Shown here: positions 1 to 64,000 of the stretch, piece after piece
Layout: the number at the start of each line of letters is the position of its first letter
Position numbering within the stretch: the first letter of the stretch is position 1
From: Rhodovarius crocodyli
Lineage (GTDB): Bacteria > Pseudomonadota > Alphaproteobacteria > Acetobacterales > Acetobacteraceae
Assembly (NCBI RefSeq): GCF_004005855.1
Contig: NZ_SACL01000001.1
Coordinates: 868,001 to 932,000 of the forward strand
Length of the DNA: 64,000 nt
Direction: 5' to 3'
Notes under the pieces: generated by a model
The model's input: the letters and a program-made list of their open reading frames with translations, nothing else
Told to the model about the DNA's origin: nothing
Database searches by the model: none
Program-made: the position numbers and the translations under genes

Positions 1-461
1 CGTATTCCAGGTGTTCCTCGCGGTTGAAGTTCTTGGCCTCCGCCTCCGACCACGACGTGACGATGTTCCACCCCGCGCGCCCGCCGCTGATCAGGTCCAG
101 CGTCGCGAACTTGCGGGCGATATGATACGGCTCGTTGTAGGTGGTGCTGGCCGTGGTCACGAGGCCAATGTGCTTGGTCAGCACCGACAGCGCCGGCAGC
201 AGCGTCATCGGCTCCATCTCCACCAGCTCATAGCCGGACCGCGCCAGGGAGCCGCGCGGCTCGTCGCGTTCGCGCAGGCCGATGCCGTCCGCGAAGAAAA
301 TCATGTCGAACAGGCCCTGCTCGGCCATCTTCGCGTTGTGCGCGTAATGCTCGAAGCGCAGCGTGCCGTCCGAAGGCACGTCCGGGTGCCGCCAGGCGGC
401 GGGGTGGTAGCCAAGCCCGCGCATCGACATGCCGAGCTTCATCATTCCTTGCCGAGCCATT
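1..461 (-). CDS. LLM-class flavin-dependent monooxygenase, N-terminal part (runs off the left edge)
   Basis: This is the first ~153 residues of a luciferase-like monooxygenase of the NtaA/SnaA/DszA group, enzymes that use FMNH2 from a separate reductase to oxidise small organic substrates. The visible stretch carries the family's N-terminal TIM-barrel segments: FFADGIGLR, TASTTYNEPYH and SGGRAGWNIVTSWSE. The ATG at 461 is preceded by GAGG eight bases upstream. A second possible start, the double ATG at 446/443, lies just inside. By eye it is a close paralogue of the gene at 7803..9128, and the two bracket the LysR/ABC-transporter cluster. The substrate cannot be read from the sequence. The C-terminal two thirds lie outside the window. 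Confidence 0.9.
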
Positions 462-837
462 CCCACATCCTCAGGCGCGCCACGGCGCCGCTGATCCATT
501 GCCTGAACGCGATGGCCGGAAAACCGGCGAGAGGGTGAGGAGGCCAGGATGCACAGGGGCGAACGGGGGCGCAAGGGCTATCAGAACGAAATGGTATGAA
601 ATGGGGGTTAGGTGGGCTTGAGGGGCTCTGCCCCTCAAACTCCCCGCCAGGAGATAATATCTCCTGGACCTGATAGGAGATTGGCGCCTTTGCCGGATAA
701 GCGGGGCGCCAATTTTATTATTAAAATCAAGGCTGTCAGGGTGTGGGGCCAACTCCCCGGGGTCCAGGGCCGCTACGGTCCTGGCGGGTGTCCAGAGGGC
801 AGAGCCCTCTGGTGGGGCCTGGGGCAAAGCCCCAGCC
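462..837. other. Gene-free stretch between the LLM monooxygenase and lysR
   Basis: This 376-base stretch between two leftward genes holds no convincing ORF. Bases 618-835 are copy A of a composite hairpin repeat (listed separately). Bases 462-617 form the upstream region of the LLM gene. I see no clear operator or promoter there. Confidence 0.6.
618..835 (+). repeat. Composite hairpin repeat, copy A
   Basis: A chain of consecutive perfect inverted repeats: TTGAGGGGC with its complement (618-638, loop TCT); CCAGGAGAT with its complement (647-667, loop AAT); TTGGCGCC pairing with GGCGCCAA (681-712); ATTTTA with TAAAAT (712-727); CCAGAGGGC with its complement (792-812, loop AGA); and CTGGGGC-AAA-GCCCCAG (819-835). 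The block 642-676 recurs almost exactly at 62729-62763 and, inverted, at 41602-41636. This copy lies directly 3' of lysR (stop at 838). It may be a non-autonomous, REP-like element or a multi-hairpin terminator. Nothing in it looks protein-coding. Confidence 0.8.
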
Positions 838-1755
838 TCACGGCAGCCCTGGCAGCAGCCGTTCCATTGTCGCCTCGGCCCTGAGCATCGCCGTGAACTC
901 CGTCACCGCGCGCGACCTGGGCTGTCCTGACGGGAACACCAGCGTCGCCGGGTAATCGATGCGCGGCTCGAACCGCCGCAGCGCGATGGCCGGGTCGCGC
1001 ACCGCGGTCACCGTGAACGGGTCCAGCAGCGCGATGCCGGCGCCCTGCCCCACCAGGCGGCACATCGCCTCGGCTGAGGTGCTTTCGGCCACTTCCCGCA
1101 CCACGGCGCCCGCCAGGCGCAGCATGGCGTCCAGCTTCACGGTGATGTGGCTGCCGGCGCCATGGTTCACCAGTTGCTGCTCGTGCAGGTCCTCGGGCCG
1201 GATCACCTTCTTCCGCGCCAGCGGATGGGCCGAGGGCATGACGCACACGGCATCCAGCTGCGGCAGGGCCTCGATATCCACGCCCGGGTAATCCAGCGGG
1301 GCATAGGCGATGCCGAGGTCGTATTGGCGCATCGCCACGCGCTCCAGCACGGTGGGCGCGATGTGGTTATGGAGCGCCACGAAGGTGTCCGGGTGTTCCT
1401 CGATGAAGCGCGCGATCAGGCGCGGCAGGATGCCATGGGCGGGGCCCGCCATGGCGATGATCCGCAGATTTCCGCGCCTGGCGCGCTTGATCTCGCCCGC
1501 TGTGTGCTCGATGCGGTCAAGGCCGAGGAAGCTGCGCTGAACCTCCTCATACAGCAGGTTGGCCTCCGCATTGGGCACGATGCCGGTGCCGCGCGGCTCG
1601 AACAGCTTCAGCTTCAGCACGTCCTGCAGGTCGCGCATCAGGCGGCTGACGGCGGGCTGGGTCAGGCCCAGCATCTCGGCGGCGCCGGAGATGGAGCCGC
1701 GCAGCATCACGCCGCGGAAAGCCTCGATCTGACGCTGGGTGATACGGCGTACCAT
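838..1755 (-). CDS. LysR-family transcriptional regulator
   Basis: 305-residue LysR regulator. The N-terminal winged helix-turn-helix is seen in residues ~4-62 (RQIEAFRGVMLRGSISGAAE, then TQPAVSRLMRDLQ), followed by a periplasmic-binding-like effector domain from ~90 to the end. The ATG at 1755 was chosen because the HTH begins only a few residues in. The same frame stays open far upstream, but that is antisense to the permease genes. It is divergent from the dppBCDF-type operon starting at 2128, so control of that operon is the simplest inference. The effector is unknown. The gene ends two bases from copy A of the hairpin repeat. Confidence 0.9.
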   Translation of the reverse strand: MVRRITQRQIEAFRGVMLRGSISGAAEMLGLTQPAVSRLMRDLQDVLKLKLFEPRGTGIVPNAEANLLYEEVQRSFLGLDRIEHTAGEIKRARRGNLRIIAMAGPAHGILPRLIARFIEEHPDTFVALHNHIAPTVLERVAMRQYDLGIAYAPLDYPGVDIEALPQLDAVCVMPSAHPLARKKVIRPEDLHEQQLVNHGAGSHITVKLDAMLRLAGAVVREVAESTSAEAMCRLVGQGAGIALLDPFTVTAVRDPAIALRRFEPRIDYPATLVFPSGQPRSRAVTEFTAMLRAEATMERLLPGLP

Positions 1756-2127
1756 GGCTTCATCATATATTGTTATGAAGAAGGCTGAAAACAGCATTTG
1801 ATCGCCGCCGGTCCATGCCCCACGGTTTGATCCATCGCAACCGGGCAAACCGGTGCGGCAGGGAAGAATGCTTGGGGTCGCGGCACACTCCGTGGGGGAG
1901 TTGCTGACGTGCAGGAACTGGGAATTCAACATCACGAACGATTTGGACCTGGCGCCGACGCGCCCGGCTCCAGAGCAGCGGCCGCTGCTCTGGCGGAATA
2001 GGTTCGGAGCAAATTCCTCCGGCCTACGGCCGGGGTTTGCTCCGTAGTGCGCCGCCATCCCCGAGGGTGAGAGCGAGGGGATGGTGGCGGCTTCTTCCAT
2101 CAATGGTCGCCGTTTCCGGGAGACGTC
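1756..2127. other. 372-base divergent intergenic region, lysR / ABC transporter operon
   Basis: No credible gene lies here. It must hold the promoters for lysR (leftward) and dppB (rightward). Its right half is dominated by three successive hairpins at 1970-2084 (separate entry). The left part (1756-1960) is the likely regulator-binding region, but I could not pick out a convincing LysR box. Confidence 0.6.
1970..2084. repeat. Three successive hairpins upstream of dppB
   Basis: First, a perfect 24-base palindrome at 1970-1993 (half-site CCAGAGCAGCGG). Second, a two-tier hairpin at 2006-2043: outer arms GGAGCAAA/TTTGCTCC, inner arms CCGGCC/GGCCGG, apical loop TAC. Third, CCATCCCC/GGGGATGG at 2055-2084 with a 14-base loop. 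None is followed by a T-run, so a simple intrinsic terminator is unlikely. The last hairpin ends 43 bases before the dppB ATG, so if the promoter lies to the left they would sit in the operon's 5' leader. Confidence 0.6.
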
Positions 2128-3096
2128 ATGGGGACCGCCCGATACATCGCGAGACGCCTGATCTTCTCGCTCTGCCTCATCATCGGCGTCAGCATCATCC
2201 TGTTCACGATGATCAACGCCATCGGCAACCCGATCGAGGTGCTGCTGGCCGAACGGCCCGGCATCACGGAGGAAATGATCCAGGCCGTGACCGAGTATTA
2301 CGGCCTGCACGGCAGCGTGACGGACAGGTACTTCACCTGGATCTGGGCCTTGCTGCGCCTCGATTTCGGCACCTCCATCATCTACAACCTGCCCGTCTCC
2401 GAGATGCTCGTGACCTATGGGCTGGAGACGCTGAAGATCCAGGTGCCGGCCATCCTGATCGCGCTGTGCGTGTCGGTGCTGATCTCGGTGCTGGCGGCGA
2501 CGCGGCAGTACAGCCGGGTGGATTTCGGCGTCATCGCCGGCGCCATGGTGGGGCATTCGCTGCCGGGCTTCCTGCTCGGCATCATCCTGATCCTGGTGTT
2601 CTCCTACACGCTCGGCATCCTGCCCAGCTACGGCGCCTATTCCACGCGCAACCCGCTGTGGGGCAGCGATATGGCCGATGCGCTGTGGCACATGGTGCTG
2701 CCCGTCGGCATGCTGGTGTTCTTCAACTGCGCCACGCTGACGCTGCTGCTGAGATCCTCTCTGGTGGATGTGCTGCGGCAGGATTTCATCACCGCCGCGC
2801 GCGCCTCGGGCCTGCCGGAACGGCGGGTGGTGTTCGGCCATGCGCTGCGCAACGCCTTCATCCCGGTGCTGACCTATCTCGGCATCCTGTTCGGGCTGAT
2901 GCTGGGCACCGCCCCGGTGACGGAGACGGTGTTCACCTGGCCGGGCCTGGGCGCGCTGTACATCATGGCCATCCAGCAGCTGGATTATCCGCTGATCATG
3001 GGGGCCACGATGGTCATCACCGTGATGCTGGTGACGGCCACGCTGCTGACCGACATCGCCTATGTGGCGATCGACCCCCGCATCCGGCTGGGCTGA
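2128..3096 (+). CDS. ABC transporter permease, DppB/OppB type
   Basis: 322-residue inner-membrane permease of a peptide/nickel/opine-type importer, first of four contiguous transporter genes. There is an N-terminal membrane segment (RLIFSLCLIIGVSIILF), a periplasmic loop, then about five more segments. The cytoplasmic EAA-like coupling loop is around residues 225-245 (DFITAARASGLPERRVVFGHALRNA), which docks on the ATPases. The ATG at 2128 is the natural start, and the protein begins with the usual YIARRLI pattern. The second permease starts six bases after its stop. Substrate is not evident from the permease. Confidence 0.93.
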   Translation: MGTARYIARRLIFSLCLIIGVSIILFTMINAIGNPIEVLLAERPGITEEMIQAVTEYYGLHGSVTDRYFTWIWALLRLDFGTSIIYNLPVSEMLVTYGLETLKIQVPAILIALCVSVLISVLAATRQYSRVDFGVIAGAMVGHSLPGFLLGIILILVFSYTLGILPSYGAYSTRNPLWGSDMADALWHMVLPVGMLVFFNCATLTLLLRSSLVDVLRQDFITAARASGLPERRVVFGHALRNAFIPVLTYLGILFGLMLGTAPVTETVFTWPGLGALYIMAIQQLDYPLIMGATMVITVMLVTATLLTDIAYVAIDPRIRLG

Positions 3097-3101
3097 AGCA
3101 C

Positions 3102-4031
3102 ATGAGCGACGCAATCCTCGCCCCCACCGCCGCGCCGCCCCGCGCGCCCGGCATCTGGCGGCAGAGCTGGTACCGCTTCCGCCGCAACCGCGCGGGCATG
3201 ATCGGGCTGTGCATCGTCACGCTGGTGGTGCTGCTGGCGATCCTCGCGCCCTTCATCGCGCCCTATGTGCCCGATGATACCTCGGCCATGCTGCGGGGTG
3301 CCGCGCGCCGGCCGCCCAGCGCGCTGCATTGGCTGGGCACCGACCGCAACGGCTATGACGTGTTCACCCGCACCCTCTACGGCGCACGCACCGCGCTGAT
3401 GGTGGGGCTGGGGGCCATGCTCATCGCCTCCGTCATCGGGGTGCTGATCGGGGGCATCGCCGGCTTCTCCGGCGGGCTGGTGGACGAATTGCTGATGCGC
3501 TTCGCCGAGTTCTTCATGGTCATCCCGGTCTTCGTCGTGATCCTGGCCGTGGTGCGGCTGTTCGGCATCGTGGTGGTCGGCACCTGGATGGAGGACATCC
3601 CCAACCTCAACATGATGACCATCATCGTGCTGCTGGGCTGCTTCGAATGGCCGCCCATCGCCCGCATGGCGCGCGCGGAGTTCCTGCGGCTGCGCGGGGC
3701 CGAGTTCGTGGAGGCCGCGCACTGCATCGGTTCCTCCCGCCGCGACATCCTGCTGCGCCACATCCTGCCCAACGCCATGCCGCCGCTGATCGTGCTGGTC
3801 GCGCTCGGCATCGGCGGCGCGATCCTGGCCGAGACGATGGTCAGCTTCCTGGGCTTCGGGGACCCCAAGGCGGTGTCCTGGGGGCAGTCGCTGTTCTTCA
3901 ACTACGAGGCGCTGAAAGTGGCCCCCTGGGCCGTGCTCTCGCCGGGTGCGGCACTTTTCGTGACGGTGCTGGGCTTCAACCTGCTGGCGGATGGACTGAC
4001 CGATGCTTTCAACCCTCGCCTCCGCCAGTAG
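3102..4031 (+). CDS. ABC transporter permease, DppC/OppC type
   Basis: 309-residue partner permease forming the channel with the upstream DppB-like protein. A cytoplasmic N-terminus with WYRFRRNRAGMIGL leads into the first membrane segment. LGTDRNGYDVFTRTLYGARTAL is the family signature, and the coupling loop is around AEFVEAAHCIGSSRRDILLRHILPNAM. The frame is open 1 kb upstream, but the ATG at 3102 directly follows dppB and gives the normal family N-terminus. The 3' end overlaps the first ATPase gene by 29 bases, indicating translational coupling. Confidence 0.93.
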   Translation: MSDAILAPTAAPPRAPGIWRQSWYRFRRNRAGMIGLCIVTLVVLLAILAPFIAPYVPDDTSAMLRGAARRPPSALHWLGTDRNGYDVFTRTLYGARTALMVGLGAMLIASVIGVLIGGIAGFSGGLVDELLMRFAEFFMVIPVFVVILAVVRLFGIVVVGTWMEDIPNLNMMTIIVLLGCFEWPPIARMARAEFLRLRGAEFVEAAHCIGSSRRDILLRHILPNAMPPLIVLVALGIGGAILAETMVSFLGFGDPKAVSWGQSLFFNYEALKVAPWAVLSPGAALFVTVLGFNLLADGLTDAFNPRLRQ

Positions 4032-5046
4032 CCCGGTGACGGCCGCGCCCCCCGCCCCGCTGCTCGAGGTCCGTGACCTGCGCGTGCACTTCTTCGTCCG
4101 AGAGGGCGTGGTGCGCGCGGTGGACGGGGTGGATTTCCGCGTGAACCCCGGCGAGACGCTGGGCATCGTGGGTGAGTCGGGCTCCGGCAAGACGGTGTCC
4201 AGCATGTCCATCATGCGCCTCGTGCCCCCGCCCGCGCGCAATGTCGGCGGGCAGATCCTGTTCGAGGGCGAGGATTTGCTGGCGAAGACCCCCGATGAGA
4301 TGGAGGCTCTGCGCGGCCGTCGCATCGCGATGATCTTCCAGAATCCCGCGACCTCGCTGAACCCGATCTATTCCATCGGGGCCCAGCTGGGAGAGATCCT
4401 GCGCTGGCACCTCAAGCTCTCGCGCGCGGAGGCCGATGCGCGGGTGGTGGAACTGCTGACGCTGGTCGGCATCTCCGACCCCGCCACCAGGCTGCGGCAA
4501 TTCCCGCATGAGCTGTCGGGGGGGATGAAGCAGCGCGTGGGCATCGCGCGCGCGCTGCTGTGCAATCCGTCGCTGGTGCTGGCGGATGAACCCACCACCG
4601 CGCTGGACGTCACCATCCAGGCGCAGATCCTGGAATTGCTGGCCGATCTGCAGGCGCGGCTGAAGATGTCGATGGTGCTGGTCACGCACGACATGGGGGT
4701 GGTGGCGCGCATGGCCCACCGCATCACCGTGATGTACGCGGGCCGGGTGTGCGAAAGTGCCGATGCCGCGACCATCTTCAACGCGCCGCAGCACCCCTAT
4801 ACCCGCGCGCTGCTGGAAAGCATGCCGCGCATCGACCAGTCCTATACCGGGACGAAGCGCCAGCCCCTGCCGACCATCGCCGGTCGCCCGCCCAATCTGC
4901 TGAACCCGCCGCCGGGCTGCCGTTTCCACGATCGCTGCCCGGAAGCGAGTGCCGAATGCCGCCGACTGCTGCCGCTGGAAACCACCATCGCGCCGGGCCA
5001 CAGCGTGTCCTGCCTGAAGCGCGGCAGCGAGGGGATCGCGGCATGA
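4003..5046 (+). CDS. ABC transporter ATP-binding protein, DppD/OppD type
   Basis: 347-residue ATPase. Walker A GESGSGKT is at residues 57-64, the Q-loop in IFQNPATSLNP, the signature is [15 protein letters not shown], Walker B is VLADEPTTALD and the H-loop VTHD. The C-terminal oligopeptide/dipeptide (HPY) extension contains GCRFHDRCPEASAEC and a further Cys, the arrangement linked to an Fe-S cluster in some OppD proteins; this is a family inference only. It overlaps the preceding permease by 29 bases and the next ATPase by four (ATGA). Confidence 0.94.
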   Translation: MLSTLASASSPVTAAPPAPLLEVRDLRVHFFVREGVVRAVDGVDFRVNPGETLGIVGESGSGKTVSSMSIMRLVPPPARNVGGQILFEGEDLLAKTPDEMEALRGRRIAMIFQNPATSLNPIYSIGAQLGEILRWHLKLSRAEADARVVELLTLVGISDPATRLRQFPHELSGGMKQRVGIARALLCNPSLVLADEPTTALDVTIQAQILELLADLQARLKMSMVLVTHDMGVVARMAHRITVMYAGRVCESADAATIFNAPQHPYTRALLESMPRIDQSYTGTKRQPLPTIAGRPPNLLNPPPGCRFHDRCPEASAECRRLLPLETTIAPGHSVSCLKRGSEGIAA

Positions 5047-6026
5047 GCGCGCTGCTGGAAGTGGACGGCCTGTCCAAGCACTACCCGGTGTTCGAGCGCC
5101 GCCTGTTCCGCGCCGCGAAGCAGAGCGAGATCCGCGCCGTCGATGGTGTCTCCTTCACCGTGAACGAGGGCGAGACGCTGGGCCTGGTGGGTGAATCAGG
5201 CTGCGGCAAGACCACCACCGCGCGCTCCATCCTCAACCTCGTCACGCCGTCAGACGGCGCGGTGCGCTTCCGCGGCGAGGACATCGTGCCGGTGTTCAAG
5301 GGCAGCGACCGGGCGCGGATGCTGGAGATCAGGCGGTCCCTGCAATACGTGTTCCAGGACCCCTGGCTGTCGCTGAACCCGCGCTGGACCATCGGCGAGA
5401 CGCTGAAGGAACCGCTGCGCGTGCATCGGCCCGAAGCGCCCGAAAGCTGGGACGCCCGCGTGGCCGAACTGCTGCAGATGGTGGGGCTGGAGCCGCATCA
5501 CGCCTGGCGCTACCCACATGAATTCAGCGGCGGCCAGCGGCAGCGCGTGGGCATCGCACGTGCCCTGGCCATCGAGCCCAAGCTGCTGATCCTGGACGAG
5601 CCGGTGTCGTCGCTGGACGTATCGGTGCGCGCGCAGATCCTGAACCTGCTGGTGGAACTGCAGGACAGGCTCGGCCTCGCCTATCTCTATATTTCCCACG
5701 ACCTCAGCTCCGTCCGCTACATCAGCACCCATGTGGCGGTGATGTATCTGGGCAAGCTGGTCGAGATCGGGCCGGTGGACGACATCTTCACCCGCCCGCG
5801 CCACCACTACACCCGCGCTTTGCTCAGCGCGATTCCGGTGCCCTCGCCGGGTGAAGCGCAGGACCGCGTGGTGCTGAAGGGCGAGGTGCCGAGCGCGATG
5901 CGCCGGCCCGCCGGCTGCCCGTTCCACCCGCGCTGCGCGGCCGCCCTGCCCGTGTGCGCCACCGACGAACCCATGCTGATGCAGCCCTCCGCGCCGCATC
6001 GCGCCGCCTGCCACAACCCCGCCTGA
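5043..6026 (+). CDS. ABC transporter ATP-binding protein, DppF/OppF type
   Basis: 327-residue second ATPase of the importer. Walker [10 protein letters not shown]-loop [11 protein letters not shown], signature [15 protein letters not shown], Walker [13 protein letters not shown] and H-loop ISHD are all intact, followed by the C-terminal HPY extension (CPFHPRC). The ATG at 5043 overlaps the DppD stop as ATGA; the open frame upstream is antisense-free noise. It pairs with DppD as a heterodimeric motor, and the binding-protein gene starts 16 bases downstream. Confidence 0.94.
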
Positions 6027-6042
6027 TACGGAGACAGACCTG

Positions 6043-7773
6043 ATGCGACTGACCACCAAGCGCCGCGCCATGTTGCAGGCTTCGGCCGCCTCGCTCGTCA
6101 CCGCGGCGGTGGGCCCGGCAAGGGCCGCGCCGCCCTTCTTCCGCCTGTACCTGATGATCCCGAACAACCAGCCCGCGCGGATGATCTGGGGCACGCTGGC
6201 CGCCCAGCAGATGTCGCGCATCGGCATCGATGTGGTGTCGAGCTTCGTGCCCTTCACCGTCATCTCGCCGCGCCGGTCGCGCGGTGACGGCAAGCCGCAT
6301 GCCGAAGGCGGCTGGGACGCCTATCTAGAGCGCTACTACTACAACGCCATCCAGCCCACGCCGAACTCGCTGTTCCACAGCCGCCTCGCCCCGCCCTCGG
6401 GCCAGAACTTCTATTACGTGAACGACGCGCAGATCGACGACGCGCTGGACCGCATCGGCAACACCATCGACCCCGCCGGCCGCCAGGCCGCCTATCGCGA
6501 CTTCGCCAAGCGCTGGTACGACACGGAGCCGATGACGATCCTGTTCTACCCGAAGGACGTGATCGCGGTGAATCCGAAGCTGAAGGGCTTCGACACCACC
6601 ACCTTCAACCCGGTCTTCTTCCCCAACCCGGAAAGCTGGACGATCGAGGGCGCGGGCAATGACGCGACCGCCGCCTTCGCCAGCTGGGCGCCGCCCATGT
6701 CGCTGATCCCGATGTATTCGAACGGCTATTCGGACAGCAACATCTTCGGCCCCGTCTATAACCGCCTGTATGAGTATGAGAGCTGGGAGAACAAGCGCCT
6801 GCAGCCGGGCCTCGCGCTCAGCCACACCATGTCCGATGACGGCAAGCGCTGGGTGATCACGCTGCGCCCCAATGTGCGCTGGCATTCGGGCGAGGAATTC
6901 ACCGCCGAGGACGTGAAGTTCACCTGGGACACCATCCTCAACAAGGCCTATGGCGCGCCCATCTCCGCCACCGCCGAGCAGGTGCTGGGCAGCACAGAAA
7001 GCTACCGCGTGACCGGCAAGTACGAGATCACGGTCGAGCTGCCGAAATACGACATGCTGTTCCTCGACTGGCTGCTGGGCGCGCAGGCGATCATCCCCAA
7101 GCACGCCTATGAGCGCATCCCGCCCGCCTCCATGCGCGGCCATGTCGCCTCCACCTGGAACGGCCGCTACCAGGTGCCGATCTCGGGCGGGCGGAACTAC
7201 ACCGCGCTCGGCGGCGTGGGCACCGGGCCCTGGATCGCGCAGGGATATGACCCGCAGCGCCGCGCCTACAAGTTCGTGCGCAACGAGAATTACTGGAAGC
7301 CGCACACCGGCAATGTGAAGACCTTCTACGTGGTCAACATCCAGGGCACGGATTCCGTGCTGTCGGCCCTGCGTTCGGGCGCCATCGACGCGCATGACCC
7401 GATGTACGACATCGGCCCCCTGGCCGAGACGATCGAACCGAGCTGGGGCAAGGTGCAGACCTTCGACAGCTTCAAGTGGCAGCACATCTGCTACAACCTG
7501 CGCCACCCGGTCTTCGGCACCGGCGTAGATACCCCGCTCGGCCGGCAGGACCCTGCCCGCGCCGCCGAGGCCGCGGCCTATATCCGCAAGGCGATCAGCC
7601 ATGCCATGCCGCGCGAGCAGATCGTCAAGGAGATCGCGGGGGGGTATGGCGAACAGGGCACGGTGCCGCTTCCCTTCACCTCCGAGCAGTACGACCATGA
7701 CCTGCTCAAGCCGATCGAATACGACCTGGCGAAGTCCCGCGAATATCTGGAACGCGCCGGCTATCGCTACTGA
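6043..7773 (+). CDS. Circularly permuted SBP_bac_5-type (Dpp/Opp) substrate-binding protein
   Basis: 576-residue exported binding protein of the transporter. Residues 1-29 are a Tat-like signal (KRRAMLQA then an AxA site). After it the domain order is inverted. Residues ~31-203 match the usual C-terminal third of DppA-like proteins: PFFRLYLMIPNNQPARM, QMSRIGIDVV, IDDALDRI, and VNPKLKGFDTTTFNPVFFPN, which normally ends the protein. Residues ~211-576 match the usual N-terminal two thirds: FGPVYNRLYEYE, LQPGLALSHTMSDDGKRWVI, LRPNVRWHSGEEFTAEDVKF, GTGPWIAQGYD, then AAYIRKAISHAMPREQIV and EYDLAKSREYLERAGYRY at the stop. Rejoining the end (AGYRY) to residue 31 restores the standard fold order, with total length about normal. 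It is one uninterrupted frame. The alignment is by eye; the consequence for folding is inference. Confidence 0.88.
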   Translation: MRLTTKRRAMLQASAASLVTAAVGPARAAPPFFRLYLMIPNNQPARMIWGTLAAQQMSRIGIDVVSSFVPFTVISPRRSRGDGKPHAEGGWDAYLERYYYNAIQPTPNSLFHSRLAPPSGQNFYYVNDAQIDDALDRIGNTIDPAGRQAAYRDFAKRWYDTEPMTILFYPKDVIAVNPKLKGFDTTTFNPVFFPNPESWTIEGAGNDATAAFASWAPPMSLIPMYSNGYSDSNIFGPVYNRLYEYESWENKRLQPGLALSHTMSDDGKRWVITLRPNVRWHSGEEFTAEDVKFTWDTILNKAYGAPISATAEQVLGSTESYRVTGKYEITVELPKYDMLFLDWLLGAQAIIPKHAYERIPPASMRGHVASTWNGRYQVPISGGRNYTALGGVGTGPWIAQGYDPQRRAYKFVRNENYWKPHTGNVKTFYVVNIQGTDSVLSALRSGAIDAHDPMYDIGPLAETIEPSWGKVQTFDSFKWQHICYNLRHPVFGTGVDTPLGRQDPARAAEAAAYIRKAISHAMPREQIVKEIAGGYGEQGTVPLPFTSEQYDHDLLKPIEYDLAKSREYLERAGYRY

Positions 7774-7802
7774 ACCCTGTTGAGTGTGAGACGAGACGAA
7801 CG

Positions 7803-9128
7803 ATGACCAGCCCGAAGCAGATCAGCCTCGGCCTTTCGATGCGCTATTTGGGGTATCACGCCGCCGCCTGGCGGCACCCCTCGGCGGACCCGGACGGTGC
7901 CTCCAAGCTCAGCCACTATCGCCGCGTGGCCGAAACGGCCGAGCGGGCCAAGATGGACATGGTGTTCCTGGCCGACGGCATCGGCCTGCGCACGCGTGAC
8001 GAGCCGGAGGGTGCGCTGCGGCGCTCCCACCAGGTGTTCGAGCTGGAGCCGCTGACGCTGCTCTCGGCGCTGTCCGCGGTGACGAAGAACATCGGCCTCG
8101 TCTCCACCGCCAGCACCACCTACAACGAGCCCTATCACCTGGCGCGGAAATTCGCCTCGCTGGATCACCTCAGCGGCGGGCGCGCGGGCTGGAATATCGT
8201 CACCTCCTGGTCCGAGGTGGAGGCGCGCAACTTCAACCGCGAAAAGCACATGGACTATGAGCTGCGCTATGAGCGCGCCTCCGAGTTCGTGGATGTGGTG
8301 AAGGGGCTGTGGGACAGCTGGGAGGAAGATGCGCCGGTCTTCGACAAGGAGAGCGGGATCATGCTCGACCAGTCGAAGATGCACACGCTGTTCCACAAGG
8401 GGAAGCACTTCCAGGTGGAAGGCCCGCTGACCATCAAGCGCACGCCGCAGGGCCGGCCGGTGCTGGTGCAGGCGGGTGCGGCGGAACAGGGCATGGAGAT
8501 CGCGGCGCAGCACGCCGACGTGGTCTATTCCATGACCTTCGACATCCCCACGGGCCGCAAATATTACGAGGACCTGAAAAGCCGCATGGCCAAGTACGGC
8601 CGTGAGCGGGACGAGCTGAAGATCATGCCCGGCCTGACCACCTTCGTGGGCCGCACCCGCGCCGAGGCGCAGGCGAAGTTCGACCAGCTGAACGACCTGG
8701 TCTCGCCGGAGCTGGGCCTATCCTACCTGTACCAGACGCTGGGCGACCTCAGCGCCTTCGACGTGGACGGGCCGGTGCCTGAGCCGCCGAACGCGACCAT
8801 CAAGAGCTCCGCCGGGCGGATGCTGGCGCTGGCGCGGGAGCGGAACCTGACGATCCGCCAGCTGTACCAGACCATCACGCCCGGCTTCGGCGTGCGCTAC
8901 GTGATCGGCACGCCGGCCGACATCGTGGACAACATGCAGGAATGGATCGAAGGCGGGGCCGCCGACGGGTTCAACCTGTGCCCGCCGGTGCTGCCGCTGG
9001 ACCTGGATGAGTTCGTGGAGCTGGTGCTGCCGGAAATGCGCCGGCGCGGGCTGTTCCGCACGGAGTATGCGGGGCCGACGCTGCGGGATCAGCTGGGGCT
9101 GGCCAAGCCGAAGAACAGGTATAGCTGA
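7803..9128 (+). CDS. LLM-class flavin-dependent monooxygenase (NtaA/SnaA/DszA family)
   Basis: 441-residue FMNH2-dependent monooxygenase, 29 bases after the binding-protein gene and likely its operon partner. Family segments run in order: LGYHAAAWRHP near the start, FLADGIGLR, STASTTYNEPYHLARKFASLD, SGGRAGWNIVTSWSEVEARNF, GPLTIKRTPQGRPVLVQAGAA, and a C-terminal GTPADIVDNMQEW. Such enzymes oxidise nitrilotriacetate, EDTA, sulfonates or sulfur heterocycles; which applies cannot be told. No flavin reductase gene is visible nearby. An ABC importer plus an NtaA/EmoA-type oxygenase recalls EDTA/NTA catabolic loci (inference). Confidence 0.92.
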   Translation: MTSPKQISLGLSMRYLGYHAAAWRHPSADPDGASKLSHYRRVAETAERAKMDMVFLADGIGLRTRDEPEGALRRSHQVFELEPLTLLSALSAVTKNIGLVSTASTTYNEPYHLARKFASLDHLSGGRAGWNIVTSWSEVEARNFNREKHMDYELRYERASEFVDVVKGLWDSWEEDAPVFDKESGIMLDQSKMHTLFHKGKHFQVEGPLTIKRTPQGRPVLVQAGAAEQGMEIAAQHADVVYSMTFDIPTGRKYYEDLKSRMAKYGRERDELKIMPGLTTFVGRTRAEAQAKFDQLNDLVSPELGLSYLYQTLGDLSAFDVDGPVPEPPNATIKSSAGRMLALARERNLTIRQLYQTITPGFGVRYVIGTPADIVDNMQEWIEGGAADGFNLCPPVLPLDLDEFVELVLPEMRRRGLFRTEYAGPTLRDQLGLAKPKNRYS

Positions 9129-9129
9129 C

Positions 9130-9246
9130 GTTCTTTTTTGTAAAAAAGAACCAAAAAACTTTTGACTATTGGAGGGCGCCCCGGAGATCAGGGGCGCCCT
9201 CAAACTCATAAAAGTCTTTTTGCTTCTTTTTCGACAGAAAAAGAAG
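9130..9246. terminator. Three-hairpin bidirectional terminator-like repeat, copy D
   Basis: Lies between convergent genes. Three perfect hairpins: GTTCTTTTTT pairing with its complement (9130-9151, loop GT); a GC stem GAGGGCGCCCC with its complement (9172-9201, 8-base loop); and CTTCTTTTTC with its complement (9223-9246, loop GACA). T-rich stretches lie on both strands, so either transcript could terminate. The outer hairpins recur almost identically at 55523-55642, while the central stem there has different bases but still pairs. Confidence 0.75.
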
Positions 9247-9247
9247 A

Positions 9248-10102
9248 TCACTCCCCCAGCCTTTTCCGCACCAGCGCCGAAAACGCCCTGGCTGCCGCGC
9301 TCTGATACCGCGACGGGCACCACAGCAGCGCCGCGCTGCGGATAGGCGGCGGGTCGCCGATGGCGCGGCAGTCCAGCCCGCCGCCCACCACGCTGCGCGA
9401 CGACAGCACCGTGCCCACCGCCCCGCTGCGCACCAGCGCCAGGATGGAGCCGATGGCGTCCACCTCCGCCACCACCTTCGGCACCCAGCGGCCCTTGAGT
9501 GCCGCGTCGATCATGCGGCGGGTGGCGAAGCGTTGCGGCAGCAGGGCCAGCGGGATCTCCTCGGGCGGGGCACCGGCCAGGGGGCTGCCCTCGGCGGTGA
9601 CCAGCACCAGCGCCTCATCGAACAGGCGCAGGCAGCCCAGCCCGGCCTGACCGGCCGGGGAAAAGGCCAGGCCCAGGTCCAGCTCGCCCTCCAGCAGCCC
9701 GGCCTCGATGTCGCGGGCGATCATCTCTCGTGCGTCCACGCGGATGTGGGGGTGGGCGGAAAGGAACTCCGCCACCAGCCCCGGCATCAGGTTGGCGTGG
9801 AAGGAATGAATGACGCCCAGGCGAAGGGTGCCGCTCTCGGCGCGCTCATGCTCGGCGATGGCGGCGCGGGCGGCGGCGGCCTCGTTCAGGATGCGGGCGG
9901 CGAAGCCGCGCAGCAGATGGCCGGTTTCCGTCAGGCGCAGGCCCCGGCCGGCGCGGTCGAACAGGGTGGTGCCCAGGCTGCGCTCCAGCGCGGCCAGGTG
10001 GTGGGAGAGCGTGGCCGGCGCCAGCCCCTGCGCGGCGGCGGCGCGGCCGAGATGCCCTTCCTCGGCAATCGCCTGGAACAGCTGGAGCTGGTGCAGATCC
10101 AT
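9248..10102 (-). CDS. LysR-family transcriptional regulator (probable regulator of catB-like gene)
   Basis: 284-residue LysR protein. The HTH is in residues ~2-60 (LHQLQLFQAIAEEGHLGRAA, ATLSHHLAALERSLG), the effector-binding domain from ~88. The ATG at 10102 was chosen over one 78 bases upstream because MDLHQLQLF is the normal family start. It is divergent from the muconate cycloisomerase-like gene at 10198, the usual arrangement for LysR control of cat-type genes. A palindromic T-N11-A box lies between them at 10123-10137. Confidence 0.9.
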   Translation of the reverse strand: MDLHQLQLFQAIAEEGHLGRAAAAQGLAPATLSHHLAALERSLGTTLFDRAGRGLRLTETGHLLRGFAARILNEAAAARAAIAEHERAESGTLRLGVIHSFHANLMPGLVAEFLSAHPHIRVDAREMIARDIEAGLLEGELDLGLAFSPAGQAGLGCLRLFDEALVLVTAEGSPLAGAPPEEIPLALLPQRFATRRMIDAALKGRWVPKVVAEVDAIGSILALVRSGAVGTVLSSRSVVGGGLDCRAIGDPPPIRSAALLWCPSRYQSAAARAFSALVRKRLGE

Positions 10103-10122
10103 TAGAAATCTTCGAACAATCC

Positions 10123-10137
10123 ATTCGCCAGGCGGAT
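10123..10137. promoter_or_regulatory. Candidate LysR operator (T-N11-A)
   Basis: ATTCGCC-A-GGCGGAT, an inverted repeat with one mismatch that contains T-N11-A (T10124, A10136). It lies 20 bases upstream of lysR and 60 upstream of the catB-like ATG, a position suited to divergent control and autoregulation. Confidence 0.5.
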
Positions 10138-10197
10138 ATTGATCGAACAGCGCGGCATGGCCAGTGTTTTCCGCAAGCAATCACGGAGGAACGGGCC

Positions 10198-11337
10198 ATG
10201 CTGCCCATCGAGCGCATCGAGGCGATCCCCGCCCGCGTGCCCACCATCCGCCCGCATCACCTGTCCTTCGCCACCGTGGATGCGATGGATGTGGTGATCG
10301 TGCGCGTCACCGCCGGCGGCATCGAGGGCTATGGCGAGGCCAGCACCATCGGCGGGCCGCGCTGGGGCGAGGAAAGCCCGGAGGGCATCGCGGCCATCGC
10401 CGGACACTATCTGGCAGAGGTAATGCTGGGCCAGGACGCCATGGCGCTGAACGCCGCCGAGGACCGCATCGCCCGCGCCGTGCGCGGCAACTACTTCGCC
10501 AAGGCAGCGCTGTGCATGGCGATCCATGACGTGGTGGCGCGGGCAAAGGGCATGCGGCTGGCCGACCTGCTGGGCGGCCCGCTTTCCACCGCCCTGCCCC
10601 TGGCCTGGACGCTGGCCAGCGGTGACACCGCGCGCGACATCGAGGAAGGCGAGCGCATGCTGGGCCTGCGCCGCCACCGTGACTTCAAGCTGAAGATCGG
10701 CGCCAAGGCGCCCGAGGTGGATGTGGCGCATGTCTCGGCCATCGCGCGGGCCTTCGCGGGGCGGGCCTCCATCCGGGTGGATGTGAACCAGGCCTGGGAT
10801 GAGCCCACCGCCGCGCGCTGGCTGCCGGCTTTGAGCGATGCGGGCGTGACCATGGCCGAGCAGCCGGTGGCGGGCTGGAACGTGCCCGCCATGGCCCGGC
10901 TGCAGCGCGCCAACCCGCGCCTGGCCATCATGGGTGACGAGGGCATTGCGACCCCACAGGACGCCCAGCGCCATGTGACGGAGGCCGCCTGCCACGCCGT
11001 GGCGCTGAAGCCCGCCAAGCATGGCGGCGTGGCCGGCACCCGCGCGGTGGCCGCCATCGCGCGCACGGCGGGGCTCGGCCTGTATGGCGGCACGATGCTG
11101 GAGGGGACGATCGGCACGCTGGCGTCCCTGCATCTGTATTCGACCTTGGGCGAATACGCCTGGGGCACGGAACTGTTCGGGCCGCTGCTGCTGCGCGACA
11201 GCCTGGCCACCACCGCGATCGAGGTGCGGGACTTCGCGATCCACCTGCCGGAGGGGCCGGGCATCGGCACCGGCCTGGATGCCGACAAGCTGGAGCATTT
11301 CCGCACCGACCGCCGCCGCACGCTGGTGCCGGCCTGA
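10198..11337 (+). CDS. catB: Muconate cycloisomerase-like enzyme (enolase superfamily, CatB-like)
   Basis: 379 residues, matching CatB over nearly its whole length: IERIEAI at the start, PTIRP, GEASTIGG, ESPEGI, WTLASGDTARDI, LRRHRDFKLKIGA, RVDVNQAWDE, YGGTMLEGTIGTLAS and WGTELFGPLLL. Enolase-superfamily catalytic residues are present: K164/K166 (KLK), metal ligands D195, E221 and D247, and K271. CatB cycloisomerises cis,cis-muconate to muconolactone in the ortho-cleavage branch of the beta-ketoadipate pathway. catA and catC are not in the window; instead a Bug binding protein follows, so a related substrate is possible. An AGGAGG-like site (CGGAGG) precedes the ATG. Confidence 0.85.
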   Translation: MLPIERIEAIPARVPTIRPHHLSFATVDAMDVVIVRVTAGGIEGYGEASTIGGPRWGEESPEGIAAIAGHYLAEVMLGQDAMALNAAEDRIARAVRGNYFAKAALCMAIHDVVARAKGMRLADLLGGPLSTALPLAWTLASGDTARDIEEGERMLGLRRHRDFKLKIGAKAPEVDVAHVSAIARAFAGRASIRVDVNQAWDEPTAARWLPALSDAGVTMAEQPVAGWNVPAMARLQRANPRLAIMGDEGIATPQDAQRHVTEAACHAVALKPAKHGGVAGTRAVAAIARTAGLGLYGGTMLEGTIGTLASLHLYSTLGEYAWGTELFGPLLLRDSLATTAIEVRDFAIHLPEGPGIGTGLDADKLEHFRTDRRRTLVPA

Positions 11338-11363
11338 ATTGCGTTAACGAGGAAACGAAAAGA

Positions 11364-12314
11364 ATGAACCGTCGCTCTCTGCTGGCCTTACCCGGACTGC
11401 TGGCTACCCCTGCCCTGGCGCAGAATTGGCCCACCCGGCCGCTGCGGCTGATCGTGCCCTTCCCGCCCGGCGGCGCCATCGATGCGATGACGCGGCTGCT
11501 GGCGCCGGCCATGGCCGATGCGCTGGGCCAGCCCTGCGTGGTGGAGAATCGCGGCGGCGCCGGCGGCACCATCGGCACGGAGGCCGCGGCGCGATCCGGT
11601 GACCAGGCGACGCTGCTCATGGTCTCCATGGCGCATGCGGTGAACCCGGCGCTGTACCCGCGCCTGCCCTATGACCCCGCCGACCTGGTGGCGGTGGCGC
11701 CGGTCGCGGTGGTGCCGAACCTGCTGGTGGTGCCGGCGGCCAGCCCGATCCGGGATGTGCGCGGGTTGATCGACGCTGCGAAGGCGCGGCCGGGGCAGAT
11801 TTCCTATGCCTCGGCGGGGAACGGCACGTCGATCCATCTGGCAGGCGCGCTGTTCTGCGCGAGCGCGCGGGTGGAGATGACGCATATCCCGTATCGCGGC
11901 TCGGGGCCGGCCATCGCGGATCTGCTGGCGGGGCGGGTGGACACGATGTTCGACAGCGTGACGTCCTCGGCACCGCATATCGCCAGCGGCCGGCTGCGGG
12001 TGCTGGCGGCGACGACCACACGGCGCGCCCAGGCGTATCCGGATTTGCCGACGGTGGCGGAGGCGGGGCTGCCCGGTTACGCGGTGGACCCGTGGTTCGC
12101 GATGCTGGCGCCGAAGGATTTGCCGGGAGCGGCGCGGGAGAAGGTGGAAGCGGCGGTGCTGGCGGCGATGCGGGATGGGGGGATTCGCGAGAAATTCGCG
12201 GGGATCGGGGCGGAGCCGATGGAAGGCGGCGCCGACAGCCTGCAGCGGCTGATCGAGGCGGAGACGGTGAAGTGGGGAACCGTGGTGCGGGAGGCGGGGA
12301 TCAGGGCGGATTGA
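11364..12314 (+). CDS. Bug-family (tripartite tricarboxylate transporter) substrate-binding protein
   Basis: 316-residue exported binding protein. The signal peptide (MNRRSLLALPGLLATPALAQ) is cleaved near residue 20. The Bug fold follows: RLIVPFPPGGAIDAMTR at ~29-45, GQPCVVENRGGAGG, an HIPYRGSGPAIADLL loop and DLPTVAEAGLPGY. Members bind carboxylates or aromatic acids in the periplasm. It starts 26 bases after the catB-like gene and is probably co-transcribed, so an aromatic-derived dicarboxylate is a plausible ligand. No TctA/TctB membrane partners are nearby. Confidence 0.92.
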   Translation: MNRRSLLALPGLLATPALAQNWPTRPLRLIVPFPPGGAIDAMTRLLAPAMADALGQPCVVENRGGAGGTIGTEAAARSGDQATLLMVSMAHAVNPALYPRLPYDPADLVAVAPVAVVPNLLVVPAASPIRDVRGLIDAAKARPGQISYASAGNGTSIHLAGALFCASARVEMTHIPYRGSGPAIADLLAGRVDTMFDSVTSSAPHIASGRLRVLAATTTRRAQAYPDLPTVAEAGLPGYAVDPWFAMLAPKDLPGAAREKVEAAVLAAMRDGGIREKFAGIGAEPMEGGADSLQRLIEAETVKWGTVVREAGIRAD

Positions 12315-12347
12315 TCCGCCCCCACCGCCACAAAACCATCACGACAC

Positions 12348-12382
12348 AAAAAAGCCCGGAGCATTCTAGAATGCTGCCGGGC
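12348..12382 (-). terminator. Intrinsic terminator of the tRNA-Ala transcript
   Basis: On the minus strand, a long hairpin with outer arms GCCCGG/CCGGGC (12382-12354) encloses the perfect 16-base palindrome AGCATTCTAGAATGCT (12360-12375) and is followed by six T. It lies 31 bases beyond the tRNA 3' end. Confidence 0.85.
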
Positions 12383-12412
12383 CGGCGGTGGCTCTCAAGC
12401 CATTGAAACACC

Positions 12413-12488
<76 letters not shown>

Positions 12489-12597
12489 ACCGGGTGTGGG
12501 CGGGCTAATAGCGCCCCCAGCGACACCCCGCAACCCCTTCCCCCCAACCTTTTGCGCATCTAGTTTGCAACGCAGAACAGCGTGAGGTTCCCGTCCG

Positions 12598-13308
12598 ATG
12601 GGCAAGGTCTATCCCGACGCCAAATCCGCCATGGCCGGCATCCTGCAGGATGGCCAGACAATCCTCTCCGGTGGCTTCGGCCTGTGCGGCATTCCGTCCG
12701 CACTGATCGACGCCATCGCCGCCTCAGGCGTGAAGGGGCTGACGGTCGTGTCCAACAATGCGGGCATCGACAATGAAGGGCTCGGCAAGCTGCTGCGCAC
12801 CCATCAGATCAGGAAGATGGTCGCGAGCTATGTCGGCGAGAACGGCGAGTTCGAGCGCCAGTATCTGGCGGGTGAGCTGGAGGTGGAGTTCAACCCGCAG
12901 GGCACGCTGGCCGAACGCTGCCGCGCCGGCGGCGCCGGCATCCCGGCCTTCTACACCAAGACCGGCGTCGGCACCGCGATCGCGGAGGGCAAGCCCACCG
13001 CCGTGTTCGATGGCGAGACCTATCTGCAGGAACGCGGCATCTTCGGTGACGTCGCCATCGTCCACGCCTGGAAGGGCGACACCGAGGGCAACCTGATCTA
13101 CCGGCACACCGCGCGGAACTTCAACCCGGTGATGGCCACCGCCGCGAAGATCACCGTGGCGCAGGTCGAGCACCTGGTGCCCGCCGGCACGCTGGACCCG
13201 GACAGCATCCACACCCCCGGCATCTTCATCAAGCGCATCGTGGAACTGCCCCAGGGCTACGAGAAGCTGATCGAGAAGCGCACCACCCGCAAGCGCGACG
13301 CGGCCTGA
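12598..13308 (+). CDS. scoA: 3-oxoacid CoA-transferase subunit A
   Basis: 236 residues. The glycine-rich CoA-transferase signature GGFGLCGIP is at ~26-34; SNNAG, SYVGENGEFERQYLAGELEVE, PQGTLAERCRAGGAGIPAFYT and NLIYRHTARNFNP follow. The SYVGEN segment favours succinyl-CoA:acetoacetate transferase (ScoA) over 3-oxoadipate transferase (PcaI), although a catB-like gene is nearby. Together with the next gene, 12 bases downstream, it transfers CoA from succinyl-CoA to acetoacetate, feeding ketone bodies into the TCA cycle. Confidence 0.92.
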   Translation: MGKVYPDAKSAMAGILQDGQTILSGGFGLCGIPSALIDAIAASGVKGLTVVSNNAGIDNEGLGKLLRTHQIRKMVASYVGENGEFERQYLAGELEVEFNPQGTLAERCRAGGAGIPAFYTKTGVGTAIAEGKPTAVFDGETYLQERGIFGDVAIVHAWKGDTEGNLIYRHTARNFNPVMATAAKITVAQVEHLVPAGTLDPDSIHTPGIFIKRIVELPQGYEKLIEKRTTRKRDAA

Positions 13309-13320
13309 GGAGAGACGACC

Positions 13321-13962
13321 ATGGCCTGGAATCGTGACCAGATGGCCGCCCGCGCGGCGCGTGAGCTGGAAGACGGCTTCTATGTGAACCTCGGCATCGG
13401 CATCCCGACGCTGGTGGCCAACCACATCCCCGACGGCATCTCCGTGCAGCTGCAGAGCGAGAACGGCATGCTGGGCATCGGCCCCTTCCCCTTCGAGGGC
13501 GAGGAAGATGCGGACCTGATCAACGCCGGCAAGCAGACCGTGTCGATGCTGCCGACCACCTCGATCTTCTCCTCCGCTGATTCCTTCGGGATGATCCGCG
13601 GCGGGCACATCGACCTGTCCATCCTGGGCGCGCTGCAGGTGGCCGAGAACGGCGACCTGGCGAACTGGATGGTGCCGGGCAAGATGGTGAAGGGCATGGG
13701 CGGCGCCATGGACCTGGTGGCCGGCGTGAAGCGCGTGATCGTGCTGATGGAACACACCGCCGGCGGCAAGCCCAAGCTGCTGAACAGCTGCACCCTGCCG
13801 CTGACCGGCCAGCGCGTGGTGGACACGCTGGTGACCGACCTCGGCTTCTTCACCATCGACAAGAAGGGCGACGGCGGCATCACGCTGATGGAGCTGGCCG
13901 ATGGCGTGACGGTGGATGAGGTGAAGGCCAAGACGGAAGCCCCCTTCAAGGTCGGCTTCTGA
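13321..13962 (+). CDS. scoB: 3-oxoacid CoA-transferase subunit B
   Basis: 213-residue catalytic subunit. [18 protein letters not shown] is followed by the SENGMLG motif, whose glutamate (E47) forms the glutamyl-CoA thioester intermediate. [14 protein letters not shown] and [21 protein letters not shown] are family hallmarks. RBS GAGG sits ahead of the ATG at 13321. Its stop abuts the stop of the convergent methyltransferase gene without a spacer. Confidence 0.94.
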
Positions 13963-14928
13963 TCAGCCCCGCGCTGCCGCGGCGATGACCGCATCCGCCA
14001 TCTCGCGGATGCAGTCATGGCGGCGGCAGACCAGATATTCGTCGATGTTGCGCCGCAGCCTGGCCACGCGCCGCCGCACCGGGCTGCCGGACAGCAGATA
14101 GGCGAGCGGCCGGGAGTCGCTGGTCACCAGCTGCCGCAGCCGCGCGGCCAGCGCGGCATCGGCGCCTGTCGGGGGCTCGTCATCCGGCCGCCATTTCCGC
14201 AGCACCAGAGAGGTGCCGCGGCCCTGCATCACCGTAAAGCCGCATCGCCAGGCCAGCAGCGCCAGGGTCTCCGGCGTGAAGTTCCAGATATGCGCGGTGT
14301 GGAACAGGTTGGCGGCCTGTTTCCGGGTGGCGGACAGGTCCGGCACCTCCAGGAACAGCAGCCCGTCCCCGGCGAGCCACCTATGGGCCAGGCGCAGCGC
14401 GCCCCAGGGGTCCGCCAGATGCTCCAGCACATGGTTCAGCGTGACCAGATCCAGGCTGCCCGGCATCACCTTCAGCGTCTCGAAGCCACCGCTCTCCACC
14501 TCGGCGCCATAGGTGCGGCGGGCGAATTCGGCATAGCCGAGATTGGGTTCGATGCCGCGCGCGCGGAACCCCATCCGGCCCATGACATGCACGAGCTCGC
14601 CGGAGGAAGCGCCGATATCCAGCACCCGCCCACCCGCCGGCAGCAGGGGCGCCAGCCGCGCGGCCCGGGCCAGCGCGCCGCGCACCGCCCGCAGCGCGTG
14701 CTTGCGCTTGGGCTCCCACCCGCCCTTGTAGTCCAGCCGGTAGCGCGTGGCGTAGAAGGCGGCCGTCTCCTCCGCGCTCGGCAGCGGGTGGTGGCTGACC
14801 AGCCCGCAGCCGGTGCACAGCACCGTGGTCAACGGCGTGAAGCCGCGGCCGCGCGTGGCCAGCACCTCTCGCTCGGTGCCGCCGCACAGGCGGCAGGGGG
14901 TGGTGGCGAATGGCGTGCCGGCGCGCAT
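13963..14928 (-). CDS. Class I SAM-dependent methyltransferase with N-terminal zinc-ribbon
   Basis: 321 residues. Two CxxC pairs near the start (CRLCGG and CTGCG) suggest a small zinc-binding region like that of C-methyltransferases of sugar pathways. Motif I is VLDIGASSGELVHVM (~96-110), motif II around IEPNLGYAEFA, motif IV LVTLNHVLEHLADPW. The ATG at 14928 follows AGGGAG at proper distance and is preferred over the upstream GTG. The substrate is unknown. No sugar or LPS genes flank it. Confidence 0.82.
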   Translation of the reverse strand: MRAGTPFATTPCRLCGGTEREVLATRGRGFTPLTTVLCTGCGLVSHHPLPSAEETAAFYATRYRLDYKGGWEPKRKHALRAVRGALARAARLAPLLPAGGRVLDIGASSGELVHVMGRMGFRARGIEPNLGYAEFARRTYGAEVESGGFETLKVMPGSLDLVTLNHVLEHLADPWGALRLAHRWLAGDGLLFLEVPDLSATRKQAANLFHTAHIWNFTPETLALLAWRCGFTVMQGRGTSLVLRKWRPDDEPPTGADAALAARLRQLVTSDSRPLAYLLSGSPVRRRVARLRRNIDEYLVCRRHDCIREMADAVIAAAARG

Positions 14929-14990
14929 GGCGATCTCCCTCATGGCCCTGGGGCTGTAGAAGGCCGGCGGCACGCCGCGCTGATGCGGCC

Positions 14991-15008
14991 TGTCAGCGCA
15001 TTGTCAGC
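14991..15008 (+). promoter_or_regulatory. Direct repeat TGTCAGC, candidate response-regulator site
   Basis: TGTCAGC at 14991 and again at 15002, start-to-start spacing 11 bases, one helical turn. Such tandem half-sites are typical for OmpR/PhoB-family regulators. It lies 24 bases ahead of the response-regulator ATG, suggesting autoregulation. Confidence 0.45.
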
Positions 15009-15031
15009 CAAGGCAGGCTAAGGAGCGGGTG

Positions 15032-15694
15032 ATGAAAATCCTGCTGGTGGAAGACGAGACCGAGATCGCCCGCGACCTGGCCCGCGTGCTGACGGGCGCG
15101 GGCTTCGCGGTGGAACACGCGCCCGATGGCGACACCGCCTGGCAGCGCGGCGGGGTGGAGCCCTTCGACGCCGCCCTGCTGGACCTCGGCCTGCCGCGCA
15201 TCGACGGGCTGTCGCTGATCCGGCGCTGGCGGGCGGAGGGGGTGGGCTTTCCCATCCTGGTGCTCTCCGCGCGCGGGGGTTGGACCACGCGCGTGGAGGC
15301 GATCGATGCCGGCGCCGATGATTTCCTGGTGAAGCCCTTCGTGATGGAGGAGCTGGTCAGCCGCCTGCGGGCGGTGCTGCGGCGCGCGGCAGGGGCGGCG
15401 GCGAATGTGCTGGTGGCCGGTCCCCTCGCGCTCGACCTGCGCGGCCGGCGCCTGACGCTGGATGGCCGGCCGGTGGAGCTGACGCCGCTGGAATTCCGCC
15501 TGCTGGCCTATCTGATGCACCACCCGGGCCGCGCCGTGCACCAGACCGAACTGACCGAGCACCTCTACGCCGAGGAAGCCGAGCGCGGTGACAATGCGGT
15601 GGAGGCGCTGGTGGCCCGGCTGCGCCGCAAGATCGGCGCCGAGACCATCCGCACCCGGCGCGGCCATGGCTATGTGCTGGGGGGTTCGGGCTGA
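15032..15694 (+). CDS. OmpR-family response regulator (PhoP-like)
   Basis: 220 residues. The receiver domain has acidic pocket E8/D9 and phospho-acceptor D51 (ALLDLGLP), LSA at the switch position and K100 region VKPF. The C-terminal winged helix (~125-218) has LTPLEFRLLAYLM and the recognition region VEALVARLRRKIG. The ATG at 15032 is preferred to the GTG one codon earlier because AGGAG lies six bases upstream. It overlaps the histidine kinase by one base (TGATG). The kinase's PhoQ-like H-box suggests a PhoPQ-like envelope or cation sensor. Confidence 0.92.
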   Translation: MKILLVEDETEIARDLARVLTGAGFAVEHAPDGDTAWQRGGVEPFDAALLDLGLPRIDGLSLIRRWRAEGVGFPILVLSARGGWTTRVEAIDAGADDFLVKPFVMEELVSRLRAVLRRAAGAAANVLVAGPLALDLRGRRLTLDGRPVELTPLEFRLLAYLMHHPGRAVHQTELTEHLYAEEAERGDNAVEALVARLRRKIGAETIRTRRGHGYVLGGSG

Positions 15695-17013
15695 TGCGCT
15701 CCCTGCGCGGGCGCTTCGCCGTGGTGGCGGTGGTCACGGCGCTGGCCACCGCCGGCGCGCTGGGCGCGGCCATGCAGGGCCTGTTCGAAAGCCATGTGGA
15801 GCGGGAGAAGCTGAGCGAGCTGGATGCCGACCTGCGGCTGCTGGCGCGGGAGCTGGTGGCCGGCGCCGACGCGCCCCCGCGGCTGGCGGACCCGCGCTTC
15901 CAGGAACCGCTCTCCGGCCTGTACTGGCAGGTACGGGACGAGCGCAGCGGGGCGGTGCGGCGCAGCCCGTCGCTGGCGGGTTTCGAGCTGCCCTTCCGGC
16001 CCGACACGCTGCACCCCGGCGAGTTGCACCGCCACATCGTCTTCGGACCGGGTGGCGGGAAGATGATCCTGCTGGAACGGCGGCTGGACGGGCCGGACAC
16101 CCCCTTCCGCGTGGCCATCGCGATGGACCGCAAGATCATGGAGGCCGCGAACCGCGCCTTCGTGCTGGACATGCTGCCGGCGCTGGCAACGATCTCGCTG
16201 GGCTTGCTCGCCGCCTTCGGCTTGCAGGGCGCCATCGCGCTGTGGCCCATCCGGCGGGCGCGGCGCGCCCTGGCCGCCCTGCGCGCCGGCAGGCGCGACC
16301 GGCTGGGCGGCGCCCTGCCCGCCGAGCTGGACGGGCTGGCGCAGGAATTCGACGCCATGCTGGACCAGCAGCGGCAGCAGGCGCGGCGCGCCCGCGAACG
16401 CACCGCCGACCTGGCCCACGGCCTGCGCACCCCGCTCGCCCTGCTGGGCGCCCGCGCGCGGGACCTGCGGGAGCGCGGCGATGCCGAGAACGCCGCCGCC
16501 ATCGAGGCCATCGCCGCCAGCCTGGAACAGCGCATGACGCGGGAACTCGCCCGCGCCCATATCCAGGCCGGAAGCGCCGCCGCGCGCACCGAGCTGGCGC
16601 CCCTGGCCGCCCGGCTGGCCGGCGCCATGGCGCGCACTCCGCGCGGCGAGGCGCTGCGCTGGTCCAGCGAGGTACCGGCCGGCCTGGTGCTGGCGGCGGA
16701 GCCGGAGGACGTGACCGAGCTGCTGGGCTGCCTGCTGGACAATGCGGCGAAATGGGCGCGCGGCCAGGTGGTGCTGCGCGCCTCGGCGGCCGAAGGGCAT
16801 GTCACCCTGCTGATCGAGGATGACGGCCCGGGCATCCCGCCGCAGGAACGCCGGGCAGCACTGACCCGCGGCGGCCGCCTGGACCCGGCGCAGAGCGGTA
16901 CCGGGCTGGGGCTGGCCATCGCGGGGGATATCGCGGCGGCCTATGGCGGGACGCTGGGGCTGGAGGAGTCCAGCCTGGGCGGTTTGGGCGTGCGCGTCGT
17001 TCTTCCGGCGTGA
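15694..17013 (+). CDS. Sensor histidine kinase (PhoQ-like)
   Basis: 439 residues. One membrane segment lies at ~8-30, a periplasmic sensor at ~31-158 and a second segment at ~160-184. A HAMP-like linker follows, then the dimerisation H-box with H242 in DLAHGLRTPLALL, close to the PhoQ-type DLxHxLKTPL. The N-box LLDNAAKWA, G1 box DDGPGIP and G2 GTGLGLAIAGDI are intact. It is paired and translationally coupled with the regulator just upstream. Ligand not predictable. Confidence 0.92.
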   Translation: MRSLRGRFAVVAVVTALATAGALGAAMQGLFESHVEREKLSELDADLRLLARELVAGADAPPRLADPRFQEPLSGLYWQVRDERSGAVRRSPSLAGFELPFRPDTLHPGELHRHIVFGPGGGKMILLERRLDGPDTPFRVAIAMDRKIMEAANRAFVLDMLPALATISLGLLAAFGLQGAIALWPIRRARRALAALRAGRRDRLGGALPAELDGLAQEFDAMLDQQRQQARRARERTADLAHGLRTPLALLGARARDLRERGDAENAAAIEAIAASLEQRMTRELARAHIQAGSAAARTELAPLAARLAGAMARTPRGEALRWSSEVPAGLVLAAEPEDVTELLGCLLDNAAKWARGQVVLRASAAEGHVTLLIEDDGPGIPPQERRAALTRGGRLDPAQSGTGLGLAIAGDIAAAYGGTLGLEESSLGGLGVRVVLPA

Positions 17014-17014
17014 T

Positions 17015-17032
17015 GTTCTTCAGAACAAGAAG
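17015..17032. terminator. Condensed hairpin between convergent genes (copy F)
   Basis: GTTCT-TC-AGAAC followed by AAGAAG in the 20-base gap between convergent stops. It looks like a shortened version of the outer arms of the elements at 9130-9246 and 55523-55642. A weak terminator at best. Confidence 0.35.
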
Positions 17033-17033
17033 A

Positions 17034-18533
17034 TTATTCCCCCGCCAGTTCCCGGTCCACCATCGCCGTCGCCCGCTTGAAGTCATAGCAGCGGTACATG
17101 TTCTGCTTCACCAGGAACGACGCCCCGCCGTAGAACTTCTCATACTGCTGGTGGCGGTTGCCGAACTCGCTGCCGATGAAGTCCCAGGCCAGCCGCATCA
17201 GCGCGATGCGTTCCTTGGCGCCCATCACGCCCGAGCCCATGTAGCGCTCCACATCCCCCACCGTTTCCGGGCTCTGCAGATCCTTCACCGAGGACGGCAT
17301 GGAGATCATCGCGGCCCCCGTCAGCTCGCGGATGATGTCCACCATGCGCGGGTTGTTCTCGGATTGCAGGGCCATCACCGCGTACAGGGACGCCCGGCAG
17401 GGCCAGATCACGCCCTTGTCGTCGATGGTGGCGCGGATCTCCTGCGCCTCCAGCATGGTCTCCACCGTCTGGGCCAGGGCCGCCAGCTCACCCATCTGGA
17501 TCTGCACGGCGGGGTTGGCGTCGTTGCCGGTGGCTTCGTTCATGCGCTTGGCCAGGCCCATCATGAAGCGCAGCTTGGTCACATAGCGCGCCTGGGCCTG
17601 CAGGTTGCCGTAGGCGTGGCTGGGCGTCTTCCACCACTGCTCGAAGCAGACCTGCAGGTTGCGGTAGATGAACACCTGCTCCCAGGGGATGAACACGTTG
17701 TCCAGCACCAGGAAGCAGTCGCTCTCGTCGTATTTGCTGCTCAGCGGGTTGTCGAAGGCGTCCGGCGCCTGCAACGCGAAGGGGCGGCGCGGGTACAGCT
17801 TCAGGCCGGGGGCGTTGGCCGGGATGGCCACGCCGATCGCGTAGTTCTCATCACCCGGGCGCAGCGGGTGGATGCAGGAGACATAGATCCAGTCGGAGAA
17901 CACACCCGCCGTGGCCAGCTGCTGCGCGCCGGAGACGACGATGCCCGCATCCGTCTCCTTCACCACGCCGGCATACAGGGTGGGGTCGGTCTGCTGGTGC
18001 GCGGGCTTGGAGCGGTCGATCTGCGGCGGGACGATCGCGTAGGTCATCCACTGGTGGTTGTCGCGCATGCGCCCGTAGAAGTTCACCACGTTGTCCGCGT
18101 ACTGCTGCCCGCCTTGGGCGAACACCTCGGGCACGGCGGCATAGCCGGTGAAGAAGTTGGAGACGTGATCGGGCGTGCGGCCGATCAGGCCGTGGCTGAC
18201 CTCGGACCAGGTCTCGCTGGCCAGGCGCTTGGCCTTCAGGTCCGCATGCGTCTTCGGGATCTGATAGGCGCGCCAGATGGGCTTGCCGGTCTCGGGGCAG
18301 GCATAGGTCATGCGGTCGCGCATGGCGGGGTCGGCCGCGATGTCGAACAGCTTGGCGGAGGAACGGGCGGCGCCGGCGAAGGCCGGGTGGGTGGCCACGT
18401 TCTTCACGCGCTCCCCATCCACCATCACGCAGCGGCCATCGTCCAGCGAGGCCAGGAAATCCGCGCCGGTGCGCAAGGGGGCGGGGCCTTTCGCGCGGGA
18501 CTGGGCGGGCGGGGCTTCAGTCGTGATGGACAT
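17034..18533 (-). CDS. 4-hydroxyphenylacetate 3-monooxygenase family, oxygenase component (HpaB-like)
   Basis: 499-residue FADH2-dependent aromatic hydroxylase of the HpaB/PvcC/TftD family: an N-terminal domain with TGADFLASLDDGR, acyl-CoA-dehydrogenase-like middle (MTYAIVPPQIDRSKP, SGAQQLATAGVFSDWIYVS, NPLSSKYDESDCFLVLDNVFIPWEQVF) and a C-terminal helical domain. These enzymes ortho-hydroxylate phenols using reduced FAD from a partner (HpaC), which is absent here. The true substrate may be any phenol. Divergent from a MarR regulator, with a palindromic operator just upstream. Confidence 0.9.
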   Translation of the reverse strand: MSITTEAPPAQSRAKGPAPLRTGADFLASLDDGRCVMVDGERVKNVATHPAFAGAARSSAKLFDIAADPAMRDRMTYACPETGKPIWRAYQIPKTHADLKAKRLASETWSEVSHGLIGRTPDHVSNFFTGYAAVPEVFAQGGQQYADNVVNFYGRMRDNHQWMTYAIVPPQIDRSKPAHQQTDPTLYAGVVKETDAGIVVSGAQQLATAGVFSDWIYVSCIHPLRPGDENYAIGVAIPANAPGLKLYPRRPFALQAPDAFDNPLSSKYDESDCFLVLDNVFIPWEQVFIYRNLQVCFEQWWKTPSHAYGNLQAQARYVTKLRFMMGLAKRMNEATGNDANPAVQIQMGELAALAQTVETMLEAQEIRATIDDKGVIWPCRASLYAVMALQSENNPRMVDIIRELTGAAMISMPSSVKDLQSPETVGDVERYMGSGVMGAKERIALMRLAWDFIGSEFGNRHQQYEKFYGGASFLVKQNMYRCYDFKRATAMVDRELAGE

Positions 18534-18559
18534 CGGGGCTCTCCGTGGCTCGGTGGATT

Positions 18560-18578
18560 TACCTACGATATGTAGGTA
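18560..18578. promoter_or_regulatory. Perfect palindromic operator between hpaB-like gene and marR
   Basis: TACCTAC-N5-GTAGGTA, arms of seven bases, centred 36 bases upstream of the hpaB-like start and 71 upstream of marR. Size and symmetry suit a MarR-family dimer; it is the only such site in the gap. Confidence 0.7.
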
Positions 18579-18639
18579 TCGGCGCCGCCGTCAAATCCTT
18601 TTATGCTGGCCGCGCGAATCTTTCGGGGGCGGCCCAGGC

Positions 18640-19185
18640 ATGGCGAAGAAGGCGTTACCGGCTGCCCACTACGTGCCGCCGCTGACGGTCTCCCACCCCG
18701 CGCTGCTGGCGGGCGGGCGGGATGTGGCCTTCCGGGAGACGCTGTACCTGATGGTTCTCACCCTCGGTCAGCTGCTGGATTGCCGTGAGGCCTTCGGCAG
18801 GCGCGCCGGCATGACGGGTTCCCAGTTCGCCGTGCTGTTCGGCGTCGCCTACAGCCAGGGTGCGGCCAAGGGGGCAAGCGGCGTGACCATCCGCGCCCTG
18901 TCCCACCATGTGCAGATGGCCGACACCCATGTGACGACGGAGGTGGGCCGCCTGACGCGGCGCGGCCTGCTGGAGAAGCGGCCCAACGCGGCGGATGGGC
19001 GCTCGGTCCTGGTCAGCCTCTCGCCCGAGGGGCGGGACATGGTGGAGGCCCTGGCGCCCTATATCCGCGCCGTGAATGATCGCCTGTTCGACGGCATCGG
19101 CGCGGAGGACATGGCAAGGCTGGGCGACATCCTGGGCAGGGTCGCCGCGAACAACCAGGCGGTGCTGGCGGCGTTGAAGGAATGA
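18640..19185 (+). CDS. MarR-family transcriptional regulator
   Basis: 181-residue winged-helix regulator. The HTH region is in TIRALSHHVQMADTHVTTEVGRLTRRGLLEKR followed by the wing NAADGRSVLVSLSPEG. The ATG at 18640 is chosen because the frame further upstream overlaps the divergent hydroxylase. MarR proteins of the HpaR type repress phenolic catabolism and are released by the phenolic substrate or its CoA ester; that role fits the divergent HpaB-like gene and the operator at 18560-18578. Confidence 0.88.
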   Translation: MAKKALPAAHYVPPLTVSHPALLAGGRDVAFRETLYLMVLTLGQLLDCREAFGRRAGMTGSQFAVLFGVAYSQGAAKGASGVTIRALSHHVQMADTHVTTEVGRLTRRGLLEKRPNAADGRSVLVSLSPEGRDMVEALAPYIRAVNDRLFDGIGAEDMARLGDILGRVAANNQAVLAALKE

Positions 19186-19410
19186 TGCGCCATATCTTCC
19201 TGACAAGTTGTTGTTAAACGCCCGCCATCGCGGTGCGGTATGATCCCCGCCGCCGACCTGGCCTGAGAATACCCATGCCCACGCGTCCGATTTTTTGCCG
19301 CGGCGCGGAAAGCATTTGGTACCTCATGGACAGGTAGGTTCATCGTTGCCCCATGCCGGACCCGCGACGGCACGCACGACGCCATTAACCCGCCAGCCCC
19401 GGAGCCCGCC

Positions 19411-21852
19411 TTGACCCCGCCAGACACCGTCCTGCCTGTCGAAACCCAGGCCCTGCGCGACCTGATCATCCGGAAGCTGACCTACACGCTGGGCAAGCCG
19501 GTCACCGCCGCCCAGGACCGCGACTGGTTCGTGGCCACCGCCCTGGCCGTGCGCGACCGCATCACCGAACGCTTCCTGAAGCAGATGGAGATGAACCGCG
19601 GCAAGGCGAAGAAGCACGTCTACTACCTGTCGCTGGAGTTCCTGATCGGCCGCCTGCTGCGGGAAAACGCGAACAACCTGGGCCTGGTCGAGGAAATGCG
19701 CGAGGCGCTGGCCGATCTGGGTGTCACGACCGACCAGGCCCGCCAGGCGGAACCGGATGCCGCGCTCGGCAACGGTGGCCTGGGGCGGCTCGCGGCCTGC
19801 TTCCTGGAAAGCATGTCGAGCCTCGCCATCCCGGCCTTCGGCTATGGCATCCGCTATGACCACGGCCTGTTCCGGCAGATCCTGCGCGAAGGCTGGCAGC
19901 AGGAATTCCCGGAGGACTGGCTGAACTTCGGCAACCCCTGGGAATTCGCCCGGCCCGAGTTCCGCTATCGCGTGGGCTTCGGCGGCGAGGTCTCGGGCGA
20001 CGACGACAGCGACAAGGCCACCTGGACGCCGGGCGAATGGGTGGACGCCGTCGCCTATGACGTGCCCGTGGTGGGCTGGCGTGGTGAGCACGTGAACCTG
20101 CTGCGGCTGTGGCACGCCCAGGCGCCGGACCCGCTGCGCCTGGATGCCTTCAACAGCGGCGACCACCACGGCGCGCTGGCCGAGCAGGTGCGCGCTGAAT
20201 CCATCTCCAAGGTGCTGTACCCGGCCGATGACAGCCCGGCGGGCCAGGAGCTGCGGCTGCGCCAGGAATACTTCTTCACGGCCGCCGCCCTGGCCGATGT
20301 GTTGCGCCGCCAGGTGCGCCAGGCCGGCAGCGTCGAGACCCTGGCCGACCACGCCGCCATCCAGCTGAACGACACTCACCCGGCCATCGCGGTCGCGGAG
20401 CTGATGCGCCTGCTGGTCGACGAATACGGCCTGGCCTGGGCCAAGGCGTGGGAGGTGACGCGGGGCACCATTTCCTACACCAACCACACCCTGCTGCCGG
20501 AGGCGCTGGAATCCTGGCCGGTGCATCTGATGGAGCGCATGCTGCCGCGCCACATGCAGATCATCTACCGCATCAACGCCGAGCATCTGGACGGCGTGCG
20601 GGCGAAGTTCCCGGGCGATGACCGGCTGCTGTCCAGCGTCTCGCTGATCGGCGAGGACCATGGCCGGCGCGTGCGCATGGGCCACCTGGCCTTTGTCGGC
20701 AGCCATCATGTGAACGGCGTCTCGGCCCTGCATACCGGGCTGATGAAGCAGACGGTGTTCAGCGATTTCCATCGCCTGTTCCCCCACCGCATCGTCAACA
20801 AGACCAACGGCATCGCCTTCCGCCGCTGGCTGTTCCAGTGCAACCCGGGGCTTACCTCCCTGCTGGTGGATGCGCTGGGCCCGCGCGTGCTGGACGATGC
20901 GTCCGCGCTGACGGAGCTGCGCGGCATGGCCGATGACGCCATCTTCCAGGGCCGCTACGCCGCCGTGAAGCGCGCGAACAAGGAAGCCCTGGCCGTGATG
21001 ATCCAGGAACGCACCGGCGTGCGGGTGGACCCGGCGGCCCTGTTCGACGTGCAGATCAAGCGCATCCACGAATACAAGCGCCAGCTGCTGAACGTGCTGC
21101 AGACGGTCGCGCTTTACGAAAGCATGCGCGCCCACCCCATGCGGGACTGGACGCCGGTGGTGAAGATCTTCGCCGGCAAGGCCGCCCCCGGCTATCACCG
21201 CGCCAAGCAGATCATCAAGCTGGCCTGGGATGTCGCGCGCGTCGTCAACCGCGATCCCGCGGTGCGCGGCCTGCTGAAGGTGGCCTTCATCCCGAACTAC
21301 AACGTCTCCGCCGCCGAGGTGATCGTGCCGGCGGCCGACCTGTCGGAGCAGATCTCCACGGCGGGCATGGAGGCCTCGGGCACCGGCAACATGAAGCTGG
21401 CGCTGAACGGCGCGCTGACCATCGGCACGCTGGACGGCGCCACCGTGGAAATGGCCGAGCATATCGGCCACGAGCATCTTTTCCTGTTCGGTCTCTCGGC
21501 CGCCGAGGTGGCGGACCGCAAGGCCGAAGGCTGGAAGGGCAGCCGCGCCATCGCTGCCTCGGACACGCTGGGCGGGGTGCTGGACGCGATCGAGGGCGGC
21601 GTGTTCTCCCCCGACGACCGCACGCGCTACCGTGACTTGGTGGCCAGCCTGCGCGGCGATGACTGGTTCATGGTCACCGCCGATTTCGACAGCTATCTGG
21701 ACGCCCAGAAGGATGCGATGACCCTGTACCGCGACACCACGGAATGGCGGCGCAAGGCCGTCCTGAACACCGCAGGCATGGGCTGGTTCTCCTCCGACCG
21801 CAGCATTTCCGAATACGCGAAGGAAATCTGGAACGTGCCCGTTTCCCGATGA
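19411..21852 (+). CDS. glgP: Glycogen (maltodextrin) phosphorylase
   Basis: 813-residue GT35 phosphorylase, first gene of the glycogen operon. It releases glucose-1-phosphate from alpha-1,4 chains. The PLP lysine is K662 in GTGNMK. Other signatures are YYLSLEFLIGRLL, ALGNGGLGRLAACFLESM, NDTHPAIAVAELMR and KTNGIAFRRW. The start is a TTG at 19411 with GGAG six bases upstream; no ATG fits the family N-terminus. It overlaps glgB by four bases. The upstream 225-base gap holds no obvious operator. Confidence 0.96.
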   Translation: MTPPDTVLPVETQALRDLIIRKLTYTLGKPVTAAQDRDWFVATALAVRDRITERFLKQMEMNRGKAKKHVYYLSLEFLIGRLLRENANNLGLVEEMREALADLGVTTDQARQAEPDAALGNGGLGRLAACFLESMSSLAIPAFGYGIRYDHGLFRQILREGWQQEFPEDWLNFGNPWEFARPEFRYRVGFGGEVSGDDDSDKATWTPGEWVDAVAYDVPVVGWRGEHVNLLRLWHAQAPDPLRLDAFNSGDHHGALAEQVRAESISKVLYPADDSPAGQELRLRQEYFFTAAALADVLRRQVRQAGSVETLADHAAIQLNDTHPAIAVAELMRLLVDEYGLAWAKAWEVTRGTISYTNHTLLPEALESWPVHLMERMLPRHMQIIYRINAEHLDGVRAKFPGDDRLLSSVSLIGEDHGRRVRMGHLAFVGSHHVNGVSALHTGLMKQTVFSDFHRLFPHRIVNKTNGIAFRRWLFQCNPGLTSLLVDALGPRVLDDASALTELRGMADDAIFQGRYAAVKRANKEALAVMIQERTGVRVDPAALFDVQIKRIHEYKRQLLNVLQTVALYESMRAHPMRDWTPVVKIFAGKAAPGYHRAKQIIKLAWDVARVVNRDPAVRGLLKVAFIPNYNVSAAEVIVPAADLSEQISTAGMEASGTGNMKLALNGALTIGTLDGATVEMAEHIGHEHLFLFGLSAAEVADRKAEGWKGSRAIAASDTLGGVLDAIEGGVFSPDDRTRYRDLVASLRGDDWFMVTADFDSYLDAQKDAMTLYRDTTEWRRKAVLNTAGMGWFSSDRSISEYAKEIWNVPVSR

Positions 21853-24068
21853 GCGACTGGCGCGCCGGCGAGGAGGAAATCGAGGCGCTCCTCGCCGCGC
21901 GCCATCCGGACCCGTTCGCGCTGCTGGGGCCGCATGCGGCGGCCGGCGGCGTGGTCGTCCGCGCCTTCCTGCCGGGGGCGCAGGCGCTGGACATCCTGGT
22001 GGGCGATGCCGCCCACCCGCTGGCGCTGCGCCACCCTGAAGGGTTCTTCGAGGGGCTGGTACCCGCCGGCCCCTATCGGCTGCGCGTGGCCGGGCAGGAG
22101 CTGCTGGACCCCTATGCCTTCGGCCCCACCCTGGGCCCGATGGATGACCACCTGCTGGTCGAGGGCACGCATGCCCGGCTGTACGACCGGCTGGGCGCGC
22201 ACCCCTGCACGCATGAAGGCGCCGCGGGCACGCGCTTCGCCGTCTGGGCGCCCGGCGCGCTGCGGGTTTCCGTGGTGGGTGAGTTCAACCATTGGGACGG
22301 CCGCCGCCACCCCATGCGCAAGCGCCTGGATTCCGGCCTGTGGGAGATCTTCCTGCCAGGCATCGGCGCCGGTGCGCGCTACAAGTTCGAGATACTGGGC
22401 CGCGACGGCGTGCTGTGCCCGCTGAAGGCGGACCCGCTGGGCATGGCGGCGGAGCTGCGGCCCGCCAATGCATCCATCGTGGCCGATGCGACGCCGCATG
22501 AATGGGGCGATGCCGCCTGGGTGGCCGCCCGCCGCGCGCAGGATGCCAGGCGCGCGCCGATGGCCATCTATGAGGTGCATGCGGCGTCCTGGCGGCGCCA
22601 CCCCGACGGCCGCTTCTACAGCTGGGACGAACTGGCAGAGACGCTGATCCCCTATGCACTCGACCTGGGCTTCACCCATATCGAGCTGATGCCGGTGGCG
22701 GAGCATCCGCTGGATGCCAGCTGGGGCTATCAGCCGGTCGGGCTGTTCGCTGTCACGGCCCGGCACGGCCCGCCCGAGGGGCTGGCGCGCTTCATCGACC
22801 GCGCCCATGCGGCGGGCATCGGCGTGATCCTGGATTGGGTGCCCGCGCATTTCCCGCTGGATGCGGCGGGGCTGGCGCGCTTCGACGGCGGGCCGCTGTA
22901 TGAGCCGCCGGACCCGCGCCGGGGCTTCCTGCCCAATTGGGGCACGGCGGTGTTCGATTTCGGCCGGAAGGAGGTGGCGGGATTCCTGGCCGCCAATGCG
23001 CTGTTCTGGCTGGAACGCTTCCACGCGGACGGGCTGCGGGTGGATGCGGTGCAGTCCATGCTCTACCTCGACTACGACCGCGCGCCGGGCGCCTGGGCCC
23101 CGAACGAGGACGGCACCCGCGTGAACCGGGAGGCCGTGGCCTTCCTGCGCCAGGCCAACGCGCTGGTGGCAGAACATGCGCCCGGCACCTTCACCGCCGC
23201 CGAGGAAGCGACCGACTGGAAGGGGATCACGGCAGCCGCCTCGAATGGCGGGCTGGGGTTCAACTTCAAGTGGAACATGGGCTGGATGAACGATACGCTG
23301 CGCTATGTGGCGACCGACCCCGTCCATCGCCGCTGGCACCACGACCTGGTCACCTTCGGCATGATGTATGCGTGGAACGAGGCCTTCATCCTGCCGCTGA
23401 GCCATGACGAGGTAGTGCACGGCAAGGGCACGCTGCTCGGGCGCTTGCCGGGCGATGACTGGCAGCGCTTCGCCACGCTTCGCTGCTACTACGCCTTCAT
23501 GTGGGGGCATCCCGGCAAGAAGCTGCTGTTCATGGGCCAGGAATTCGCCCCCTGGCGCGAATGGTCCGAGGAACGCGAGTGCGACTGGTGGCTGCTGGCG
23601 CATGCGCCGCACCGGGGCATGCAGGGGCTGGTGCGCCGGCTGAACCAGCTGCACCGGACCATCCCCGCCCTGCATGCGCGTGACTGCGAGGCCGGCGGCT
23701 TCCAGTGGATCGAGCCGGACGATGCCGCGCATTCCACCTTCTCGTGGCTGCGCTTCGGGGATGCGGGCGATGCGCCGGTCGCGGTGCTGTGCAACTTCAC
23801 GCCCATCCGGCGCCGCCTGCGCTTCGGCCTGCCCGTGGCCGGGCACTGGCGCGTGCTGCTCAGCACCGACGACGCCGGCTATGGCGGCACCGGAGAGGCC
23901 ATCGAGGGCGAGCCCCTGGCCGAGCCCGTGCCCTGGCAGCGCCAGCCGGCCTCCGCACTGATCGACCTGCCGCCGCTTGGCGCGTTGTACCTGCAACCGG
24001 CGGAATGGCCGCCGGCAACTGATAAAGATCCGGAAGAAAGCACGACATGCCCGACGACCGTCCCGTGA
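21849..24068 (+). CDS. glgB: 1,4-alpha-glucan branching enzyme
   Basis: 739 residues, the usual length. It has an N-terminal CBM48 domain, then a GH13 barrel with nucleophile D399 ([11 protein letters not shown]), acid/base E452 (TAAEEATDW) and D520 ([11 protein letters not shown]), and a C-terminal beta domain. It creates alpha-1,6 branches in glycogen. The ATG at 21849 overlaps the glgP stop as ATGA, and no SD is visible, so translation is probably coupled. The 3' end overlaps glgC by 22 bases. Confidence 0.96.
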
Positions 24069-25315
24069 TCGGCCCGCCCTATGCGCGCCATGCCATGGCC
24101 TATGTGCTGGCGGGCGGGCGGGGCTCCCGGCTGCTGGAACTGACCGACCGGCGCGCCAAGCCCGCGGTCTATTTCGGCGGCAAGTCGCGCATCATCGACT
24201 TCGCGCTGTCCAACGCGATCAATTCCGGCATCCGGCGCATCGCGGTGGCCACGCAGTACAAGGCGCACAGCCTGATCCGCCACCTGCAGCGCGGCTGGAA
24301 CTTCCTGCGCCCCGAACGCAACGAGACCTTCGACATCCTGCCCGCCAGCCAGCGCGTGGATGAGCGCAACTGGTACCTCGGCACGGCGGATGCGGTGTTC
24401 CAGAACCTCGATATCATCGAGGATTACGGCCCCCGCTTCATGGTCATCCTGGCGGGCGACCACATCTACAAGATGGACTACGAGAAGATGATCGCCCAGC
24501 ACGTGGAGACGGGGGCGGATGTCACGGTCGGCTGCATCACCGTGCCGCGCATGGAGGCGACGGGCTTCGGCGTGATGCATGTGGACGAGCGCGGCCGCAT
24601 CACCGATTTCGTGGAGAAGCCCAAGGACCCGCCGGCCATTCCGGGCCACCCGGACCTGTCGCTGGCGTCGATGGGCATCTATGTCTTCGGCTACAAGTTC
24701 CTGGCCGAGCAGCTGCGCCGCGACGCCGAGGATGCGGGGTCCAGCCATGATTTCGGCAAGGACCTGATCCCCTACATCGTGAAGCACGGCCGCGCCTTCG
24801 CGCATCGCTTCGAGGACAGCTGCGTGCGCTCGGGCGCAGAGGCCGAACCCTATTGGCGCGACGTGGGCACAGTGGATGCCTATTGGCAGGCGAACATCGA
24901 CCTGACGGACGTGGTGCCGGACCTGGACCTGTTCGACCGCGCCTGGCCGATCTGGACCAATGCCGAGGTCACGCCGCCCGCGAAATTCGTGCATGACGTG
25001 GACGGGCGCAGGGGTGAGGCGGTGTCCTCGCTCGTCTCGGGCGGCTGCATCGTCTCGGGCGGGCGGGCGCGGCGGTCGCTGCTGTTCAGCGAGGTACACC
25101 TGCATTCCCATGCCGTGGTCGATGGCGCGGTGCTGCTGCCGCAGGTCGATGTCGGCCGCGGCGCGCGGCTGTGCAACGTGGTGGTGGACCGGGGCGTGCG
25201 CATCCCGGCCGGGCTGGTGGTGGGCGAGGACCCGGAGCTGGATGCCGCGCGCTTCCGCCGCACCGACAGCGGCGTGTGCCTCATCACCAAGACCATGATC
25301 GACAAGCTGTCCTGA
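24047..25315 (+). CDS. glgC: Glucose-1-phosphate adenylyltransferase (ADP-glucose pyrophosphorylase)
   Basis: 422 residues. The N-terminal nucleotidyltransferase domain has [71 protein letters not shown] and VEKPKDPP. The C-terminal half is a left-handed beta-helix with [10 protein letters not shown]. It makes ADP-glucose from ATP and glucose-1-phosphate, the committed step of bacterial glycogen synthesis. A GGAAGAAAG ribosome site lies inside the end of glgB. The stop overlaps the glgA ATG by one base. Confidence 0.97.
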
Positions 25316-26748
25316 TGCTGCCTGTCCTGGCTGTCGCGTCGGAGCTGTATCCGCTGATCAAGACCGGGGGGCTGGCCGATGCGGCCGGCGCCCTGCCGGC
25401 GGCGCTCGCGCCGCAGGGCATCGCGGTGCGCACGCTGATCCCCGGCTATCCCAAGGTGCTGGCCGCGCTGGGCGGGGCGAGCACCGTGATGGACTGGCCC
25501 GAGCTGTACGGCGCGCCCGCCAGGCTGCTGGCGGCGCAGGCGGCGGGGCTGGATCTGCTGGTGCTGGACGCGCCGCACCTGTTCGACCGCGCGGGCGGCC
25601 CCTATGTCGGCACCAACGGCGCGGAGTTCGGCGACAACGCCATCCGCTTCGCGGCCCTGGGCCAGGCGGCGGCGCGCGCGGCGCGGGAGATGGGCTTCGC
25701 GGCGGTGCATGCGCATGACTGGCAGGCGGGGCTGGTGCCGGCCTATCTGCGCTTCGCGGAGCGGCCGATCCCGTGCCTGTTTACCATCCATAACCTGGCC
25801 TATCAGGGGAAGTTCGACACGGGGCTGTTCCCGCTGCTGGGCCTGCCGCCGGCCGCGCTCTCGACCCAGGGGCTGGAGTATTTCGGCGCCATCGGCTTCC
25901 TGAAATCCGGCCTGTGGTACGCGGATGCGATCAACACCGTCTCGCCCAGCTATGCCGAGGAAATCCTGACGCCAGAGGGCGGCATGGGCCTGGACGGGCT
26001 GCTGCGCGGGCGGCAGGGGGATCTGCACGGTATCCTGAACGGGCTGGATACCCAGGACTGGAACCCCGAGACCGACCCGCATCTGGCGGCGAATTTCTCG
26101 GCGCGCCGCCCGGCGCCGCGCGCGGCCAACAAGAAGGCCCTGCAGGAGAAGCTGGGCCTGGAGTTGAACCCCGACCTGCCGCTGTTCGCCTTCATCGGCC
26201 GGCTGGCCTGGCAGAAGGGTGCCGACCTGCTGCTGGGCGCCGCCCCGGCGCTGATGGAAGGCGGCGCGCAGCTGGTGATCCTGGGCTCCGGCGAGGCAGG
26301 GCTGGAGCATGCCTGCCGCGATTTCGCGGCGGCCAATCCCCGGCGTGGCGGGGTGTTCATCGGCTTTGACGAGGGCTTCGCGCGGCTGGTCTATGCCGGG
26401 TGCGACGCGCTGGTCGTGCCGTCCCGCTTCGAGCCCTGCGGGCTGGCGCAGCTGGCGGCCCTTCGCTACGGCGCGGTGCCCGTGGTGGCCCGCACCGGCG
26501 GCCTGGCCGACACCGTGATCGACACCAGCCACGCGGCGCTGGTGGCGGGCGCGGGCACCGGCGTGCAGGTCACGCCCGGCAGCATGCCGGCACTGGCGGC
26601 CGGGCTGCGGCGGGCGCTGGCCCTGTATGAGGTGAAGCCCGCCTGGCGCGGCATGCAGAAGCGCGCCATGGCCACCGATGTCTCCTGGGGGCCTTCCGCC
26701 GCGCGCTATGCCGGCATCCTGAAGGAGCTGGCGGCGCGCCATGCTTGA
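25315..26748 (+). CDS. glgA: Glycogen synthase (ADP-glucose dependent)
   Basis: 477-residue GT5 enzyme that extends alpha-1,4 chains from ADP-glucose. The N-terminal KTGGLADAAGALP motif (K16) binds ADP-glucose; HAHDWQAGLVPAYL, YQGKF and the C-terminal domain with SRFEPCGLAQLAALRYG and a TGGLADTV loop are intact. The ATG at 25315 sits in a TGATG junction with glgC. The last eight bases overlap the start of the glgX-malQ fusion. Confidence 0.97.
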   Translation: MLPVLAVASELYPLIKTGGLADAAGALPAALAPQGIAVRTLIPGYPKVLAALGGASTVMDWPELYGAPARLLAAQAAGLDLLVLDAPHLFDRAGGPYVGTNGAEFGDNAIRFAALGQAAARAAREMGFAAVHAHDWQAGLVPAYLRFAERPIPCLFTIHNLAYQGKFDTGLFPLLGLPPAALSTQGLEYFGAIGFLKSGLWYADAINTVSPSYAEEILTPEGGMGLDGLLRGRQGDLHGILNGLDTQDWNPETDPHLAANFSARRPAPRAANKKALQEKLGLELNPDLPLFAFIGRLAWQKGADLLLGAAPALMEGGAQLVILGSGEAGLEHACRDFAAANPRRGGVFIGFDEGFARLVYAGCDALVVPSRFEPCGLAQLAALRYGAVPVVARTGGLADTVIDTSHAALVAGAGTGVQVTPGSMPALAAGLRRALALYEVKPAWRGMQKRAMATDVSWGPSAARYAGILKELAARHA

Positions 26749-29700
26749 GGGGGCGCCCGCGCCGCTAGGCGTGCATCTGGTCGCGGGGGGTGCGAACATC
26801 GCCATCCCCGCACCGGGCGCCGAGGCGCTGGACCTGTGCCTGTTCCAGGATGGGCGCGAGACGCGGCTGCGCCTGCCAGCCCGCACCGGGGATGTGTTCC
26901 ATGGCTTCGTGGCGGGGCTGGAGGCCGGCGCGCATTACGGGCTGCGGGCCGATGGCGGGCCCCTGCTGCTGGACCCCTGGGCGCGGCGGCTGGACCGGCA
27001 CTTTGCCCCCGGTGTGATGCCGCTGGCGGTGCTGGAGGCGCCCCTGCCCCCCGCCCTGCCGCCGCCCTGCCCCGGCGCGCGGGTGATCTACGAGCTGCAT
27101 GTGCGCGGCTTCTCCATGCGGAACCCGGCGGTGCCGGAGGAGCTGCGCGGCACCTTCGCGGGGCTCGGGCATCCCGCCTCGGTGGAGTATCTGCGGCGCC
27201 TGGGCGTCACCCATGTCGAGGTGATGCCCGCCGCCGCCTGGGCGGATGAGCGGCATCTGGGTCCGCTCGGGCTCGGCAATTACTGGGGCTATAACCCCGT
27301 GGGCTGGCTGGCGCCCGACCCGCGCCTGGCGCCGGGCGGCATGGCGGAGGTCCGCGCCGCCGTCGCCGCCCTGGCCGAGGCCGGGATCGGCGTGATCCTG
27401 GACGTGGTGCTGAACCACAGCGGCGAGGGCGACGAGCTGGGCCCCGTGCTGTCGCTGAAGGGGCTGGGCGACACGGCCTGGTATCGCGAGGCCGACGGCC
27501 GATACGTGAACGATGCCGGCTGCGGCAACATCCTGGCGCTGGACCGGCCCTTGCCCATGCGCCTCGCCATGGACGCCATGCGGCACTGGATCGTGCAGGC
27601 GGGGCTCGCGGGGTTGCGGCTGGACCTGGCGACCACGCTGGCCCGCCGCGCGGATGGCTTCGACCCCGACGCGCCCCTGATCCAGGCGATGCGGCAGGAC
27701 CCCGTGCTGGCCCGCAGCTGGATCATCGCGGAGCCCTGGGACATCGGGCCGGGCGGCTATCGGCTGGGGGAATTCCCGCCGGGCTGGGGGGAATGGAACG
27801 ACCGCTTCCGCGACGGCGTGCGCCGCTTCTGGCGCGGCGACGAGCATGTGCTGGGGGAGTTCGCGACGCGGCTCGCGGGGTCGCGCGACGTGTTCGGCGG
27901 GCGGGCCAGCGCGGAATCCGTGAACTACGTCACGGCGCATGACGGCTTCACGCTCGCTGATCTCGTCAGCCACGCCCACAAGCACAATGCCGCCAATGGC
28001 GAGGACAACCGCGACGGCACGGATGACAACATCTCCTGGAATCATGGCGTCGAGGGACCGAGCGATGAGCTGCGCGAGCGCCGCGCCGCCGATGCGCGCG
28101 CGCTGCTGGCCACGCTGCTGGCCGCGCGCGGCACGCCCATGCTGTCCATGGGTGACGAGGCCGGGCGCAGCCAGCAGGGCAACAACAATGCCTGGTGCCA
28201 GGACGGCCCGGTCTCCTGGTTCGACTGGGCGGGGGCCGATGCCGGGCTGACGGATTTCGTGGCCAGGCTGGTGGCGGCACGGCGGGCGCATCCGGCGCTG
28301 CATGCCGCGGCGCCCCTGCTGGGCGAGGCCGATGCCGGCGGCGAGTGCGATGCCGAATGGTTCGGGCTGGATGGCGCGGCGATGGACTGGCACAGCCACA
28401 ACCCGCGCAGCCTGTGCCTGGTGCTGCACGCCGCCGGCGACCGCGTGGCGGTGGTGGTGCATGGCGGGTGGGAGCCCGCGGCCCTGACCCTGCCGCCCGC
28501 CCGCACCGGCTGGGAATTGCTGGCCGACAGCGCCGACCCCGCGCGCACCACCCCGCCGGACATGATGGCCCCGCGCAGCGTGCTGTGGCTGGCCGAGGCG
28601 CCCGCGCGCCGCGCGCAGGGCGCGCCCGATGCGGCCCTGCTGGCGGAGCTGGCCCAGGCGGCAGGCATCGCCACCAGCTGGCATGATGTGGACGGGCAGC
28701 GCCATGTCGTGCCGGCGGAAACGCTGCACGCGCTGCTGCCCCTGCTGGGCCTTCCGGCGGCCACCACCGCCCAGGCGCGCGACAGCCTGGCGCGGCGGCG
28801 GGCGCTGCCTCGGCCCGTGGCGCCCGAGGCCGGGCAATGCCATCCGCCGCCGCCCGGCCGCCACTGGGCGCTGATGGCCCAGGCCTTCGCCCAGCGCCAC
28901 GCGCGGGACCAGGGCATCGGGGACTATACGGCGCTGGCCATGCTGGCCGACCGCGCGCCGGGGGCCTCGCTGATCGGCCTCAGCCCGCCGCACGCGCTGA
29001 TGCCGGTGGAGCGCGAGCGCGCCAGCCCCTACCAGCCCTCGGACCGCCGCTTCCTGGAGCCGGTGCTGCTGGACGTGACGGCGCTGGAGGGCGTGGGTGC
29101 CGCGCTGAATGCCGCCGAGCCCGTCTTCGCCGCCCTGCGGCGTGGAGAGGTGGTGGACTACACCGCCGTCTGGGCCGCCAAGCGGCCGGTGCTGGAGGCG
29201 GCGTTCCGCGCCGCCCCGGATGCGGGGCGCGACGCCGGCGCGGCGCTGGCCGATTTCGCCGCGTTCAACGCGCTGTCGGAGCGTTTCGGCCCGCGCCGCC
29301 TGTGGCCCGCGGGCTTCGCGCATCCGGGCGATGCCGGCATGGCCGCCTTCCGTGCCGAGGCGGCGGAGGAGATCCGCTTCCACGTCTTTCTGCAGCAGCT
29401 GTGCGACCGGCAGCTGGGCATGGTGGCCGCCGCAGGGCCCGGCCTGTACCGGGACCTGGCGATCGGTGCCGCCCCGGACGGCGCCGAGGTCTGGTCGCAG
29501 CCCGGCATGTTCCTGCCCGGCTTCTCCATCGGCGCGCCGCCTGACCCGCTGGGGCCGCTGGGGCAGATCTGGGGCCTGCCGGTGCCCGCGCCGGAATGCG
29601 CGGAGGCCGGGCTTTCCGCCTTGCTCGCCGCCAACATGCGCCATGCCCGCGCCCTGCGGCTGGACCACGCCATGGGGCTGGAACGCCTGTTCGTGGTGCC

Positions 29701-30325
29701 GGAAGGCGGGCTGGCCGGTGACGGCTGCTATCTGCATTACGACGGCGCGGCCATGCTGGCGGCGCTGGCGCGCGAAAGCCGCGCCGCGCGATGCGCGGTG
29801 GTGGGCGAGGCACTGGGCACCGTGCCCGGCGGCTTCCCCGAACGGCTGGCCGCCGCCCAGGTGCTGGCCTATCGCGTGCTGTGGTTCGAGCGGGACGGCA
29901 TGGCATTCCGCCCGCCCGGGCAATGGCCGGAATTCGCGGCGGGCTGTGTCTCCACCCATGACCTGCCGCCGCTGGCGGGCTGGTGGGAAGGGGCCGATAT
30001 CGCGGAGGCCGAGGCGCTGGGCCTGCCGGCCAGCGCCACCCGCGCCGAGGACCGCGCGGCGCTGGCCGAAGCCTGCGGCATCGAGGATGGCCCGTATTCG
30101 CCCGAGGTCGCGGCGGCGGTGCATGGCTTTGTGGCCGGCAGCCCCACCACGCTGATGCTGGTGCAGGCGGAGGATCTGGCCGGCGAGACCATCGGCGTGA
30201 ACCTGCCGGGCACCGATACCGAGCGGCCGAACTGGCGGCGAAGGCTGGGGGTGGAGGCGGACAAGTTGTTCGAGACGCCGGTGGCGCAGGCGATTGTGGG
30301 CGCGCTGGGGGACAGGGTGAAGTGA
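26741..30325 (+). CDS. glgX-malQ: Fused glycogen debranching enzyme GlgX and 4-alpha-glucanotransferase MalQ
   Basis: 1194 residues in one frame. Residues 1-~620 are a complete GlgX/isoamylase-type GH13 enzyme: YELHVRGFS, DVVLNHSGEG, nucleophile D295 (GLRLDLATTL), acid/base E331 (IIAEPWDIG), D401 (VTAHDGF) and a short C-terminal beta domain. From ~632 a GH77 MalQ follows, beginning with its usual LAELAQAAGIATSW...HVVPAETLHALL start: PSDRRFLEP, nucleophile D975 (LRLDHAMGL), acid/base E1023 (VGEALGTVP), D1074 (STHDLPPL). GlgX cuts alpha-1,6 branches of phosphorylase-limit glycogen, and MalQ disproportionates the released short chains. Fusion gives a two-activity debranching protein, analogous in concept to the eukaryotic enzyme but built from different parts. 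Confidence 0.95.
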   Translation: MLEGAPAPLGVHLVAGGANIAIPAPGAEALDLCLFQDGRETRLRLPARTGDVFHGFVAGLEAGAHYGLRADGGPLLLDPWARRLDRHFAPGVMPLAVLEAPLPPALPPPCPGARVIYELHVRGFSMRNPAVPEELRGTFAGLGHPASVEYLRRLGVTHVEVMPAAAWADERHLGPLGLGNYWGYNPVGWLAPDPRLAPGGMAEVRAAVAALAEAGIGVILDVVLNHSGEGDELGPVLSLKGLGDTAWYREADGRYVNDAGCGNILALDRPLPMRLAMDAMRHWIVQAGLAGLRLDLATTLARRADGFDPDAPLIQAMRQDPVLARSWIIAEPWDIGPGGYRLGEFPPGWGEWNDRFRDGVRRFWRGDEHVLGEFATRLAGSRDVFGGRASAESVNYVTAHDGFTLADLVSHAHKHNAANGEDNRDGTDDNISWNHGVEGPSDELRERRAADARALLATLLAARGTPMLSMGDEAGRSQQGNNNAWCQDGPVSWFDWAGADAGLTDFVARLVAARRAHPALHAAAPLLGEADAGGECDAEWFGLDGAAMDWHSHNPRSLCLVLHAAGDRVAVVVHGGWEPAALTLPPARTGWELLADSADPARTTPPDMMAPRSVLWLAEAPARRAQGAPDAALLAELAQAAGIATSWHDVDGQRHVVPAETLHALLPLLGLPAATTAQARDSLARRRALPRPVAPEAGQCHPPPPGRHWALMAQAFAQRHARDQGIGDYTALAMLADRAPGASLIGLSPPHALMPVERERASPYQPSDRRFLEPVLLDVTALEGVGAALNAAEPVFAALRRGEVVDYTAVWAAKRPVLEAAFRAAPDAGRDAGAALADFAAFNALSERFGPRRLWPAGFAHPGDAGMAAFRAEAAEEIRFHVFLQQLCDRQLGMVAAAGPGLYRDLAIGAAPDGAEVWSQPGMFLPGFSIGAPPDPLGPLGQIWGLPVPAPECAEAGLSALLAANMRHARALRLDHAMGLERLFVVPEGGLAGDGCYLHYDGAAMLAALARESRAARCAVVGEALGTVPGGFPERLAAAQVLAYRVLWFERDGMAFRPPGQWPEFAAGCVSTHDLPPLAGWWEGADIAEAEALGLPASATRAEDRAALAEACGIEDGPYSPEVAAAVHGFVAGSPTTLMLVQAEDLAGETIGVNLPGTDTERPNWRRRLGVEADKLFETPVAQAIVGALGDRVK

Positions 30326-30326
30326 T

Positions 30327-31247
30327 CTATCCCAGCAGCGCCAGCAGAATACTCAACGTCAGCACCCCCAGCAGCGAACTGCCCAGCACCACAGCCCCGC
30401 TCTCGGCCTGCCCCACGCCATAGCGCGCGGCCAGCATGAAGGCGTTGGCGCCGGTGGGCAGGGCGGCCGTCAGCGTCGCCACCGAGGTCTCCAGCGGCGG
30501 CAGGCCCAGCAGGTGGCACATGCCGAACACGGCGGCGGGGAAGACCGCCAGCTTCACCGTGACCGAGGCGATCATGTGCTTCCACGCCGAGGCCAGGTTG
30601 AACCCCACCAGCGAGGCCCCCAGGCAGAACAGCGCGGCGGGCGGGGCGGCGGCACCCAGCATCTCGAGCGTGCGGCGGCCGAAGGCGGGCATGGGAATGC
30701 CCAGCAGGTTCCACACCAGCCCCGCCATCACCGCCACCACGATGGGGTTGCGCAGCACGCCCTTCAGGGCGCTGCGGACCAGCAGCAGGGGGCGCGCCTT
30801 CGCATGCAGCCCGATCTCGGCCACCACCGTGGCCGTGGTCAGGAACAGCATGGGGTGCAGCGCCAGGATGATCAGGAAGATCGACAGGCCCGGCTGGCCG
30901 TACTGCGCGAAGACGATGGGAATGCCCATCATGACCGTGTTGCCGAACACGCAGTCCAGCGCGGTCATGCCGGCATGCGGCAGGTCGCGGCCCGACAGCC
31001 GCGCCACGATCAGCACCAGCGCATAGACGAGTGCGGCGGTACCGAAGAAGGCGACGGCCACCATGCCGCCACCCCCGCCCTCTCCGCGCGTGCCGGCATT
31101 GAACAGCAGGGCGGGCGCGGCGAAGCTGAACACGAAGCGGTTTATGCCGCGCAGCCCCGCCGCGTCCAGGAAACGCAGCCGCATCGTGCCCCAGCCCATG
31201 CCCACGATCAGGAACACGGGCAGCACCGTGGCGAGGATGCGCTCCAT
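30327..31247 (-). CDS. AEC-family (auxin efflux carrier-like) transporter
   Basis: 306-residue membrane protein with about eight to ten hydrophobic segments. It starts with the MERILATVLPVFLIVGMGW pattern typical of AEC permeases; FGNTVMMGIPIVFAQYG and LPTGANAFMLAARYG are the conserved motifs of the two helical repeats. Members export or import organic acids such as malate or malonate; the substrate here is unknown. Convergent with glgX-malQ, one base between stops, no clear terminator. Confidence 0.87.
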   Translation of the reverse strand: MERILATVLPVFLIVGMGWGTMRLRFLDAAGLRGINRFVFSFAAPALLFNAGTRGEGGGGGMVAVAFFGTAALVYALVLIVARLSGRDLPHAGMTALDCVFGNTVMMGIPIVFAQYGQPGLSIFLIILALHPMLFLTTATVVAEIGLHAKARPLLLVRSALKGVLRNPIVVAVMAGLVWNLLGIPMPAFGRRTLEMLGAAAPPAALFCLGASLVGFNLASAWKHMIASVTVKLAVFPAAVFGMCHLLGLPPLETSVATLTAALPTGANAFMLAARYGVGQAESGAVVLGSSLLGVLTLSILLALLG

Positions 31248-31296
31248 CAGAGCCCGATCCGCAGAGGCCCGAAGGGGCCGGCGCGGTGAATCGGCC

Positions 31297-31929
31297 TCAC
31301 GGCGTGCCCAGCGTGGCGACGAAGGCGGCCAGCCCCGGCTGGCGCGCGCGGGTGGTGCGGGCGGCGGCCAGGATGGAGCGCACGCCCTCCACCGTCGCCG
31401 CGAAATCGTCGTTGATCAGCACATGGTCCGCGTCGGTCCAGTGCGCGATCTCGTCGCGGGCGGCGGCCATGCGCTTGGCCACCTCGGCCTCGCTGTCCTG
31501 GCCGCGGGCGCCGAGGCGGCGCTCCAGCTCGCCCAGGCTCGGCGGCAGCAGGTGCACGCACACCACGTCATCCGGCAGGGCGGCGCGCAGCTTCAGGTGG
31601 CCCTGCCAGTCGATGTCGAACAGCACGTCATGGCCGCTGGCCAGCGCCTGCTCCACCGCCGCGCGGGGGGTGCCGTAATAGCGGCCGAACACCTCGGCCC
31701 ATTCCAGCAGCTCGCCGGCGGCGATCATGCGCTGGAACTCCGGGATATCCTTGAAGAAGTAGTGGATGCCCTCGTCCTCACCCGGGCGGGGGGCGCGGGT
31801 GGTGGCGCTGACGGACAGCTTCAGCGCCTTTTCCGATTGCAGCAGCGCACGGGAGACGGAGGATTTGCCGGCGCCGGAGGCCGCGCAGAGCACCAGGCAT
31901 ACGCCGCGCCGGGGCATTTCATTCGACAT
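31297..31929 (-). CDS. gmk: Guanylate kinase
   Basis: 210 residues. The P-loop ASGAGKSS is at 17-24; the GMP-binding region has SATTRAPRPGEDEGIHYFF, and FGRYYGTP and DIDWQGHLKLR follow. It converts GMP to GDP with ATP. It overlaps the yicC 3' end by 11 bases; a yicC-gmk pair is a conserved proteobacterial arrangement. The start MSNEMPRRG may be replaced by the internal ATG four codons on. Confidence 0.96.
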   Translation of the reverse strand: MSNEMPRRGVCLVLCAASGAGKSSVSRALLQSEKALKLSVSATTRAPRPGEDEGIHYFFKDIPEFQRMIAAGELLEWAEVFGRYYGTPRAAVEQALASGHDVLFDIDWQGHLKLRAALPDDVVCVHLLPPSLGELERRLGARGQDSEAEVAKRMAAARDEIAHWTDADHVLINDDFAATVEGVRSILAAARTTRARQPGLAAFVATLGTP

Positions 31930-32809
31930 TGGCGGATTGTTCCTTCAGGCGCTCGATCGCGGCCTTGAGCGAGAGGCCGGCGCGCGTAAGGCCGACCGTG
32001 GCGGATTTGCTGCAAAGCGTGTTGGCCTCGCGCACGAATTCCTGGGTCAGGAATTCCAGCTTGCGGCCCACCGCGTCGCCATCGGCCAGCAGGGCGCGGG
32101 CGGCGGTGATGTGGCTGTTCAGGCGGTCCAGCTCCTCCCGCACGTCGCTGCGGGCGGCGAGCAGGGCGACTTCCTGGGCCAGCCGCTCCTCGGGGATGCG
32201 GGAGCGGGATTCGGTGTCGAGCAATTGCGCGATGTTTTCCAGCAGCCGCGCGCGCTGGGCCTCCGGCTGGCCGGCGGCCTCGCGGGAGGCTTCCTCGGTC
32301 AGGGCCGCGATCTCGTCCAGCAAGGCGGACAGGATGGCGGCCAGCCGCGCGCCCTCTGCCCCGCGTGAGGCGATGAGGCCGTCCACCGCGCGGGCGAAGG
32401 ACATTTCCAGCACCACGCGGGTGGCGGCGTCCGCGGCCTCATCGGGTTCGGGCGCGTCATTGCGCAGCACGCCGGGCAGGGTCAGCAGGGCCTCGGCGCG
32501 CGGGGGTGTGGCGCCGGGGATGCGGGCCGCGACGTCCAGCGCCAGCTTCAGCATGCGCTCCAGCGTGGGCTCGTCCACGCGCAGTTCGGGGCGGGCCTCA
32601 CGCTTCATCACCAGCGCGACCTGGACATTGCCGCGCTTCAGCTTCTTCGAGGCGGCGTCACGCAGGGGAGCTTCCAGCGCCTCCTGCCCGTGGGGCAGGC
32701 GGAACCGGACATCGAGGCCGCGGCCGTTGACGCTCTTGATCTCCCACAGGAAGGCCGTGCCGTCGGAAAGCGACCCGCTTTCCCGCGCGAAACCCGTCAT
32801 CGAGAGCAT
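31919..32809 (-). CDS. yicC: YicC-family endoribonuclease
   Basis: 296 residues, standard length. N-terminal YicC domain with MTGFARESG and EIKSVNGRGLDVRFRLP; C-terminal DUF1732 with EERLAQEVALLAARSDVREELDRLNSH and GRKLEFLTQEFVREANTLCSKS. The family has been linked to RNA cleavage and stationary-phase survival. It is coupled on both sides: the phnW stop overlaps its ATG (TGATG), and its own end overlaps gmk. Confidence 0.95.
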   Translation of the reverse strand: MLSMTGFARESGSLSDGTAFLWEIKSVNGRGLDVRFRLPHGQEALEAPLRDAASKKLKRGNVQVALVMKREARPELRVDEPTLERMLKLALDVAARIPGATPPRAEALLTLPGVLRNDAPEPDEAADAATRVVLEMSFARAVDGLIASRGAEGARLAAILSALLDEIAALTEEASREAAGQPEAQRARLLENIAQLLDTESRSRIPEERLAQEVALLAARSDVREELDRLNSHITAARALLADGDAVGRKLEFLTQEFVREANTLCSKSATVGLTRAGLSLKAAIERLKEQSANVE

Positions 32810-33888
32810 CAGGCGGCGACCAGAATGTCAGCGAGGGCCGCCATCGCCTGCTCGCATTCGGCGGTGCTGACGGCGCCGATGCAGCCGATGCGGATGGTGG
32901 GCGTCTCGGTGGTGTAGAAGTTGCTGATCAGCACGCCGCGCGCCTTCAGCGCATCCACGAAGCCTTGCAGGTCGAAGCCCGGCGGCTGGTGGACGGTGAC
33001 GATGATCGGGCCCTGCTCGGCCTGGGTCAGATAGGGGCGCAGGCCCGCCTTCATGCAGCCTTCGTAGATGGTGCGCATGTTGGCCTGGTAGCGCGCGAGG
33101 CGGGCGGGCTGGCCGCCTTCCTCGTCATACAGGTCAAGCGCCACGCCGAAGGCCGCCAGCGCCTGCACCGGGGGCGTGAAGCGGAAGCTGCCGGGGCCGG
33201 CGCGCAGGGCGTGCTGCCAGACATCATGCAGGTCGAAGCTCCAGGACCCGGCGCGGCCGGCTTCCAGCGCATCGGTGCGGGCGACGGCGAAGGCGATGCC
33301 GGGCAGGCCCTCGATGCATTTGTTGCTGGTGAACACCACCGCGTCGCATTCCGGGTAGTCGGCCAGGGTGAAGGGCAGCGCGCCGAAGCAGGAAATCGAG
33401 TCCAGAATCAGCCGCTTGCCGGCGGCGCGCAGCACGGGGCCCGCGATTTCAGGGCGGTTGATGATGCCGGTGCCCGTCTCGTGATGGACCATGGCGAAGT
33501 GGCGGGCATCGGGGTGGGCGTCGATCGCGGCCTGCACGTCCTCGGCCGTGATGCCGCGCGTGTCGGGCACGGGCCAGGTGTGGACCACGCGCCCGGCGGC
33601 GCGGGCCAGCTTGGTGATGCGGTCCGCATAGGCGCCGTTATAGGGGACGATGATCGCCTCGCCCGCCGGCACCAGGGAGCGGATGGTGGCCTCCACGATG
33701 AAGTGGCCGGCGCCCTGCAGCGGCAGGCAGGCGTGGATGGCCGGGTCGCCGCCGGCCAGCGCCAGCACGCGCTCACGGATGCGGGCGTAGACGGCGCGGA
33801 AGTCATTGTCCCACGGCGCGATGTCCTGGGCGGCGGCGGCACGGGTTTCGGGCCGCGTCTGCACGGGGCCAGGCGTGAGGAGGATCAT
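32809..33888 (-). CDS. phnW: Class V aminotransferase, 2-aminoethylphosphonate--pyruvate transaminase-like
   Basis: 359-residue PLP enzyme. LLTPGPV opens the protein, PLQGAGHFIVEA, YNGAYADR and DSISCFGALPF (D163) follow, and the PLP lysine is K190 in TSNKCIEGLPG, a pattern close to PhnW. PhnW makes phosphonoacetaldehyde from 2-aminoethylphosphonate. No phnX, phnA or phosphonate transporter is nearby, so another amino donor (as in alanine-glyoxylate transaminases) remains possible. The ATG at 33888 is preferred to a TTG three codons upstream. First gene of a phnW-yicC-gmk overlap chain. Confidence 0.78.
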   Translation of the reverse strand: MILLTPGPVQTRPETRAAAAQDIAPWDNDFRAVYARIRERVLALAGGDPAIHACLPLQGAGHFIVEATIRSLVPAGEAIIVPYNGAYADRITKLARAAGRVVHTWPVPDTRGITAEDVQAAIDAHPDARHFAMVHHETGTGIINRPEIAGPVLRAAGKRLILDSISCFGALPFTLADYPECDAVVFTSNKCIEGLPGIAFAVARTDALEAGRAGSWSFDLHDVWQHALRAGPGSFRFTPPVQALAAFGVALDLYDEEGGQPARLARYQANMRTIYEGCMKAGLRPYLTQAEQGPIIVTVHQPPGFDLQGFVDALKARGVLISNFYTTETPTIRIGCIGAVSTAECEQAMAALADILVAA

Positions 33889-33964
33889 GGCGCGCAAAAT
33901 ACGCGAGGTCGCGCGGGGCCGGAATGCGGGGATTCGGCATGGCTGGGGGTGTGGGGCGCGGGGC

Positions 33965-34411
33965 TCACCGCCCTTCCAGAAACTTCCCGAACACCGCCAG
34001 CGCCTTGTCGCTCACATGGTGCTCCAGCCCTTCGGCGTCCTGCTCGGCCGTTTCGGCATCCAGGCCCAGCGCGATCAGGAAGCGCACCAGAAGCTCATGC
34101 CGGGCGCGGGCGGCGGCCGCCATCTGTTGCCCGGCCTCGGTCAGGAACAGGCCGCGATAGGGCTGGGTCTCCACCAGCCCGTCGCGTTGCAGGCGCGCCA
34201 CCGTGGCGGTGACGGTGGCCTGCGACACGCCCATGCGCCGGGCGATCACCACCGCGCGGGCTTCCTTCTCCTCCCGGATCAGGTCCGCGATCAGCTCCAC
34301 GTAATCCTCGGCCGTGGCGGCGCGGTCCGCCTCGCGCTGGCGGGCGAAGCGGCTGGCCTGGGCCTCGGCGCTGGGCAGGCAGCGCGCAGGATCGGGGCGT
34401 CTGGTGGGCAT
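33965..34411 (-). CDS. mntR: Manganese-responsive DtxR-family regulator MntR
   Basis: 148 residues. The winged HTH is in ARAVVIARRMGVSQATVTATVARLQRDGLVETQPYRGLFLTEAG. A helical metal-binding and dimerisation domain follows, with ELLVRFLIALGLDAETAEQDAEGLEHHVSD. No SH3-like third domain is present, as expected for MntR rather than DtxR/IdeR. A GTG three codons upstream (34420) is an alternative start. Divergent from mntH, with a palindrome in the 69-base gap; it probably represses mntH when manganese is sufficient. Confidence 0.9.
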   Translation of the reverse strand: MPTRRPDPARCLPSAEAQASRFARQREADRAATAEDYVELIADLIREEKEARAVVIARRMGVSQATVTATVARLQRDGLVETQPYRGLFLTEAGQQMAAAARARHELLVRFLIALGLDAETAEQDAEGLEHHVSDKALAVFGKFLEGR

Positions 34412-34445
34412 CGGCGTCACTTAGCCTCTTGATAGGCCCGGTTGC

Positions 34446-34469
34446 AAATCTTAGCCTACACTAAGTTTT
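34446..34469. promoter_or_regulatory. Candidate MntR operator upstream of mntH
   Basis: CTTAG-N6-CTAAG (34450-34465) with flanking AAAT/TTTT extending the symmetry with one mismatch. The octamer CTTAGCCT of its left arm also occurs 30 bases upstream at 34420-34427, on the same helical face. The site ends 11 bases before the mntH ATG and covers its RBS approach, so binding would block transcription from a promoter here. Confidence 0.55.
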
Positions 34470-34480
34470 GGAGTGCCAGC

Positions 34481-35779
34481 ATGACCCACCCCGATACCGT
34501 CAGCCTGCCGGAGGTGCATCGCAGCGTGGCGGTGCCCGGCGGCGGCGGCAAGCTGCGCCGGATGATGGCCTATATGGGCCCGGGCTTCCTGGTCGCGGTG
34601 GGGTATATGGACCCCGGCAACTGGGCGACCTCGCTCGCGGGTGGGTCGGCCTTCGGCTACACGCTGCTGGCCGTGGCGCTGATGTCGTCCCTGATGGCCA
34701 TGCTGTTGCAGGCCTTCTGCGCGCGGCTGGGGGTCGCGACGGGCCGGGACCTGGCGCAGCTGTGCCGCGAACGCTTCCCCCGCGCCGCCTTCCCCCTATG
34801 GCTGCTGGCCGAGATCGCGATCTGCGCGACTGACCTCGCGGAACTGATCGGCACCGCCATCGCGCTGGAGCTGCTGTTCGGCATTCCGCTGCTGTATGGC
34901 GTGGGGCTGACGGTGCTGGATACCTTCCTGATCCTGTGGTTGCAGCACAAGGGCATGCGCTGGCTGGAGGCGCTGGTCGCGGGCTTCATCTTCCTGATCT
35001 TCGGCTGCTTCGCGGTGCAGATCGCCCTCGCGCATCCGGTGTGGGGCGATGTGCTGATGGGCTATGTGCCGGCCGCCACCATCATCACGGACCGCACGCA
35101 GCTCTACATCGCCATGGGCATCATCGGCGCTACCGTGATGCCGCATAACCTTTATCTGCACACCGCCATCGTGCAGTCCCGCGCCTGGCGCCAGGACCTG
35201 GCCGGCAAGAAGGAGGCGATCCGCTACGCCATCCTGGACAGCACCGTCGCGCTCTGCCTGGCGCTGATGATCAATTCCGCCATCCTGATCACCGCGGCGG
35301 CCATCTTCCATACCTCCGGCAATACCGAGATCGCGGAGATCGGCGATGCCTATCGCCTGATGGCGCCGCTGCTGGGCAGCGACATGGCGGCGAAGCTGTT
35401 CGCGGTGGCGCTGCTGCTGTGCGGGCTGAACGCCACCGTGACCGCGACGCTGGCCGGGCAGATCGTGATGGAGGGCTTCATCCGCTTCCGCCTGTCGCCC
35501 GTGCTGCGGCGGCTGGTGACGCGCATCGTCGCGATCGTGCCGGCGGTGCTCGTCACCTATTACTACGGCGAGTCCGGCACGGCGCAGCTGCTGATCCTGT
35601 CGCAGGTGCTGCTGTCGCTTCAGCTGCCCTTCGCCGTGATCCCGCTGATGATCTTCGTGCAGGACCAGCAGCGCCTGGGCCCGCTGGCCGCCCCCGGCTG
35701 GCAGGTGAAGGTGGGCTGGGTGATCGCGGCGATCATCGTGGCGCTGAACGTGAAGATGCTGAGCGATCTGGTGATCTGA
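34481..35779 (+). CDS. mntH: Nramp-family manganese/divalent metal transporter
   Basis: 432-residue inner-membrane proton-coupled Mn2+ importer. The metal-binding signature DPGN is at residues 44-47 ([11 protein letters not shown]) and MPHN at 220-223 ([11 protein letters not shown]), as in functional Nramp proteins. About eleven membrane segments. The ATG at 34481 follows GGAG by seven bases; an upstream in-frame start (34442) would read through the operator and is rejected. Regulated, by inference, by the divergent MntR. Confidence 0.95.
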
Positions 35780-35899
35780 CCATGTCTGGCATGTCGTTTG
35801 CCTATCCCGTGTGCGGATTGGGGTTTCCGCGCCACCGCATGGGGAAGATGCGTTCATAAGGCGCACGCTCCCCGTGCATCTGCTTCACGGGAGAGCATC

Positions 35900-36877
35900 A
35901 TGAATCGTCGCCAACTTATGACTGCCGGCCTGGGCCTGCCTCTGGCTGCCCCGGCGCTTGCCCAATCCGGCGCTTGGCCCAGCCGGGGTTCCATCCGGCT
36001 GATCGCGCAGTTTCCGCCCGGCGGGCTGGTCGATACCGTGGCGCGGCTGATGGCGCCCGCCATGTCCCAGGCGCTGGGCCAGACGGTGGTGGTGGAAAAC
36101 CGCGCCGGCGCCGGCGGCGTGATCGGCACCGATGCCGTGGCGAAGGCCGCCCCGGACGGCTACACCCTGCTGGTCAGCCATGCCTCGGTGCATGTGTATT
36201 CCACGGCGACCATGCCCAGCCTGCCCTTCGACCCCATCACCGACTTCACCCATATGGGCATGCTGGTCGAGGCATCGAACGTGCTGCTGGTGAAGGGTGA
36301 CAGCCCCTATCGCACGCTGGACCAGTACCTGACCGCGGCCCGCACCCGCGCCGTGCGCTTCGGCAGCAGCGGCATCGGCTCCGCTCCGCATCTGCTGGGC
36401 GCGATGCTGAGCTCGGAGGCGCATGCGCCGAACCTGGACCATGTGCCCTATCGCGGCAGCGCGCCTGCCCTGCAGGACCTGATGGCCAATGTGATCGAGA
36501 GCTTCATCGACCCCATCACCACCAATGTGCAGATGATGAAGGACGGCGTGCTGCGCGCGTTGGCGGTCTCCACCCCGCAGCGCCTGCCGGCCTTCCCGGA
36601 TGTGCCGACCTTCGCGGAGCTGGGCTTCCCCAAGCTGACCAGCGCGCAGTGGCTGGGCCTGTCCGGGCCGAAGGGCCTGCCGGCGCCGATCGTGGAGCGC
36701 ATCTCGGCACTGATCCCGCAGATCGTGACCATGCCCACCCTGCGCGCGCGCTTCGAGGAGCTGCAGACCCTGCCGCGCAACCCGCCGCCGATGGGCGCGG
36801 AATTCGTGGGCATCATCCGCGAGCAGATCCGCGATTGGACCGCCGTGGCGCGGCAGTTCAATATCGTGGTGAGCTAA
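35900..36877 (+). CDS. Bug-family (TTT) substrate-binding protein
   Basis: 325 residues. A Tat/Sec-like signal (MNRRQLMTAGLGLPLAAPALAQ) is followed by RLIAQFPPGGLVDTVAR, GQTVVVENRAGAGGVIGT, DGYTLLVSHAS, VPYRGSAPALQDLM and FPDVPTFAELGFP. The ATG at 35900 has GGGAGAG upstream. It stands alone, not near TctA/TctB genes, and its stop overlaps that of a convergent TauE/SafE exporter by three bases. Ligand presumably a carboxylate; unknown. Confidence 0.91.
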   Translation: MNRRQLMTAGLGLPLAAPALAQSGAWPSRGSIRLIAQFPPGGLVDTVARLMAPAMSQALGQTVVVENRAGAGGVIGTDAVAKAAPDGYTLLVSHASVHVYSTATMPSLPFDPITDFTHMGMLVEASNVLLVKGDSPYRTLDQYLTAARTRAVRFGSSGIGSAPHLLGAMLSSEAHAPNLDHVPYRGSAPALQDLMANVIESFIDPITTNVQMMKDGVLRALAVSTPQRLPAFPDVPTFAELGFPKLTSAQWLGLSGPKGLPAPIVERISALIPQIVTMPTLRARFEELQTLPRNPPPMGAEFVGIIREQIRDWTAVARQFNIVVS

Positions 36878-37611
36878 CCCACGGCGCGCCAGAGGATCTC
36901 CGCGCCGAGTATCGCCAGCCCGACGAAGAAGATCTTCCGGAACAGTTCCGGGCGCACCCGCGCCCGGAGCCACCCGCCCAGCAGCATGCCCAGCAAGGCC
37001 GGCAGCAGCGCCAGCAGCGACGCACCCAGCGCCAGCCCCGGCAGGGCGCCATGCCAGGCCAGCCCCAGCCCCAGCGCGAAGGTCGAGACGGTGAAGGACA
37101 GGCCCAGCGCCTGCACCAGATCGTCGCGCGCCAGCCCCAGCGCCGAGAGATACGGCACGGCCGGGATGACGAACACGCCCGTCGCACCCGTGACGGCGCC
37201 GGTCGCCAGCCCCACCAGCGGCCCGGCCCAGCCGCGTGCCTGCACCGGCACGCTCAGGCCGGGCTTCGCCAGCCCGATGGCCGCATAGGCCAGCAGCGCC
37301 AGCCCCAGCCCGGCGGTGGCCAGATGCACCGCCGGCCCGGCGATCAGGCCGGAGCACGCGATGGTGCCGAGCGCGATGCCCAGCATCATCCCCCACAACT
37401 GCCGCAGCAGCGGCAGGAAGCGCGGCCCGGCCAGCAGCTGCCACAAATTCGTCACCGCCGAAGGCACCAGCAGCATGGCCGCCGCCTGGGCGGGCGGCAT
37501 GGCGGCGGCCAGCAACCCCATGGCCACCGTCGGCAGGCCCAGGCCGATCACGCCCTTCACCAGCCCCGCCAGCAGAAAGGTCAGCGTGATCAGGATCAGG
37601 TGCTCGGTCAT
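36874..37611 (-). CDS. TauE/SafE-family (sulfite/organosulfonate exporter-like) membrane protein
   Basis: 245 residues with about eight hydrophobic segments in two repeats. The repeat motifs AGLVKGVIGLGLPTVAMGLL and GLATGAVTGATGVFVIPAVPYL are characteristic of the family. Members export sulfite, sulfoacetate or related anions. The ATG at 37611 was chosen over one 36 bases upstream, since MTEHLILITL goes straight into the first membrane helix. Divergent from a LysR regulator that may control it. Confidence 0.87.
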   Translation of the reverse strand: MTEHLILITLTFLLAGLVKGVIGLGLPTVAMGLLAAAMPPAQAAAMLLVPSAVTNLWQLLAGPRFLPLLRQLWGMMLGIALGTIACSGLIAGPAVHLATAGLGLALLAYAAIGLAKPGLSVPVQARGWAGPLVGLATGAVTGATGVFVIPAVPYLSALGLARDDLVQALGLSFTVSTFALGLGLAWHGALPGLALGASLLALLPALLGMLLGGWLRARVRPELFRKIFFVGLAILGAEILWRAVG

Positions 37612-37669
37612 GATGCGCACACTGGACGGCCACCCAAGCGTCCGCAATCTGTCATTGGCAGAGCCAGGC

Positions 37670-37684
37670 TTCGGATATTACGAA
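37670..37684. promoter_or_regulatory. Candidate LysR box
   Basis: TTCG-N7-CGAA, extended to CTTCG/CGAAG, which contains a T-N11-A motif. It lies 7 bases upstream of the lysR ATG and 58 bases from the exporter start, so it could serve autorepression and divergent control. Confidence 0.4.
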
Positions 37685-37690
37685 GGCTGC

Positions 37691-38569
37691 ATGCATCTGG
37701 ACCTGACCGACCTGCGCCTGTTCCTGCTGGTGGCGGAGGCCGGCAGCATCACCGGCGGCGCCGACCGCGCCGGGCTCGCGCTCGCCAGTGCCAGCGCCCG
37801 GCTGCGCGGCATGGAGGATCAGGCAGGCCTCGCCCTGCTGGAGCGCGGGCGGCGCGGCGTGACGCCCACCCCCGCCGGCCGCGCCCTGCTGGTGCATGCC
37901 CGCACCATGCTGGCGCAGCTGGACCGGCTGCGGGGCGAGATGGGCGAATTCGCCGCCGGGCTGCGCGGCCATGTGCGGCTGCTGGCCAACACCGCTGCCT
38001 CCACCGAGATATTGCCGGATCTGCTGGCAGGCTTCCTGGCCGCCAACCCCAGCCTGGATGTGGAATTGCAGGACCGCACCAGCCCCGCCGTGGCCCAGGC
38101 GGTGGCGGAGGGTTCCGCCGAGCTGGGCATCGCGGCGGACCACGCGGATTTCTCGGGGCTGGAGCGGCACTTCTTCCGCGATGACCGGCTGGTGCTGGTA
38201 ACGCCGCCGGGTCATCCGCTGGCGGGGCGCGGCGCGTTGCCATTCGCCGAGTGTCTCGCCGAGGAGTTCATCGGCCTGGCGGGCGACACCGCGCTGCACC
38301 TGCATGTGCTGGGCCATGCGCAGCGCGCCGGGCGGCCGCTGCGCATGCGGGCGCGGGTGGAGGGGGTGGACGGCGTGTGCCGCATCGTCTCGCAAGGCGT
38401 GGGCGTGGCGGTGGTGCCGGAACGCAGCGCCGCCCGCTGGCCCGCCCTTGCCGCCGTGCGGCTGGCCGACCCGTGGGCGGAACGCCGCCTGCACCTGGTG
38501 ACGCGCGCGGGTGCCACGCTGACGCCCCCGGCGCGGCGGCTGGCAGATCACCTGCTCACGGCACGATAA
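37691..38569 (+). CDS. LysR-family transcriptional regulator
   Basis: 292 residues. The HTH is in residues 1-60 (LDLTDLRLFLLVAEAGSITGGAD, ASASARLRGMEDQAGLALLERGRRGV), and the effector domain has the usual ALFVEG-like region replaced by AVAEGSAELGIAAD. The ATG at 37691 is the natural start. Divergent from the TauE/SafE exporter and overlapping the convergent azlD gene by 14 bases. Its likely target is the exporter; a role in azlCD is not supported by layout. Confidence 0.9.
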   Translation: MHLDLTDLRLFLLVAEAGSITGGADRAGLALASASARLRGMEDQAGLALLERGRRGVTPTPAGRALLVHARTMLAQLDRLRGEMGEFAAGLRGHVRLLANTAASTEILPDLLAGFLAANPSLDVELQDRTSPAVAQAVAEGSAELGIAADHADFSGLERHFFRDDRLVLVTPPGHPLAGRGALPFAECLAEEFIGLAGDTALHLHVLGHAQRAGRPLRMRARVEGVDGVCRIVSQGVGVAVVPERSAARWPALAAVRLADPWAERRLHLVTRAGATLTPPARRLADHLLTAR

Positions 38570-38855
38570 GGCGCAGCACAGCCACCGTCGCCACCCCGGC
38601 CAGCGCCGCCGCCAGGTCGCTGCCGAACAGCCGCATCGCCAGCACCACCACCGCGAGCCCCGCGCATTCGGCGATGCGGCCCTGGCGCAGCACCGGCGCC
38701 AATATGCCCACCATCACACCCAGCGGCAGGGCGCGCAGCGCTGCCTCCAGCCGGGGCGTGATGGGCACGAAGCGCATCACCCAGAACCCGCCCACCCGGC
38801 AGAAGAACGACACCGCGGCCATGGCGACCAGCGCGATCAGGAACTCGGTGCTCAT
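38556..38855 (-). CDS. azlD: AzlD-family branched-chain amino acid exporter small subunit
   Basis: 99 residues, four hydrophobic segments. FFCRVGGFWVMRFVPITPRLEAALRALPLGVMVGILAP is the family core. It works with AzlC, whose gene overlaps it by four bases (ATGA), to export branched-chain amino acids or their analogues. The ATG at 38855 is chosen over an upstream extension that would lie within azlC. Confidence 0.88.
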   Translation of the reverse strand: MSTEFLIALVAMAAVSFFCRVGGFWVMRFVPITPRLEAALRALPLGVMVGILAPVLRQGRIAECAGLAVVVLAMRLFGSDLAAALAGVATVAVLRLIVP

Positions 38856-39541
38856 GGCCGGTGCATCAGCGCGCCGGCCGCCCCCGCCGCCAGGGCCGCG
38901 ATCACGATCACCCAGCCCGCCGAGAGCATCGGCACCAGGACCAGCCCCGCCGCCAGCGCCGCCAGCACCGGCCACAGGTCAGCGCGCGACCGCCACATGC
39001 CCATCATCAGCGCGGCGGAGAATGCCACCAGCATGAAGTCCATGCCGAGCGAGGCAGGGTCCGGGATCAGCCCGCCCATCAGCCGCCCGGCCAGCGTGCC
39101 GCCCACCCAGGGCAGGAACATCGCGAGGCCGGAGCCCAGCACGAAGCCCGCATCGTCCTGCCCGCGCTCACGCTCGGCCATGGAGAGCGCCCAGTTGGCG
39201 TCGCCCAGGAAGAACAGGCTGCTGTAGCTCTGCGCCGGCGGCGCGCCGCCCAGCCACGGGTACATCGCCGCGCCATACAGCAGATAGCGCGCGTTCATCA
39301 GCAGCACCGTGGCCAGCAGCGGCAGCAGGGCCGCGCCCTCACGCATCACCTGCAACGCCGCCATCTGGGCGGAGCCCGAATAGACGAAGATGCTCATCAG
39401 CACGGCTTCCAGCGCCGAGAGCCGGGCCTCGGTGGCCAGGATGCCGAAAACGAGGCCGTAGATCAGCACGCCCGCGCCGAGCGGCTGGGCGCGCAGAAAC
39501 CCGTGCCGCACCCCCGCCCAGGTGAAGGGCGGCGCCTGCAT
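38852..39541 (-). CDS. azlC: AzlC-family branched-chain amino acid permease
   Basis: 229 residues. It starts with FTWAGVRHGFLRAQPLGAGVLIYGLVFG, then SIFVYSGSAQMAALQ, NARYLLYGAAMYPWL and FFLGDANWALSMAE, all typical of AzlC/YgaZ. It forms a two-component exporter with AzlD. Its stop overlaps the azlD start, and its start overlaps by one base the stop of the racemase-family gene upstream, so the three are probably one operon. A second, distinct azlCD pair lies at 50671-51695. Confidence 0.9.
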   Translation of the reverse strand: MQAPPFTWAGVRHGFLRAQPLGAGVLIYGLVFGILATEARLSALEAVLMSIFVYSGSAQMAALQVMREGAALLPLLATVLLMNARYLLYGAAMYPWLGGAPPAQSYSSLFFLGDANWALSMAERERGQDDAGFVLGSGLAMFLPWVGGTLAGRLMGGLIPDPASLGMDFMLVAFSAALMMGMWRSRADLWPVLAALAAGLVLVPMLSAGWVIVIAALAAGAAGALMHRP

Positions 39542-40266
39542 CAGCCTTGCAGAGCCTGGGCCAGCGCGTCACCCAGCCCCTGGCTGGCGCGGCCCTTCAC
39601 GGGCGCCAGGCTGCCGTTCAGCGGGCGGGGCAGCTTCAGCCCCGCCAGCCCTTCCAGCAGGCGCACGCCGCAGGCGATGCCGTCCAGCAGGGGCACCGGG
39701 CTGTTCAGCCGGGCGCCCATGCCCGCCAGTGCCGCGCCGCCCAGAACGATGCTCTCGGCCCCCTGGGAGACGAGGGCGGCGATGGCGGTGTTGACCTGCA
39801 CGGCTACCGCCTGCGGGTCGTCCAGCGCATCCTTCGGCGTGGCGGAAACGCCCAGCAGCCCGGCCAGCCGGCCGGAGAAGCCATGATGGGCAATGAGCTC
39901 GCGATAGATCTCGACACCGCCGAAGGTGACCAGGCCGAAACGGCGGCCGACCGTCATGGCGGTGAGACACGCCGCTTCGGTCATGCCCAGCACCGGGCAG
40001 GGCATCAGCTGGCGCGCGGCCTCCAGCGCCGTGTCGTAGCTGACGGCCAGCAGCACGCCGTCCACCTTTCCGGCGAAGGGGGCCATCGCCTCCAGCATGC
40101 CATGCGCCGCGATGGCGTTTTCCAGCCGGCTGGAGATCACGGCCGGGCCGATGGCCGGGGTCAGGGGCACGACCTCCGTCCCTGGCGACGCGGCGGCCCG
40201 CCCGGCGGCCGCACAGAGTTCGGTGATCGCGGCCGTGGTGTTGCCGTTGACGAGAAGAATGCGCAT
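39541..40266 (-). CDS. Asp/Glu/hydantoin racemase-family protein lacking the usual cysteines
   Basis: 241 residues with the family fold: MRILLVNGNTTAAITELC at the start, DGVLLAVSYDTALEAARQL, VTFGGVEIYRELIAHHGF, SIVLGGAALAGM. In hydantoin racemases the two catalytic cysteines lie at the positions that here read V75/S76 and G176/G177. C90, C100 and C199 are elsewhere. It may therefore be a different enzyme of the superfamily or inactive as a racemase. Operon with azlCD; divergent from an M20 peptidase, 46 bases apart. Function uncertain. Confidence 0.72.
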   Translation of the reverse strand: MRILLVNGNTTAAITELCAAAGRAAASPGTEVVPLTPAIGPAVISSRLENAIAAHGMLEAMAPFAGKVDGVLLAVSYDTALEAARQLMPCPVLGMTEAACLTAMTVGRRFGLVTFGGVEIYRELIAHHGFSGRLAGLLGVSATPKDALDDPQAVAVQVNTAIAALVSQGAESIVLGGAALAGMGARLNSPVPLLDGIACGVRLLEGLAGLKLPRPLNGSLAPVKGRASQGLGDALAQALQG

Positions 40267-40312
40267 GGCCGCCAGCTTGCAGAGCCGTCACACCCGCCGC
40301 AAGCTCCGTGGC

Positions 40313-41452
40313 ATGACACCCGACACCGCCGCCCTCGACCTGCCCTTCGACTCCGACCGCATGCTGGATGGCCTGCGCACTTGGATCGAAACCGAAAGCC
40401 CCACCTTCGACGCCGCCGCCGTCAACCGGATGATGGGCGTCGCCGCCCGCGACCTGGCGCTGGCGGGTGCCAGCGTGGAGACGATCCCGGGCCGGATGAA
40501 CCTGGGCGACTGCGTGCGCGCCAAGTTCGACCACCCGTCGAAGGAAAAGGGCATCCTCGTCCTCGGCCACATGGACACGGTGCACCCGATGGGCACCATC
40601 AACGGCCAGCTGCATTTCCGCCGTGAGGGCAACAAGGCCTTCGGCCCCGGCATCCAGGACATGAAGGGCGGCAACTACATCGCGCTCGAAGCCGTGAAGC
40701 AGCTGCGCGCCGCCGGTATCCAGACCTCGCGCCCCGTGACGTTCCTGTTCACCTCCGACGAGGAAATCGGCAGCCCCGCCACCCGTGACCTGATCGAGGC
40801 AGAGGCCGCCCGCCACGCCGTGGTGCTGGTGCCCGAGCCCGCGCGGCCCGATGGCGGCGTGGTGACCGGCCGCTATGCCATCGCGCGCTTCAACATGCGC
40901 AGCACCGGCCGCCCCTCCCATGCCGGCGCACGCCTGGCCGAGGGCCGCAGCGCCATCAAGGAAATGTGCCGCCAGATCCTCGCGATCGAGGACATGACGA
41001 CGGAGGCCTGCACCTTCTCGGTCGGCGTGCTGCAGGGCGGCACCTGGGTGAACTGCGTGACCACCCATTGCGACGCGGAGGCCCTGTCCATGGCCAAGCG
41101 CCAGGAGGATCTGGACGCCGCGGTCGAGAAGATGCTGGCCCTGCGCGCCACCGGCAACGACGTGTCCTTCGAGGTGAAGCGCGGCGTGACGCGGCCGGTG
41201 TGGGAACCCAACGAAGGGGTCATGCAGTTGCACGGCAAGGCTCAGGCCCTGGCCGAGCGGCTGGGCTTCAACGTGCCGTCGCAGTCGGCCGGCGGCGGGT
41301 CGGACGGCAACTTCACCGGCGCCATGGGCATCCCGACGCTGGACGGCCTGGGCGTGCGCGGCGCGCTGGCGCACACGCTGGAGGAGCACATCTTCGTGGA
41401 CAGCCTGGCGGAGCGCGGGAAGCTGTTCGCGGGGTTGTTGCAGGTGGTGTGA
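40313..41452 (+). CDS. M20-family metallopeptidase (carboxypeptidase G2-like)
   Basis: 379 residues. The di-zinc site is readable: H86 and D88 (LGHMDTVHP), D116 (GPGIQDMKGG), general base E150 and ligand E151 (FTSDEEIGS), and a distal His in GALAHTLEEHIF. The dimerisation domain is around RYAIARFNMRSTGRPSHAGA. The family hydrolyses C-terminal glutamate, N-acyl amino acids or dipeptides. The ATG at 40313 lies just after the divergent racemase-family gene; the two may handle the same amino-acid derivative (inference). Confidence 0.88.
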   Translation: MTPDTAALDLPFDSDRMLDGLRTWIETESPTFDAAAVNRMMGVAARDLALAGASVETIPGRMNLGDCVRAKFDHPSKEKGILVLGHMDTVHPMGTINGQLHFRREGNKAFGPGIQDMKGGNYIALEAVKQLRAAGIQTSRPVTFLFTSDEEIGSPATRDLIEAEAARHAVVLVPEPARPDGGVVTGRYAIARFNMRSTGRPSHAGARLAEGRSAIKEMCRQILAIEDMTTEACTFSVGVLQGGTWVNCVTTHCDAEALSMAKRQEDLDAAVEKMLALRATGNDVSFEVKRGVTRPVWEPNEGVMQLHGKAQALAERLGFNVPSQSAGGGSDGNFTGAMGIPTLDGLGVRGALAHTLEEHIFVDSLAERGKLFAGLLQVV

Positions 41453-41458
41453 GGCACT

Positions 41459-41686
41459 CGGGGGCCTTGCCCCCGAACCCCCACCAGGACCGTGCTCGGT
41501 CCTGGACCTAGAGCACTTGGCACCAGACCCTGCCAAGGTTTTTCTCATTGAATATTATAATGAAAATGGCGCCAAGCCTGCGAAGGCCGGGCGCCAAACT
41601 TCTATCAGGTCCAGGAGATATTATCTCCTGGCGGGGGTGCCGGGGGCAGAGCCCCTGGCTCGGGGTGTCGGGGGCAAAGCCCCTGA
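41459..41686 (-). repeat. Composite hairpin repeat, copy B (inverted)
   Basis: Begins 7 bases after the peptidase stop: CGGGGGC-CTT-GCCCCCG (41459-41475); CCAGGACCG with its complement (41484-41505, loop TGCT); an A/T-rich inverted segment near 41540-41565; GGCGCC repeats at ~41567-41595; CCAGGAGAT with its complement (41611-41631, loop ATT); a final GGGGC-AAA-GCCCC at 41671-41683. Bases 41602-41636 are the complement of 642-676 in copy A. It occupies nearly all of the space before murJ. Confidence 0.8.
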
Positions 41687-41725
41687 CGGCTTGAACCCCC
41701 CGCCCCTCCGTGGGACACCGCGCTG

Positions 41726-43264
41726 ATGCTGCGTCACTTCGCCACTGTCGGCGGCTGGACCATGGCGAGCCGCCTGCTCGGCTTCGCGCGGGACATGCTG
41801 ATCGCCGCCCGGCTGGGTGCCGGCCCGATGGCCGATGCCTTTTTCGTCGCCCTCAAGCTGCCCAACCTGTTCCGCCGCCTGTTCGGTGAGGGCGCGTTCA
41901 ACGCCGCCTTCGTGCCGGCCTTCGCGTCGCTCTACACCCGCCAGGGGCCGCAGGCCGCGCGGCAGCTGGCGGAGCGCCTGGCATCGCTGATGGCCTTGTG
42001 GCTGGGCGGGCTGACGGTGCTGGGGCTGGTGTTCATGCCGCAGGTGCTGGCGGTGCTGGCCCCCGGCTTCGCCGCGCGCGGCGAGGAGCAGATGCGCCTG
42101 GCCACCGAGCTGACGCGCATCGTGTTTCCGTATCTGCCCTTCATCTGCCTGACGGCGCTGGTCTCGGGCGTGCTGAACAGCATGTCGCGCTTCACGGCGG
42201 CGGCGGCGGCGCCGATCTTCTTCAACCTGCTGTCCATGGCGTCCCTGCTGGCGCTCGCGCGCTATACAGACACGCCGGCCCATGCGCTGGCCTGGGGTGT
42301 CACGATCTCGGGCGTGGCGCAGCTGTGGCTGGTCTGGTGGGCGGCGGCGCGGGCCGGGATGGTGCTGCGGCCGGCCCTGCCCCGGCTCTCGGCCGCCGAG
42401 ATGCAGGTGTTGCGCCGCATGGGGCCGGGGCTGATCGGGGCGGGCGTCACGCAGCTGAACCTGGCGGTGGATGTGATCATCGCGTCGCTGCTGCCGGCGG
42501 GCTCGGTGTCCTTCCTGTATTACGCGGACCGCGTGGCGCAGCTGCCGCTGGGCGTGATCGGGGCGGCGATCGGCACTGCGCTGCTGCCCACGCTGGCGGC
42601 GCAGCTGGCGGGCGGCAAGAGCCTGTCGGCGCATCTGTCGATGAACCGGGGCGTCGAGATCACGCTGGCGCTGTGCGTGCCGGCGGCGGCAGCCCTGATG
42701 GTGCTGGCGCACCCGATCATGGCGGTGCTGTTCCAGCGCGGCGCCTATACGGCCGCCGATGTCGCGGCCAGCGCGCCGGTGCTGGTGGCCTATGCCGCCG
42801 GCCTGCCGGCCTTCGTGCTGGTGAAGGCGCTGGCGCCCGGCTTCTTCGCGCGGGGCGACACCCGCACGCCGGTCATCATCGGGCTGTGCACCGTGGCGCT
42901 GAACCTGGGGCTGAACCTGCTGTTCCTGCACGCCACGGGGTTCGAGGCTGTGGGCATCGCGGCCTCCACCGGCATCGCGGCCTGGGTGAATGCGGGGCTG
43001 CTGGGCGTGCTGCTGCTGCGCCGGCGGCTGTGGGTGCCCGACAGGCGGCTGCGGCGGGACATGCCGCGCCTGCTGGCCTCGGCCGCGGCGATGGCGGCGG
43101 TGCTGTGGGTGCTGGCCGCATTCCTGCCCATGGGGCCGGGCCTGCTGGGCAGCGCGGTGTTCGGGGCGGTCTGCGTGGTGGGGGCCGGCTGCTACTTCGC
43201 GCTGGCGCATGTCACGGGCGCGCTGGACCTGCGCGAGGTGAAGCGGATGATGCGGCGGCGGTGA
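41726..43264 (+). CDS. murJ: Lipid II flippase MurJ
   Basis: 512-residue polytopic protein (about 14 membrane segments) of the MurJ/MviN group. [45 protein letters not shown]-type opening, [18 protein letters not shown] and [11 protein letters not shown] are hallmark motifs, including the conserved arginines of the central cavity. It flips lipid II to the periplasm for peptidoglycan synthesis. The upstream region is the hairpin repeat B. It is followed 61 bases later by trpS. Confidence 0.95.
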
Positions 43265-43325
43265 CTTGACCCCACCCCCGGGGCGCGCGAAGCAAAGCGC
43301 CTCTGTTCACCATGGAAGCACCCCC

Positions 43326-44327
43326 ATGCAGCGCGTTTTCTCGGGCATCCAGCCCTCCGGCATTCCCACTCTCGGCAACTACCTGGGTGCCATCCGCAAC
43401 TGGGTGCCGATGCAGGACGAAAGCGAGTGCCTGTTCTGCGTGGTGGACCTGCACGCCATCACCCAGCGGCAGGACCCGAAGGAGCTGCTGTCCAACACCC
43501 GCGAAATGGCCGCCACCCTGCTGGCCTGCGGTCTGGACCTGAACAAGTGCACCCTGTTCGTGCAGTCCCATGTGCCGGCGCATGCGCAGCTGGGCTGGGT
43601 GTTCAACTGCATCGCGCGCATGGGCTGGCTGAACCGCATGACGCAGTTCAAGGACAAGGCCGGCAAGAACCGTGAGGAAGTCTCGACCGGCCTGTTCGTC
43701 TATCCGAACCTGATGGCGGCCGACATCCTGGTCTATCACGCCAATGTCGTGCCCGTGGGCGACGACCAGAAGCAGCACCTGGAGCTGGCGAACGACATCG
43801 CGCAGAAGTTCAACCACGATTACGGCGTGGACTTCTTCCCCAACATCCAGCCGATGATCCAGGGCGTGGCCGCGCGGGTGATGAGCCTGCGTGACGGCAC
43901 CAAGAAGATGAGCAAGTCCGACCCCTCGGACCAGTCGCGCATCAACCTGACCGACGACGCGGACCTGATCGCGGACAAGATCAAGCGCGCCAAGACCGAC
44001 CCCGATGTGCTGCCGGACAACCTGGCCGCGCTGGAAGGCCGGCCGGAGGCACGGAACCTGGTGGGCATCCTGGCCGCCGTCACGGGCACCACGCCCGAGG
44101 CCGTGCTGGCCGAGCATGCGGGCAAGGGTTTCGGCGCCTTCAAGCCGGTGCTGACGGAGGCCCTGGTCTCGCACCTGACGCCGATCCGGGCCGAGATGCA
44201 GCGCCTGCTGACCGACCCCGGCGCGCTGGATGCCGAGCTGCGGCGCGGCGCCGAGAAGGCGGATGCGATCGCGGAGCCGATCCTGAAAAAGACCTACGAG
44301 ATCGTGGGCTTCCTGGCCCGTCGGTGA
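43326..44327 (+). CDS. trpS: Tryptophan--tRNA ligase
   Basis: 333 residues, a normal bacterial class Ic synthetase. The start [23 protein letters not shown] contains the HIGH-equivalent TLGN. KMSKS is at 194-198 ([15 protein letters not shown]), with [13 protein letters not shown] and [10 protein letters not shown] for tryptophan binding. The ATG at 43326 is preferred to an in-frame upstream start at 43266, which would add 20 unrelated residues. Charges tRNA-Trp. Confidence 0.97.
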
Positions 44328-44340
44328 CATAGTCCGGGGC

Positions 44341-45435
44341 ATGAGTACGCATGCCCTGCCCCGCGTCGGTGACCCGGTTCCCTGGTGGATCGGCGCAACC
44401 GACGCGAACCCCCGCTTCGTCATGGGCTCGGTCGCCGGGCGCTATGTGCTGCTGGGGTTCCTCGGCAGCGCGGCCCAGCCCCTGGTGGCAGAGGCGCTGG
44501 CCGTGCTGAACGCCGCCACCCTGCCCGACCCCGGCCATGCCGTGGCTTTCCTGGTCTCCGTCGACCCCGCCGACCGCGAGCAGGCGCGCATTCCCCAGCG
44601 CCCGCCGGTGCTGCGCGCGGTGTGGGATGAGGGCGCGGCCATCAGCCGCCAATACGGCGTGGTGCGCGAAGGTGCCGCGGGCATGGAGTACCAGCCCTGC
44701 TGGATGCTGCTGGACCCGCAGTTGCGCGTGCTGGAAGTGGCGCCCATCAACGCCCTGGCGCCCTTGCTGGCGCGGCTTCAGGCCCTGCCGCCGCCCGGCC
44801 TGCACGCGGGCTGTGCCGTGCCCGCCCCCGTGCTGGTCCTGCCGCGCGTGTTCGAGCCCGGCCTGTGCCGCGCGCTGATGGATGAATACGACCGCCAGGG
44901 CGGCGAGCAGAGCGGCTTCATGCGCGAGGTGAACGGCCGCACCGTGCTGCTGCACGACACCGGCCATAAGGTGCGCCGCGACGTGAACCTGGAGAACGGC
45001 CCGCTGAAGGACGCGGTTCAGCACCGCATCCGCACCCGCGTGGTGCCCGAGATCCAGCGCGCCTTCCAGTTCACCGCCACCCGCATGGAACGCTATCTGG
45101 TCGCCTGCTACGACGCGGCGGAGGGCGGGCATTTCTCCGCCCACCGGGACAACACGACCAAGGGCACGGCGCATCGGCGCTTCGCCGTCACCATCAACCT
45201 GAATGCCGAGGATTTTTCGGGCGGCGGGCTGCGCTTCCCGGAGTTCGGGCCCACGGAATACAAGGCGCCGACCGGGGGCGCCGTGGTGTTCTCCTGCTCG
45301 CTGCTGCACCAGGCGATGCCGGTCACGGCGGGGCGGCGCTATGCCTTCCTGCCCTTCCTGTATGACGACGCCGCCGCGAAGATCCGCGAGGAAAACATGA
45401 AATTCGTGGGTGCCCCCGCGGAGGCGGAGGGCTAG
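44341..45435 (+). CDS. Redoxin-like domain fused to a 2OG-Fe(II) oxygenase (prolyl 4-hydroxylase type)
   Basis: 364 residues. Residues ~5-150 have a peroxiredoxin/thioredoxin-like pattern (PRVGDPVPWW, RYVLLGFLGSAAQPL, FLVSVDPADRE, YGV, WMLLDPQLRVLEV), but the position of the peroxidatic cysteine in FLGSAAQP has none. From ~160 a prolyl-hydroxylase-like double-stranded beta-helix follows: iron ligands H268 and D270 (HFSAHRDN) and H323 (LLHQAMPV), 2OG anchor R332/R333. It likely hydroxylates a protein or small molecule; substrate unknown. It follows trpS by 13 bases. Confidence 0.85.
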   Translation: MSTHALPRVGDPVPWWIGATDANPRFVMGSVAGRYVLLGFLGSAAQPLVAEALAVLNAATLPDPGHAVAFLVSVDPADREQARIPQRPPVLRAVWDEGAAISRQYGVVREGAAGMEYQPCWMLLDPQLRVLEVAPINALAPLLARLQALPPPGLHAGCAVPAPVLVLPRVFEPGLCRALMDEYDRQGGEQSGFMREVNGRTVLLHDTGHKVRRDVNLENGPLKDAVQHRIRTRVVPEIQRAFQFTATRMERYLVACYDAAEGGHFSAHRDNTTKGTAHRRFAVTINLNAEDFSGGGLRFPEFGPTEYKAPTGGAVVFSCSLLHQAMPVTAGRRYAFLPFLYDDAAAKIREENMKFVGAPAEAEG

Positions 45436-45478
45436 GCTTCCCCCAAGGCCGGAGAACCGGCCAGCAGGAGGAATGCCC

Positions 45479-46441
45479 ATGAAACGTCGCACCCTGGCGG
45501 CCGCGCTCGCGGCTGCGCCCCTGGCGGCGCGCGCCCAAAGCCCCTGGCGCCCCGACAAGCCCATCCGCCTGGTGGTCGGCTTCGCCGCCGGCGGCAGCAC
45601 CGACATCTCCGGCAGGTTGGTCGCGGAAGGGATCGCGCCGATCCTGGGCCAGCCGGTGGTGGTGGAGAACCGCGTCGGCGCCGGCGGAAATGTCGGGTCG
45701 GAGCTGGTGGCCCGCAGCGCGCCCGACGGGTCCGTCTTCGTCGTGGCCTCCGTGGGCACGCATGCCACCAACCAGTTCCTGTACCGGAACATGGGCTTCC
45801 ATGTGGTGGACGACTTCACACCCGTCTCGCTGGTGCTGGGCGGGGGTGCCGTGCTGTGCGTGGACCCGCGCCTGCCGGTGCGCAACCTGCGGGAGTTCAT
45901 CGACTATGCGAAGGCGCGGCCGGGGCAGCTCAACATGGGCACCAGCGGGCCGGGCGGCACCCAGCATTTCGCGGGCGCGCTGTTCGAGGATCTGGCCGGG
46001 GTGCGCTTCACCCACATCCCCTATCGCGGCGGCGCGCCGGCGATGGCGGACCTGATCGCGGGCCAGGTGCAGGTGGTGTTCGCGCCGCTGGCCGAGGCGA
46101 TCGGCCCCATCCGGGGCGAGCAAGTGCGCCCGCTGGGCGGCAGCCGCCTGCAGCCCATGCCCGCTCTGCCTGACCTGGCGCCCATCGCCAGCGCCGTGCC
46201 GGGCTATGAGTTCAATTCCTGGATCGGCATCTTCGGCCCGGCGCGGCTGCCCCGGCCCATCGTGCAGGCCATGTCGGGCGCGATCGCGCAGGCGGTGCGG
46301 GAACCCAACCTGCGCCGGCGGATGGAACAGCAGGGCTACCTGCCCATCGGCGGCAGCGCCGAGGACATGGCCAAGGCGCAGCGCGAGGACGTGGCGCTGA
46401 TGGAAAGGCTGGTGCGCCAGACGGGGGCGACGGCGGAGTAG
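45479..46441 (+). CDS. Bug-family (TTT) substrate-binding protein
   Basis: 320 residues with a signal peptide ending near ARAQ (residue 20). RLVVGFAAGGSTDISGRLV, GQPVVVENRVGAGGNVGS, HIPYRGGAPAMADLIAG and a C-terminal GPARLPRPIV follow. Of the two ATGs (45473, 45479) the second is preferred: AGGAGG at 45466-45471 is seven bases from it and overlapping-close to the first. It stands alone downstream of the 2OG oxygenase and convergent with envZ-like kinase. Confidence 0.91.
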   Translation: MKRRTLAAALAAAPLAARAQSPWRPDKPIRLVVGFAAGGSTDISGRLVAEGIAPILGQPVVVENRVGAGGNVGSELVARSAPDGSVFVVASVGTHATNQFLYRNMGFHVVDDFTPVSLVLGGGAVLCVDPRLPVRNLREFIDYAKARPGQLNMGTSGPGGTQHFAGALFEDLAGVRFTHIPYRGGAPAMADLIAGQVQVVFAPLAEAIGPIRGEQVRPLGGSRLQPMPALPDLAPIASAVPGYEFNSWIGIFGPARLPRPIVQAMSGAIAQAVREPNLRRRMEQQGYLPIGGSAEDMAKAQREDVALMERLVRQTGATAE

Positions 46442-46450
46442 CGGCGCCCC

Positions 46451-47809
46451 TCAGATCGGCAGGCGTACCCTGGCCCGCAGCCCGCCCATCGGGCTGGCTT
46501 CCAGCAGGATGTCGCCGCCATGGCCGCGCACCACGTCGCGCGCGATGGCCAGCCCCAGCCCGGTTCCGGTCGCGGAGCCGCTGGCGAAGGGCTTGAAGGC
46601 GCGCTCGCGCTCGGCCTCGGGGATGCCGGGGCCGTCGTCGTCCACCAGGATCTCGGCCCAATGCTCGTCGGCCTGGGCGGAGAGGCGAACGATGCTCGCG
46701 TGGCGGCGGGCATTGTCCAGCAGGTTGCCCACGGCGCGGCGCACCGCGCCCTCACGCAGGGGCAGGCGCAGGGCCTCGGGCAGCTCGGTGGAAAGCTGGC
46801 CGCCGCTGCGCCGCGCGCTCTCGGCCAGGTCGCGCAGCATGGGCACCAGGTCGGTCTCGACGGGCTTCTCCAGGCTCTCGCCGCGGGCGAAGGCGAGGTA
46901 GGCCTCGACCAGCCGCTCCATCTCCTCGGTGTCGTGCACCAGCCCGTCCACATCCTCCCGCAGCTCCGGGGTGGGGGGCAGCATGGCCAGCGTCAGGCGC
47001 ATGCGCGTCAGGGGCGTGCGCAGGTCGTGGCTGATGCCGGCCAGCATGTCCGTGCGCTGCGCCACGAAGCGGCGCACGTTGTCGCGCATGGAATTGAAGG
47101 CGATGGCGGCCTGGCGCACCTCGGCGGCCCCTTCGGGCTTGATGGGCCCGATGTCGCGCCCCTGGCCGAAACTGTCCGCCGCCATGGCCAGGCGGCGGAT
47201 GGCCCGCACCTGGATGCGCATGAACAGCACCGCGATGACGGCGAACACCACCGCGCTGCCCACCAGCCAGATCATGAACCAGTACAGCGTGGCGCTGAAC
47301 AGGCGCTTGCGCGGGGCCTCCACATACAGCACGCCGCCGGGCAGCTGCACGCGCACCACAATGTTCTGCGGGTCCGACTGCCAGTCCGCGTCGAAGGGCA
47401 GGGCCACCAGGCGCGACAGCGCGTCGTGCAGGTCCTCCTCCAGCGGCAGCAGGGAGTTCCAGGCGGGGCGCTGGGGCACCGCACCCAGCCGCGCCCCCGG
47501 CTCGAAGGCCGCGGACATGCCGAGGCGCCAGGTGGCCTCGCGCAGGATGACGGGGTGCGCTTCCTCGGGCGTGCGGTTCAGCAGCTGCGCCACCATCCCG
47601 ATCTCGCCGGCCAGCGAGGAGGACAGCCGGCGCGAGATCACATCCAGATGCCCGCCGTAGAAGGCGGTCAGCGCCACGGTCTGCACCACCAGCAGCGGCA
47701 CCAGGATGATGAGCACGGCGCGCCCCAGCAGCCCCTTGGGCAGCAGGCGTCGCAACGGGCAGTCCCGCCGCGCCGAAACGGGGGCGGCCGGAAGCGCCGC
47801 GTCGCTCAC
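46451..47809 (-). CDS. EnvZ-like sensor histidine kinase
   Basis: 452 residues. Membrane segments at ~30-52 and ~175-197 enclose a periplasmic domain. HAMP (MRIQVRAIRRLAMAADSFGQG) follows, then the H-box with H261 (AGISHDLRTPLTRMRL), N-box GNLLDNARRHA, DDDGPGIP and GTGLGLAIARDV. The EnvZ-type H-box and its pairing with an OmpR-type regulator ten bases upstream define the system. Third gene of marR-ompR-envZ. Signal not predictable; envelope or redox status would fit PetPR-like relatives. Confidence 0.92.
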   Translation of the reverse strand: MSDAALPAAPVSARRDCPLRRLLPKGLLGRAVLIILVPLLVVQTVALTAFYGGHLDVISRRLSSSLAGEIGMVAQLLNRTPEEAHPVILREATWRLGMSAAFEPGARLGAVPQRPAWNSLLPLEEDLHDALSRLVALPFDADWQSDPQNIVVRVQLPGGVLYVEAPRKRLFSATLYWFMIWLVGSAVVFAVIAVLFMRIQVRAIRRLAMAADSFGQGRDIGPIKPEGAAEVRQAAIAFNSMRDNVRRFVAQRTDMLAGISHDLRTPLTRMRLTLAMLPPTPELREDVDGLVHDTEEMERLVEAYLAFARGESLEKPVETDLVPMLRDLAESARRSGGQLSTELPEALRLPLREGAVRRAVGNLLDNARRHASIVRLSAQADEHWAEILVDDDGPGIPEAERERAFKPFASGSATGTGLGLAIARDVVRGHGGDILLEASPMGGLRARVRLPI

Positions 47810-47819
47810 GGTCGTGTCC

Positions 47820-48521
47820 TCACGGCCCGGGCCTCAGCACATAACCCTTGTGGCGGATGGTGTGCAGGAAGCGCGGCTCACGCGGGTCGGGCTCGATCTT
47901 GCGGCGCAGGCGCGTCACCTGCACGTCCACCGCGCGCTCCCCGGCATCGGGCGTGCCCAGGGCCTCGGCGATGGTCTCGCGGCTCAGAACCTCTCCGGCA
48001 TGGGCGGCCAGCGCGCCCAGCAGGGCGGCCTCGCCGCCGGTCAGGCGCTGGGTGCCGTCGGGGCCGCGCAGTTCGCTGCGGTCCGGGTCGAACCAGCGCT
48101 GGCCGAGCTGGATCGGGCCCTTCTGCGGCGGCACCGCATTGGGCACGGGCACGGCCCGGCGCAGGATGGTGCGCACGCGATGCGCCAGCTCCCTCGGGTC
48201 GAAGGGCTTGGCCAGGTAGTCGTCGGCGCCGGATTCAAAGCCCGCCACGCGCTCATCCGGGGCGCCGCGCGCGGTCAGCATCAGCACCGGCACGTCGTTG
48301 CGGCGGGCGCGCAGGTCGGCCACCAGCTCCAGCCCCGTCTCGCCGGGCATCATCACGTCCAGCACCAGCATGTCGAAGGCCACGGCCTTCAGCGCCGCAC
48401 GCGCCTCTGCCGCATCGGCCGCCACCGTGATGCGGAAGCCCGCTTCCGTCAGGAAGCGCTGCAGCAGGGAACGCAGGCGGGCGTCGTCATCCACCACGAG
48501 CAGATGCGGCTGGTCGGTCAC
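47820..48521 (-). CDS. OmpR-family response regulator (PetR-like)
   Basis: 233 residues. Receiver with the DDD acidic pocket (VVDDDARLR), D55 region LVLDVMMPGETGLE and AKPF lysine; C-terminal winged helix with LTGGEAALLGALAAHAGEVLSRETIAEALG and VDVQVTRLRRKIEPDP. It overlaps the MarR gene by four bases. A MarR-OmpR coupled pair resembles petP-petR of Rhodobacter, where PetR is needed for respiratory-chain gene expression; function here is inferred by similarity of arrangement. Confidence 0.92.
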   Translation of the reverse strand: MTDQPHLLVVDDDARLRSLLQRFLTEAGFRITVAADAAEARAALKAVAFDMLVLDVMMPGETGLELVADLRARRNDVPVLMLTARGAPDERVAGFESGADDYLAKPFDPRELAHRVRTILRRAVPVPNAVPPQKGPIQLGQRWFDPDRSELRGPDGTQRLTGGEAALLGALAAHAGEVLSRETIAEALGTPDAGERAVDVQVTRLRRKIEPDPREPRFLHTIRHKGYVLRPGP

Positions 48522-49066
48522 GGCTGGCAGCCCTTCTCAAGCTGGTCGATCCATCCATTGGCGTCGGGGCCCATCAGCCCGCGCATCACGCGGCGGAAGC
48601 CCTCCACGGCCTGGGGCCCGGCCTCACGGTAGGCGCGCATGATGACCTCCCGCTGGCATTCGAACAGCCGGCGCTCGAAGGTCTGGCCCTTCTCGGTGAG
48701 GGAGAGCAGGCGCTGGCGCTTGTCGTGCCGGCCGGGGTTCTGCATCACATAGCCGTCCTCGATCAGCGGCTGCAGCACGCGCCCCAGCGACTGCTTGGTG
48801 ATGGCCAGGATCGACAGCAGTTCACCCACCGTGATGCCCGGGCGGCGGCCCACATAGTGCAGCACCCGGTGATGGGCGCGGCCCATGCCGAGCTCGGCCA
48901 GGATCTGGTCCGGCCCCGCCGTGAAGTCGCGATAGCCGAAGAACAGCAGGTCCTGCGCCAGGCGCAGCTCGGCCTCTCTCAGGAACAGCAGGTCACGCGC
49001 GGAGGCGCCCGTACCGAGCCGCGTCGATTCGGGCATGGCTGCCATGCCGGGCGCTTTGGTCAGCAT
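48518..49066 (-). CDS. MarR-family regulator (PetP-like)
   Basis: 182 residues. FGYRDFTAGPDQILAELGMGRAHHRVLHYVGRRPGITVGELL is followed by the recognition helix region AITKQSLGRVLQPLIEDGYVMQNP and wing RHDKRQRLLSLTEKG. First gene of marR-ompR-envZ, coupled to the regulator by ATGA. Divergent from ilvE over a 128-base gap, so it may also act on ilvE. The ATG at 49066 is used; internal ATGs at codons 8 and 11 are possible. Confidence 0.9.
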   Translation of the reverse strand: MLTKAPGMAAMPESTRLGTGASARDLLFLREAELRLAQDLLFFGYRDFTAGPDQILAELGMGRAHHRVLHYVGRRPGITVGELLSILAITKQSLGRVLQPLIEDGYVMQNPGRHDKRQRLLSLTEKGQTFERRLFECQREVIMRAYREAGPQAVEGFRRVMRGLMGPDANGWIDQLEKGCQP

Positions 49067-49156
49067 TGTTGACGCTTCTCCATTGGTTGTTCTAAAACGC
49101 CCCTATTGCACGACATAAAATTGCGCACAGACAGACAATCTTGAACTCATCTTAAA

Positions 49157-49174
49157 GCGCCGGGAAAACGGCGC
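49157..49174 (+). promoter_or_regulatory. Perfect hairpin in the ilvE leader
   Basis: GCGCCG-GGAAAA-CGGCGC, six-base arms with a six-base loop, ending 20 bases before the ilvE ATG and just 5' of the CGGAG ribosome site. It could influence initiation or be part of a protein-binding site. No leader peptide rich in Ile/Leu/Val is seen. Confidence 0.4.
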
Positions 49175-49194
49175 AAAGCGGAGAACACCATATC

Positions 49195-50097
49195 ATGGCC
49201 TTGATCCCTTTCGACGACCGTGACGGCTTCATCTGGCTGGACGGCGCGCTGGTGCCCTGGCGCGACGCGAAACTGCATGTTCTGACGCATGGGCTGCATT
49301 ATGCCAGCGCCGTGTTCGAAGGCGAACGCTGCTATGCCGGCCATGTGTTCCGCCTGCGCGACCATACCGAGCGCCTTCTCCAGTCGGCCCGCATCCTGGG
49401 CTTCGAGATCCCCTATACCGCCGAGGCCATCGACGCGGCCTGCATCGAGACGCTGGCCGCCAACAACCTGACCGAGGCCTATCTGCGCCCCGTCGCCTGG
49501 CGCGGCAGCGAGGAGATGGGCGTCGGCGCCCGTGCCACCAAGACCCATCTGGCGATCGCGGTGTGGCAGTGGGGCGCCTATTTCGGGGTGGAGCAGCGGA
49601 TGCGCGGCGTGCGCCTGGCGCTGTCGCCCTGGAAGCGCCCGGCGCCCGATACCGCGCCCACCGCCTCCAAGGCATCCGGCCTGTACATGATCGGCACCAT
49701 GTCCAAGCACGCGGCGCAGGATCAGGGCTTCGACGATGCCTTCATGCTGGACCACAAGGGTGATCTGGCCGAGGCCACCGGCGCCAACGCCTTCTTCGTG
49801 ATCGAGGGCGCCATCCATACGCCGAAACCGACCTGCTTCCTGGACGGCATCACCCGGCGCAGCGTGATGGCGCTGGCCCGCCGCCGGCAGATGGTGGTGC
49901 ATGAGCGCGTGATGCCCGCCACCGACCTGGCCCGCGCGTCCGAGGTGTTCCTGGCCGGCACGGCGGCCGAGGTGACGCCCGTGGCCTGCATCGCGCAGCA
50001 TGCCTATACCCCCGGCACCATCACCCGCACCCTGATGGAGGATTACGACCGGCTGGTCCGCATGCCTCCCGAGGAAGTGGCGAAGGTGATAGGCTGA
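49195..50097 (+). CDS. ilvE: Branched-chain amino acid aminotransferase
   Basis: 300-residue fold-type IV PLP enzyme. WLDGALVPWRDAKLHVLTHGLHYASAVFEGERCY is the typical opening. AYLRPVAWRGSEEMGV, the catalytic lysine in TASKASGLYMIG, DHKGDLAEATGANAFFV and LAGTAAEVTPV follow. It transfers amino groups between glutamate and the keto acids of Leu, Ile and Val. Divergent from marR-ompR-envZ; followed eight bases later by recX. Confidence 0.94.
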   Translation: MALIPFDDRDGFIWLDGALVPWRDAKLHVLTHGLHYASAVFEGERCYAGHVFRLRDHTERLLQSARILGFEIPYTAEAIDAACIETLAANNLTEAYLRPVAWRGSEEMGVGARATKTHLAIAVWQWGAYFGVEQRMRGVRLALSPWKRPAPDTAPTASKASGLYMIGTMSKHAAQDQGFDDAFMLDHKGDLAEATGANAFFVIEGAIHTPKPTCFLDGITRRSVMALARRRQMVVHERVMPATDLARASEVFLAGTAAEVTPVACIAQHAYTPGTITRTLMEDYDRLVRMPPEEVAKVIG

Positions 50098-50104
50098 GGC
50101 CACC

Positions 50105-50674
50105 ATGCGGCCTCCCCGTAAATTGGGCCCGGCGCCCACCGAAGCCCGATTGCGGGAGGCAGCCCTGCGCCACCTGTCGCGGTTTTCCGCGACCGAGGCC
50201 GGGCTGCGCCGGGTGCTGACCAACAAGGTGCGCCGCTGGGCGACCATGGCAGAGGCCGAGGGGCGGGACACCGCCGCCGTGGCCCCGGCGCTGGCCGCCA
50301 TACCCGCCATCGTCGCCGCCATGGTGGGCGCGGGGGCCGTGGATGACACGGCCTTCGCCGAGGCCCGCGCGCGCCGCCTGCTGCGGGGCGGACGGTCCCG
50401 CCGCGCGGCGGCCGCGCATCTGGCCGCCAAGGGCATCGCGGTCGAGACCGCCTCCGCCGCGCTGGACCAGGGGCCGGATGAGCGCGACGCGGCGCTGGCC
50501 CTGTGCAAGCGGCGCCGCATCGGCCCCTTCGGCCCGCCCGACCCGCCGCCGGAACTGTATATGAAGTGGCTGGGCACGCTGGCCCGCGCCGGCTTCGCGC
50601 GCGACATCGCCGAGGCCGCCTTGCGCCGCGACCCCGAGGAAGCGGCCGACCGGCTGATCGCGATGCGGCAATGA
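50105..50674 (+). CDS. recX: RecX-family regulator of RecA
   Basis: 189 residues, rich in Ala and Arg. The N-terminal REAALRHLSRFSATEAGLRRVLTNKVRRW and the paired three-helix repeats (DDTAFAEARARRLLRGGRSRRAAAAHLAAKGI; GTLARAGFARDIAEAALR) match alphaproteobacterial RecX. RecX limits RecA filament growth. recA is not in the window. It overlaps azlC by four bases (ATGA), an unusual partner. The ATG at 50105 may be replaced by a nearby alternative. Confidence 0.85.
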   Translation: MRPPRKLGPAPTEARLREAALRHLSRFSATEAGLRRVLTNKVRRWATMAEAEGRDTAAVAPALAAIPAIVAAMVGAGAVDDTAFAEARARRLLRGGRSRRAAAAHLAAKGIAVETASAALDQGPDERDAALALCKRRRIGPFGPPDPPPELYMKWLGTLARAGFARDIAEAALRRDPEEAADRLIAMRQ

Positions 50675-51372
50675 GCGCGCCCGTCACCTTCACCTGGGCG
50701 GGCTTCCGCCGGGGGCTGCGGCTGGTCGCGCCCGCCCTGCCCAGCTTCATTCCCTTCGGCCTCGTGGTCGGGTTGCAGGCGGCGGGCCAGGGCCTGTCGG
50801 CGCTGGAGATCACGCTGATGAGCCTGACGGTCTTCGCCGGCACCTCCCAGCTGGTGGGGCTGGGCGCCTGGGGCTGGCCGGTGCCGGTGCTGGCCGTGGC
50901 GGTGGCCGCCATGGTGGTGAACCTGCGCATGGCGCCGATGACCGCGGCCCTGACGCCGATGTTCCACGGCCTGCACGGCTGGCGGCTGTGGGCCAGCCTG
51001 TTCACCGTGACGGATCATTCCTTCGCCATGTCCGTGAAGGAGATGCGTGAGGGCAACCGCGACGCCGCCGTGCTGCTGGGCATGGGCATTCCCACCTGGC
51101 TGTGGTGGACCAGCTGCGTCACGCTGGGCCATGCGCTGGCGGGGGTGATGACCATCTCTGCCAGCCATCCGCTGGTGTTTGCCGGGCTGGCGACCATGGC
51201 GGCGCTGACGGTCACGCTGTGGCGCGGCCGGACGGACCTGCTGCCCTGGGGCGTGGCGGGCGCGGTGGGCGTGGCGTTGAGCCAGGCCGGGCTGCCCACG
51301 CCCTGGCCCATCCTGGCGGGCGCCATCGCCGGCAGCGCCGCCGGCGCCCTGCGGGACATGCGCCGGCCATGA
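50671..51372 (+). CDS. azlC: AzlC-family permease (second copy)
   Basis: 233 residues. FTWAGFRRGLRLVAPALPSFIPFGLVVG, SLTVFAGTSQLVGLG, NLRMAPMTAALTPMFHGL and FTVTDHSFAMSVKEM follow the AzlC pattern but differ clearly from the copy at 38852. The ATG at 50671 overlaps the recX stop. It pairs with AzlD (overlap of four bases). With ilvE two genes upstream, export of branched-chain amino acids is a reasonable role. Confidence 0.88.
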   Translation: MSAPVTFTWAGFRRGLRLVAPALPSFIPFGLVVGLQAAGQGLSALEITLMSLTVFAGTSQLVGLGAWGWPVPVLAVAVAAMVVNLRMAPMTAALTPMFHGLHGWRLWASLFTVTDHSFAMSVKEMREGNRDAAVLLGMGIPTWLWWTSCVTLGHALAGVMTISASHPLVFAGLATMAALTVTLWRGRTDLLPWGVAGAVGVALSQAGLPTPWPILAGAIAGSAAGALRDMRRP

Positions 51373-51695
51373 CGGAGCCCGGACTGTTCACCCTGCGGCT
51401 GGACGTGCTGCTGGCCATACTGGGCATGGCGGCCGCGACCTATGCCTGCCGCGCCGGGGGTTATGTGGTGCTGCGCGGGCGGCGGCCGCCGCGCTTCGTG
51501 CAGGCCATGCTGCAACACCTGCCGGGCTGCATCTTCGTGGCCTTCATCCTGCCCGGGGTGGTGGCCCAGGGGCCGCTGCACCTGGCCGGGGCCGCCGCCG
51601 CCGTGCTGTGCATGGCGCTGACCCGCATGCTGACGCTCTCGATCATCGTGGGCGTGGGCACGCTGTGGGCGCTGGTGGCGCTGCTGCCGGCATGA
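51369..51695 (+). CDS. azlD: AzlD-family small subunit (second copy)
   Basis: 108 residues with four hydrophobic segments. AAATYACRAGGYVVLRGRRPPRFVQAMLQHLPGCIFVAFILP is the family core. The ATG at 51369 overlaps the azlC stop (ATGA), so the two subunits are made together. It ends the ilvE-recX-azlC-azlD run. Confidence 0.86.
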   Translation: MTEPGLFTLRLDVLLAILGMAAATYACRAGGYVVLRGRRPPRFVQAMLQHLPGCIFVAFILPGVVAQGPLHLAGAAAAVLCMALTRMLTLSIIVGVGTLWALVALLPA

Positions 51696-51771
51696 GGGCG
51701 CTCCACAATCTGCGGTTGCGTGCTTGTGGCCGCTTGCCCGCGCGGGGCAAGTGGCGGCACAAAGCATTCCG

Positions 51772-52140
51772 ATGCTGATTGCCTGCCCCGCCTGCGACGC
51801 CACCTATCAGGTGCCGGACCATCTGGTCGCGGCGGGCCGTCAGATGCGCTGCGCCAAATGCGGGCATGACTGGCATTTCGTGCCGGAGGTAGCACCCTCT
51901 GCCGAGCGCAGGCCGGAGCCGGTGGAGCCCGCGCCGGTGGCGGCGCCGCCACTGGAAAGGCCCGTGGTCAGCACACCGCCGACGGATGCGGCGAAACCCG
52001 GAAAGCTGGTGCTGGCGCTGGCCTGGGTGGCCTCTGTGCTGGCGGTGGCCGGTGGCGTGGCCGCGCTGTTCCTGCTGCGCGTGCCCCTGGCCGAGGCCTG
52101 GCCGCCGCTGGAGCGGCTGTATGGCTGGGTCGGGCTTTAG
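51772..52140 (+). CDS. MJ0042-type zinc-ribbon membrane protein
   Basis: 122 residues. The N-terminal finger is MLIACPACDATYQVPDHLVAAGRQMRCAKCGHDWHF, with two CxxC pairs and the conserved QVPD and W. A proline-rich linker (~45-70) follows, then one membrane segment (~78-100). Such proteins are common in alphaproteobacteria and functionally undefined. No good RBS is visible, but the finger motif fixes the start at 51772. Its stop overlaps that of the convergent hypothetical gene. Confidence 0.8.
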   Translation: MLIACPACDATYQVPDHLVAAGRQMRCAKCGHDWHFVPEVAPSAERRPEPVEPAPVAAPPLERPVVSTPPTDAAKPGKLVLALAWVASVLAVAGGVAALFLLRVPLAEAWPPLERLYGWVGL

Positions 52141-52436
52141 ATATACTCGCCCCTGAGGAAGCCGAGCGCCGGCAACGGCGTCCATTTCCGGGGCAGGTCC
52201 GTGCGCCTGATCGGCGCCAGGCTGTATTGCGGCACCGGCTGGCCTGACCGCCGCAGGAAATCGGCATAGGCCTGCACCTGCTGGGTGCGCCATGTCATGT
52301 CGGAGATCGCGGCGGCGCGGTTGCGGAACACTTCCGCGACCCGGGATTTCTTGCCCAGCGACGCCATCACGGCCCAGAGCGTGTCGTCGTCACGCTTCTG
52401 GAAGTTCACAAGTTCGGTCTGATTCACCTGTGCCAC
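52137..52436 (-). CDS. Small hypothetical protein
   Basis: About 99 residues from a GTG at 52436; a GTG at 52427 is an equal alternative. No ATG is available without running into the divergent dehydrogenase gene. The sequence is basic and soluble (NQTELVNFQKRDDDTLWAVM, WRTQQVQAYADFLRRSGQPVPQYSLAP, ending GFLRGEYI), with no signal peptide or membrane segment. I do not recognise a family. Its non-repetitive, mixed composition, unlike the Arg/Ala-rich shadows of this window, suggests a real gene. Confidence 0.55.
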   Translation of the reverse strand: MAQVNQTELVNFQKRDDDTLWAVMASLGKKSRVAEVFRNRAAAISDMTWRTQQVQAYADFLRRSGQPVPQYSLAPIRRTDLPRKWTPLPALGFLRGEYI

Positions 52437-52542
52437 GGCCCCGATGCTGAGCGTTTCGCGGCAAGTCTGCAATGTTTTTCCGGCAGCTTGCGCGGGCGCG
52501 CAGGGGCATGTTCCCTGGCGCCACCAGACAGGGGAGATCGGC

Positions 52543-53511
52543 ATGCTGCCGCCGCGCGACAAGATCACCATCGGCTTTGCCCATGTGGCCTATAACTGCA
52601 AGGCGCGGCTGGATGCGCGCAACCTGGGCTTCCGCACGCTGGAGGCCCGCACCCGCGCCGAGCTGGACGCCATGCTGCCGGAGCTGGACGTGCTGTCCCT
52701 GTCGGGCATGTGGCGCAACGACATCCCGCCCCTGGCGCCCAAGCTGCGCTACGTGCAGTCCATGTCCGCCGGCACCGACCAGTATGACCGCGCGATCATG
52801 AAGGCCGCCGGCATCAGCCTGGCGAGTGCGGCCGGCGCCAACGCCAAGGCCGTCAGCGAGCACGCCATTTCCCTGATGCTGGCCATGACCCGCCGCCTGC
52901 CCGAAGCCCGCGACAACCAGCACAAGAAGTTCTGGCGCGGCATGCAGAGCGACTTCTGGACCCGCGAGGACGAGCTGGCCGGCAAGACGCTGATCGTGGT
53001 GGGCATGGGCCGCATCGGCGGGCGGCTGATCCGCCTGGCCAAGGCCTTCGAGATGCATGTGATCGGCGTGCGCGCCAACCCCGCCGCCGGCGCCGAGGGC
53101 GCGGACGAGGTGTTCGGCATGGACGCCCTGCCAGCCATCCTGCCGCGCGCGGACATGGTCGTGCTGGTCTGCCCGCTGACGCCCGAGACCACGGGGCTGA
53201 TGAACGCCACCACGCTGGCCGCGATGAAGCCCAGCGCCTATCTGATCAACTGCGCCCGCGGCAAGGTGTGCGACGAGGCGGAGCTGATCGCGGCGCTCGT
53301 CAGCGGCAAGATCAAGGGCGCGGCCCTGGACGTGACCGCCACCGAGCCCCTGCCCGAGACCAGCCCGCTCTGGACCCTGCCCAACGTCTTCATCACCCCG
53401 CACACGGGCGGCGAGACCTGCGTGTATGAGGACAATGTGCTGGACCTGCTGGTGGCGAACCTGGAGCGGGTGTGGGCGGGTGAGAGCACGCTGATCAATC
53501 AGATCGTGTAA
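52543..53511 (+). CDS. D-isomer-specific 2-hydroxyacid dehydrogenase
   Basis: 322 residues. The catalytic domain is in the N-terminal ~100; the Rossmann NAD(P) domain has VVGMGRIGGRLIRLAKAF. Catalytic Arg lies in INCARGKVCDEAEL, Glu in LDVTATEPLPETSPLW, His in FITPHTGGE. It reduces a 2-keto acid or oxidises a D-2-hydroxy acid; the exact substrate is unknown. The ATG at 52543 has GGGGAG six to eleven bases upstream. The first of three rightward genes with two Bug proteins. Confidence 0.92.
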   Translation: MLPPRDKITIGFAHVAYNCKARLDARNLGFRTLEARTRAELDAMLPELDVLSLSGMWRNDIPPLAPKLRYVQSMSAGTDQYDRAIMKAAGISLASAAGANAKAVSEHAISLMLAMTRRLPEARDNQHKKFWRGMQSDFWTREDELAGKTLIVVGMGRIGGRLIRLAKAFEMHVIGVRANPAAGAEGADEVFGMDALPAILPRADMVVLVCPLTPETTGLMNATTLAAMKPSAYLINCARGKVCDEAELIAALVSGKIKGAALDVTATEPLPETSPLWTLPNVFITPHTGGETCVYEDNVLDLLVANLERVWAGESTLINQIV

Positions 53512-53568
53512 ACGGTTGCGCCGGGGCCCCGGCTGGGCTGACATGCCTCCAACAAAACTGGAGGAATC

Positions 53569-54528
53569 ATGTTCACGCTCACCCGGCGCGCCCTGGGTGC
53601 GTCCGCGCTGCTGGCTACGCCGGCGCTGGCGCAAAGCGGCTTCCCCGCCCGCAACGTCACCATCGTCGTGCCCTTCGCGCCCGGCGGCAGCACGGATGTC
53701 GTCAGCCGCCTGATGGCGGAGCGCATGACCCAGACGCTGGGCCGCCCGGTGCAGGTGGAAAACCGCCCGGGCGCCAACACCGTCATCGGCGCCGAATACG
53801 TCGCCCGTGCCCAGCCCGACGGCTACACGCTGCTCATGTCCTCGGGCACGACGCTGACGATCAACCCGATCATCCAGCGCAACCTGCCCTACAGGATCGA
53901 GGATTTCTCCCCGATCAGCCTGGCGACGACATACCCCTTCGCCGTCATCGCGCGCCCGGATGGCCCGCGCAGCGTGCAGGAGCTGATCGACCGCGCCAAG
54001 GCGCGCCCCGGCACCATCACCTATGGCCATAACGGCCCCACCACGCTGACCAACGTGGCCATGCTGATGGTGCTGGAGAAGCTGGGCCTGCGCATGCAGG
54101 ACGTGACCTATCGCGGCGATGCGGCGGCGATGAACGACTTCGTGGCGGGGAACCTGGACTTGCTGGTGGTGGCCGGCAGCACGGCGGTGCCGGTGCAGCG
54201 CAACGGCCAGGGCCGCATCCTGGGCTGGACCAGCGCGCGCCGCATGCCGCAGACCCCGGACGTGCCGGCCTTCGCCGAATTCGCGCCGGGGCTGGAGGCG
54301 CTGAGCTGGTTCGGCCTGCTGGCCCCCGCCCGCACGCCCCAGAACGCCATCGACACCCTGCACAACGCCGCGAAGGAAGCCCTGACCGACGCCCGCCTGA
54401 AGGAGCGCCTGGACGCGGAGGCGCAGACCATCATCGGCAGCACGCCCGCCGAATTCGCCCAGTTCCTGTCGCAGCAGCAGGAGCTGTGGCGCCCCACTCT
54501 CGCGCGCATGGAAGTGCCGCTGAACTGA
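53569..54528 (+). CDS. Bug-family (TTT) substrate-binding protein (tandem copy 1)
   Basis: 319 residues. The signal peptide ends near ALAQS (residue ~21). TIVVPFAPGGSTDVVSRLMAERM, GRPVQVENRPGANTVIGAEYV, DGYTLLMSSGTT and VTYRGDAAAMNDFVAG follow. An AGGA site precedes the ATG at 53569. Tandem with the next gene, 17 bases away, and downstream of a hydroxyacid dehydrogenase, so a 2-hydroxy- or 2-keto-acid ligand is plausible but unproven. Confidence 0.92.
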   Translation: MFTLTRRALGASALLATPALAQSGFPARNVTIVVPFAPGGSTDVVSRLMAERMTQTLGRPVQVENRPGANTVIGAEYVARAQPDGYTLLMSSGTTLTINPIIQRNLPYRIEDFSPISLATTYPFAVIARPDGPRSVQELIDRAKARPGTITYGHNGPTTLTNVAMLMVLEKLGLRMQDVTYRGDAAAMNDFVAGNLDLLVVAGSTAVPVQRNGQGRILGWTSARRMPQTPDVPAFAEFAPGLEALSWFGLLAPARTPQNAIDTLHNAAKEALTDARLKERLDAEAQTIIGSTPAEFAQFLSQQQELWRPTLARMEVPLN

Positions 54529-54545
54529 TGACCCGAGGAAACGCC

Positions 54546-55517
54546 ATGCCCACCATCACCCGCCGCGCCGCGCTGTCCATCGCGGGCGCCACCCTTGCGG
54601 CCCCCGCGCTTGCCCAGGCCTGGCCCGCGCGCCCGGTGCGCTTCATCGTGCCCTATACCCCCGGCGGCACCACCGACATCGCGACGCGCCTGCTGGCGGA
54701 GCCACTGGGCCGCGCGCTGGGCCAGCCCGTGGTGGTGGAAAACCGCCCGGGCGCCAACAGCATCGTGGGGGCTGCCGCCACCGCCGGCGCGGCGCCTGAC
54801 GGCTACACCTTCGCCATGGTGCTGCCGGCCCATGCCGCCAACGCCACCATGCAGGCCGGCCGCCTGCCCTTCGACGTGCTGACCAGCTTCGCGCCCGTCA
54901 CGCTCATGGTCACCTCGCCGCTGGTGCTGGCCGGGGCGAAGCAGATCCCGGCGCAGGACCTGCGCGGCTACATGGAGTATGTCCGCCGCAATCCGGGGCG
55001 GGTGAACTACGGCTCCTCGGGCATCGGCGCCACGGCCCACATGGCCATGGAAATGCTGAAGATGAAGACCGGGCTGCAGATGGAGCACGTGCCCTATCGC
55101 GGCACCCAGCCGGCCCTGGCGGATTTGATGGCTGGGCATATCGGGCTGATGTTTGACACCATCTCGGGCCTCAAGCCGCATTTCGAGTCCGGGGCGATCC
55201 GCAACCTGGGCTTCTCGGCCGAGGCGCGCCCCAGCTTCGCGCCCGATGTGCCCACGCTCGCCGAGGCCGGGGTGCCCGACGTGATCGCCAGCACCTGGTG
55301 CATGGTGCTGGCCCCGGCCGGCACGCCCGCCGCCATCACGGAAAAGGTCGCCGCCGAAACCCACCGCATCGTGCGCGAGCCGGCCATGGCCGCGCGGCTG
55401 CATGATCTGGGCTTCATCCCCGAAGGCACCGACCCGGAACGCACCGCCAGCTTCCTGCGCAGCGAAGTGGAACGCTGGGGGGCGGTGATCCGCGCGGCGG
55501 ATATCAAGGCAGAGTAA
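54546..55517 (+). CDS. Bug-family (TTT) substrate-binding protein (tandem copy 2)
   Basis: 323 residues. A signal peptide with TRRAALSIAGATLAAPALAQA precedes RFIVPYTPGGTTDIATRLLAEPLG, GQPVVVENRPGANSIVGAAA, HVPYRGTQPALADLMAGHIG and DVPTLAEAGVP. It is related to the gene just upstream but clearly diverged, so not a recent duplicate. The ATG at 54546 has a GAGGAAA site. It ends at the three-hairpin terminator element E. Confidence 0.92.
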   Translation: MPTITRRAALSIAGATLAAPALAQAWPARPVRFIVPYTPGGTTDIATRLLAEPLGRALGQPVVVENRPGANSIVGAAATAGAAPDGYTFAMVLPAHAANATMQAGRLPFDVLTSFAPVTLMVTSPLVLAGAKQIPAQDLRGYMEYVRRNPGRVNYGSSGIGATAHMAMEMLKMKTGLQMEHVPYRGTQPALADLMAGHIGLMFDTISGLKPHFESGAIRNLGFSAEARPSFAPDVPTLAEAGVPDVIASTWCMVLAPAGTPAAITEKVAAETHRIVREPAMAARLHDLGFIPEGTDPERTASFLRSEVERWGAVIRAADIKAE

Positions 55518-55522
55518 TAAAC

Positions 55523-55642
55523 GTTCTTTTTTGTAAAAAAGAACCAAAAAATTTTTAATAATTAGCGGGATGGGGCCCTTCCCATCCCGTTCCGCGCAAA
55601 CTTGCAAAAGTATTTTTGCTTCTTTTTCTACAGAAAAAGAAG
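55523..55642. terminator. Three-hairpin bidirectional terminator-like repeat, copy E
   Basis: Between convergent stops (55517 and 55649). The first hairpin, GTTCTTTTTT with its complement (55523-55544, loop GT), is identical to copy D. The middle stem is CGGGATGGG with its complement (55566-55589, loop GCCCTT), a different sequence from copy D but again perfectly paired. The last is CTTCTTTTTC with its complement (55619-55642, loop TACA). The layout argues for terminator function in both directions. Confidence 0.78.
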
Positions 55643-55648
55643 GTTATT

Positions 55649-57079
55649 CTACTCCGCCGCGATCCGATCCGCCTGCAATTCCACCTGCACCGTGTCATAC
55701 GCCCGCAGATCCGCATACAGCCGCGGCAGATCCGCCTGGAACAGCCCGCGCGTGACGCCCGCCGCCACGCGGGGTGCCGCGATCGACATCGCGTTGATGC
55801 TGCTGCCGGCCGGGCCGAAGCTCATGGTGGTGCCGATGCCGAACAGGTGGATGTCGCGGATCCAGGGCGTCTCGCCGGGCACGCGCTCCTCGAAGCTGCT
55901 GTCGGCCGCCAGATAGGGGAACTGGCCCAGCCGCTCATTCGCTTCCTCGGGCGGCGGGGTGTAGCGGTCGTTCCAGGCGGCGATGTTGTGGGCGCACTCG
56001 GCCAGTTCAGGGCATAGGGCGGGGTCCATTTTCACGCCCGTGCCGGTGATGAGGAAATCCGCCGTGAAATCCCCGCGCGGGGTGCCCAGCACCACGCGGC
56101 CGCCCTCGATGCGCGCGGCCTCCCACGGGCGGCCGATATGCATGGTGAAGTTCGGGTGCGGCAGCACGCGGTTGTAGTGCTCCTGCGCGAAGCCCTCCCG
56201 CAGGCCCAGGATGTAGGACATGAAGCGCCAGCGCCATTCGTCCGGCATCTCACCCATATGGCGCAGGAAGCCCGCGAAGGTCAGCCAGCGATAGGGCTGC
56301 ACCACCATGGGCTCCACGCGGCGGCAGAACAGATGCACCTCGGCCGCGCCGTTCTCCAGCGCGACGGCGGCGTTGTCGAAGGCCGAGGCGCCGGCGCCCA
56401 GCACGGCCACCACCTTGCCGCGCAGGGCACGGAAGTCGATCTCCTCATTGGTGTGGGCGCGGAACTGTGCGGGCAGGGCCGCCAGGTGCGGCGGCATCCA
56501 CCAGCCGCCGACACCCTCCTGGCCCGTCGCGAGCACGATCTTGCGCGCGACCATCGGGCCCTCGCTGGTCTCGACATGCAGCGCGGGCAGGTCGTCGTCG
56601 GTGCGGGTGGGGGTGATGCGGCCGGCCGAGACGCCGTTGCGCACCGGGATCTGCGTGACGCGGCGGAACCACAGCAGGTAGTCGTTCCAATCTTCCTTCG
56701 GGATCCAGGTCAGCGCCTCCCAGCTCGGCAGGCCGTAGCGGGCCTCGTGCCAGGACTGGTAGGTGAGGGAGGGTGTCTTGAGATCGGGGCCGGTCTGGTC
56801 CTTCAGGCTGCGCAGGGCGCGCATGCGGGCATAGGTCACCCAGGGGCCCTCGCGCCCTTCGGCCGCGCGGTCGATGCACAGGATGTTGTCGACGCGGTCG
56901 CGCTTCAGCGCATGGGCCACCGCCAGGCCGCATTGCCCTGCGCCGATGACCAGCGCATCCAGCACCGGCACGCCGCGCGCGGTCTTGGCCTGCAGCCAGG
57001 GCGCACGGGGGTGGGCGGTCAGGTCGAGGTCACGGCGGACATCGGCTTCGAGTTCGGCGAGGTTGCGCGGTGCGGGCAT
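55649..57079 (-). CDS. FAD/NAD(P)-dependent monooxygenase-like flavoprotein
   Basis: 476 residues. The FAD Rossmann motif GAGQCG is at 46-51 and a second nucleotide motif GAGASA at 228-233, as in flavin-containing or Baeyer-Villiger-type monooxygenases. ATGQEGVGGWWMPP resembles the ATG-x(n)-P segment. DFLITGTGVKMDP and FGIGTTMSFGPAGSSINAM close the FAD domain. The typical FxGxxxHxxxW fingerprint is not evident, so the exact class is uncertain. Followed downstream by a convergent terminator; upstream gene is a LacI regulator in the same direction, 50 bases apart. Confidence 0.85.
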   Translation of the reverse strand: MPAPRNLAELEADVRRDLDLTAHPRAPWLQAKTARGVPVLDALVIGAGQCGLAVAHALKRDRVDNILCIDRAAEGREGPWVTYARMRALRSLKDQTGPDLKTPSLTYQSWHEARYGLPSWEALTWIPKEDWNDYLLWFRRVTQIPVRNGVSAGRITPTRTDDDLPALHVETSEGPMVARKIVLATGQEGVGGWWMPPHLAALPAQFRAHTNEEIDFRALRGKVVAVLGAGASAFDNAAVALENGAAEVHLFCRRVEPMVVQPYRWLTFAGFLRHMGEMPDEWRWRFMSYILGLREGFAQEHYNRVLPHPNFTMHIGRPWEAARIEGGRVVLGTPRGDFTADFLITGTGVKMDPALCPELAECAHNIAAWNDRYTPPPEEANERLGQFPYLAADSSFEERVPGETPWIRDIHLFGIGTTMSFGPAGSSINAMSIAAPRVAAGVTRGLFQADLPRLYADLRAYDTVQVELQADRIAAE

Positions 57080-57129
57080 GGCCGGAACCTACGCCCGGGC
57101 GCACGGGCGCCTCAACCGCCGGGGAAGTT

Positions 57130-58191
57130 TCAGGCGCCCGGCACGCGCGCCGAGCGCCGCACGATCAGGCGCCCGCGCAGCTGCACTGCCTCATCCGGCA
57201 GCGACGGGTCGCGGATGCGCGCCATCAGGATATCCAGCCCCCGGTGCACCATCGCCTGCAAGGGCTGCGCGATCGTGGTCAGCCCATAGGGCGGGTGGGA
57301 GGCGGCGGCGATGTTGTCGAAGGCCACCACCGAGATGTCCTCGGGCACGCGAATGCCGGCGATGCGCAGCGCGTCCATCGCACCCATGGCCATCACGTCA
57401 CTGATACCGAAGATCGCATCCGGGCGGCGGTTGGGGGGCAGCTTCGCGATCTCCTGCCCGCAGGCGAAGCCGCCGTCATAATGACCGCCGCCATCCATCC
57501 GCATGGCGGGCTCCAGGCCGAGCGCCGTCAGCTGCTCCACGAAGCCGCGCACGCGCTCCATGCCGGTGGAGCTGCGGGCCGGGGCCTGCACCATGGCGAT
57601 GCGCCTGTGCCCGCCCTCGACCAGGAAGCGCGCGAGTTCCCGCCCGCCCTCGGCATTGTCGCAGGCAACGGCGGAGGCATGCAGGCGGGGGATGCGGTTG
57701 ACCATCACCACCGGCACGCCGTTGGCGGCGCAGATGTTGACGGCGTTGGAGGACAGCTCGGCCGAGGTGATGATGCAGCCGTCGACCTGGTATTGCAGCA
57801 GGGCCTCGGCGGTGCGGTCCTCGATGGGGCCGCCGCCGGCATGCACGATCAGCAGCCGCATGCCGCGGGCCGCGGCCTGGGCGACCGCTTCTTCCAGCAG
57901 CTCGGAGTAGAACGGGTTCTGCACGGAGCCCAGCACGATGCCCAGCAGCCCGCTGCGGCCGGAGGACAGGGTGCGCGCGAAGGCGTTGGGCGTGTAGCCC
58001 GCCTTGGTCGCCAGGGCGGCGATGCGGTTGCGCGTCTCCTCCGAGATGCGCGGGTCGTTCTTCAGCGCGCGCGACACGGTGGAGGCCGAGACGCCCGCCA
58101 GCTGCGACAGGGTGACGATGGTGGCCCGGCCCTTGGAAGGGCTTTGGGACCGCGCACGGGGGATAGCGCCACGGGCGCTGGGAATTGCCAT
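57130..58191 (-). CDS. LacI-family transcriptional regulator
   Basis: 353 residues. The N-terminal HTH is TIVTLSQLAGVSASTVSRALKNDPRISEETRNRI with the hinge helix GYTPNAFARTLSSGRSG; the sugar-binding-like effector domain has IVLGSVQNPFYSELLEEAV, DGCIITSAELS and FDNIAAASHPPYGLTTI. The ATG at 58191 was chosen; one four codons upstream (58203) is also possible. It faces the LLM/Bug/AtuA cassette, and a 20-base palindrome with a central CG lies between them. Confidence 0.9.
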   Translation of the reverse strand: MAIPSARGAIPRARSQSPSKGRATIVTLSQLAGVSASTVSRALKNDPRISEETRNRIAALATKAGYTPNAFARTLSSGRSGLLGIVLGSVQNPFYSELLEEAVAQAAARGMRLLIVHAGGGPIEDRTAEALLQYQVDGCIITSAELSSNAVNICAANGVPVVMVNRIPRLHASAVACDNAEGGRELARFLVEGGHRRIAMVQAPARSSTGMERVRGFVEQLTALGLEPAMRMDGGGHYDGGFACGQEIAKLPPNRRPDAIFGISDVMAMGAMDALRIAGIRVPEDISVVAFDNIAAASHPPYGLTTIAQPLQAMVHRGLDILMARIRDPSLPDEAVQLRGRLIVRRSARVPGA

Positions 58192-58567
58192 GCCTTCGCG
58201 CATAGCGGGCTTTGCATGGCATGAAAAGCACAATGCGCGGCCATGGCATGGAGCGCGCAAACATAATGCAAATTCGTGCCTGATTTTGCACTGACCACGT
58301 GCTGCACCGCCGCAGAACATGAGGGTTCAGCTTGTGCGAACGATAGCACAAATTATCTGGACAGCCTGCCGCGTCATCCCTAGTGTCGGCGCCAAGCGGG
58401 CATGCATACGCCGCGCATCACGGAGGAAAACGGGCCAACCCCGAATGCCTCCGGCTGTGCCTGGCGCATGCACCCCCTCCCGCACCGCCCTTCGGCAGCA
58501 CTTCCTGCCGCAACAAGCACGATTGCCGCGCTTTTCGCGCAAACGTTACATCTACGGAGGAAACCAC
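58192..58567. other. 376-base divergent control region, lacI / LLM cassette
   Basis: No credible gene. It holds the LacI-type operator at 58332-58351 and, nearer lacI, a looser TGCAAA/TTTGCA inverted pair (around 58267-58290). The composition is notably less GC-rich than the genes, fitting promoters for both directions. A GGAGG ribosome site precedes the LLM ATG. Confidence 0.6.
58332..58351. promoter_or_regulatory. LacI-type operator
   Basis: TTGTGCGAACGATAGCACAA: outer arms TTGTGC/GCACAA are perfect and the centre of symmetry is C|G, the hallmark of LacI/GalR operators. It lies 217-236 bases upstream of the LLM start and 141-160 from lacI. Confidence 0.65.
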
Positions 58568-59950
58568 ATGCCGCAGGGAAAACCCCGCCAGATCAAAATG
58601 GTGGGCTTCATGCAGGCGCAGAACTGCTCCATCGCGCCCGGTTCCTGGCGCCACCCGGCCAACATGATGGACTTCCTGACGCCGGAGTATTTCCAGCGCA
58701 TCGGCCGCGTGCTGGAGGAAGGCAAGTTCCACCTGGCCTTCTTCGACGACCGCCTGGCCATGCCGGACATCTTCACCGACGACCACCGCGAAGCCGTGGA
58801 GAACGGCATCCGCGTGGTGAAGATGGACCCCATCTCCATCCTGACCGCCATCGGCATGGCGACAAAGCGGCTGGGCCTCGGGGCCACCTACTCCACCACC
58901 TATTACGAGCCGTTCCACGTGGCGCGCCTGTTCGCGACGCTGGACCTGATGACCAAGGGCCGCGCCGCCTGGAACGTCGTCACCTCCCTCAACAGCTCCG
59001 AGGCGGGGAATTTCGGCCGCACCGAGCACCTGGCCCATGACGAGCGCTATGAGCGCGCCGATGAGTTCGTCGAGGTCGTGCTGGGCCACTGGGACAGCTG
59101 GGAGGACGGCGCGCTGATCATGGACAAGGCCAGCGGGCGCTTCGCCGATGGCTCCAAGGTTCATGCGCTGCGGCACCAGGGCAAGTATTTCAGCAGCCGC
59201 GGGCCGCTGTCGGTCCCGCGCTCCCCCCAGGGCCATCCGGTGCTGATCCAGGCCGGGCAAAGCGGCCGGGGCCGCCAGTTCGCCGGGCGCTGGGGTGAGC
59301 TGATCTTCGTGGTCTATCCCAACCTCGCGGCCGGAAAGGCGCAGTATGCCGCGCTGAAGCAGGCCGTGGCGGACGCAGGCCGCGACCCCGCCAGCGTGAA
59401 CGTGGCCCCCGCCTGCTATGTCTGCGTGGCCGAGACGCGCGCGGCGGCGGAGGAGAAGCGCGAATACATCCGGGCGCTCGCCAAGCCGATCGACGCGCTG
59501 GTGCTGCTGTCCGAGGCGCTGAACTTCGACTTCGGCTCCAAGGACCTCGATTCCGAATTCACGGATGAGGAGCTGAAGCGCATCTCCTGGACCGGCTTCC
59601 GGGACCGGGTGGTGATGCTCTCGGGCAAGGCGAACCCCACCGTGCGGGACTTCGTGCATTTCTCCGGGCGCGGCACGATCGGCGAGTTCCCGATCTTCTG
59701 CGGCACGCCCCAGGACGTGGCCGACCAGATGGAGGAATGGTTCACCACCCCCGCCTGCGACGGCTTCGTGCTGGCGGCCACCCACACGCCCGGCGCCTTC
59801 GAGGATTTCACCCGATACGTGGTGCCCGAGCTGCAGCGGCGCGGCCTGTATCACCAGGACTACGCGGGCGACACGCTGCGCGAGAACCTGGGCCTGCCCA
59901 AGCCCGCCGCCGGCGACTGGCGCCTGGTGAAGCCGCGCAGCGCGGCCTGA
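58568..59950 (+). CDS. LLM-class flavin-dependent monooxygenase (NtaA/SnaA/DszA family)
   Basis: 460 residues. GSWRHPANMMDFL, FHLAFFDDRLAM, ATYSTTYYEPFHVARLFATLD, KGRAAWNVVTSLNSSEAGNFG and HPVLIQAGQSGRGRQFAGRW are the family segments, matching FMNH2-dependent NTA/pristinamycin/dibenzothiophene monooxygenases. It is more distant from the two other LLM genes of the window than they are from each other. The ATG at 58568 follows GGAGG; an upstream extension has no homology. First gene of a cassette with Bug, AtuA-like and DUF4387 genes; no flavin reductase nearby. Confidence 0.92.
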   Translation: MPQGKPRQIKMVGFMQAQNCSIAPGSWRHPANMMDFLTPEYFQRIGRVLEEGKFHLAFFDDRLAMPDIFTDDHREAVENGIRVVKMDPISILTAIGMATKRLGLGATYSTTYYEPFHVARLFATLDLMTKGRAAWNVVTSLNSSEAGNFGRTEHLAHDERYERADEFVEVVLGHWDSWEDGALIMDKASGRFADGSKVHALRHQGKYFSSRGPLSVPRSPQGHPVLIQAGQSGRGRQFAGRWGELIFVVYPNLAAGKAQYAALKQAVADAGRDPASVNVAPACYVCVAETRAAAEEKREYIRALAKPIDALVLLSEALNFDFGSKDLDSEFTDEELKRISWTGFRDRVVMLSGKANPTVRDFVHFSGRGTIGEFPIFCGTPQDVADQMEEWFTTPACDGFVLAATHTPGAFEDFTRYVVPELQRRGLYHQDYAGDTLRENLGLPKPAAGDWRLVKPRSAA

Positions 59951-60016
59951 CCCCATCGCCGCGCGGTGGGCCTGCCGCGCGGCGCCAAACACAAAAAACC
60001 TACCGGGATAACGTCC

Positions 60017-60976
60017 ATGAACATCACCCGCCGTGCCGCCTTCGCGGCCACCCTTGCGCCGCTTGCGGCGCCGGCCCTGGCCCAGGATGCCTGGCCCAGC
60101 CGCACCGTCCGCATCGTCGTGCCCTATGCCCCCGGCGGCGGCACCGATGTGACCACCCGCGCCCTGGCCGAGGCCATGGGCAGCCGCACCGGCCATGGCT
60201 TCGTGGTGGAGAACCGCGCGGGCGCCAATGGCGTGGTCGGCACCGAGGCCGTGGCCCGTGCCACCCCCGATGGCTACACCTTCGGCGCGCAGACCAGCAC
60301 GCACATCATGGCGCGCCAGCTGGTGAACCTGCCCTATGACCCCGTGACCGACTTCCAGCTGGTGTCGCTGATGGCGCGCTATCCGCTGGTGATGATGGCC
60401 AGCAACCGCGCGCCCTTCCAGGACATCCGGGGCATGCTGGAACAGGCCCGCAATACCCCGGGCGGCATGGCGCAGGGCACGTCCGACGCGCAGTCCAGCT
60501 TCGCCGCGCGCAACTTCGCCAAGCGGGCGAACATCGAGCTGAACGAGGTGCCCTATCGCGGCAGCGGCGCCTATCTGGCGGATCTGACCGCCGGCCACCT
60601 GCCCATGGCCTGGGGCAGCCCCGCCACCGCCCGCGCCCTGGTGCAGTCCGGGCAGATCCGCCTGATCGGCGTCACCTCTCCCGAACGGTCGCCCTTCCTG
60701 CCGGATGTGCCCACGCTGAGGGAAGCGGGCGTGACCGGGGCCGACTTCATCGGCTGGTTCGGCCTGCTGGCCCCCGCCCGCACCCCCACCGAGATCACCA
60801 GCAAGTTCAACCAGGCACTGAACGAGATCATCGCGACCCCGGCGATGCGCGAGCGCTATGCCAGCCTCGGCAACGAGTTCGCGCCGATGAACCTGGAGCA
60901 GCTCGCGACCCTGATGCGTGAGGACGACGCGCGCTGGATCGCCGCCGCCCGCGAAGGCCTGATCACCCGCCAGTAA
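60017..60976 (+). CDS. Bug-family (TTT) substrate-binding protein
   Basis: 319 residues. The signal peptide (MNITRRAAFAATLAPLAAPA) ends near ALAQD. RIVVPYAPGGGTDVTTRALAEAMG, VVENRAGANGVVGTEAVA, EVPYRGSGAYLADLTAGHLP and LPDVPTLREAGV follow. The ATG at 60017 is preferred over an upstream in-frame ATG (59966). 66 bases after the LLM gene and 11 before the AtuA-like gene, so it probably delivers the cassette's substrate. Confidence 0.92.
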   Translation: MNITRRAAFAATLAPLAAPALAQDAWPSRTVRIVVPYAPGGGTDVTTRALAEAMGSRTGHGFVVENRAGANGVVGTEAVARATPDGYTFGAQTSTHIMARQLVNLPYDPVTDFQLVSLMARYPLVMMASNRAPFQDIRGMLEQARNTPGGMAQGTSDAQSSFAARNFAKRANIELNEVPYRGSGAYLADLTAGHLPMAWGSPATARALVQSGQIRLIGVTSPERSPFLPDVPTLREAGVTGADFIGWFGLLAPARTPTEITSKFNQALNEIIATPAMRERYASLGNEFAPMNLEQLATLMREDDARWIAAAREGLITRQ

Positions 60977-60987
60977 GGACACGGACC

Positions 60988-62352
60988 TTGAAGGAATATC
61001 GCCTTCTCTCGACCAGCGGCATCCTCGGCTACGGCTATGCCGAGGAATCGCTGAAGATCGGCATGGAGCGGCAGCCGCATGTGATCGGCGCCGATGCCGG
61101 CAGCACCGACCCCGGCCCGTTCTACCTGGGCAACGGCACCAGCTTCACCTCCCGCCTCGCGGTGAAGCGCGACCTGCGGCTGATGCTGATCGCGGCGCGC
61201 GCCGCCAAGATTCCCTGCATCATCGGCACCTCCGGCGGGGCGGGCGGTGAGCCGCATCTGGAATGGCAGGCCGAGATCGTGCGCGAGATCGCGCGGGAGG
61301 AGAAACTCTCCTTCAAGATGGCGCTGATCCATGCCGAGCCCGACCGCGAGGACCTGGTGGCGCGCGCCGCCGCCGGGCTGACCAGGCCGCTGGCCAACAT
61401 GCCGGAGCTGGACGCCGACCGCATCCGCCGCGCCAAGCGCATCGTGGCCATGATGGGCCCCGAGCCCTTCATCAAGGCGCTGGACGCGGGCGCGGAAGTC
61501 ATCCTGGCCGGCCGCAGCAGCGACCCCGCGCAATGGGCCGCCGCCGCCATCCGCGCCGGCATGGACCCCGCCCCCAGCTGGTACGCCGGCAAGATGCTGG
61601 AATGCGGCGCCGAGCCCACCACGCCCAAGGAGCCGGACTGCCTGCTGGTCACGATCAAGGACGACTACCTGATCTGCGAGCCGCCGAACCCGATCCGCCG
61701 CTGCACGCCGCTGTCGGTCGCGAACTTCGCCCTGCATGAGAATTCCAGCCCCATCCACCATGTGGAGCCGGGCGGGCTGCTCGATACGTCGAAGGTCAGC
61801 TTCGACATCGAGACCGAGCGCGCGGTGCGCGTCAGCGGCATGACCTGGACGCCCCGCCCCTATACCGTGAAGCTGGAAGGCGTGGAGCTGGCGGGCTTCC
61901 GCGCCATCACCATCTGCGGCACGCGCGACCCGGTGCTGATCAGCCAGATCGACAGCTACCTCGACACCCACCGCACCAAGGTGCAGGCCAAGGCCGCGGC
62001 CTTCGGCGTGCCGGCCGACAGCTACACCATGGTTGTGCGCACCTATGGCAAGGATGGCGTGATGGCGGATTGGGAACCCATCAAGCAGATCACCAGCCAT
62101 GAGCTGGGCTTCGTGATCGAGGTGGTGGCCCAGGACCAGGACACGGCCAACGCCGTGATCGCCATGGCCCGCACCAGCATGCTGCACGCGGACTTCCCCG
62201 GCCGCCTATGCAAGGAAGGCAACATGGCCTTCCCCTTCTCGCCGTCCGACATCGAACTGGGCCCGATGTACCAGTTCAGCGTGTTCCACACCCTGGCGCC
62301 GAAGGACCCGTGCGAGCTGTTCCCCATCGAATACGAAACCGTCAGGAACTGA
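60988..62352 (+). CDS. AtuA-like (DUF1446) protein
   Basis: 454 residues resembling the acyclic terpene utilisation AtuA/DUF1446 family: IGADAGSTDPGPFYLGNG, GTSGGAGGEPHLEWQAEIV, LAGRSSDPAQWAAAAIRAG and SVFHTLAPKDPCELFPIEY. The biochemical role of the family is not settled. The start is a TTG at 60988 with AAGGA eight bases upstream; no ATG fits. The paired DUF4387 gene begins two bases after its stop, as is usual for this protein pair. Confidence 0.82.
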   Translation: MKEYRLLSTSGILGYGYAEESLKIGMERQPHVIGADAGSTDPGPFYLGNGTSFTSRLAVKRDLRLMLIAARAAKIPCIIGTSGGAGGEPHLEWQAEIVREIAREEKLSFKMALIHAEPDREDLVARAAAGLTRPLANMPELDADRIRRAKRIVAMMGPEPFIKALDAGAEVILAGRSSDPAQWAAAAIRAGMDPAPSWYAGKMLECGAEPTTPKEPDCLLVTIKDDYLICEPPNPIRRCTPLSVANFALHENSSPIHHVEPGGLLDTSKVSFDIETERAVRVSGMTWTPRPYTVKLEGVELAGFRAITICGTRDPVLISQIDSYLDTHRTKVQAKAAAFGVPADSYTMVVRTYGKDGVMADWEPIKQITSHELGFVIEVVAQDQDTANAVIAMARTSMLHADFPGRLCKEGNMAFPFSPSDIELGPMYQFSVFHTLAPKDPCELFPIEYETVRN

Positions 62353-62353
62353 G

Positions 62354-62671
62354 ATGCCCAAGATCCGAGAGATCGCGCAGATCTGCAAAAGCAAGAATGC
62401 CGGGCCCTTCCTGGTGACCATCGACATCCTGTTCGAGGACCCGGCCCGCTACCGCGCCGTGAAGGCGACCGGCGTGATCACCGAAGCCCTGTTCGCCAAG
62501 CTGTACGGGGTGAAGGAAAGCGACGTGCTGCTGACACCCTACGACAGCGCGAACGCCTTCAAGGCCACGCTGCCGCGGCAGGTGCCGGCCGGGGGGATCG
62601 GGGATACGGATGTGTATGGCGCCCAGCAGCACGCGCCGCTGCTGGATGTGGAGGTGCCGATTAATTTGTGA
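62354..62671 (+). CDS. DUF4387-family protein
   Basis: 105 residues: KIREIAQICKSKNAGPFLVTIDILFEDPARYRAVK, then GVITEALFAKLYGV and FKATLPRQVPAGGIGDTDVYGAQQHAPLLDVEVPI. This small family accompanies AtuA/DUF1446 proteins and is sometimes fused to them, so the two likely form one complex. Function unknown. Last gene of the LacI-facing cassette, followed at once by hairpin repeat C. Confidence 0.88.
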   Translation: MPKIREIAQICKSKNAGPFLVTIDILFEDPARYRAVKATGVITEALFAKLYGVKESDVLLTPYDSANAFKATLPRQVPAGGIGDTDVYGAQQHAPLLDVEVPINL

Positions 62672-62679
62672 GGTGGATG

Positions 62680-62932
62680 CGGGGGCCTTGCCCCCGGAGC
62701 CCCCACCGAGGGGCGCTGCCCCTCGGCTCCCCGCCAGGAGATCATATCTCCTGGACCTGAAAGAAGTTTGGCGCCTTACCCGGGTGGGTATGGCGCCAAT
62801 TTTTATATAAAAATCAATCAGAAACACGCTACCAAGCTGAAGTGCCAAACTCCCCGGGGTCCAGGGCCGCTACGGTCCTGGCAGGAGTCCAGGGGGCAGA
62901 GCCCCCTGGTCGGGTCCGGGGCAAAGCCCCGG
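62680..62932 (+). repeat. Composite hairpin repeat, copy C
   Basis: Fills the gap between convergent stops (62671 and 62934). Hairpins in order: CGGGGGC-CTT-GCCCCCG (62680-62696); CGAGGGGC-GCT-GCCCCTCG (62707-62725); CCAGGAGAT with its complement (62734-62754); TTGGCGCC/GGCGCCAA; ATTTTTATATAAAAAT; an imperfect CCAGG...CCTGG; CCAGGGGGC-AGA-GCCCCCTGG; and CCGGGGC-AAA-GCCCCGG (62916-62932). Same order and orientation as copy A. Confidence 0.82.
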
Positions 62933-62933
62933 A

Positions 62934-64000
62934 TCAGGCCGCCTTGGCCTGCCGGCGCCGCTCCGTCAGCACGAACTCCGTATAGCCGTTCGCCTGTTCC
63001 GCGCCCTTCAGCACCAGGTCCAGCGCGCCCAGATAGGCAGCCCCGTCGAAGCCCGGTGCCATCGGCTTGTAGGCCGCGTCACCGGCGTTCTGCACATCCA
63101 CCACGCCGGCCATGCGCTGCATGGTTTCGGTCACCTGCTCGACGCTCACCACGCCATGCTTCAGCCAGTTGGCGATGTGCTGGGCGGAGATGCGCAGCGT
63201 CGCGCGGTCTTCCATCAGGCCGACATTGTTGATGTCCGGCACCTTGGAGCAGCCGATGCCCTGGTCCACCCAGCGCACGACGTAACCCAGGATGCCCTGG
63301 GCGTTGTTGTCCAGCTCCTGCTGGATCGCGCTCGGTTCCCAGTTGGTGTCGAGGGCGACGGGCACGTTCAGCAGGTCTTCCAGCTTGCCGCGGCGGCCGC
63401 CGGCGGCGATCTCGGCCTGGCGCTCCTGCACGTTCACCTGGTGATAGTGCAGGGCGTGCAGGGTGGCGGCGGTGGGCGACGGCACCCAGGCGGTGTTGGC
63501 GCCGGCCTTGGGGTGGCCCACCTTCTGCTCCAGCATCGCGGCCATGGCGTCGGGCATGGCCCACATGCCCTTGCCGATCTGGGCCACGCCGCGCAGGCCG
63601 CACAGCAGGCCCACATCGACGTTCCACTCCTCATAGGACTTGATCCAGGCCGTGCCGCGCATGTCGTTCTTGCGGATCATGGCGCCGGCTTCCATCGAGG
63701 TATGGATCTCGTCGCCGGTGCGGTCCAGGAAGCCCGTGTTGATGAAAGCCACGCGGTGCTTCGCGGCCCGGATGCAGTTCTTGAGGTTGACGGTGGTGCG
63801 CCGCTCCTCGTCCATGATGCCCATCTTCAGCGTGTGGCGCTCAAGCCCGAAGGCGTCCTCCACGCGGGTGAACAGCTCCTCGGCCCAGGCCACCTCGTCC
63901 GGCCCGTGCATCTTGGGCTTCACGATATAGACGCTGCCGGTGCGGCTGTTCAGGCGCTTGCCCTTGATGTCATGAATCGCGATGGCAACCGTGCACAGCG
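62934..64000 (-). CDS. glcB: Malate synthase G, C-terminal part (runs off the right edge)
   Basis: About 354 residues are visible. [50 protein letters not shown] (magnesium-binding Glu), [19 protein letters not shown] (catalytic region Asp), and the C-terminal [21 protein letters not shown] (catalytic-base Asp) mark the isoform G. It condenses glyoxylate with acetyl-CoA to malate in the glyoxylate/glycolate route. The reading frame stays open to base 64000, so the start lies outside. The stop sits one base from hairpin repeat C. Confidence 0.96.

Follow-up and report, generated by a model that had tools for sequence, protein, structure and literature searches.

We are highly confident that the substrate-binding protein (SBP) encoded at 6043-7773 of the window, by which we mean the whole 64,000-nucleotide stretch of Rhodovarius crocodyli DNA analysed here, is a genuine natural circular permutant of a cluster C SBP, and probably a functional one. 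What is normally the C-terminal third of such a protein precedes what is normally its N-terminal two thirds. This order is conserved, the gene is under purifying selection, and genes for an ABC importer adjoin it. The protein is a member of a permuted lineage that includes Alphaproteobacteria, haloarchaea and one MAG labelled Desulfobacterales.

Segment order of the binding protein

Binding proteins of the SBP_bac_5 family are very common in bacteria. The window SBP belongs to this family and is of the cluster C, DppA/OppA/NikA type, scoring 189.5 bits against the Pfam profile (PF00496; cut-off 32.4). SBP_bac_5 was the only Pfam model returned, and the NCBIfam models returned were solely for Opp/Dpp/Nik/Gsi-type SBPs; against the NCBIfam equivalogs (Opp4A, NikA, GsiB, DppA) the protein lay under the curated cut-offs, the best score being 106.2 bits against 650 (Opp4A). 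The Pfam match is confined to residues 253-574, or profile positions 2-278 of 368, and no co-linear match along the whole profile was obtained. The parts of the gene are as follows:

6043..7773 (+), circularly permuted SBP_bac_5 binding protein, 576 aa (ORF, Pfam, phmmer, HMMs, rotation)
6043..6129 (+), putative signal peptide, residues 1-29, with twin-arginine-like TKRRAML (read from the sequence; RR pattern)
6136..6651 (+), canonical C-terminal third, residues ~32-203, now foremost (HMM match 33-188; residues 50-185 match AppA 377-504)
6607..6678 (+), junction of the matched halves, residues 189-212 (24 residues), leading from the old C-end to the old N-end
6679..7764 (+), canonical N-terminal two thirds, residues 213-574, ending at an AGY motif (Pfam, HMM; AppA 22-345)

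With phmmer, the protein matched Bacillus subtilis AppA (1xoc) in three stretches in permuted order: residues 224-365 with AppA chain residues 34-173, 514-575 with 283-345, and 50-185 with 377-504. A profile of 13 permuted proteins matched AppA in two separate stretches, 210-577 with chain 22-345 and then 33-192 with chain 358-506; the cut therefore lies within AppA residues 346-357. Likewise, HMMs trained solely on unpermuted proteins assigned residues 33-188 to the C-terminal third and residues 213-574 to the N-terminal part (numbered from the ATG, with the 21 preceding codons of the stop-to-stop frame subtracted). The initial annotation, made from the sequence alone, had put these parts at ~31-203 and ~211-576 of an intact frame of near-normal length, with a short junction linking the old ends, and had proposed a natural circular permutation. 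Pfam, phmmer, the unpermuted-trained HMMs and rotation of the sequence all agree with that proposal, the frame is open throughout its 576 codons, and 24 residues separate the matched halves.

We compared the native protein with a version rotated to normal order, using a full-length profile built from 18 unpermuted proteins. The best single alignment scored 180.5 bits and covered 65% of the profile before rotation, against 228.4 bits and 96% after it, which excludes a chance origin of the permuted match. Hence the profile check that had been suggested at the outset gave no full-length co-linear match natively and one after rotation. The same rotation lifted the score of all 50 permuted proteins, by a median of 51 bits and in the weakest case by 0.6, and their median coverage rose from 0.65 to 0.95. 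The opposite rotation lowered the score of all 28 held-out normal proteins (median -88.5), with a gain in none. The best Pfam stretch ended at profile positions 284-309 in 8/8 far permuted relatives and at 363-365 in 2/2 normal proteins.

We classified segment order with HMMs for each half trained on 35 unpermuted proteins, themselves picked with permuted-family halves. Among 97 frames of at least 420 aa with an N-part match in the collected loci, the C-terminal third was in front in 50, behind in 46 and ambiguous in none; the remaining frame has no C match because the locus end cuts it. The figure of 50/97 is not a prevalence, as near-copies are included and the frames were gathered using permuted queries. 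With an earlier pair of HMMs, built from permuted proteins, 13 frames had lacked a C match, and the unpermuted-trained set superseded that pair.

The best PDB matches of the window SBP, by sequence and by Foldseek, were the cluster C proteins AppA, DppA, NikA, NikZ and GsiB. Chain order was normal in all seven alignments examined from the phmmer and family-profile searches of the PDB, and no chain was co-linear across the junction among the best 60 of 64 phmmer matches and the best 60 of 111 family-profile matches. AlphaFold2 gave a poor model with 14 close orthologues in the alignment (mean pLDDT 54.1, pTM 0.53) and a better one when one further orthologue and twelve fragments of six unpermuted loci were added (mean pLDDT 81.5, pTM 0.81); the fragments were aligned to the matching halves, so the better model is not independent of the sequence assignment. 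With that model, the best 50 of 161 Foldseek matches (E ≤0.001) were all SBPs of the cluster C fold, headed by AppA (E 1.2e-14, query TM 0.47, 391 columns). Aligned columns numbered at most 420 among the matches listed. Foldseek is a sequential aligner, expected to match a permuted chain only in part, and the partial coverage of the predicted model is consistent with permutation without being proof of it. The protein would be expected to adopt the usual fold of the family, which has two lobes, three domains and a two-strand hinge, and to function in transport.

Gene neighbourhood and candidate ligand

The genes that accompany the SBP gene are as follows:

838..1755 (-), divergent LysR-like regulator upstream of the transporter genes (labelled by eye; matches in orthologue loci)
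2128..3096 (+), DppB/OppB-type permease (PF00528; NCBIfam Opp B models)
3099..4031 (+), DppC/OppC-type permease (PF00528, PF12911)
4003..5046 (+), DppD/OppD-type ATPase (PF00005, PF08352; NCBIfam)
5043..6026 (+), DppF/OppF-type ATPase (PF00005, PF08352; NCBIfam)
7803..9128 (+), NtaA/DmoA family FMN-dependent monooxygenase, 441 aa (TIGR03860, 546.4 bits against 279.7; PF00296)

The two permeases and two oligo_HPY ATPases at 2128-6026 make up a linked importer directly upstream of the SBP gene, with a 16-base gap after the DppF-type gene. This bears out, with Pfam and NCBIfam models, the initial view that a complete dppBCDF-type gene set is served by a single binding protein. All four importer genes are present in 17 of the 19 close orthologue loci, and 15 of the 19 have the order B-C-D-F-SBP on one strand. 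The set is inverted in L018 and differently ordered in L038; only D and F were seen in L012, which is cut by a contig end, and only a weak F match in L019. In some orthologue loci, a gap of ~1 kb separates F from the SBP gene.

An NtaA/DmoA-type monooxygenase gene (TIGR03860) lies downstream in 13/19 close orthologue loci; none was found in the stretch examined of L019-L023, and L018 ends too early. This gene also adjoins the window SBP gene, and for that reason the ligand may well be a small organic nitrogen or sulfur compound that the monooxygenase would oxidise, which is no more than a reasonable guess, with a parallel in the EDTA system of Chelativorans. In Chelativorans sp. BNC1, the EDTA-binding protein EppA is reported to be encoded in an operon with importer genes and enzymes that include the FMNH2-dependent monooxygenase EmoA, and this combination of cluster C SBP, importer and monooxygenase serves EDTA uptake and breakdown (PMC7312458). 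Like the window SBP, EppA is a cluster C protein with adjoining importer and FMN-type monooxygenase genes, but its domains are reported in normal order, with Domain I at 27-256 and Domain III at 303-530 (PMC7312458).

The window SBP has NAIQPTPN where a Nitratireductor protein has RPERSDPD (alignment columns 151-190, partly gapped). In DppA, an aspartate in the C-terminal third holds the peptide amine. The difference between the two motifs would fit a non-peptide ligand.

Other genes in the window were also noted. A second NtaA/DmoA-like LLM monooxygenase gene (1-445, -) is cut by the start of the window and points away from the transporter genes, and a similar gene lies at the edges of L009, L011 and L025. 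Beyond the SBP locus are a LysR gene (9248-10180, -), a muconate/chloromuconate-type cycloisomerase gene (10198-11337; TIGR02534), a gene for a Bug-type binding protein look-alike with no NCBIfam match (11364-12314) and two genes labelled by eye as CoA-transferase subunits (12598-13308 and 13321-13962). The region 9248-14000 is probably a separate aromatic-degradation unit.

Conservation among close orthologues

A scan of GTDB contigs yielded 22 loci, comprising 17 co-linear orthologues (60-95% identity) and five unpermuted far relatives. The orthologue matches start at residues 1-32 of the window SBP and end at residue 576, and all four importer genes are nearby in 15 of the 17 contigs. Sources include Rhodovarius, Neoroseomonas, Plastoroseomonas, Belnapia, Paracraurococcus, Paeniroseomonas, Roseomonas, Reyranella, Bosea, Microvirga, a Rubritepida MAG and a MAG labelled Desulfobacterales, among others. 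The gene on the latter (L019:6004-7695) is a permuted orthologue, 66% identical, on a MAG chromosome without an adjoining BCDF set; either it has moved horizontally or the MAG is mislabelled.

A close orthologue was found in 7 of 147 relatives, including the window's own genome; some of the other six are probably the same species. In draws of 385 genomes from across the class and 200 from across the phylum (the latter with the family profile), the only positive was in each case the window's own genome, with at most three and at most six candidates, respectively, scored per genome, so that misses are possible. The distribution of close orthologues is thus patchy. A close permuted orthologue is also carried by two complete plasmids. 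The check for orthologues with the same order, which the initial annotation had called for, was therefore answered by 17 further contigs and by 6 other genomes of the 147, and with so many independent records an assembly error is excluded as the source of the order. Comparison with seven close orthologues gave dN/dS values of 0.09-0.40 that are alike in the signal, C-terminal third, junction and N-terminal part, and the gene is under purifying selection.

A wider lineage of permuted proteins

Far relatives in Alphaproteobacteria and haloarchaea, at 22-25% identity, share both the order and the breakpoint, a breadth that goes beyond what was seen from the window alone. A tblastn search of plasmids with the window SBP (E 1e-8) returned 212 records, 13 of them covered at 80% or more; two of the 13 are close and 11 are far relatives (22-25% identity). 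Most far plasmid matches are unbroken and span either nearly all of the permuted length or its last five sixths. Coverage of at least 80% was reached in 42 of 91 plasmid records with a Nitratireductor query, and in 24 of 292 and 18 of 774 with two haloarchaeal queries (at different E limits). The family profile found one-piece matches across the junction in at least nine of 60 relatives (at least 11 genes); in a tenth genome (G012), the match covers profile positions 13-259 and lies at a contig end.

Far members classed as permuted by the HMMs come from Nitratireductor (two), Microvirga ossetica, Neorhizobium EC2-8, Ketogulonicigenium, Roseomonas haemaphysalidis and Maritalea among the bacteria, and from 11 haloarchaeal loci (L041, L042, L074, L075 and L078-L084). 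Viral contigs contributed three loci, two of them on one contig; L092 is unpermuted and the L102 ORF seems so by eye. One permuted SBP gene (L048:1510-2868, genome G026) has a single in-frame TGA within the match and is possibly decayed.

Neighbours of the far clade are often BCDF genes together with genes for M28 or M20 peptidases, hydantoinase/oxoprolinase, creatininase or racemase, and because of these neighbours we infer that the far clade probably imports peptides or cyclic amides. For two haloarchaeal permuted SBP genes (L080:2800-4707 and L082:2737-4533), the annotated neighbours in the stretch examined include neither an ABC permease nor an ABC ATPase; each has an arylsulfotransferase gene nearby and is followed directly by a gene for a phosphatase PAP2 or an inositol phosphorylceramide synthase.

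A lipobox-like LAGC or IAGC, sought as a simple pattern, precedes the C-terminal third in 8 of 11 haloarchaeal permuted frames and in none of the other 26 among the 37 permuted frames tabulated.

Breakpoint and number of origins

We tabulated the junction and protein end for 37 of the 50 permuted frames. In these frames, the N-part match ends at an AGY-like motif and the protein stops 1-42 residues later; in the window clade the end comes 1-3 residues past the match, and in the others mostly later. The junction between the matched parts is 24 residues in the window SBP and 19-76 across the 37 frames, being longest where the C match stops early. Since the normal protein ends account for part of this junction, little sequence would have been added there.

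What route could lead to such a gene? The simplest would be tandem duplication of an ancestral binding-protein gene and loss of sequence from the two outer ends, which would link the old termini through the short junction and open new ones in the second lobe, just past the helix that carries AGY at its end. In the present gene, the signal peptide precedes the old C-terminal third. The polypeptide would still fold as the usual two-lobed trap, holding the ligand between the lobes and handing it to the BCDF importer encoded just upstream. The permuted arrangement is inherited along the lineage. Two candidate traces of this route were considered and rejected. At L093:3872-7610 (genome G028), two SBP frames follow each other on the same strand, one unpermuted and the other permuted, but each contains both halves and they differ in order, so we do not regard them as a duplication intermediate. 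No hydrophobic stretch that could be a signal-peptide remnant was seen by eye in the junctions of the 37 frames.

For phylogenetic analysis, we aligned each half of 77 proteins (35 of them permuted) on its own and concatenated the two alignments in normal order. We omitted 15 locus ids, which were near-copies apart from one broken or cut frame, and four extra ORFs; searches were short and branches are long. The free tree places the window clade of 13 (support 100) apart from the other 22 permuted proteins (support 97), implying two changes of state. The branch to the window clade is 1.96 changes per column long, and two changes were still found after a further 12 long rows were dropped (65 left). 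Constraining all 35 permuted proteins to one group lowered the likelihood of the joined-halves tree by 0.61, and this grouping was not rejected (p-AU 0.482). Free short searches with the N-part or the C-terminal third alone also gave two changes; the constrained tree was better by 40.1 (p-AU 0.941) and 15.5 (p-AU 0.827), respectively. The DppB partner, analysed in 57 rows with near-copies and three doubtful frames omitted, behaved similarly: the free tree has two changes, with 22 far operons (support 100) and 10 window-type operons (support 99), and the constrained tree was better by 8.9 (p-AU 0.705).

Together, these comparisons lead us to favour a single origin of the permuted SBPs, while falling short of proof. 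A possible though unlikely alternative is two or more separate permutations at one tolerant site, of which one occurred in the window clade and at least one other in the clade that holds Nitratireductor and the haloarchaea. The two state changes in the free SBP and permease B trees, which separate the two groups, the identity of only 22-25% between them and the different distance of the protein end from the N-part match would all fit repeated origin. However, joint grouping is compatible with the joined halves and has the better likelihood for the N-part, the C-terminal third and permease B taken separately, and the breakpoint falls at the same AGY-like motif in both groups.

It is improbable that the gene is instead a chimera, in which a C-terminal fragment of one SBP gene was placed ahead of an N-terminal fragment of another. 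Segment order alone fits a chimera as well as a permutation, and tandem SBP genes do exist, as the unpermuted gene beside a permuted one in L093 illustrates. Against this, the two halves analysed separately give the same picture: each has the window clade at a support of 100 and allows the permuted proteins to form a single group. Rotation also brings back a single full-length match to which both halves contribute score. Nevertheless, close paralogues fused into a chimera would give the same result. That the gene is an assembly error or a dead, rearranged gene is highly improbable, as no point was found in its favour and it is contradicted by the same order on 17 further contigs and two complete plasmids, by dN/dS of 0.09-0.40 in the four parts and by intact frames.

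Discussion

The window SBP is a variant of cluster C and not an ordinary member, because it reaches the SBP_bac_5 family score, lacks a co-linear match along the full profile and regains that match on rotation. It is homologous to AppA (1xoc), DppA (1dpp), NikA, NikZ and GsiB/YliB over both parts and is encoded beside the same type of importer genes. It differs from these proteins in that its segments are permuted, with new termini after the AGY helix. As the initial annotation proposed, the new termini would lie inside one lobe, judging from the cut at AppA 346-357 set beside Domain III of the related EppA, which is reported to span Ser303-Leu530 (PMC7312458).

Natural circular permutation has been reported for another ABC binding protein. 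Treponema pallidum Tp0684 (MglB-2) is reported to be naturally permuted, and its authors propose a Type Ic, or Cluster Bc, for it; they describe binding of a ligand and suggest that tethering to the membrane may explain the permutation (PMC4990184). Like the window SBP, Tp0684 is a permuted ABC binding protein retained in a wider lineage; unlike it, Tp0684 has a Type I (cluster B) sugar-binding fold and is permuted in the N lobe (PMC4990184). Pfam and NCBIfam searches found no similarity of the window SBP to the Type I (cluster B) sugar-binding family, so it does not belong to Type Ic. Open-access PMC full text yielded no permuted cluster C structure or paper, in agreement with the initial statement that no natural permutation had been described in the SBP_bac_5 family; a prior report elsewhere is possible.

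What is the functional significance of the permuted order? If the haloarchaeal proteins with a lipobox-like motif are lipoproteins, their anchor would sit on the lobe that holds the new termini. We give roughly even chances to the following broader proposal: a single ancient permutation founded a class of cluster C SBPs ("cluster Cc" by analogy), which was passed down together with its permease partner and has moved between bacteria and archaea, and in the lipid-anchored haloarchaeal members the anchor is on the opposite lobe, so that tethering and the encounter with the importer would be unlike those of all known relatives.

Current annotation hides the permutation, as those permuted genes of this set that have annotated records are labelled simply as ABC transporter or peptide/nickel substrate-binding proteins. 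Pipelines that require sequential alignment, whether of profiles or of structures, would miss about a third of these proteins. For the design of biosensors, the family offers a naturally tolerated break and join point in the cluster C fold. Moreover, the conservation of the permutation across bacteria and archaea provides a ready-made test of how chain order and the position of the termini matter for folding, hinge motion, lipid tethering and importer docking.
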